Of a stretch of 20,481 bases of DNA, positions 1 through 20,481 are shown one piece after another (the stretch's first letter is position 1; each line of letters begins with the position of its first letter). The notes below the pieces were generated by a model, which saw nothing but the letters and a program-made list of their open reading frames with translations, ran no database searches and was not told the origin of the DNA. Source of the DNA: a virus. The stretch covers positions 1 through 20,481 of the IMG/VR virus record IMGVR_UViG_3300010392_001014, one strand, 5' to 3'. The position numbers and the translations under genes are program-made.

Positions 1-52
1 CTTTTCCGTAGCCGAGGTTCTTTTCCATAGCCTTGGTTTTGGGGTACTTCAT
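1..52 (-). CDS. Start of an unidentified gene, cut by the window edge
   Basis: The ATG at 52-50 overlaps the stop of the preceding gene (TAATG) and has a GGAGGACCACAGTA leader, so a gene begins here and runs out of the window. Only about 17 codons are visible (MKYPKTKAMEKNLGYGK). They contain an imperfect short direct repeat (CTTTTCC-R-TAGCC on the plus strand, at about 1-13 and 20-32). It lies downstream of the TerL nuclease part, where phages often carry portal or head genes, but too little is visible to name it. Confidence 0.55.
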   Translation of the reverse strand, partial: MKYPKTKAMEKNLGYGK

Positions 53-243
53 TACTGTGGTCCTCCATTGATTGTATCGATTTTACCTTCGATACGTTTT
101 AAGGTTGTTTCGAGCCATGTATGTTTAAGTTCGCACATATCCTTACGAACGTAAATCTTGTTAGCGATGACCGACTTGACTACATAACCGAAGATACCAA
201 AAATTGTCGCAACAGATCCAGCCTCTAGCCAAGTTGGACTCAT
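52..243 (-). CDS. Small single-membrane-segment protein (holin/spanin-like size)
   Basis: This is a 63-residue protein with one hydrophobic segment (about residues 5-26, rich in Gly, Ile, Val and Phe) followed by a charged tail that could form a short coiled coil (about 32-58). Its start overlaps the TerL nuclease stop as ATGA and has a good AAGGAG SD 8 bases upstream, so translation is probably coupled. One-segment proteins of this size next to packaging genes are sometimes holins or membrane anchors, but nothing here proves a lysis role. Confidence 0.7.
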   Translation of the reverse strand: MSPTWLEAGSVATIFGIFGYVVKSVIANKIYVRKDMCELKHTWLETTLKRIEGKIDTINGGPQ

Positions 244-878
244 CCGTATAACTCCTTTACTCGTGCTTCTATTTCGTGCGAGGGGACGCCTCTGTTTCGC
301 AAATAGCTCGCCAGGGAGTCGGCCTCATCTCTGGTTTTTTGGGGTACAGGTCTCTGCGGTATGAGCGCTACTGCACTGGCGAGACAGTCAATTCTATCGA
401 TGTGTTGTATGGTGGGAAATCCCCTCAAGTCTGCTAGGAGTTCTGTCATGTGTTCTGGTACGAACAGACGGCCCTCGTTGATTACAGGTTCAAGGGATGT
501 TCGGATGCGGAAGAATTTGTCTATCTTGGTCGGTTGGTTCACTTCGAGGAACTTGTTTTTGTGTGGACCAAGACGACGTCGAGCCTCTGTGTGGACAAGA
601 TCAGCAAAGAGACTCTGCATCGCATTTGCCTCAATTCCGAATATCTTCGGATTATAATTATCGCAAATTGTGATTAGTTTGTCAAGATAGGCACTTGGGG
701 ATAAACGGCCTGCCCAAGAGTGTATGACAAAGATACGTTGGAGATGGTCCGTGGCGATTACAATTGCGGCTTGTAATGCGCGGATTTTCTTATGTTTTGC
801 TGATGCTGCCTTTGCCTTACCGCCAGCCGGGTCGGTGAAGGCGAACAGCTCCAGGTCGGGGAGGTTGTGTGTTATCAT
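240..878 (-). CDS. terL: Terminase large subunit, nuclease (RNase H-like) part
   Basis: This 212-residue protein matches the C-terminal nuclease domain of phage large terminases (Terminase_6C type), which cuts concatemeric DNA during packaging. Candidate metal-binding acids are Asp16 in FTDPAGG, Glu83 in FGIEAN and Asp161/Asp164 in HIDRIDCLASA, in the usual order and spacing. No ATPase domain is attached: that lies in a separate gene at 2260-3471. The ATG at 878 has no recognisable SD. It lies two codons after the in-frame stop of the 885-1202 gene, which suggests re-initiation or occasional readthrough. The domain call is secure; how the two halves work together is inference. Confidence 0.85.
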   Translation of the reverse strand: MITHNLPDLELFAFTDPAGGKAKAASAKHKKIRALQAAIVIATDHLQRIFVIHSWAGRLSPSAYLDKLITICDNYNPKIFGIEANAMQSLFADLVHTEARRRLGPHKNKFLEVNQPTKIDKFFRIRTSLEPVINEGRLFVPEHMTELLADLRGFPTIQHIDRIDCLASAVALIPQRPVPQKTRDEADSLASYLRNRGVPSHEIEARVKELYG

Positions 879-884
879 TGGGGG

Positions 885-1202
885 TTATTGGGTTGCTAGT
901 TTTTTCCTTTCCGCATATTTGCGAGAATTAACTGCTTGCCTTTTTTTGTGTTTGGCCCATCTAACAGGGTCCTTCTTCATCTCAGCATACCATTTCTTGT
1001 TATTCACGGATAGTTTATCTCTATTTCTCTTACCCCATCTTTCTCTAGCGGCTTTTCTATACTCTCTATTCCTGTAATAATATCCTCGATCCTTCTCTCT
1101 TCTTTTTTCAATCTCACTGAACGGTTCGAACCTGAAAGACCTAATCACAATCTTATCACGCTGTCTTGCTGCTCTTCCACCTTTGCTATATCCCAGCCCC
1201 AT
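885..1202 (-). CDS. Basic protein with Tyr/Asn/Arg/Lys repeats, like the linker of phage HNH endonucleases
   Basis: This 105-residue, very basic protein has repeated segments of the kind YYYRNREYRKAARERW and KWYAEMKKDPVRW. Such repeats are common in the N-terminal part of phage HNH/endonuclease-VII-like proteins, where they contact DNA. No HNH or other nuclease motif follows. It has a GGAG SD 7 bases before ATG 1202 and overlaps the phosphoesterase gene by 58 bases. Its stop codon is in frame with, and two codons before, the TerL nuclease start. It may be a remnant of a homing endonuclease that split the terminase gene, or a DNA-binding packaging accessory. Both are inference. Confidence 0.65.
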   Translation of the reverse strand: MGLGYSKGGRAARQRDKIVIRSFRFEPFSEIEKRREKDRGYYYRNREYRKAARERWGKRNRDKLSVNNKKWYAEMKKDPVRWAKHKKRQAVNSRKYAERKKLATQ

Positions 1203-1912
1203 TCGAATTCTCCTTTATCGCAGATGAAGAAAACAACGCCGAAGTCTACAGTCCCGGCGCACATCCTCGCTCCATACTTCGAGCCGAGTCCTTGGAGTGC
1301 TGGTGTTGTCAGGCCAAGGAAGCTGTCGTTGCCGCAGTAAGAGAAATAGTGGACGTGGGAGCGGATTATTATGTCGGACATTGGATGCTGATTCTTCTCT
1401 ACTGCCCAGAGAGTGTCCCATAGCTTCTCCTTGGCTACGCTAGTGTGACGACCGTGTGGGATAGTGGATGAGCCGACTTTGTGTTTGACAGAGAAGTTGA
1501 CTCCCTCGATTTCGATGAATGCGTGGTTCTTGATCTCAGCGCCGACTTTGTCGGCTAGGAACGCTTCCCAGTCTTCCTCGGCTCCGGTGTGGTAGGGTGT
1601 GCCGTAAGTCATCACGATCTTCTTGGCTTCGCAGTAGTCGATGCACTCTGCTGCCATTTCGATTTGAGTGCGGATTTCGGTGGTGATTAGGTCGGTTGCT
1701 CCCCATCGAGAGGCTTTGCCGTCTACACAGTCACCGTTTACGATGAGTAAGTCGATGTCCCCCACTCTATCTCGGAAGTTGTCAACCATCTCACAGTATG
1801 AGTCCCAGAGTGCAACTTGTTCAATTGCGTAGTCCCCTGTTTGGTAGTCATCTGGAGTCAGTCCCACTACACTCCCGCAGTGTAGATCGGAAATTACTAG
1901 AATCCTCTTCAT
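1145..1912 (-). CDS. Calcineurin-like metallophosphoesterase
   Basis: This 255-residue protein has the metal-binding motifs of the calcineurin-like phosphoesterase superfamily in order: D-L-H (Asp9, His11), N-G-D (Asp61), G-T-P-Y-H at 104-108 where most members have GNHE/D, K-H-K (His144) and S-H-V-H (His186, His188). Such enzymes cleave phosphomonoesters or phosphodiesters, including nucleic acids. The Asn-to-other change in motif III is shared by several divergent subfamilies, so the substrate is not predictable. A strong SD (GGAGGAGAGAG) precedes the ATG. The gene sits between the two terminase parts, which is unusual and may hint at a role at DNA ends. Confidence 0.85.
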   Translation of the reverse strand: MKRILVISDLHCGSVVGLTPDDYQTGDYAIEQVALWDSYCEMVDNFRDRVGDIDLLIVNGDCVDGKASRWGATDLITTEIRTQIEMAAECIDYCEAKKIVMTYGTPYHTGAEEDWEAFLADKVGAEIKNHAFIEIEGVNFSVKHKVGSSTIPHGRHTSVAKEKLWDTLWAVEKNQHPMSDIIIRSHVHYFSYCGNDSFLGLTTPALQGLGSKYGARMCAGTVDFGVVFFICDKGEFEWGWDIAKVEEQQDSVIRL

Positions 1913-2006
1913 CTCTCTCCTCCTGTTTCGAGTCTTGCTTGTCCCACGCTATCTTGACGTAGTTCTTGGTGTATTTGGGTCCGCGTGGGTGTATGTAAAC
2001 GCTCAT
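1848..2006 (-). CDS. Small hypothetical protein between terminase parts
   Basis: This 52-codon reading frame starts MSVYIHPRGPKYTKNYVK. Its ATG overlaps the previous gene's stop as ATGA, and a purine-rich GGTGAGGAG lies directly before it. The first 30 residues look like a normal phage micro-protein. The last 20 lie over the start of the phosphoesterase gene and are polar and low in pattern, so the 65-base overlap is on the long side. Without it, bases 1913-2002 would be an isolated gap in a tightly packed operon, which supports a real gene. No function is recognised. Confidence 0.45.
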   Translation of the reverse strand: MSVYIHPRGPKYTKNYVKIAWDKQDSKQEERDEEDSSNFRSTLRECSGTDSR

Positions 2007-2260
2007 CTCCTCACCAACTTCCAGCGAGCACCTTCGTCGGTGATGAGATCCACGTTACCGCCCCGGCGTTTGGCTGCGGTGCAGCGTTCTAAGCGATCTA
2101 TGTTTATTTCGAGGATTAGGCGTTCGTCGCGCTCGGATAGGCCAAAGGTCCAGGCGTGGACTAGGCCACAGTCACAGCAGGCGACTTTGATCCAGGGTTC
2201 TTCCATGTCTACTACGACGATTTGGTCGTCTTCGATGCGTTGGTAGGTGTCTTTACTCAT
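2003..2260 (-). CDS. Conserved small phage protein with CxxC and His (zinc-finger-like)
   Basis: This is an 85-residue protein. Its pattern VACCDCGLVHAWTF, followed by an Arg-rich ERCTAAKRRGG segment, resembles a widespread phage family in which a C-x-x-C-G-L-x-H core is followed by Arg-rich RRN-type residues. The role of that family is unknown. The ATG at 2260 overlaps the TerL ATPase stop (TGATG). A TTG three bases upstream is a less likely start. The family's usual gene order could help show whether it was part of the insertion that separated the terminase halves. Confidence 0.7.
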   Translation of the reverse strand: MSKDTYQRIEDDQIVVVDMEEPWIKVACCDCGLVHAWTFGLSERDERLILEINIDRLERCTAAKRRGGNVDLITDEGARWKLVRR

Positions 2261-3471
2261 CAATATCGCAGGCGGAAGTATTCACCTCTCCCCCTCCCTA
2301 GTATGTGTTGCCAAGTGTCCTTCAGCCTAGCCCCTCTAGGCACTTTCACCCCACCTTCTGGTTTCTTCTTCCACTTCTCTTCGAGGAGGTAGTCGTCTTC
2401 AGTCTCTTCGAAGTTTATCTGGTCACCCGAGAAGTCGAAGTAGCGTAGTTTGCTCATGTCGAAGTCGGAGAGTTCGGGGTTGGCTGCGGAGTTCATATAG
2501 AGTAGCCAGAACATGGAGCCGAATTCACGCTGGAGTTGGGCTACTCGGGGTTTGTCGAAGCGTTCGGGCCAGATTGGGTTTTCGTCTTCGATGATGGCTC
2601 TCTGGACTGCTTCCACGGTGGGGTCGTTTTGCAACACGTACTCGTACAGGTCCCAAACAGCCCATCGAGTGCCGATAATAAATTCCAGAGCTTCCATACC
2701 AGTGTCTTTCTCATATTCCTCCATGAGGGCGCGACTTGCGATGTGCCAGTCGATTGCTGTTTGCATAACGGTTTCGCTGTTTGCGGCTTCTATACTTATT
2801 AAATCGTCTTTGATGAGGACAGTCGGTCTCGCTCCAGTAATCGCTCCCCCAACACCAATGGCACGAACAGTGCTGTCGGGCCACTCTGTCTCGCGAGGTA
2901 CTATCATCTCCAAATTGTTCCATTTTTTCGCACTCCTTGGATTCTCCCAACATACATGGGGCCAAAGGGTTCGGAATAATTGGTTGGACTCCCAAACGGC
3001 TTGGATTACACGAAGGTTGCGCGATGCCATACCTTCGGTTTCTCCCGCGAGCAGAATTCGCATTTCGCTGCCGTTCCATCCTGGAAAATAGATATTCGAT
3101 TCGGCGGACTGAATGATGATGTGCGGGGGTAGGCAATGAGCCACGATTGAAGTTTTCGCGTGGTCACGGGGAAGAAGAAGCAGTTTTCGGAACGGCGGAG
3201 TCTTCTGGAGAAAATTGCAAATAGGAAGATGAAGACTTTTAGTAAGATAGTCTCTGCCCATGATTGCTTTGGAGAATACATGGAGGTCATTTTCGCACCT
3301 CGTCTTTAGGCGGTTGATGAACTCGCCGGACGGTTGGGTGGCTCCGGCTTGGCGAGCTTTGCCCGTTTTGGCATCGACGACTACTTCTGCCTGGAAGTCT
3401 TTGGCTTGGAACTTTGAGATGGCTTCCTCGTCGTCGTAGATGTCTAAGAGTTCTGTGTATTTGTCACTCAT
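2260..3471 (-). CDS. terL: Terminase large subunit, ATPase (motor) part
   Basis: This 403-residue protein matches the N-terminal ATPase domain of phage large terminases, the DNA-packaging motor. It has a variant Walker A (PRDHAKTS, about 101-108), a Walker B with the catalytic acid (TVLIKDD, 217-223) and the coupling motif IIGTRW (265-270). The typical FWLLYMNSAANPE stretch (321-333) closes the ATPase core. About 55 residues of charged tail follow before the stop. The nuclease domain normally fused here is missing and encoded 1.4 kb downstream. ATG 3471 overlaps the previous gene by 8 bases. The SD is weak (GAAAATCAG), so coupling is likely. Confidence 0.9.
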   Translation of the reverse strand: MSDKYTELLDIYDDEEAISKFQAKDFQAEVVVDAKTGKARQAGATQPSGEFINRLKTRCENDLHVFSKAIMGRDYLTKSLHLPICNFLQKTPPFRKLLLLPRDHAKTSIVAHCLPPHIIIQSAESNIYFPGWNGSEMRILLAGETEGMASRNLRVIQAVWESNQLFRTLWPHVCWENPRSAKKWNNLEMIVPRETEWPDSTVRAIGVGGAITGARPTVLIKDDLISIEAANSETVMQTAIDWHIASRALMEEYEKDTGMEALEFIIGTRWAVWDLYEYVLQNDPTVEAVQRAIIEDENPIWPERFDKPRVAQLQREFGSMFWLLYMNSAANPELSDFDMSKLRYFDFSGDQINFEETEDDYLLEEKWKKKPEGGVKVPRGARLKDTWQHILGRGRGEYFRLRY

Positions 3472-3646
3472 CTGATTTTCGCCACACCGCGCTACATGAG
3501 AAGCATTTGATTCGGGTTGTTACCCATTCCTCTTCCTCGGGGTCGTATATTGAGTGTTCGGATGCTGGAGAGGAGCAGCATTTGCAGTACCACTTGTAGC
3601 CTGATACGCAGCCGGGTGCTACGGATTGGGAGAATTTTTTATACAT
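3464..3646 (-). CDS. Small Cys-rich protein (putative zinc binder)
   Basis: This 60-residue protein has the cysteine clusters C-K-C-C (about 22-25) and C-F-S-C (about 48-51), consistent with a structural zinc site. An acidic DPEEEEW loop separates the clusters. It overlaps both neighbours by 8 bases (47-residue zinc ribbon upstream, TerL ATPase downstream). A GGAAAG element lies about 9 bases before the ATG. The function is unknown; co-translation with terL suggests a packaging-operon accessory. Confidence 0.65.
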   Translation of the reverse strand: MYKKFSQSVAPGCVSGYKWYCKCCSSPASEHSIYDPEEEEWVTTRIKCFSCSAVWRKSDE

Positions 3647-3782
3647 AGAATAAGTCTTTCCGCCGTACCCGGTCTACGGACGTTTCTAGGATGTAGAAGG
3701 TAGTATTGCAATGATCGCAGGACCAAGTGTTCTCCCCCTTGCGTGGTTTTAAGTAGTTGCTACATATCGGGCAATACTTCAT
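3639..3782 (-). CDS. 47-residue zinc-ribbon protein
   Basis: The protein begins MKYCPICSNYLKPRKG and has two CxxC knuckles (CPIC and CDHC) about 18 residues apart, a classic small zinc ribbon. A longer frame exists upstream. ATG 3782 is preferred because it has a GGAAAGAGAG SD and places the first knuckle at the N-terminus. It overlaps the preceding gene by 23 bases. It could bind nucleic acid or a protein partner; the sequence does not say which. Confidence 0.65.
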   Translation of the reverse strand: MKYCPICSNYLKPRKGENTWSCDHCNTTFYILETSVDRVRRKDLFYV

Positions 3783-4017
3783 GGCTCTCTTTCCAATCAT
3801 TGATTGCTCGTTTGTACTTGTCGTATGCTTCCCAGAGGCGATGGACTTCAGGGGCGTAGGATATTTCTTGGATGACAGCTTTGATGGCCGATTCCATAGC
3901 CTCCATGTACTCAATTACAACGACAGCGTTGTTAATCGTCTTCCAGAGTGCTGTCTTTTGGATCTTGCAATCCGAGCAATCTACGCATGTCGGTGATCTC
4001 TCCGCGCAATCTGGCAT
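3760..4017 (-). CDS. Small protein with N-terminal Cys cluster and acidic helix
   Basis: This 85-residue protein starts at ATG 4017, chosen over the ATG 12 bases upstream because GGAGT lies 6-7 bases before it. The N-terminus has four Cys residues within about 15 positions (PDC, PTC, VDC, SDC) and a long, probably helical region rich in Glu, Ala and Lys follows. It overlaps the preceding gene by 86 bases. A shorter version from ATG 3906 (48 residues) would remove most of that overlap, so the start is uncertain. No family is recognised. Confidence 0.5.
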   Translation of the reverse strand: MPDCAERSPTCVDCSDCKIQKTALWKTINNAVVVIEYMEAMESAIKAVIQEISYAPEVHRLWEAYDKYKRAINDWKESHEVLPDM

Positions 4018-4225
4018 AGAAGACTCCACAGTCTACTTCGGTTATACAGTTTGTGTCAAGGAGACGGCCAACATATGGGACTATGTGAGTGGTTATTTCT
4101 TCGTAGAATTCGTCGTAGATCCATTTGTTGATGCCGTCGGTGGAATATTGTGAGAGCCATGACTTCTTCCAGTTCTGGACCATTTGGTGGATGTCATCAA
4201 TCTCCGTCTTTGTTTCCTTGTCCAT
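3932..4225 (-). CDS. Hypothetical helical protein
   Basis: This 97-residue protein is probably mostly alpha-helical. It begins MDKETKTEIDDIHQMVQNWKK and has an acidic C-terminus (DSTLEDD). It overlaps the preceding gene by 29 bases. The SD is modest (AAGG about 9 bases upstream). It lies between terS and terL in a run of six small overlapping genes. No family is recognised. Confidence 0.6.
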   Translation of the reverse strand: MDKETKTEIDDIHQMVQNWKKSWLSQYSTDGINKWIYDEFYEEITTHIVPYVGRLLDTNCITEVDCGVFYARLRGEITDMRRLLGLQDPKDSTLEDD

Positions 4226-4550
4226 CGGGGTTTGCCTTGGTCGCCATGTAATCGGCGTGTTCGTTTAATGCCTTAAATACGTCTATGCGGAGCTTATCAT
4301 TTTGCATGAGAACAAGTGCGATACCCAGTGCGCCTATTGTATCTACACATTTAGTGGCAATGCGAATTCTGCTGTCTCCAATCTCCCCATGAGAGTCGGC
4401 CCACTTTTTAAGCTCTTCGTAGTTGTAGCCCATGAACAGCCAGCGGTCGTAGCCCATTCTGCGGCACATGAACTCTATTTGGGCATCTTCATCGTGGTCA
4501 ACGCAGGTAAATGTAACATTACCCATTCGGTCGGTTATCTCATCTGACAT
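4197..4550 (-). CDS. Hypothetical protein in packaging operon
   Basis: This 117-residue protein starts at ATG 4550, which overlaps the preceding stop (TAATG) and follows an AGGGGG SD by 8 bases. A frame extending 19 codons upstream is rejected for lack of an SD. The protein has a mixed N-terminal half with Asp/Glu and scattered Cys, then a moderately hydrophobic helix (about 69-81, TIGALGIALVLMQ). It is too polar overall for an obvious membrane protein. No family is recognised. Confidence 0.6.
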   Translation of the reverse strand: MSDEITDRMGNVTFTCVDHDEDAQIEFMCRRMGYDRWLFMGYNYEELKKWADSHGEIGDSRIRIATKCVDTIGALGIALVLMQNDKLRIDVFKALNEHADYMATKANPDGQGNKDGD

Positions 4551-4831
4551 TAAAAGAACCCCCTGACAGTGCATTCTCGATATTCGATACACTTGAAACA
4601 GCCGCAATCGCGGTGGGGGTTCTCAGGATCGCCTTCGAAGCGGGCATAGACAACTGGGACAGTGCAGAGTTCCTTACCAGGGCCGGATAGACGATGGACG
4701 AAGATTGTGGTGCCGGATGCGGCGTCTTCGAGAGAGTGGAGCCAAGTTAAGATTTCACGCTCTTCGGGGGAAATGCCAAACATAGTTGTTGGTTCGTTTC
4801 CAAGGCATTCGTCGGTCAGTTCTTCGATCAT
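4550..4831 (-). CDS. Hypothetical Cys-containing protein
   Basis: This 93-residue protein is acidic at the N-terminus and has a C-terminal cluster C-G-C-F-K-C plus one further Cys, a possible metal site. ATG 4831 overlaps the terS stop (ATGA) and has an excellent GAGGAGGAG SD supplied by the 3' end of terS. It is therefore the second gene of the late operon. No function is recognised. Confidence 0.65.
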   Translation of the reverse strand: MIEELTDECLGNEPTTMFGISPEEREILTWLHSLEDAASGTTIFVHRLSGPGKELCTVPVVYARFEGDPENPHRDCGCFKCIEYRECTVRGFF

Positions 4832-5310
4832 GTAGACTCCTCCTCGTATTCTCCTTCGAGTAGGTCTATCGTTTCGGTGTCTCCTACGTCTTCTAGGGCG
4901 TTGTATATCTGTTCGAGCTTTTTGATTCCAATTTGGATTGTGACTCCTCCGGTTCCTTCTTCACGTCCACTCTGTTTTGAAGGTGCGACGGAAGCGCGGT
5001 CGAGAATTTCCTTAGCGGCTCCGAGTCGTGTAGTATCTCTGTCAGACCTTTTATGAAGTTGTGAAAGTGTCTCGAAGGCTTTTGGAGCTTCTTTGTTGAA
5101 TTTTGTTTGCAGTTCTGCTGAGGCATCGTAGTTTCTCTCTATCATCTCCTTTTCGTGGTGTGCGACTAGGAGCTTGTATTCTTCTCGGGCGCGGGATTGG
5201 GAGAGGTAGCTTGTTGATAGATTTACCTCTTCCGCGACTTGGGGGGTGGTTAGTACGCCGCGGGCTTCAAGGAGTGCGGCACGGCGTAGTTTCGGTGATA
5301 ACTTTCTCAT
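4828..5310 (-). CDS. terS: Terminase small subunit
   Basis: This is a 160-residue protein. The N-terminal helix-turn-helix (about 19-40, TTPQVAEEVNLSTSYLSQSR) would recognise the packaging site. The middle is helical and the segment KEILDRASVAPSKQ is typical of phage small terminases, which form a ring and regulate TerL. The very acidic C-terminus (EGEYEEEST) may contact TerL. It is the first gene of the packaging operon. A promoter (TTGACT-17-TAGAAT, 5317-5345) ends so close to ATG 5310 that the mRNA would start at or beside the ATG, consistent with the lack of a clear SD. Confidence 0.8.
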   Translation of the reverse strand: MRKLSPKLRRAALLEARGVLTTPQVAEEVNLSTSYLSQSRAREEYKLLVAHHEKEMIERNYDASAELQTKFNKEAPKAFETLSQLHKRSDRDTTRLGAAKEILDRASVAPSKQSGREEGTGGVTIQIGIKKLEQIYNALEDVGDTETIDLLEGEYEEEST

Positions 5311-5316
5311 GATTAC

Positions 5317-5345
5317 ATTCTACTCTTTTTTGGGAAGAAAGTCAA
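5317..5345 (-). promoter_or_regulatory. Sigma70-like promoter for terS operon (leaderless)
   Basis: On the minus strand, TTGACT (5345-5340), a 17-base spacer and TAGAAT (5322-5317) match the sigma70 pattern. A start site 7 bases after the -10 box falls on or next to the A of the terS ATG (5310). It lies back to back with the plus-strand promoter at 5356-5385. Confidence 0.6.
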
Positions 5346-5355
5346 TGTTCGCTGC

Positions 5356-5385
5356 TTGACAAGCACTATTTAAGTGTGTTATAAT
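5356..5385 (+). promoter_or_regulatory. Consensus sigma70 promoter for the first small RNA
   Basis: TTGACA (5356-5361), an 18-base spacer and TATAAT (5380-5385) are both perfect hexamers. No plus-strand gene follows. An 80-odd-base stretch ending in an intrinsic terminator does, so the product is most simply a non-coding RNA. Confidence 0.8.
5360..5371 (-). repeat. AAATAGTGCTTG element, copy 1
   Basis: This 12-base sequence (minus strand AAATAGTGCTTG) occurs exactly at 5360-5371, 8959-8970 and 9343-9354, always in intergenic promoter regions. This copy lies between the divergent terS and small-RNA promoters and overlaps the latter's -35 box and spacer. It is a candidate binding site for a phage or host regulator. 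Confidence 0.6.
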
Positions 5386-5391
5386 TCAAAA

Positions 5392-5475
5392 TACGTCGAG
5401 TTCTCCCCCCCGACCCGACGTTCCTCTCCTTCGGACGCCCAGGCGGCTCCCGGTGCTGCTTGGGCGTTATTTTTT
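5392..5475 (+). ncRNA. Candidate small RNA 1 (C-rich 5' loop)
   Basis: The predicted transcript is about 84 bases, from +1 near 5392 to the U-tract at 5470-5475. The 5' end folds as ACGTCG (5393-5398) with CGACGT (5416-5421) around a 17-base loop holding seven consecutive C. A pyrimidine linker, TTCCTCTCCTTC (5421-5432), follows and is anti-SD in character. A strong terminator hairpin ends the RNA. No reading frame of note is present. Its loop and stem base are perfectly complementary over 11 bases to the loop of small RNA 2. Its linker is complementary over 10 bases to the SD at 14467-14476. The RNA is predicted, not shown. Confidence 0.7.
5435..5475 (+). terminator. Intrinsic terminator of small RNA 1
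   Basis: The stem pairs 5435-5447 (ACGCCCAGGCGGC) with 5455-5467 (GCTGCTTGGGCGT), 13 pairs including two G-T wobbles. The loop is 7 bases (5448-5454) and a T-run follows at 5470-5475. It points to the plus strand only; the other side has no T-run. Confidence 0.85.
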
Positions 5476-5489
5476 ACCGCCACACCCCC

Positions 5490-5509
5490 TTATGTCATTT
5501 TTGACATAA
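5490..5509. terminator. Perfect 8-bp hairpin between converging transcripts
   Basis: TTATGTCA pairs with TGACATAA around a TTTT loop. On the plus strand a U-richer CTTATTTCTT follows, so it could back up the upstream terminator. On the minus strand, where the accessory operon ends at 5518, G-rich sequence follows and intrinsic termination is less convincing. It might instead protect the mRNA 3' end. Confidence 0.45.
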
Positions 5510-5517
5510 CTTATTTC

Positions 5518-5904
5518 TTACAGCGATGTATCGCCCAATATCCACTTGCAGGGCATTTCTATCTGATGCCAGCCGATCTTGTCTTTCTTGAAGAGTATCG
5601 GTGAGTTTTCTGGTGTCGTTGCTGGCTCAGCCGACATGAACTCAATGAGGTTGGTTGTGTTGTAAGTCTCATCAAAGCCGAATATGACTGTGTACCCTGT
5701 CCAGAAGATGTTCGTTGCCGGTGCGACACCCTGCTCTGCGTATGCGTCATAGAGATCTTGCATCATTTGACTGTTCTCGATACTCTTGTAAACGAGCATG
5801 TATGTGCCGGGGAGTAGGGACGAGGTTGCCCGCCAGTGGTCAGCGTATGCTGAGGTGACAAGGCACGCTAGGACGATAGCCGTAATAACAATCCTTTTAA
5901 CCAT
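5518..5904 (-). CDS. Secreted or periplasmic protein with signal peptide
   Basis: This is a 128-residue protein. The N-terminus (KR, then a hydrophobic core about 5-17, then TSAYA/D near 18-22) is a typical Sec signal peptide with a likely cleavage after Ala21. The mature part is about 107 residues with many aromatic residues and one Cys and no recognised domain. ATG 5904 has an AAAGGAT SD and overlaps the previous gene by 37 bases. It is the last gene of the accessory operon. Exported phage proteins include superinfection-exclusion and lysis factors, but nothing here selects between them. Confidence 0.7.
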   Translation of the reverse strand: MVKRIVITAIVLACLVTSAYADHWRATSSLLPGTYMLVYKSIENSQMMQDLYDAYAEQGVAPATNIFWTGYTVIFGFDETYNTTNLIEFMSAEPATTPENSPILFKKDKIGWHQIEMPCKWILGDTSL

Positions 5905-6062
5905 AACAGATCCTTTATGGGCACTGAACCACGATCCCGGTAGTTCTCCTCGATGTCGATTATACGGATTTCCTCGGGTTCGAGTAGCACCCCTTCGCCT
6001 ATGTGATAGGCTAGTTCGTTGAATAGATCGCTAATCTGTGGTGACGAACTCTTCTGCTGCAC
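5868..6062 (-). CDS. Small hypothetical protein with GTG start
   Basis: This 64-residue frame runs from GTG 6062, about 10 bases after GAGGAAGAG, and overlaps the preceding gene by 32 bases. The sequence is amphipathic with an acidic LLEPEEIRIIDIEENY middle and a Leu-rich end. An internal GTG (about codon 25) is an alternative start. No family is recognised. Confidence 0.5.
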   Translation of the reverse strand: MQQKSSSPQISDLFNELAYHIGEGVLLEPEEIRIIDIEENYRDRGSVPIKDLLWLKGLLLRLSS

Positions 6063-6225
6063 GTTTTATCTCTTCCTCTGTTAGTATAACTTCTGTTGGC
6101 ATACCTTCGATGACCTCGATGAGTCTGTCGAGCTTATCTCGAATTTGAAGTAGGATTGCGATGTTGTAGGATCGGAATACAACGGTGTCACCGAGTCGTT
6201 CTTTGATGGTAGTTTCAGGCTTCAT
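6031..6225 (-). CDS. Small helical hypothetical protein
   Basis: This 64-residue protein begins MKPETTIKERLGD. ATG 6225 is chosen because it follows GGAGGAG by 4 bases; the longer upstream frame lies over the previous gene. Most of the protein looks helical (IAILLQIRDKLDRLIEVIEGM and EEEIKRAAEEF), which suggests a small dimer or adaptor. No function is recognised. Confidence 0.65.
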   Translation of the reverse strand: MKPETTIKERLGDTVVFRSYNIAILLQIRDKLDRLIEVIEGMPTEVILTEEEIKRAAEEFVTTD

Positions 6226-6562
6226 CTTTCTCCTCCAAGTCCTTATTCCATGTAGAATGCCAACCATTCTTCTCTTGTTCCTGCTTCCAGTAGCACGAGC
6301 CACAAACGCCCCAGTGGGTCGCCTCATCTTCACAACATTCGCGGCATAATCCCTCTTTTATGCAATATGTGACTACATTTTCGCTCTCGGGCTGAGATAC
6401 GCCGTATAAAGAGCTTATTAAACTATAAGTCTGCAATTTTCCCCGACATTCGGCAGAATAGCACTCTTCGAAGATTCGAACGGGTACATGACTGGATTTT
6501 AGCCACTTTTTCTCTATTCGACGCCCGCATTCGTTGCAATCATATTTTTCGCGGGTGTGCAT
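6215..6562 (-). CDS. Cys-rich protein with several zinc-knuckle motifs
   Basis: This 115-residue protein carries at least four Cys clusters in order: CNEC (about 9-12), CYSAEC (about 34-39), CRECC (about 73-77) and CGSC (about 88-91). It likely binds two or more zinc ions. GAGGAGG lies 6 bases before ATG 6562, and the gene overlaps the end of the enolase-superfamily gene by 23 bases. The role is unknown. Confidence 0.7.
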   Translation of the reverse strand: MHTREKYDCNECGRRIEKKWLKSSHVPVRIFEECYSAECRGKLQTYSLISSLYGVSQPESENVVTYCIKEGLCRECCEDEATHWGVCGSCYWKQEQEKNGWHSTWNKDLEEKDEA

Positions 6563-7709
6563 GTAAAACCTCCTCGTTTACCTCAATTCCCCACCCTGGG
6601 CCGTCGGGTATGGTCAAAACGCCATCTTTTATGTTCGGTATCGGGGTACACAGCTCATCCCTCCACGGTACATCATCCACATCGTATTCCATTATACGGA
6701 AGTTGGGGATGCAAGCACAAAACTGGGCGGAAATTATAGTTGATAGGTGTGAATTATAGTTGTGGACGGTGCAGTTCAATTCATATAGGTTTGCTAGGGC
6801 TGCTATTTCGAGAGATCGAATAAATCCGTTCCAGATTACGTCGATTGAAGCTATATCCATCGAGCGAGCGTCGAAGAATGGTTTAAATTGGCGTGCTCCG
6901 AGAAGGTTTTCGCCTGAGCAGATGGGGATTTGGATAGATGAGCGTATATCTTCTAGCGATTCTGGGCTATATGAGTCGATTTCGAGCCATAATAGACCGA
7001 ATTCTTCCAGCATTTGACCTATTTTGATGTATCCCTCTTGTTTGAAGTTGTAATTGAGGTCTAGGATGATGGAAATGGGATATAAGCGGGTTTCGAGGGC
7101 GAGAATCCAGCTATCGATGGCGTCTGCAACCTCTCTGGTTACGTTTAGCTCTGGTCCGCCGGGTGTGCGGGCGAATCCGGGCATGTAGATGTGGGGTTCG
7201 GGAGTGAAGATTGGGATATTGGTTTTTATTACTCTAAACCCACTTTCTCTGATTTCTTTGATGAACTCTGGGACATCTTCGAGAGAGCTAATAGCCCCTC
7301 TATTAACATGGGTATATGCTCTAACGCGTGATGTTCCGCAATGGGACCAATAGAGAGGGATGCGATTTCTGACCGCTCCACCGAATAGCTCGTAGACGGG
7401 GACTCCGTAATACTTACCTTTAATGTCAAGTAAAGCATTCTCTATCCCTCCTATGGCTTTGGTGATGATTGAGCCGACTGATTGCCTAGTACGGGAGTAG
7501 AGTTTCCAGTAGAGTGCCTCGACGTTGCGGGGGTCTTCACCAATCAACAGGAGTTTGAGGTCTCGGACGACGCCTTCGATGCCAGAGGGTGAGCCGTGAG
7601 AGTCGGTGACTTCACTCCATCCATATAAGAAATCGGTCTCCACTTTAACAAACGACCAAGTTCGCCAGCCTGCGTCGCAATGTAGGACTTTTACGTCGGT
7701 TATTTTCAT
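6540..7709 (-). CDS. Enolase-superfamily enzyme (mandelate racemase/muconate lactonizing type)
   Basis: This 389-residue protein is of normal full length for the family. The N-terminal capping domain spans about 1-125 and ends with the typical IGGIENALLDIKGKYYGVPVYELFGG. The barrel follows. Metal ligands are Asp217 (LDLNYNF), Glu243 (WLEID) and Glu267 (SGEN). Likely acid/base residues are Lys162 (VIKTN), Asp290 and His316 (TVHNYNSH). All are present, so the enzyme should be active in proton abstraction from a carboxylate, as racemase, dehydratase or cycloisomerase. The substrate is not predictable; sugar-acid dehydratase is plausible. A GGGAG SD precedes the ATG. It is an unusual cargo gene for a phage. 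Confidence 0.9.
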   Translation of the reverse strand: MKITDVKVLHCDAGWRTWSFVKVETDFLYGWSEVTDSHGSPSGIEGVVRDLKLLLIGEDPRNVEALYWKLYSRTRQSVGSIITKAIGGIENALLDIKGKYYGVPVYELFGGAVRNRIPLYWSHCGTSRVRAYTHVNRGAISSLEDVPEFIKEIRESGFRVIKTNIPIFTPEPHIYMPGFARTPGGPELNVTREVADAIDSWILALETRLYPISIILDLNYNFKQEGYIKIGQMLEEFGLLWLEIDSYSPESLEDIRSSIQIPICSGENLLGARQFKPFFDARSMDIASIDVIWNGFIRSLEIAALANLYELNCTVHNYNSHLSTIISAQFCACIPNFRIMEYDVDDVPWRDELCTPIPNIKDGVLTIPDGPGWGIEVNEEVLHAHPRKI

Positions 7710-7873
7710 AAAAACTCCCGCAATCCTATCGCAAGTGATTCTGCAAAATCTGCCTCTGATTCTGTTAGATGTTCATTATTTACACTACAAACGTTATGAA
7801 GTAATTGTAATTCGCTGAAATCTATTGTTAAAACAACTGTTAAAACTTTCACCTCTTTTTCAGTTATTTTCAT
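7706..7873 (-). CDS. 55-residue hypothetical protein
   Basis: This micro-protein begins MKITEKEVKVLTVVLT. ATG 7873 follows GAGGAG by 5 bases, and its stop overlaps the start of the enolase-superfamily gene (ATGA). It is acidic and probably helical, with a slightly hydrophobic N-terminal strand. Tight coupling suggests co-expression with the enzyme. No family is recognised. Confidence 0.6.
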   Translation of the reverse strand: MKITEKEVKVLTVVLTIDFSELQLLHNVCSVNNEHLTESEADFAESLAIGLREFL

Positions 7874-7885
7874 CACCACTCCTCT

Positions 7886-8035
7886 TTATCCCCCAAAAAA
7901 GTGATTATAAGACCAAAAGGCGAAATAAATGAGGAGCCCATAAAAAGCCAATGTGCCGATAATGCTTAATGCTCCCCCGGCTATAATCCACCGCATTATA
8001 CTTCTCTCCTCTCTACCTAAACTGTACTTTCTCAT
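7886..8035 (-). CDS. 49-residue single-span membrane protein
   Basis: The protein starts with a basic segment (MRKYSLGREERS) followed by a hydrophobic helix of about 25 residues (about 15-42) and a short aromatic tail. ATG 8035 overlaps the stop of the preceding gene (TGATG) and follows AGGAG by 5 bases. An internal ATG at codon 14 is an alternative start that keeps the helix. Its role is unknown. Confidence 0.6.
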   Translation of the reverse strand: MRKYSLGREERSIMRWIIAGGALSIIGTLAFYGLLIYFAFWSYNHFFGG

Positions 8036-8817
8036 CACCACTCCTCTCCTGATTCATCCACCACCTGAAGCGGTCTCGGGACCGGCCCAGGCAGTCTCAC
8101 AGTCTTCTTAACCCCACATTCCTTCTGGATGCGATCAAACCCATATATCTTCTTGTCAATAATCCTCATGGGACGCCTGTTACTTCCCGATATTGTAATC
8201 CTCGCACCCATCCCGTGTCCCCTACCAATCCAGTAACTCACACAATCTCGCTGATAGATCCACTCGGTGCCCATCTCTACATTAATCCCAAAGAGGTTAA
8301 TGTTGCGGAAGCCGCAGTAGAGGGCGTAGGAGATACCATGGGAGAGAGCACTGTTGAGAAACTCCCTACATCCGGGGAAGTAGTCGATTACCTCGTCCAG
8401 AGGGTAGGCTATCGAAGGAGTATGGGAGTATTCTTTGATAGACATTAGAGGGACTCCCGACTTTCTACAAAACTTCTCAATCCGCCTGAACCGTGCATCT
8501 CGGTTGTGAGTCCTCGTCCACCGCTCCTCCTCTGTCAAATCCTCTTGGATATGGGAATAGTTATCAAAGTTCTCTTGAAGAGTCCAGTCGAAGTTGTGCA
8601 CGTCCCACAGCATCTTACAGTAGATATGACACCCGAGGTCGTTCAAGACCCACACCTCCCCGAAGGTGGGGGCGAGTTGGTGCCCGTGACCTGTTCCCAC
8701 TAGAGCGAGGGGTGCTGCAAGGACCTCATCGGTGTATTGGTGATTTCGATACGCTTTGGGCGCTGTCCTGTATAACTTCTGTCTTACTTTCCCTTTAGCT
8801 TTCGGTTTGTTGCTCAT
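8035..8817 (-). CDS. Phage Rossmann-like protein, function unknown
   Basis: This 260-residue protein has LALVGTGHGHQLAP near the N-terminus, then VWVLNDLG, an aromatic YPLDEVIDYF, the helix SALSHGISYALYCGFRNINLFGINV and a late YQRDCVSYWIGRGHGMGARI. This series resembles a widespread phage protein family with a glycine-rich Rossmann-like N-terminus and the YPLDEII and LYGIDM motifs. Its members are mostly annotated hypothetical. The Gly-rich loop suggests a nucleotide or nucleotide-sugar ligand, an inference. GGAGGAG lies 7 bases upstream of ATG 8817, after an approximately 110-base leader. Confidence 0.7.
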   Translation of the reverse strand: MSNKPKAKGKVRQKLYRTAPKAYRNHQYTDEVLAAPLALVGTGHGHQLAPTFGEVWVLNDLGCHIYCKMLWDVHNFDWTLQENFDNYSHIQEDLTEEERWTRTHNRDARFRRIEKFCRKSGVPLMSIKEYSHTPSIAYPLDEVIDYFPGCREFLNSALSHGISYALYCGFRNINLFGINVEMGTEWIYQRDCVSYWIGRGHGMGARITISGSNRRPMRIIDKKIYGFDRIQKECGVKKTVRLPGPVPRPLQVVDESGEEW

Positions 8818-8865
8818 TCACACTCCTCCGTCCCTTCTGCTACTGCCCTCCCCATCCCCGTCGGC

Positions 8866-8922
8866 TCATTTCCGACATCCTCGGCAGAAAGGAGATATGG
8901 TTGTGATGGTTGCGGCGTCCAT
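8866..8922 (-). CDS. Possible 18-codon leader peptide
   Basis: ATG 8922 begins an 18-codon frame ending CRGCRK at TGA 8868. The predicted transcript start is only about 4 bases upstream (+1 near 8926), so it could be translated as a near-leaderless peptide ahead of the 8817 gene. There is no other support. Confidence 0.25.
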   Translation of the reverse strand: MDAATITTISPFCRGCRK

Positions 8923-8932
8923 CACATTATAC

Positions 8933-8961
8933 TTATAACACAGGTGGTAGGTGAAAGTCAA
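8933..8961 (-). promoter_or_regulatory. Sigma70-like promoter inside left arm
   Basis: On the minus strand, TTGACT (8961-8956), a 17-base spacer and TTATAA (8938-8933). The -35 box is immediately preceded by the AAATAGTGC element. It would drive the 8817 gene and downstream accessory genes, including the enolase-superfamily enzyme. Confidence 0.6.
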
Positions 8962-8970
8962 GCACTATTT
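8959..8970 (-). repeat. AAATAGTGCTTG element, copy 2
   Basis: This is an exact copy of the 12-base element. Its final TTG forms the start of the -35 box TTGACT of the promoter at 8933-8961, placing AAATAGTGC directly upstream of the -35 box. Confidence 0.6.
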
Positions 8971-8980
8971 GCCCCACGCG

Positions 8981-9091
8981 TTATTTAATCGGCAGGATGC
9001 GCGTCCCCCTGCCCGTGGCCGATGGAATAGCCAGAATTACCACGCTGGTTAAAGTTATAACTGCCTGAATTACCCTGGTCGCCAAGTGCAT
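8981..9091 (-). CDS. 36-residue membrane micro-protein
   Basis: ATG 9091 overlaps the stop of the 9309 gene (TGATG) and has a G-rich GGGGGGTG leader. The frame codes for a hydrophobic helix (about 6-25, VIQAVITLTSVVILAIPSA) with a basic tail (GRGTRILPIK). The stop lies 11 bases before the element at 8959-8970. It is plausible as a phage micro-protein, but it is short. Confidence 0.5.
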   Translation of the reverse strand: MHLATRVIQAVITLTSVVILAIPSATGRGTRILPIK

Positions 9092-9309
9092 CACCCCCCA
9101 TCCTCTGCAAGTTTATGTAAGTTGACCGAATAAATATCCTCCACCGGCCTATTCAACACAAATAACTGCTCGGTGCAGTCTGAGCAGTATGCTCGCATGG
9201 GTCTATACCCCGTGTAGAACAACAGCCGGGTGTAGCGCCTCTCGCACCTCGGGCACTTGCACTCAACCGTCTCGGATACCTTGTTGCCTTGGTAGAATCT
9301 AGGTCTCAT
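9091..9309 (-). CDS. Zinc-ribbon micro-protein, first gene of left arm
   Basis: This 72-residue protein has CKCPRC (about 18-23) and CSDC (about 43-46), with basic stretches between them (RRYTR), a likely nucleic-acid-binding zinc ribbon. ATG 9309 is preferred over non-ATG starts upstream, because a promoter (9317-9345) places transcription start at 9309-9310. AAGGGAG close to the ATG may instead serve as SD. It is the most upstream leftward gene seen. Confidence 0.65.
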   Translation of the reverse strand: MRPRFYQGNKVSETVECKCPRCERRYTRLLFYTGYRPMRAYCSDCTEQLFVLNRPVEDIYSVNLHKLAEDGG

Positions 9310-9316
9310 ACTCTCC

Positions 9317-9345
9317 CTTATACCACACCCTCTCTCCAATTGCAA
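9317..9345 (-). promoter_or_regulatory. Left-arm promoter (leaderless)
   Basis: On the minus strand, TTGCAA (9345-9340), a 17-base spacer and TATAAG (9322-9317). Plus one would be at 9310, directly before ATG 9309. AAATAGTGC abuts the -35 box. Confidence 0.6.
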
Positions 9346-9354
9346 GCACTATTT
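9343..9354 (-). repeat. AAATAGTGCTTG element, copy 3
   Basis: This third exact copy again overlaps the first bases of a -35 box (TTGCAA) on the minus strand. Confidence 0.6.
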
Positions 9355-9580
9355 TCCTAGCCAGGAAAACTACCCCTTTTGGGCAAACCAATACCCTAGT
9401 AGCAAGGTAGACTATTGTTAGCAAATTTTGTTGCGCGATTAGTCGAGGGTCTTCTGCCGATGCTACCATATCCGCTGGGGGGGCTAGGGGGGGTTGAATT
9501 TGTCTATGTGGTGGGTATTGTTCAACATTCATGCGAGCGAGCGAGGCAGGCCAGCGCACGGCTGTTAATCATGTCCATCA

Positions 9581-9592
9581 TGTCAAGCAATT
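9581..9592 (+). repeat. TGTCAAGCAATT repeat, copy 1
   Basis: This is identical to 9993-10004. It shares the core CAAGCA with the AAATAGTGCTTG elements read on the plus strand (CAAGCACTATTT), so the two may be variants of one protein-binding site. Confidence 0.35.
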
Positions 9593-9865
9593 CAAGGCCA
9601 TACATTGGCATAATGCACGTCCACAAGACACAGTTGGCGCTCTCACGTAACCCATTCGTAAACAGATAGTAAGTCTATTACGCGTTCTATCAATATCATC
9701 AACAACTTAAAATTCTCCTTCTTCTATCCTTCCAGAACACTCTAGGGGTAAAAGTAAAAAGTCTGTATGCATTATTAATACTACTATAATACTAGAGTTT
9801 AATCCCAGCCACCCTTGGATCTTCTGTTTCTTGGTGTTTCCAGACATAATTCGTAAGCAGATTTT

Positions 9866-9889
9866 AAGTACTTGATAATTATCATACTT
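9866..9889. promoter_or_regulatory. Palindromic operator-like site
   Basis: The core TGATAATTATCA (9873-9884) is a perfect 12-base palindrome. It is flanked by AAGTA on the left (offset by 2 bases) and TACTT on the right, which extend the dyad. This is the size and symmetry expected for a dimeric helix-turn-helix repressor, in the AT-rich control region. Confidence 0.4.
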
Positions 9890-9987
9890 CGCTTAATCTA
9901 GTTACTTTCTGCTTCTCATCTATGGGTGAACGGCTTCTCTCTGTTTATTAATCCTCGGGAACATTATCTTTAATCATGCTAGTGTTA

Positions 9988-10016
9988 TTGGTTGTCAAGC
10001 AATTAGGCGCTATACT
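9988..10016 (+). promoter_or_regulatory. Candidate rightward promoter
   Basis: TTGGTT, a 17-base spacer and TATACT. An alternative is TTGTCA (9992-9997) with an 18-base spacer to TTTAAT. The spacer contains the second TGTCAAGCAATT repeat (9993-10004). The transcript would enter the early genes after a leader of about 130 bases. Confidence 0.4.
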
Positions 10017-10099
10017 TTAATCTTTTTAGGGATTAGTTTGAGATTGATTGTCAACCAGGAATATGACCTATTTTGCTTGATTATGGGCTCATATCAACC

Positions 10100-10128
10100 T
10101 TGCAATACTTGTTTAACATTGATAGATT
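10100..10128 (+). promoter_or_regulatory. Early promoter, copy 1
   Basis: TTGCAA, a 17-base spacer and TAGATT. A 19-base stretch around the -35 box (10096-10114) is identical to 10285-10303 upstream of the next gene. Plus one near 10135 gives a short leader to ATG 10157. Confidence 0.65.
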
Positions 10129-10156
10129 GAAGTACACTCAAACATAAGGAGTCAAC

Positions 10157-10273
10157 ATGAGGATGATTTATGAGGATGAGTTTAGTGATTTAGACCAAGA
10201 AACACCCATTGATTATTCAGAAGACTACGACTGGGATTCTCACGATTTTGATTCAGATCCAGATTGGAGGTGA
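10157..10273 (+). CDS. 38-residue highly acidic micro-protein
   Basis: AAGGAG lies 5 bases before ATG 10157. The protein has 15 Asp/Glu among 38 residues and only two Arg, with alternating acidic and aromatic positions (SEDYDWDSHDFDSDPDW). It is the first early gene and has its own promoter. Early acidic phage proteins sometimes mimic DNA and block host nucleases or regulators (Ocr of T7 is the classic, much larger, example). That role here is a guess from composition. Confidence 0.65.
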   Translation: MRMIYEDEFSDLDQETPIDYSEDYDWDSHDFDSDPDWR

Positions 10274-10288
10274 TTGGCAAGAATAACC

Positions 10289-10317
10289 TTGCAATACTTG
10301 TTTGAATGGTTTAGATT
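10289..10317 (+). promoter_or_regulatory. Early promoter, copy 2
   Basis: TTGCAA, a 17-base spacer and TAGATT: the same hexamers and spacing as 10100-10128, with 19 identical bases around the -35 box. It precedes the gene at 10357. Confidence 0.65.
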
Positions 10318-10356
10318 GATGGTAACAGATAACATTTAATAAGGAGGTAAGAGACA

Positions 10357-10659
10357 ATGAACAAGCAAGAGTACAAAGAGTATGAGGCTAGTGTAGCAAG
10401 TTTCCACAAAGACCATGAAGAATACTTTGAACAAAAAATGTTCTTCCTATCACCAAAGAGTGACCGTGATGGGATACTTGAACCGCATTTTAGTTGGAGA
10501 CAATGCGAGTGCTGTAAAAGTTTGCTTGGTGGTGATAGATATAGAATGGAAACTTTAGTGGGGAGTGAGATTTTTGAATATGAATTTTGTGTAGACTGTT
10601 TGTATTATAATGAGTATGGTAGGCTTGATGATATGACCATGCTGGATATGGAAGATTAA
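10357..10659 (+). CDS. Conserved phage Cys-motif protein
   Basis: This is a 100-residue protein. The pattern FSWRQCECCKSLLGGDRYRM, then CVDCLYYNEYGRLDD, is shared with many small phage proteins of unknown function whose paired C-x-C-C and C-x-x-C motifs suggest one zinc site. AAGGAGG lies 10 bases before ATG. Single promoter immediately upstream; probably expressed early. Confidence 0.75.
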   Translation: MNKQEYKEYEASVASFHKDHEEYFEQKMFFLSPKSDRDGILEPHFSWRQCECCKSLLGGDRYRMETLVGSEIFEYEFCVDCLYYNEYGRLDDMTMLDMED

Positions 10660-10662
10660 ATC

Positions 10663-10779
10663 ATGCAAGTATGTATTTATTGCATAGGTAACAAGATTGA
10701 TTTTGCAGACCTCGCGCGCTTTGTTGGTCTTTGTGACTGTTGTCATAGGCGCGGTTGGTTGGTGTTAGTTAAATGTTAG
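10663..10779 (+). CDS. 38-residue Cys-rich micro-protein
   Basis: ATG 10663 lies 3 bases after the previous stop (TAA). The frame codes for CIYC near the N-terminus and CDCCH in the second half, a possible zinc knuckle, ending VLVKC. The SD is weak (GGAAGA). It fills an otherwise empty gap in a tightly packed early operon. Confidence 0.5.
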   Translation: MQVCIYCIGNKIDFADLARFVGLCDCCHRRGWLVLVKC

Positions 10780-10807
10780 TCTAAAGGATAGGAAGGAGGA
10801 TAGAATC

Positions 10808-11074
10808 ACGAACAAGCAAGAACATTATTACAATACAAAGGTTGGTGACACGTTCGGCTACCCAACAGCAGACCACGGTTTTGTTAATGTGATCCCAATA
10901 TCGGATAATATGGCATTGGATATGCTTGAAATGGCTGGCATTGAGAAACCGAATAAGCATGGGCTGTGGCATAACAAGGTTGCTTATGTAATCGTGGTTG
11001 ATGGCTGTCATGGGATTCTTGCGGTATACAAACATGATTTCGGTTATTGGTTGATAAAACGAGCGCATAGATAA
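10808..11074 (+). CDS. Early hypothetical protein with apparent ACG start
   Basis: GGAAGGAGGATAGAATC is followed by ACG AAC AAG CAA, matching the start ATG AAC AAG CAA of the 10357 gene except for the first base pair position two. No ATG, GTG or TTG lies in frame between the upstream stop (10766) and this site. The only other start is GTG 10889, which has no SD. Read from ACG the protein has 88 residues, with TKVGDTFGYPTADHGF early and a conserved-looking HNKVAYVIVVDGCHGILAVY later. Either ACG is used, the start has mutated, or the base is an error. Confidence 0.6.
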   Translation, partial: TNKQEHYYNTKVGDTFGYPTADHGFVNVIPISDNMALDMLEMAGIEKPNKHGLWHNKVAYVIVVDGCHGILAVYKHDFGYWLIKRAHR

Positions 11075-11090
11075 AAGGAGGTAAATTGTT

Positions 11091-11363
11091 ATGGCTAGAT
11101 ACAATGGCTGGACAAATTATGAAACGTGGGCTGTTAGTTTTTGGCTCGACAATGAGCTGGATAGTTATTACTGGCTCAGAGAGTTAGTCCAAGGTGAAGG
11201 TAAGGACTATGATAAGGCTGAATTGGCTGAATTGCTTAAAGAGCGTGTAAGCTACGATTGCAATCCATTGATTGATACTGCTACCATGTATACTGATTTG
11301 CTCAATGAAGCACTGTCAGAGGTCAACTGGATTGAAATCATTGAGAGCGCGATGGAGGACTAA
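11091..11363 (+). CDS. Conserved WTNYETW-type small protein
   Basis: This 90-residue protein has the N-terminal signature NGWTNYETWAVSFWLDNE, found in a broad family of small phage and mobile-element proteins (annotated as a domain of unknown function). The remainder is helical and acidic. AAAAGGAGG lies about 8 bases before ATG. The biochemical role of the family is not known to me. Confidence 0.75.
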   Translation: MARYNGWTNYETWAVSFWLDNELDSYYWLRELVQGEGKDYDKAELAELLKERVSYDCNPLIDTATMYTDLLNEALSEVNWIEIIESAMED

Positions 11364-11368
11364 AACCA

Positions 11369-11569
11369 ATGAAAGCAAAAGACTTAAAAGTTGGGGATAG
11401 GGTTAGGGTTAGAAACTCCATTACTGGCACTATCATTGAAATCACGGGTAATGGCTGGATAAAAGTTGCTTGGTTGTTTGTCAATCGTGGAGGGTTAATT
11501 GGATTTCCTGAACGTGAAATGCAGATTGATGGTTTTAGGGCATCTGCTATTGAGGAGGTAATAACATGA
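11369..11569 (+). CDS. Small SH3-like beta-barrel protein
   Basis: This 66-residue protein begins MKAKDLKVGDRVRVRNSITGTIIEITGNGWIKV, a pattern of short strands and turns typical of SH3-like or KOW-like barrels that bind nucleic acid or protein. A GGAGG SD lies 10 bases upstream, inside the end of the previous gene. The stop overlaps the next start (ATGA). The fold is an inference from pattern. Confidence 0.65.
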   Translation: MKAKDLKVGDRVRVRNSITGTIIEITGNGWIKVAWLFVNRGGLIGFPEREMQIDGFRASAIEEVIT

Positions 11570-11757
11570 AAGCAAAGATTAGAAGGTTACTCAAATCAAT
11601 TACAGAGGATAAGTCTAAAGGTTTAGTGATTAGCCATCGAGATAGTGTGCAATTGCAGGGAATTTGGTTACAACTATTCGGTGTTGGTGGTTGTTCTCAT
11701 TATCCTTATGTTACGCAACAAAGCATGGTTGAGGATCTGGAGGAGGTATTCAAGTGA
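11566..11757 (+). CDS. Small basic hypothetical protein
   Basis: This 63-residue protein has a basic N-terminus (MKAKIRRLLKSITEDKSKG) and a Gly/Tyr-rich middle. GAGGAGG lies 6 bases before ATG, and both ends overlap neighbours by 4 bases. Its start MKAK resembles those of its neighbours, but no family is recognised. Confidence 0.65.
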   Translation: MKAKIRRLLKSITEDKSKGLVISHRDSVQLQGIWLQLFGVGGCSHYPYVTQQSMVEDLEEVFK

Positions 11758-11957
11758 AAGCACAAGCATACTACCCATGCAAGGGTAAGCGGTATCGCAT
11801 CTGGCACAAAGATGGATACCATGTTGAGGTTGACAAGAGGACGTATGTAAAGGTTGTGGTTGATATGCTGTATCGTGACGCGGTCAACCAAGCGGCTATA
11901 ACTGAGTTGTTGGTTGTGCAAGGGAAGTATAATTGGATGGATAGAGAGGAGGACTAA
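11754..11957 (+). CDS. Small hypothetical protein with GTG start
   Basis: This 67-residue protein is read from GTG 11754, which overlaps the preceding stop and follows GGAGGAGG by 7 bases. It has strand-like alternation (YRIWHKDGYHVEVDKRTYVKVVVD) and a helical end. No family is recognised. Confidence 0.65.
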   Translation: MKAQAYYPCKGKRYRIWHKDGYHVEVDKRTYVKVVVDMLYRDAVNQAAITELLVVQGKYNWMDREED

Positions 11958-11960
11958 ATC

Positions 11961-12167
11961 ATGCCATACAATGTACCCGAGAAACGCCATAGTGTCGAAT
12001 GTTGGATCTGTGGTGGAGATCACCCGGATATGTTATGTGATCGCTACCAATCAGAGGCAGAGTTGGAGGAGCTGTATTGTAAATGCGGAACTGAATTGCA
12101 GTTCCCGGAGGCACTTGACGGTATGCCCTGGTGTTCAGAGCATGGTGTGCCGGATATTGAAGACTAA
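11961..12167 (+). CDS. Small double zinc-knuckle protein
   Basis: This 68-residue protein has CWICGGDHPDMLC in the first half and CKCG with CSEH in the second, so it could bind two zinc ions. GAGGAGG precedes ATG by about 9 bases. Its first cluster resembles the HPDMLC type seen in small phage proteins; the function is unknown. Confidence 0.65.
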   Translation: MPYNVPEKRHSVECWICGGDHPDMLCDRYQSEAELEELYCKCGTELQFPEALDGMPWCSEHGVPDIED

Positions 12168-12181
12168 AGGAGGGAAGTGAG

Positions 12182-12373
12182 ATGAAAAAATTCATGGTAG
12201 CAGTTTGGGAAACAGAAGGCGGACGAGTTTGGGTCGAAGCAAACAATAAAGAGGAAGCCGAGGAACTGGTCTTTGATGCAGTTGAAAGCGGCGGCATCAA
12301 TGATTTGCCCCCGGAATGGAATTATGACCCGACCCATAGAGAGTATCAAATCGCAGATAGTCAAGAATGTTAA
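12182..12373 (+). CDS. DpnD/PcfM-like small protein
   Basis: This 63-residue protein starts MKKFMVAVWETEGGRVWVEANNKEEAEELV, the strand-strand-helix pattern of the DpnD/PcfM-like family found in phages and conjugative elements. The role of the family is unclear. AAAGGAGGGAAGTGAG precedes ATG. It is the last gene before the structured gap at 12374-12475. Confidence 0.65.
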   Translation: MKKFMVAVWETEGGRVWVEANNKEEAEELVFDAVESGGINDLPPEWNYDPTHREYQIADSQEC

Positions 12374-12388
12374 ACACTTACACAAAAT

Positions 12389-12474
12389 ACGGCCTCTCGC
12401 TTGTCCAGCCGCGATTTGATGCTAGGTATCAACACGGGCATAATATGGTCTTACAGCGCAATCTGAGAGGTCGT
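12389..12474 (+). promoter_or_regulatory. Structured leader that could hide an SD
   Basis: ACGGCCTCTC (12389-12398) can pair over 10 bases (one G-T) with GAGAGGTCGT (12465-12474). The 3' strand contains the SD (GAGAGG) for the gene starting at 12476. Inside, TTGATGC can pair with GTATCAA around a 3-base loop. It may act as a translational switch, or as a terminator with a short T-run. It lacks a T-arm, so it is not a tRNA. Confidence 0.4.
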
Positions 12475-12475
12475 T

Positions 12476-12667
12476 TTGGAGGTGGTTGATATAATTAGGG
12501 AATATACAGTAAGTGAGTTGAGGTTGTTGAAAGCATGTCAAGAGGCCGAAAAAGTAATTTTCGGATCGATTGGTGACTTATTAACTGGTGACAGCATGAA
12601 TGATACAGGTGCTTATGATGTGCTGGATATACTTAGACAAGCAATCACCAAAGCAACAGGAGGTTAA
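12476..12667 (+). CDS. Small hypothetical protein, TTG start
   Basis: This 63-residue protein is mostly helical (RLLKACQEAEKVIFGSIGDLL and VLDILRQAITKA). The start is either TTG 12476, after GAGAGG, or GTG 12482; no ATG is available. The GAGAGG is half of the helix at 12389-12474. No family is recognised. Confidence 0.5.
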   Translation: MEVVDIIREYTVSELRLLKACQEAEKVIFGSIGDLLTGDSMNDTGAYDVLDILRQAITKATGG

Positions 12668-12668
12668 T

Positions 12669-12770
12669 GTGAAATGGCATGAGAACGAGTCTCATCTAAT
12701 GCAAGCTGTCAAGGCCATTATACTGCTCGCATTCTTGTACGCGTGGGCAGTTGTGATGTTTGCATTGTAG
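12669..12770 (+). CDS. 33-residue single-span membrane micro-protein
   Basis: GTG 12669 follows AGGAGG by 5 bases, just after the previous stop (TAA 12665). A polar N-terminus (KWHENESH) leads into a hydrophobic helix (AIILLAFLYAWAVVMFAL) that ends the protein. Good SD and packing support it. Its role is unknown. Confidence 0.55.
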   Translation: MKWHENESHLMQAVKAIILLAFLYAWAVVMFAL

Positions 12771-12777
12771 ATCATGC

Positions 12778-12806
12778 TTGACATTGTAAGCAGAGTATGT
12801 TATGAT
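12778..12806 (+). promoter_or_regulatory. Near-consensus sigma70 promoter for small RNA 2
   Basis: TTGACA (12778-12783), a 17-base spacer and TATGAT (12801-12806). It lies after the stop of the 12669 gene and points into an untranslated segment ending in a terminator hairpin. Confidence 0.75.
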
Positions 12807-12812
12807 CTACCA

Positions 12813-12920
12813 TACTCTAACAATTAACGTATGCGTCCGGGTCGGGGGACTAGACGCAAGGAGCCAACCAGCAATATCGCGTGAACCGGGACAGCGTTGA
12901 GTTGGTTGGCTCTTTTCTTT
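12813..12920 (+). ncRNA. Candidate small RNA 2 (G-rich 5' loop)
   Basis: The predicted transcript is about 108 bases. The 5' hairpin pairs TGCGTC (12832-12837) with GACGCA (12853-12858) around a 15-base loop CGGGTCGGGGGACTA. The first 11 loop bases (12838-12848) are the exact reverse complement of 5407-5417 in the loop of small RNA 1. A terminator hairpin ends it. No reading frame is convincing. Alternatively it is a leader that attenuates the 12937 gene, whose SD starts at about 12923. Both readings can be true. Confidence 0.65.
12861..12920 (+). terminator. Intrinsic terminator of small RNA 2
   Basis: GAGCCAACCA (12861-12870) pairs perfectly with TGGTTGGCTC (12903-12912), 10 pairs, and TTTTCTTT follows. 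The enclosed loop is long (32 bases) and can fold further, which is looser than a standard terminator. That leaves room for readthrough into the 12937 gene. Confidence 0.65.
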
Positions 12921-12936
12921 GAAGGAGGAATGAGAT

Positions 12937-13146
12937 ATGGAATTAAGGCCAAGGCACACGGATATGCAGCATTTAGAGCACATGGATGTTGACCCAAACT
13001 TCGTTGTGGAAATGGGCGGGCTGGGGAACAATTTAGTGGTTGTAGATATTGGAGATACCACTACATTTATGACATTGGTGCAATTTGCTCAGTTGAAGTA
13101 TTTGGTTAATAAGTTTTTTGTAAAGGAGGTGAAGAAAGATGACTAA
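12937..13146 (+). CDS. Small hypothetical protein
   Basis: This 69-residue protein is read from ATG 12937 after GAAGGAGGAATGAGAT. The middle alternates hydrophobic residues (NNLVVVDIGDTTTFMTLVQFAQL), a possible beta-hairpin plus helix, and the C-terminus is Lys-rich. It lies directly downstream of the small RNA 2 terminator and overlaps the next gene by 8 bases. Confidence 0.6.
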   Translation: MELRPRHTDMQHLEHMDVDPNFVVEMGGLGNNLVVVDIGDTTTFMTLVQFAQLKYLVNKFFVKEVKKDD

Positions 13147-13345
13147 AGAGGAAAGAGAGTTGAAATATCCAAACGGTACAGCTAATTTCAACGTGCGGAA
13201 CTTCTCCAACGACCTCCGCAAACGGTTGAAGATGCAGGCCGTGTATCGTGGCAAGGAAGTGGGCGAGATGCACAATCAGGTTGTAGAGGCCGGGTTGGAG
13301 TTGTATGAGCAAGATCAAGCCCAGAGGACTATCGAGGAGGGGTAG
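13139..13345 (+). CDS. Ribbon-helix-helix-like DNA-binding protein
   Basis: This is a 68-residue protein. FNVRNFSNDLRKRLKMQAVYRGKEVGEMHNQVVEAGLELYE (about 18-58) has the strand-helix-helix layout of Arc/MetJ-type regulators, which bind DNA as dimers. AAAGGAGGTGAAGAAAG precedes ATG. It is a plausible early regulator for the palindromes and repeats in the control region, but the target is not shown. Confidence 0.65.
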   Translation: MTKEERELKYPNGTANFNVRNFSNDLRKRLKMQAVYRGKEVGEMHNQVVEAGLELYEQDQAQRTIEEG

Positions 13346-13348
13346 GAG

Positions 13349-14290
13349 ATGGCAATCAAAAGGCGGGACAACTCCCGCATAGCGGCTGTGTCCAAGTGTC
13401 ACACTGATGCCACATTGCAGTTTGTGCTTGGTATGCAAGCGAGAGACAAGCCACCGCCCATGATCGGAGGCAACCACGCTCACCAGGCGTTGATGGTGTA
13501 TATTGAATCGGGAGGAGACGGTGCGAGTGCGCTCGCGTTATTCGACGCACTCCACAAACCCTTCAGCGATTCCCTCAACCTCAAAGAGGACGATAAGTTT
13601 GCACAGTGGTCACACGAGAATATGAGGGATGTGTTGCACTACTACTTTCTCTCTCACCCGCTGGATGCGTTCCCATTCGAGTGGATAATGGGCAGTTGTG
13701 AGAAGAGTGTGACTGCTATGCTCACACCCGAGATAGAGATATGGGCTAAGGTTGACGCATTGGGTCGGGAGATGGGCATAGTCCCAGTAGATCACAAGTG
13801 TCGTGGAAGTGGGATCACGCATTGGTACTTGAGCCAGTTCGCACGCGGTTCACAGCCGAGCACATACATTTGGGCGGTGGGGGAGCAGACAGGGGAGCCA
13901 GTGAGTTCCATGTATCTCAATATAATAGATATGAAGAAGTTGCCGGACTTGAGATACAAGAAGGATGGGAACCCATACAGGTGTAACACCCACGCGTGTG
14001 CTGTGACTGAGTGTAGGCATCTGCATAGCCAACACCAACTCAAGATTGTGACGCGCACACCACAGGCTATCAAAGAGTGGAAGAGAGAGGCGATTGCATG
14101 TTCCAACGAGTTGAGTATGTTGGAAGAGGAGTTCAACGATCCCGAGAGGATTCAAGAGGTCAGGGTGCAGGGGACTACAAATGGCTCGTGCAACTTCTGT
14201 CAGTTTAAGGAGTTTTGCAATATGGGCAGACAGCCAGCATTGATTGAGAGTATGTTGGTACACAGCCCATGGGAGCCTTGGAATCAATGA
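13349..14290 (+). CDS. PD-(D/E)XK nuclease with Fe-S cluster cysteines (Cas4/RecB-like)
   Basis: This 313-residue protein has the active-site elements of the PD-(D/E)XK superfamily: His43 or His45 (GGNHAHQ), Asp136 (KVDALG), Asp148-x-Lys150 (VDHK) and Gln169/Tyr173. Cys17 near the N-terminus and C-x2-C-x5-C (281, 284, 290) at the C-terminus match the 4Fe-4S pattern of Cas4 and AddB-type nucleases. In phages it would resect DNA ends for recombination with the neighbouring ATPase and SSB-like protein. GAGGAGGGGTAGGAG precedes ATG. Confidence 0.85.
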   Translation: MAIKRRDNSRIAAVSKCHTDATLQFVLGMQARDKPPPMIGGNHAHQALMVYIESGGDGASALALFDALHKPFSDSLNLKEDDKFAQWSHENMRDVLHYYFLSHPLDAFPFEWIMGSCEKSVTAMLTPEIEIWAKVDALGREMGIVPVDHKCRGSGITHWYLSQFARGSQPSTYIWAVGEQTGEPVSSMYLNIIDMKKLPDLRYKKDGNPYRCNTHACAVTECRHLHSQHQLKIVTRTPQAIKEWKREAIACSNELSMLEEEFNDPERIQEVRVQGTTNGSCNFCQFKEFCNMGRQPALIESMLVHSPWEPWNQ

Positions 14291-14439
14291 AGATACTTAT
14301 AGTCCCATGTGGATGTTGTGGTGAGAAAATGTTTGCCAAAAACTTACTATATACGCCGTATAGTATTTGTTTCAAATGTAAATGGATTGGTATGAGGGAA
14401 AGACGCAAGAAAATCCTTGCAATTTCTCTTAAACTATGA
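14287..14439 (+). CDS. 50-residue zinc-knuckle micro-protein
   Basis: ATG 14287 overlaps the nuclease stop (ATGA). The protein has CGCC near the N-terminus and CFKC in the middle, then a basic tail (RERRKKIL). Its last codons contain the promoter at 14417-14445. Role unknown; a nucleic-acid-binding knuckle is plausible. Confidence 0.55.
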   Translation: MKILIVPCGCCGEKMFAKNLLYTPYSICFKCKWIGMRERRKKILAISLKL

Positions 14440-14445
14440 TACTAT
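14417..14445 (+). promoter_or_regulatory. Promoter for the ATPase gene
   Basis: TTGCAA, a 17-base spacer and TACTAT. The -35 region CCTTGCAAT matches the two early promoters at 10100 and 10289. Plus one near 14452 gives a leader of about 29 bases containing the SD. Confidence 0.6.
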
Positions 14446-14480
14446 ACAATATCCCACCAACCACACAGGAGAGGAAATCC

Positions 14481-15248
14481 ATGTCTACCATCACGATAGA
14501 GTATTTTAGTGACTACACCACCTACCGCTATCGCATGGCGGAGTTCCATAAGGAGCAGCATCTGTACAAGACCGTTGTGGCCGATAGTCATACCTTCCAA
14601 TCTCTCTATGCCCGCAAAGAGCAGGAGCGCATCAACCCAATGGAGAAGTTCGCTCGGGGGACGGATACGAGACAGTGGTTCTCAGGTGAGACTGATTCAG
14701 CAGAGGATATGATTATTATTCACTATGGTCAACTGGTTGAGTTGAATGTGGTGCTGATCTGTCATGTGAATAGGGACACCACCTTGATAGCTAACGAGGC
14801 TGTGAGAGGGCCATTTGCGAGAGGTAGGTTGGCATCCATGAGCCTGTTGTCTGCTGCCTACCAAGAGATATATCATAGTTTCGTTGGTCGTGATGACCAG
14901 GGGAACCTAACCTATGGCTTGAGGACTAGGAACGATGGTCAATTCCATGCCACTACTCAAATCGATGCACCCAATCCCTCATACCCCGACTACGCAGCTC
15001 TCTTTGAGAACATGCCCGAGAAGTATGGTCAACCAGGACACTACTTAATCTATGGGGATACTGGGACTGGTAAGACACGGTTTGCATCTACCTTTAGACA
15101 ACTTGGTGACATGCTCGTATGGTGCTTTGACCCAGTCGGCAAAGATATACCGTATCATCTAGGTGGCAAGGTCGGGGAAGTACAATACCGTGAGATAGGC
15201 ATGGGAACTGGCATAGCGCAGTTGCCGTACCGGATTGTGGAGTTTTAA
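14481..15248 (+). CDS. Sak4-like RecA-fold ATPase, apparently circularly permuted
   Basis: This 255-residue protein follows AGGAGAGGAAATCC. Parts of a phage Sak4/AAA_24-type recombination ATPase are present in swapped order. Residues 1-175 hold what is normally the C-terminal half: Walker B (TVVADS, Asp35), the VVLICHV strand (90-96), then AAYQEIY, LRTRNDGQFHATTQIDAPN. Residues 185-255 hold the normal N-terminal half: Walker A GDTGTGKT (192-199), FASTF, CFDPVGKDIPY. The end PYRIVEF and the start TIEYFSDYTTY abut where an unpermuted protein would be continuous. A start upstream at 14436 lacks an SD. The ATPase family call is firm; function after permutation is inference. Confidence 0.8.
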   Translation: MSTITIEYFSDYTTYRYRMAEFHKEQHLYKTVVADSHTFQSLYARKEQERINPMEKFARGTDTRQWFSGETDSAEDMIIIHYGQLVELNVVLICHVNRDTTLIANEAVRGPFARGRLASMSLLSAAYQEIYHSFVGRDDQGNLTYGLRTRNDGQFHATTQIDAPNPSYPDYAALFENMPEKYGQPGHYLIYGDTGTGKTRFASTFRQLGDMLVWCFDPVGKDIPYHLGGKVGEVQYREIGMGTGIAQLPYRIVEF

Positions 15249-15270
15249 CCAACAACAAGGAGGTAACGTA

Positions 15271-15981
15271 ATGGGTTTAGGAATTTCATTTAGTGACATA
15301 CCCAAATTGACGGGGGGATTATGGCCTGAAGGGAAGTGGCTTATCACATTTGCCGAAGCTGAAAAGCGCCATTCTTCCAACCTTAAATTGATGACTTGGG
15401 TGAATTTTGTTGGGGATACGGAGGAAGTTAAAGGTCGCCAAGGTTTTCACAATTTTGTTTTTGGTGTTCAAGAAGGTGATTATAAGAGTGAAGAGTATCC
15501 AGAGGGCAGAGTGACTTGGACCGATCTGGATGCAGTATTGGATGAGAGAACTTGGAAAGAACCGTGGTTGATGGGACCGAAGCATTTTAACGCCCTCTTG
15601 GAAGCGTGTTCATTCGTTGGCCTAGACAGTATGGACCCATCAGACCCAGTTGTTCTGGAGAAGGTGATTGCCTTGCTTGCGGGGCAGAAATGTGTGGTCG
15701 AAGTCTACAATACTACTCAGAAAAAGGGTGATTACAAAGGAACCGAGCAGAACAACTTCCGTTTTGAGAAGGTTGGAGCGAGAGTAGGCCCGAAGGGTAA
15801 ATCTCCGGTGCAAGCGGCTCCAATGAGTCCACCCTCTGCACCAGTTGTTGCTCCAGCACCCAAGGTAGAGGCTGCGCCCGCAGGTGAAGTGGTTATGGTC
15901 AACTGTCCGAAGTGCAAGCAGGATATACCAAGCGCTGAGTTTGGTCCTCATGTGATGGCTTGTCCGGGCGCGTGGTTGTGA
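15271..15981 (+). CDS. SSB-like (DUF669-type) protein with C-terminal zinc tail
   Basis: This 236-residue protein is read from ATG 15271 after AAGGAGG. The first about 175 residues match the phage DUF669-like single-stranded-DNA-binding pattern: GKWLITFAEAEKRHSSNLKLMTWVNF, HNFVFGV, then NALLEACSFVGL and the GQKCVVEVYNTTQKKGDYKGTE strand pair. A Pro/Ala/Val linker (about 182-208) leads to a small zinc-finger-like end (CPKCKQDIPSAEFGPHVMAC). It most likely protects single-stranded DNA and works with the ATPase upstream. The zinc tail is not typical of the family. Confidence 0.75.
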   Translation: MGLGISFSDIPKLTGGLWPEGKWLITFAEAEKRHSSNLKLMTWVNFVGDTEEVKGRQGFHNFVFGVQEGDYKSEEYPEGRVTWTDLDAVLDERTWKEPWLMGPKHFNALLEACSFVGLDSMDPSDPVVLEKVIALLAGQKCVVEVYNTTQKKGDYKGTEQNNFRFEKVGARVGPKGKSPVQAAPMSPPSAPVVAPAPKVEAAPAGEVVMVNCPKCKQDIPSAEFGPHVMACPGAWL

Positions 15982-16064
15982 ACCTTCTGGTGGGTTGCCG
16001 AGGCAGAAGAAAATAGTGGGGATCACCACTTATCCCGCCAGATTCTCAATTCTAGAACTTAGAA

Positions 16065-16089
16065 CATTACCGCTACAACGGTAGGAATG
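16065..16089 (+). promoter_or_regulatory. Hairpin in leader of the 16171 gene
   Basis: ACCG pairs with CGGT around a short loop, and the outer CATT/AATG extends the stem with a small bulge. It sits in a 189-base gene-free segment (15982-16170). That segment also holds weak dyads at about 15984-16010 (CTTCTG/CAGAAG) and 16013-16028 (AGTGG/CCACT). None has a following T-run. Confidence 0.3.
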
Positions 16090-16170
16090 AGGATTCTGTC
16101 ATTAATTACCTTGAAAATCCGAAGGCAGACTCCGAATTTACCTCGATAACAGTAAGAACGGGAGAGGGAT

Positions 16171-16827
16171 ATGGATCTCGTAACAGTAGAGAATAAGATT
16201 GCGTTGGATGAGAACTTCCAAACTGCAGTCATAGCACTCGCTGGTCTGGAATACGACATAAAGAAGGCCAAGGTCACGGATGACGAGAGCTATGCGGTAG
16301 CCTCAGAAATGCTCATCCAGGCCAAAGGCCACGTCAAGGCGTTGAACGAGATGCGCCTGTACGCCACCAAACCTGCCAGGAAGTTCACAGAGTCCATCAA
16401 TGCGATGATGAAGATATACACGGAGAAGTTTGAGGGTGGGCTGTTTGCTGACCTCAGTGACAAGATGGTGGAGTATAAGAGACAGCACGAAGCAGAGGCA
16501 CGAGTCGCCGCAGCCGAGCAGATCAAGGCATCTAATCTCGATGAGATGGAAGCCAAGGCTGAGATGATGACCCCGAGGGTAGTGGAGACCGACAGCGGAA
16601 GTAGCTACCTGAAGGACGATGTGAAGGTCACATGCACCAACCCAATCAAGGCACTCAAGGCTTTCATGGATGGGAGGAATCAACTCTCACTAGAAGACTT
16701 GTTGGAGTACATCGCACCCTTCATGGAATCTCATGTGAAGAAGCACCACAAGCTATACTCCGAGAAGAAGTGGAAGCGGTATGGGTTTGATGTGGTCATC
16801 AAGAAGAAGGTGGCAACGAGGACTTGA
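16171..16827 (+). CDS. Helical protein of recombination module
   Basis: This 218-residue protein is read after GGGAGAGG. Long helical, coiled-coil-like stretches (about 28-115) include KGHVKALNEMRLYATKPARKFTESINAMMK, a pattern seen in phage proteins next to SSB and recombination genes. The C-terminal 50 residues are basic (HVKKHHKLYSEKKWKRYGFDVVIKKK), suggesting DNA contact. It could serve like Gam-type or recombination-mediator proteins, but this is from context only. Confidence 0.65.
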   Translation: MDLVTVENKIALDENFQTAVIALAGLEYDIKKAKVTDDESYAVASEMLIQAKGHVKALNEMRLYATKPARKFTESINAMMKIYTEKFEGGLFADLSDKMVEYKRQHEAEARVAAAEQIKASNLDEMEAKAEMMTPRVVETDSGSSYLKDDVKVTCTNPIKALKAFMDGRNQLSLEDLLEYIAPFMESHVKKHHKLYSEKKWKRYGFDVVIKKKVATRT

Positions 16828-16837
16828 GGAGAAAGTA

Positions 16838-17023
16838 ATGGAGATCAGGGTGACTCTTCCAGAACTGCGATGCGGTCTTTGCCATTATCAGCTAAAATGG
16901 AAGCAACAAGAAAGCAACCAGATAATCTTGGTCGAGCTGTGCATGGACTGTCTCGAAGCAGAGTATCCGAGTCCAGCGAAAGGTCGCTTAAACAAGATAT
17001 TACGGGAGCAAGGAAGCATCTAG
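16838..17023 (+). CDS. Small zinc-ribbon protein
   Basis: This 61-residue protein begins MEIRVTLPELRCGLCHYQLKW and has CGLC and CMDC about 20 residues apart, a zinc ribbon. ATG 16838 follows AGGAGAAAGTA; a longer upstream frame is not needed. The TAG stop overlaps the next GTG start. Confidence 0.65.
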   Translation: MEIRVTLPELRCGLCHYQLKWKQQESNQIILVELCMDCLEAEYPSPAKGRLNKILREQGSI

Positions 17024-17154
17024 TGGACACAAGGCTGTGTGCGTGTGGAAGCAGGATGTTCTATTCTAACCGTCTACGGAAGTGGATCTGTTTTAACTTC
17101 TTAGGATGCGAATGCGACTCATCCCAGGCTGCGGACCAACTGATGCCAAGATAG
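17023..17154 (+). CDS. 43-residue Cys-rich micro-protein, GTG start
   Basis: GTG 17023 overlaps the previous stop (TAGTG) and follows AAGGA by 8 bases. The frame has CACG and then CFNFLGCEC, a zinc-knuckle-like arrangement. Its last 49 bases overlap the polymerase start in another frame. Conserved Cys spacing supports a real gene; the role is unknown. Confidence 0.5.
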   Translation: MDTRLCACGSRMFYSNRLRKWICFNFLGCECDSSQAADQLMPR

Positions 17155-19625
17155 TCCTCATCGGTGAGGCTCCAGGCAAGGTGGAACATGAAACTTATGA
17201 GCCGTTTAGCGGAATGTCGGGGAATCTCCTCAACCAGTGGTGGGCACAGGTTGGTCTCTCCCGAGAGCAGATTCGAATAGATAACCTCTACCCCTTTCTC
17301 CCCCCAGGAGGAAAAATTGAGCGAGTACCGGTGGATGAATTGGCGTATTACGTTTACGATCTTCGCAAACGACTGGCAAGGCTTGACGGCCCGCATGTCA
17401 TTGTTCCGACGGGGAATTATGCGACGTTTAGCCTTGTCGGTAAAGGGAAGGTCAAAGCTGCGTTACGAAAAGCGCTTGGTGAGGACATAGATGCGACTAC
17501 GGCTGAGAAGAAAGCTGGAATTACTAAACTTCGTGGTTCAGTGTATCCTTACACGGGTGTTGGAGGTCATAATTGTAAAGTTATTCCGACGATCCATCCG
17601 GCTTGGTTCTTGTACGCGGGTGGGTTCAATTCGAAGAAGCAGAGGAGAGCAATAGCTGATTGGAGGAGGATTAGACGTGAGGCAGACACTCCTATATACA
17701 ATGGAGCGGAGAGATTACACATTACGAATCCGTCTGTCGAAGAGATTGAGTCTTACCTTGGTGCTTTATGTTCACCCGAAGCCGCTATCTCAATCGACAT
17801 CGAAACTTGGGGTAACAAGCTCTCGTGTGTGGGGTTCGGGATTTCTGATGCTCTCAGCATCACGATACCGTTGGTTGGAAGAGGTGTATCCGAGAAGTTC
17901 CTACCTTATGTTAAAGCTATATGTGAGTCGCCTTCTGCCAAGGTTACCCAGGGAGGACACTACGACGCCTACTGGCTCGCCTATGCGGGAATCACCTTGA
18001 ACAACTGGCAATGGGACACGCTTGCAATGCACCACTGCCTGCACCCTACCGATGAACACAGCCTACACTACCTTGCATCAATCTACTGCGAGGATTATAG
18101 ATATTGGAAGGACGAGGCTAAAGACGCTGATGAGATATTCAAATACACTAAAGACCTTGATGCTCTTTGGACTTATAATGGTATGGACTGTTGTTACACT
18201 CGTGAACTTCTGGATGCTCTACACAACGAACTCGTGGATCGTGGTATGTGTCAGTTTTATCAACTTCATTATGCTGATCTGTTCAGCCCTGTTCTTGGTG
18301 TTATGGTACATGGAGTTAAGGTCAACACAGAAGCTCAAAAGGATTGGAACAAACGACTTCGTAGAAAGAATAAGGAAACAAAGCAGATATTAGAGGGCAT
18401 GGCGGGCATGGACCTCTTCGCTAAAAAAGACTTCTCCCCCAAGCTCCTCCGAGAATACTTCAACAAAGTCTTGAAGGCTCCGAAGGTGATGTCTTGGAGC
18501 AAGTCCACAACAGGTAAGAAGAAGACCCAATCGTTAGATGAAGCTGCTCTCAGGAGTCTAGCCACACGAGTCGGGAAAGCTACAGGACAGACCAAGAAGC
18601 AATTCGAGGAGACAAGGGAAGCGGCTCGACTAATCCTCAAATGGAGAAGAGATAAGAAAGTCTCTGACTTTATGAAAGGGGCGTGGGATAAGGATGGAAG
18701 GATTCGGTGTCAGTACAAGTTTCAGACGGAAGCGGGTAGGTTTGCATCGAGTAAGAATCCAAAACGTACTGGTTACAACCTTCAGAATGTGGATAGGGAA
18801 ATACGAGATACGTTTGTCCCTGATGAGGGATCGGTTTTTGTTAAAGTTGACCTCTCCCAGATTGAGGATCGGATCGTTAAAATGTGGACGCAGTCGCCAC
18901 GTCTGGTTGAATTGGCGAATCTACATCCTACCGAGTATGACTGCCATAGTCACAATGCAGCCATTATATTCAAGAAGTCCGAGAGCGATGTCACCTACAA
19001 AGAGAGATACCTTGCCAAGCGTGGTGTTCATGCCGCTGAACGTGGAATGGGTGGAAAGAAACTATCCGAGGAATTACTTAAAGACTTTGACTCTGTTGTT
19101 GGCGCCAGAGAATGCCAACGCATGATCGACACCTTCTTCGCTGAGTTCCACGAGATACCGGAGATATATTTCAAAGAGATACGTCAGAAGGTCATGTCAG
19201 ACAAACAGCTAGCCAACAACTGGGGAAGGGAGTGGCATTGTACTTATGACAGGTTCTCGGATGACCTCTACAGGCGAGCGTATTCGTTTAACCCGCAGTC
19301 GGACGCGGCTGACCTACTTAACCAATGGGGGCTTAAACCGCTCCATTCGTTACTCCAAGGTATGCAATCCAAACTTAATCTTCAAGTACATGATGAGCTT
19401 ATCATATCTTGCCCACCTGGAGAGGCATACACAGTGGCCGCATTCTTGGTGGGAATGCTGGAGCGCCCTCGCTACTACTTCGGAAATAAGTTAATAGTCC
19501 CCGCGTGCGTCACAGTAGCCAAGAGTTGGAAATGTGATAAATATGAGTTTAAGCGTTTACCTGCCCAGAAAGAGTTCAATGAAGCTGTATACGCCGTACT
19601 TGAAGAAACAAACCAGACCGACTAA
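17106..19625 (+). CDS. polA: DNA polymerase A fused to a uracil-DNA-glycosylase-like domain
   Basis: This protein has 839 residues in three parts. The N-terminal UDG-superfamily domain (1-about 195) has GEAPG (20-24), PFSGMSG (33-39) and HPAWF (164-168). The 3'-5' exonuclease (about 225-380) keeps Asp231/Glu233, Asp287 and the Tyr357-Asp361 motif, so proofreading is likely active. The polymerase (about 520-839) has motif A DLSQIEDR (Asp582), motif B (Lys638 to about 650) and motif C HDE (762-764). In motif B the position usually Tyr (E. coli Tyr766) is Arg646 and the Phe762 equivalent is His642. ATG 17112 is an alternative start. This is the replicative polymerase. Confidence 0.93.
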   Translation: MRMRLIPGCGPTDAKIVLIGEAPGKVEHETYEPFSGMSGNLLNQWWAQVGLSREQIRIDNLYPFLPPGGKIERVPVDELAYYVYDLRKRLARLDGPHVIVPTGNYATFSLVGKGKVKAALRKALGEDIDATTAEKKAGITKLRGSVYPYTGVGGHNCKVIPTIHPAWFLYAGGFNSKKQRRAIADWRRIRREADTPIYNGAERLHITNPSVEEIESYLGALCSPEAAISIDIETWGNKLSCVGFGISDALSITIPLVGRGVSEKFLPYVKAICESPSAKVTQGGHYDAYWLAYAGITLNNWQWDTLAMHHCLHPTDEHSLHYLASIYCEDYRYWKDEAKDADEIFKYTKDLDALWTYNGMDCCYTRELLDALHNELVDRGMCQFYQLHYADLFSPVLGVMVHGVKVNTEAQKDWNKRLRRKNKETKQILEGMAGMDLFAKKDFSPKLLREYFNKVLKAPKVMSWSKSTTGKKKTQSLDEAALRSLATRVGKATGQTKKQFEETREAARLILKWRRDKKVSDFMKGAWDKDGRIRCQYKFQTEAGRFASSKNPKRTGYNLQNVDREIRDTFVPDEGSVFVKVDLSQIEDRIVKMWTQSPRLVELANLHPTEYDCHSHNAAIIFKKSESDVTYKERYLAKRGVHAAERGMGGKKLSEELLKDFDSVVGARECQRMIDTFFAEFHEIPEIYFKEIRQKVMSDKQLANNWGREWHCTYDRFSDDLYRRAYSFNPQSDAADLLNQWGLKPLHSLLQGMQSKLNLQVHDELIISCPPGEAYTVAAFLVGMLERPRYYFGNKLIVPACVTVAKSWKCDKYEFKRLPAQKEFNEAVYAVLEETNQTD

Positions 19626-19977
19626 GCGCTCGGAGTGTAAGTATGGCCCAAGGCCGTGCCCGTGGGTTACTTGCGAATACCAGCTTCTATGGTTTGTAAA
19701 CCAGAAGAAGGTCAACTTTAATCGTATGACAAATGATGAGATAGTGGCATATTGGGAAAAGATGCCTGAAACGTGTGTGTTAGACATGGCTGAGAAGGAG
19801 AAGACGTTACAGGAGATAGGAGACGTGCTGGAACTCAGTCGGGAGAGAGTGAGACAATTGACATTCTGGCGTAATGAGTTCAAAGGGGGATTGGTTGAGT
19901 TACTTAAAAGTGGTGAGTTTCGGAAGATACTAGAGGAGTATTACGAATGCAGGATAACGAGTTCGAGCGGTTCGTGA
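19579..19977 (+). CDS. Regulator with sigma-70 region 4-like HTH
   Basis: This 132-residue protein has GPRPCPWVTCEYQLL (about 23-37), ETCVLDMAEKEKTLQEIGDVLELSRERVRQL (about 64-94) and a helical tail. The second part is a sigma-70 region 4-type helix-turn-helix (LSRERVRQ). The CPW-x2-C pattern together with it is shared by a known group of phage and bacterial sigma-R4-like proteins. It may bind -35 sequences or modify host RNA polymerase and is a candidate for middle or late gene control. It starts inside the polymerase gene end. Confidence 0.7.
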   Translation: MKLYTPYLKKQTRPTKRSECKYGPRPCPWVTCEYQLLWFVNQKKVNFNRMTNDEIVAYWEKMPETCVLDMAEKEKTLQEIGDVLELSRERVRQLTFWRNEFKGGLVELLKSGEFRKILEEYYECRITSSSGS

Positions 19978-20150
19978 GTGAGATGGAACGGTTGTGTATA
20001 GACTACGCAACCACACAAATGGACGTAATGCGCGCAATGACGAGGATATTCAATGGAAGAAAACACGCTGGTAAGAAGAATACAAGACAGGATGGACAAA
20101 ATTGTGGCGGAGAATGTCCAGCTAAGGGCGGATTTGGAGGACGGTGCTAG
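19947..20150 (+). CDS. Small hypothetical protein overlapping neighbours
   Basis: This 67-residue frame is read from ATG 19947, 8 bases after GAGGAG. The first about 36 residues are a normal helical sequence (NEFERFVSEMERLCIDYATTQMDVM in part). The last about 30, which overlap the next gene by 98 bases, are Gly/Cys-rich and unusual. It may be a true gene with a late stop. Confidence 0.5.
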   Translation: MQDNEFERFVSEMERLCIDYATTQMDVMRAMTRIFNGRKHAGKKNTRQDGQNCGGECPAKGGFGGRC

Positions 20151-20343
20151 GGTCCATAACGATCTGTTAACTGTTTTTGTAGCCTTAATGCACCAACACG
20201 GCGGAGAAGTTATAATCAAACACGAATACTTTCCATCCTTATTTATCTTTGACTATAATATAGAATGGGAAGACTGCCCAGAAGAGGGTGGGGTTAAGGT
20301 AAAGTGTTTCTATAGGAGTATGGATGAGCAACGACACGACTAA
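20053..20343 (+). CDS. Small coiled-coil protein
   Basis: This 96-residue protein has a helical N-terminus with heptad character (about 4-28, LVRRIQDRMDKIVAENVQLRADLED in part), then a mixed domain with an acidic patch (EWEDCPEEGG). GAGGATATTCA precedes ATG. No family is recognised. Confidence 0.6.
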   Translation: MEENTLVRRIQDRMDKIVAENVQLRADLEDGARVHNDLLTVFVALMHQHGGEVIIKHEYFPSLFIFDYNIEWEDCPEEGGVKVKCFYRSMDEQRHD

Positions 20344-20481
20344 CTTCGTCAGGCTGTACGTCCGGGCACAAGGCGAGAGTGAGATCCCAACTCCCTTCCA
20401 CATCTGGAGCTGCATCTCATTGATAGCCGCTTGTGTAGCTAACCGGGTCTGGGTCGAACTCATCAAAGACCAACCCATCTA
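20324..20481 (+). CDS. Start of probable replication ATPase (helicase/primase-like), partial
   Basis: ATG 20324 follows AGGAG by 5 bases, overlapping the preceding gene. Fifty-two codons are visible. The start, with PTPFHIWSCISLIAACVANRVWVEL, resembles the N-terminus of phage DUF3987-like ATPases that precede or contain a helicase domain. The Walker motifs would lie beyond the window. Placement just after the polymerase supports a replication role. Confidence 0.55.
   Translation, partial: MSNDTTNFVRLYVRAQGESEIPTPFHIWSCISLIAACVANRVWVELIKDQPI

Follow-up and report, generated by a model that had tools for sequence, protein, structure and literature searches.

A circularly permuted Sak4-like ATPase of predicted RecA fold in a metagenomic phage and its relatives

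Whether a RecA-type ATPase encoded with its two halves in reverse order is a genuine protein, and by what route it came about, is the question raised by a recombination gene of a metagenomic phage. Phage Sak4 is a RecA-core, RAD51-paralog-like, ATP-dependent single-strand annealing protein, which has been described for HK620 (PMC5928155) and for an S. aureus phage (PMC5499656) and for which a structure is available (8rc5; PMC11846896). The window analysed here covers an IMG/VR virus record in full (20,481 bases), and at 14481-15248 of its plus strand a single open reading frame with an ATG start encodes 255 amino acids. The protein matches the Sak4-like phrog_124 family and contains both Walker A and Walker B, the canonical motif order, with Walker A near the N-terminus, being absent. 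The motifs quoted in the preliminary description of the gene (TVVADS, ICHV, GDTGTGKT, FDPVGKD and PYRIVEF, the last forming the C-terminal end) are all found in the protein, the parts of which are arranged as follows:

14467..14474, plus strand: Shine-Dalgarno-like AGGAGAGG, 6 bases 5' of the sak4 ATG (read from the sequence)
14481..15248, plus strand: circularly permuted Sak4-like (AAA_24/phrog_124, predicted RecA fold) ATPase, one open reading frame of 255 residues
14490..15017, plus strand: Walker B half, covering profile positions 73-249, N-terminal here but C-terminal in canonical order (hmmsearch domain 1, 152.8 bits)
14571..14588, plus strand: Walker B strand TVVADS, residues 31-36
14757..14768, plus strand: ICHV, at about residues 93-96, with a conserved histidine after the strand (from the alignment; H95 is invariant in five permuted proteins)
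15018..15032, plus strand: new linker between ALFENMP, the old C-terminus, and HYLIYGD, the old N-terminus
15033..15245, plus strand: Walker A half, covering profile positions 5-59 and a hairpin strand, C-terminal here but N-terminal in canonical order (hmmsearch domain 2, 51.2 bits)
15054..15077, plus strand: Walker A GDTGTGKT, residues 192-199
15126..15146, plus strand: FDPVGKD motif, residues 216-222

The gene had been described as carrying its Walker B half before its Walker A half, with a clean break and no part missing, and both statements are borne out by a profile of 251 positions, built exclusively from 20 canonical relatives, against which every rotation of the protein was scored. 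In native order the protein yields two out-of-order pieces, with residues 4-179 corresponding to profile positions 73-249 and residues 185-241 to positions 5-59. The top rotation, at residues 181-183 and hence at the proposed seam, yields one collinear match of 213.7 bits that spans positions 5-249 of 251. A single rotation recovers the whole domain, and the order is found in five contigs. The expectation that the rejoined order would align better stood for this profile of canonical relatives, but not for the distant library models, which discriminate poorly and give both orders about equal scores: 29.1 bits in native order (E 1.2e-6) versus 25.5 rejoined for phrog_124, and 21.9 versus 23.2 for AAA_24 (PF13479), both below the curated cut-off of 27 bits. 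The other permuted proteins score 36-57 bits against phrog_124, which is matched by 18/18 of the canonical relatives scanned; AAA_24 is matched by 16 of those 18 at E 0.001, with 29.2 bits for the relative L002. Searched against annotated phages with tblastn, the rejoined query reaches phage Sak4 proteins with seam-spanning matches whose E value is no better than 0.05, and the native-order query returns no matches.

The preliminary description had also suggested looking for the same order in related genomes. Relatives were gathered through relatives of the DNA polymerase and through two DNA motif scans, and most of the Sak4 genes so obtained were shown to adjoin the same polymerase. Four other, independent IMG/VR phage contigs encode a permuted Sak4 as a single open reading frame, at 27-43% identity to the protein of the record:

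L004: IMGVR_UViG_3300027039_000002
L055 (also L049): 3300036859_000303
L056 (also L036): 3300035698_014502
L059 (also L029): 3300035183_001064

Canonical order is found at the corresponding place in about 22 further records, and the nearest relative, L002 (47% identity), is itself canonical. For each of the five permuted proteins the best cut in the rotation scan coincides with the proposed seam, and the protein so rejoined matches the canonical profile over nearly its full length (213.7 bits for the record protein, 267 for L004, 285 for L055, 181 for L059 and 319 for L056). A profile built from the five permuted sequences produces reversed pieces in all 20 canonical records searched, and a two-sequence permuted profile produces one collinear match in each permuted record. 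Four proteins were tried against 50,697 annotated phages, none of them giving a permuted match over its full length, and no permuted relative was found in BFVD or PDB, results that reflect the limits of those collections. Scans of viral contigs with the 255-residue protein, in native and rejoined orders, found no contigs, and a sequence search of solved structures yielded nothing beyond weak matches to kinases and a designed protein. The sole returns of the genome-contig scan, ABC-type ATPases of Variovorax, were set aside as chance matches at the P-loop; the absence of matches in 398 genomes of the Variovorax phylum, a scan run without a positive control, says little. Many of the 35 loci returned by the motif patterns were likewise chance matches or repeats of records already in the set.

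The genomic setting of the gene bears directly on the reliability of its order. Its neighbours in the window are:

13349..14290, plus strand: Cas4-like exonuclease (phrog_1218), directly upstream of sak4 as in canonical relatives
15271..15981, plus strand: DUF-like protein, directly downstream of sak4, a homologue of which occupies this position in some relatives
17106..19625, plus strand: family A DNA polymerase (phrog_17), the end of the shared module

This module of Cas4-like exonuclease, sak4 and PolA is common to permuted and canonical phages. The metagenomic source of the record does invite the suspicion that assembly joined the sak4 halves in the wrong order, but the permuted order did not arise by misassembly of this contig, and an artefact is extremely improbable as an account of the data: in five separate records the gene is in frame and has a new start, stop and linker, the break falling in the same loop in four of them, and the flanking genes on both sides match those of canonical phages. 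Purine-rich stretches resembling ribosome-binding sites precede four of the five permuted starts, the start of L004 being ambiguous. What a contig break does to a canonical sak4 looks different, as seen in the genome G009. There (L008/L058, L066) the canonical gene is divided between both contig ends, as expected if a circular genome had been opened within sak4.

Several observations on other genes of these phages can be recorded here. The large terminase of the window is split, its ATPase part (2260-3471, minus strand; phrog_38 profile positions 266-536) being separated from a nuclease part encoded as a gene of its own (240-878, minus strand; positions 545-713) by a phosphoesterase-like gene at 1145-1912 and smaller genes. 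PolA is split near residue 566, in the numbering of the record's PolA and before motif A, in L068, L022 and L069. In L068 (2340-5431, minus strand) a 114-residue MRTIIAGSR gene, DUF2493-like by eye, lies between the halves, and in L022 (8273-11064) and L069 (13134-15904) the gaps are of about 240 and 354 bases, respectively. An open reading frame at 6540-7709 (minus strand) of the window reads, by eye only, like an enzyme of the enolase superfamily (mandelate racemase-like), which would be unusual in a phage.

Structure prediction, which the preliminary description had put forward as a check, agrees with a rotated domain. With an alignment of the five permuted proteins and the separate, unpaired halves of canonical relatives as input, AlphaFold2 folds the permuted chain confidently (pLDDT 90.7, pTM 0.90), as it does canonical L002 (pLDDT 89.4, pTM 0.88), and the series of strands and helices in the two models agree after rotation. 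In Foldseek the L002 model retrieves 8rc5, the solved Sak4, along with RecA and RAD51 paralogs. The permuted model finds nothing in the PDB at E 0.001 in this order-dependent search, and its BFVD matches are confined to parts of phage AAA/RecA-like proteins (best TMq 0.57); since Foldseek follows chain order, such poor matching is expected of a permutant. The new ends would lie in the beta-hairpin turn between the Walker A and Walker B halves and the old ends would be joined by a short linker, and because the ends fall in a hairpin turn the chain should still form a single RecA-type ATPase in which Walker A, Walker B and the conserved histidine keep their places. By analogy, this ICHV histidine may occupy the sensor position of RecA. 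Taken together, the rotation scan, the four further permuted homologues, the conserved gene position and the confident predicted fold support the reading of 14481-15248 as a complete, circularly permuted Sak4/RecA-fold domain.

A rearranged gene could also be a decaying or non-functional one that the phage merely tolerates. In the protein of the record, most of the loop that follows the first strand is missing and PFARGRL stands where P.APGRL is usual, features that would fit decay. Yet the five reading frames remain intact at 27-55% mutual identity with their ATPase motifs conserved in every case, the differences between L004 and L055 are fewest at codon position 2 and most numerous at position 3 in both halves, and the two-sequence permuted profile detected no other sak4 copy in the four records searched with it. 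Decay is hence very unlikely. The Walker A lysine, the Walker B aspartate, His95 and FD..GK..PY are invariant in the five permuted proteins. HK620 Sak4 binds single-stranded DNA and anneals strands in an ATP-dependent manner (PMC5928155), and from these invariant motifs we infer the same work, ATP-dependent single-strand binding and annealing, for the permuted protein. In the phage, the strands to be annealed by the permuted Sak4 would come from the Cas4-like exonuclease encoded beside it, with PolA close by.

The position of the breaks provides some indication of how the order arose. In four of the five permuted genes the break falls in a common beta-hairpin turn, which in the canonical L002 model lies between strands 66-77 and 80-86. 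The seam falls at profile positions 66/67 in L055 and 65/68 in L004, and the matches of the record protein end at position 59 and restart at 73, around the same turn. In L056 the break lies at 46/45, about 20-25 residues upstream of the common seam, and in L059 the two matches overlap at positions 55-65, so that 11 positions are covered twice. The most likely origin, in our view, is an in-place tandem duplication followed by loss of the outer halves: sak4 would have been duplicated in tandem where it stands, and the Walker A half of the first copy and the Walker B half of the second would then have been lost. The overlap in L059 looks like a leftover of such a duplication; L059 is the sole member of the five with a profile overlap between its N- and C-terminal ends, and by pairwise shuffling the overlap is not significant (fraction 0.18). 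Within 3 kb of each permuted gene, no remnant of the lost halves was detected above noise. The G+C content of the two halves agrees to about 5 percentage points within each gene, and this match favours change in place over import. As a joint explanation, a natural Sak4 permutant that forms one RecA-type ATPase, performs Sak4-like work and stems from tandem duplication is the best available and, in our judgement, highly probable.

Whether the permutation took place once or repeatedly was addressed with trees of the rejoined sequences, in which several forks are modestly supported and the bootstrap of the full tree had not settled. L004 groups with L055 (100/99), the record protein with L056 and canonical L002 (97/92), and L059 stands apart. 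A single ancestral permutation, followed by reversions to canonical order (a second duplication with trimming would restore it) or by recombination that blurred the trees, would also explain why four of the five seams share a hairpin turn. It draws further support from the weakness of some deep forks and from two groupings that the data tolerate, the record protein with L056 as sisters (p 0.44) and the record protein with L004 and L055 at full length (p 0.074 with long rows left out, against 0.025 on the Walker B half). Against it, a clade of all five permuted proteins is rejected by the AU test (p 0.0034), as is a clade of four without L059 (p 0.026, and 0.024 with long rows left out). The Walker B half alone, which is hardly affected by the choice of seam, gives p 0.0002 for the five and 0.007 for the four, and places the record protein beside canonical L002 (98/84). 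The seam of L056 (45/46 as opposed to about 66/67) also speaks against a single event, which we regard as unlikely. That the five permuted proteins are not united in the trees suggests recurrent permutation, which on these sequence comparisons appears to be the better reading. The permuted arrangement, which no fewer than five phages carry, probably had more than one origin, and two or three phage lineages, if not more, have probably undergone duplication and loss. A more specific version of recurrent permutation, with Sak4 as a repeated target of at least three in-place events at two seams and with the annealing activity of the module possibly driving the duplications, seems to us evenly poised between right and wrong.

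To our knowledge, few P-loop ATPases are natural circular permutants. The permuted Sak4 shares with the canonical Sak4 annealing proteins (phrog_124, AAA_24) a complete domain, of predicted RecA core, with Walker A and B and a place beside an exonuclease in the phage replication module, and differs from them in that the Walker B half comes first, the new termini lie in the hairpin and the old termini are fused. The GTPases YlqF, YjeQ and YqeH, with the order G4-G5-G1-G2-G3, and the cpRAS proteins, which are scattered in distribution (PMC2430557), are likewise natural circular permutants of P-loop NTPase domains, but they have a RAS-like GTPase rather than a RecA fold and break elsewhere. Enzyme-domain permutation is known also from methyltransferases, including phage cases (PMC7824862) and the DNA methyltransferases attributed to Bujnicki 2002 as cited in PMC10853773, but theirs is a methyltransferase fold and not a P-loop ATPase. 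No report of a permuted RecA/RAD51-type ATPase or Sak4 was found in the literature searched, which is not proof of absence. Tools that depend on chain order miss or half-match permuted proteins, as Foldseek does when the permuted model is compared with the PDB. More generally, with canonical and permuted forms at the same place and repeated origins likely, these phages offer a natural series for the study of how permutation arises, and the Sak4 series could be used to ask at which turns the RecA fold can accommodate new ends and whether the permuted protein can still assemble into filaments or rings.
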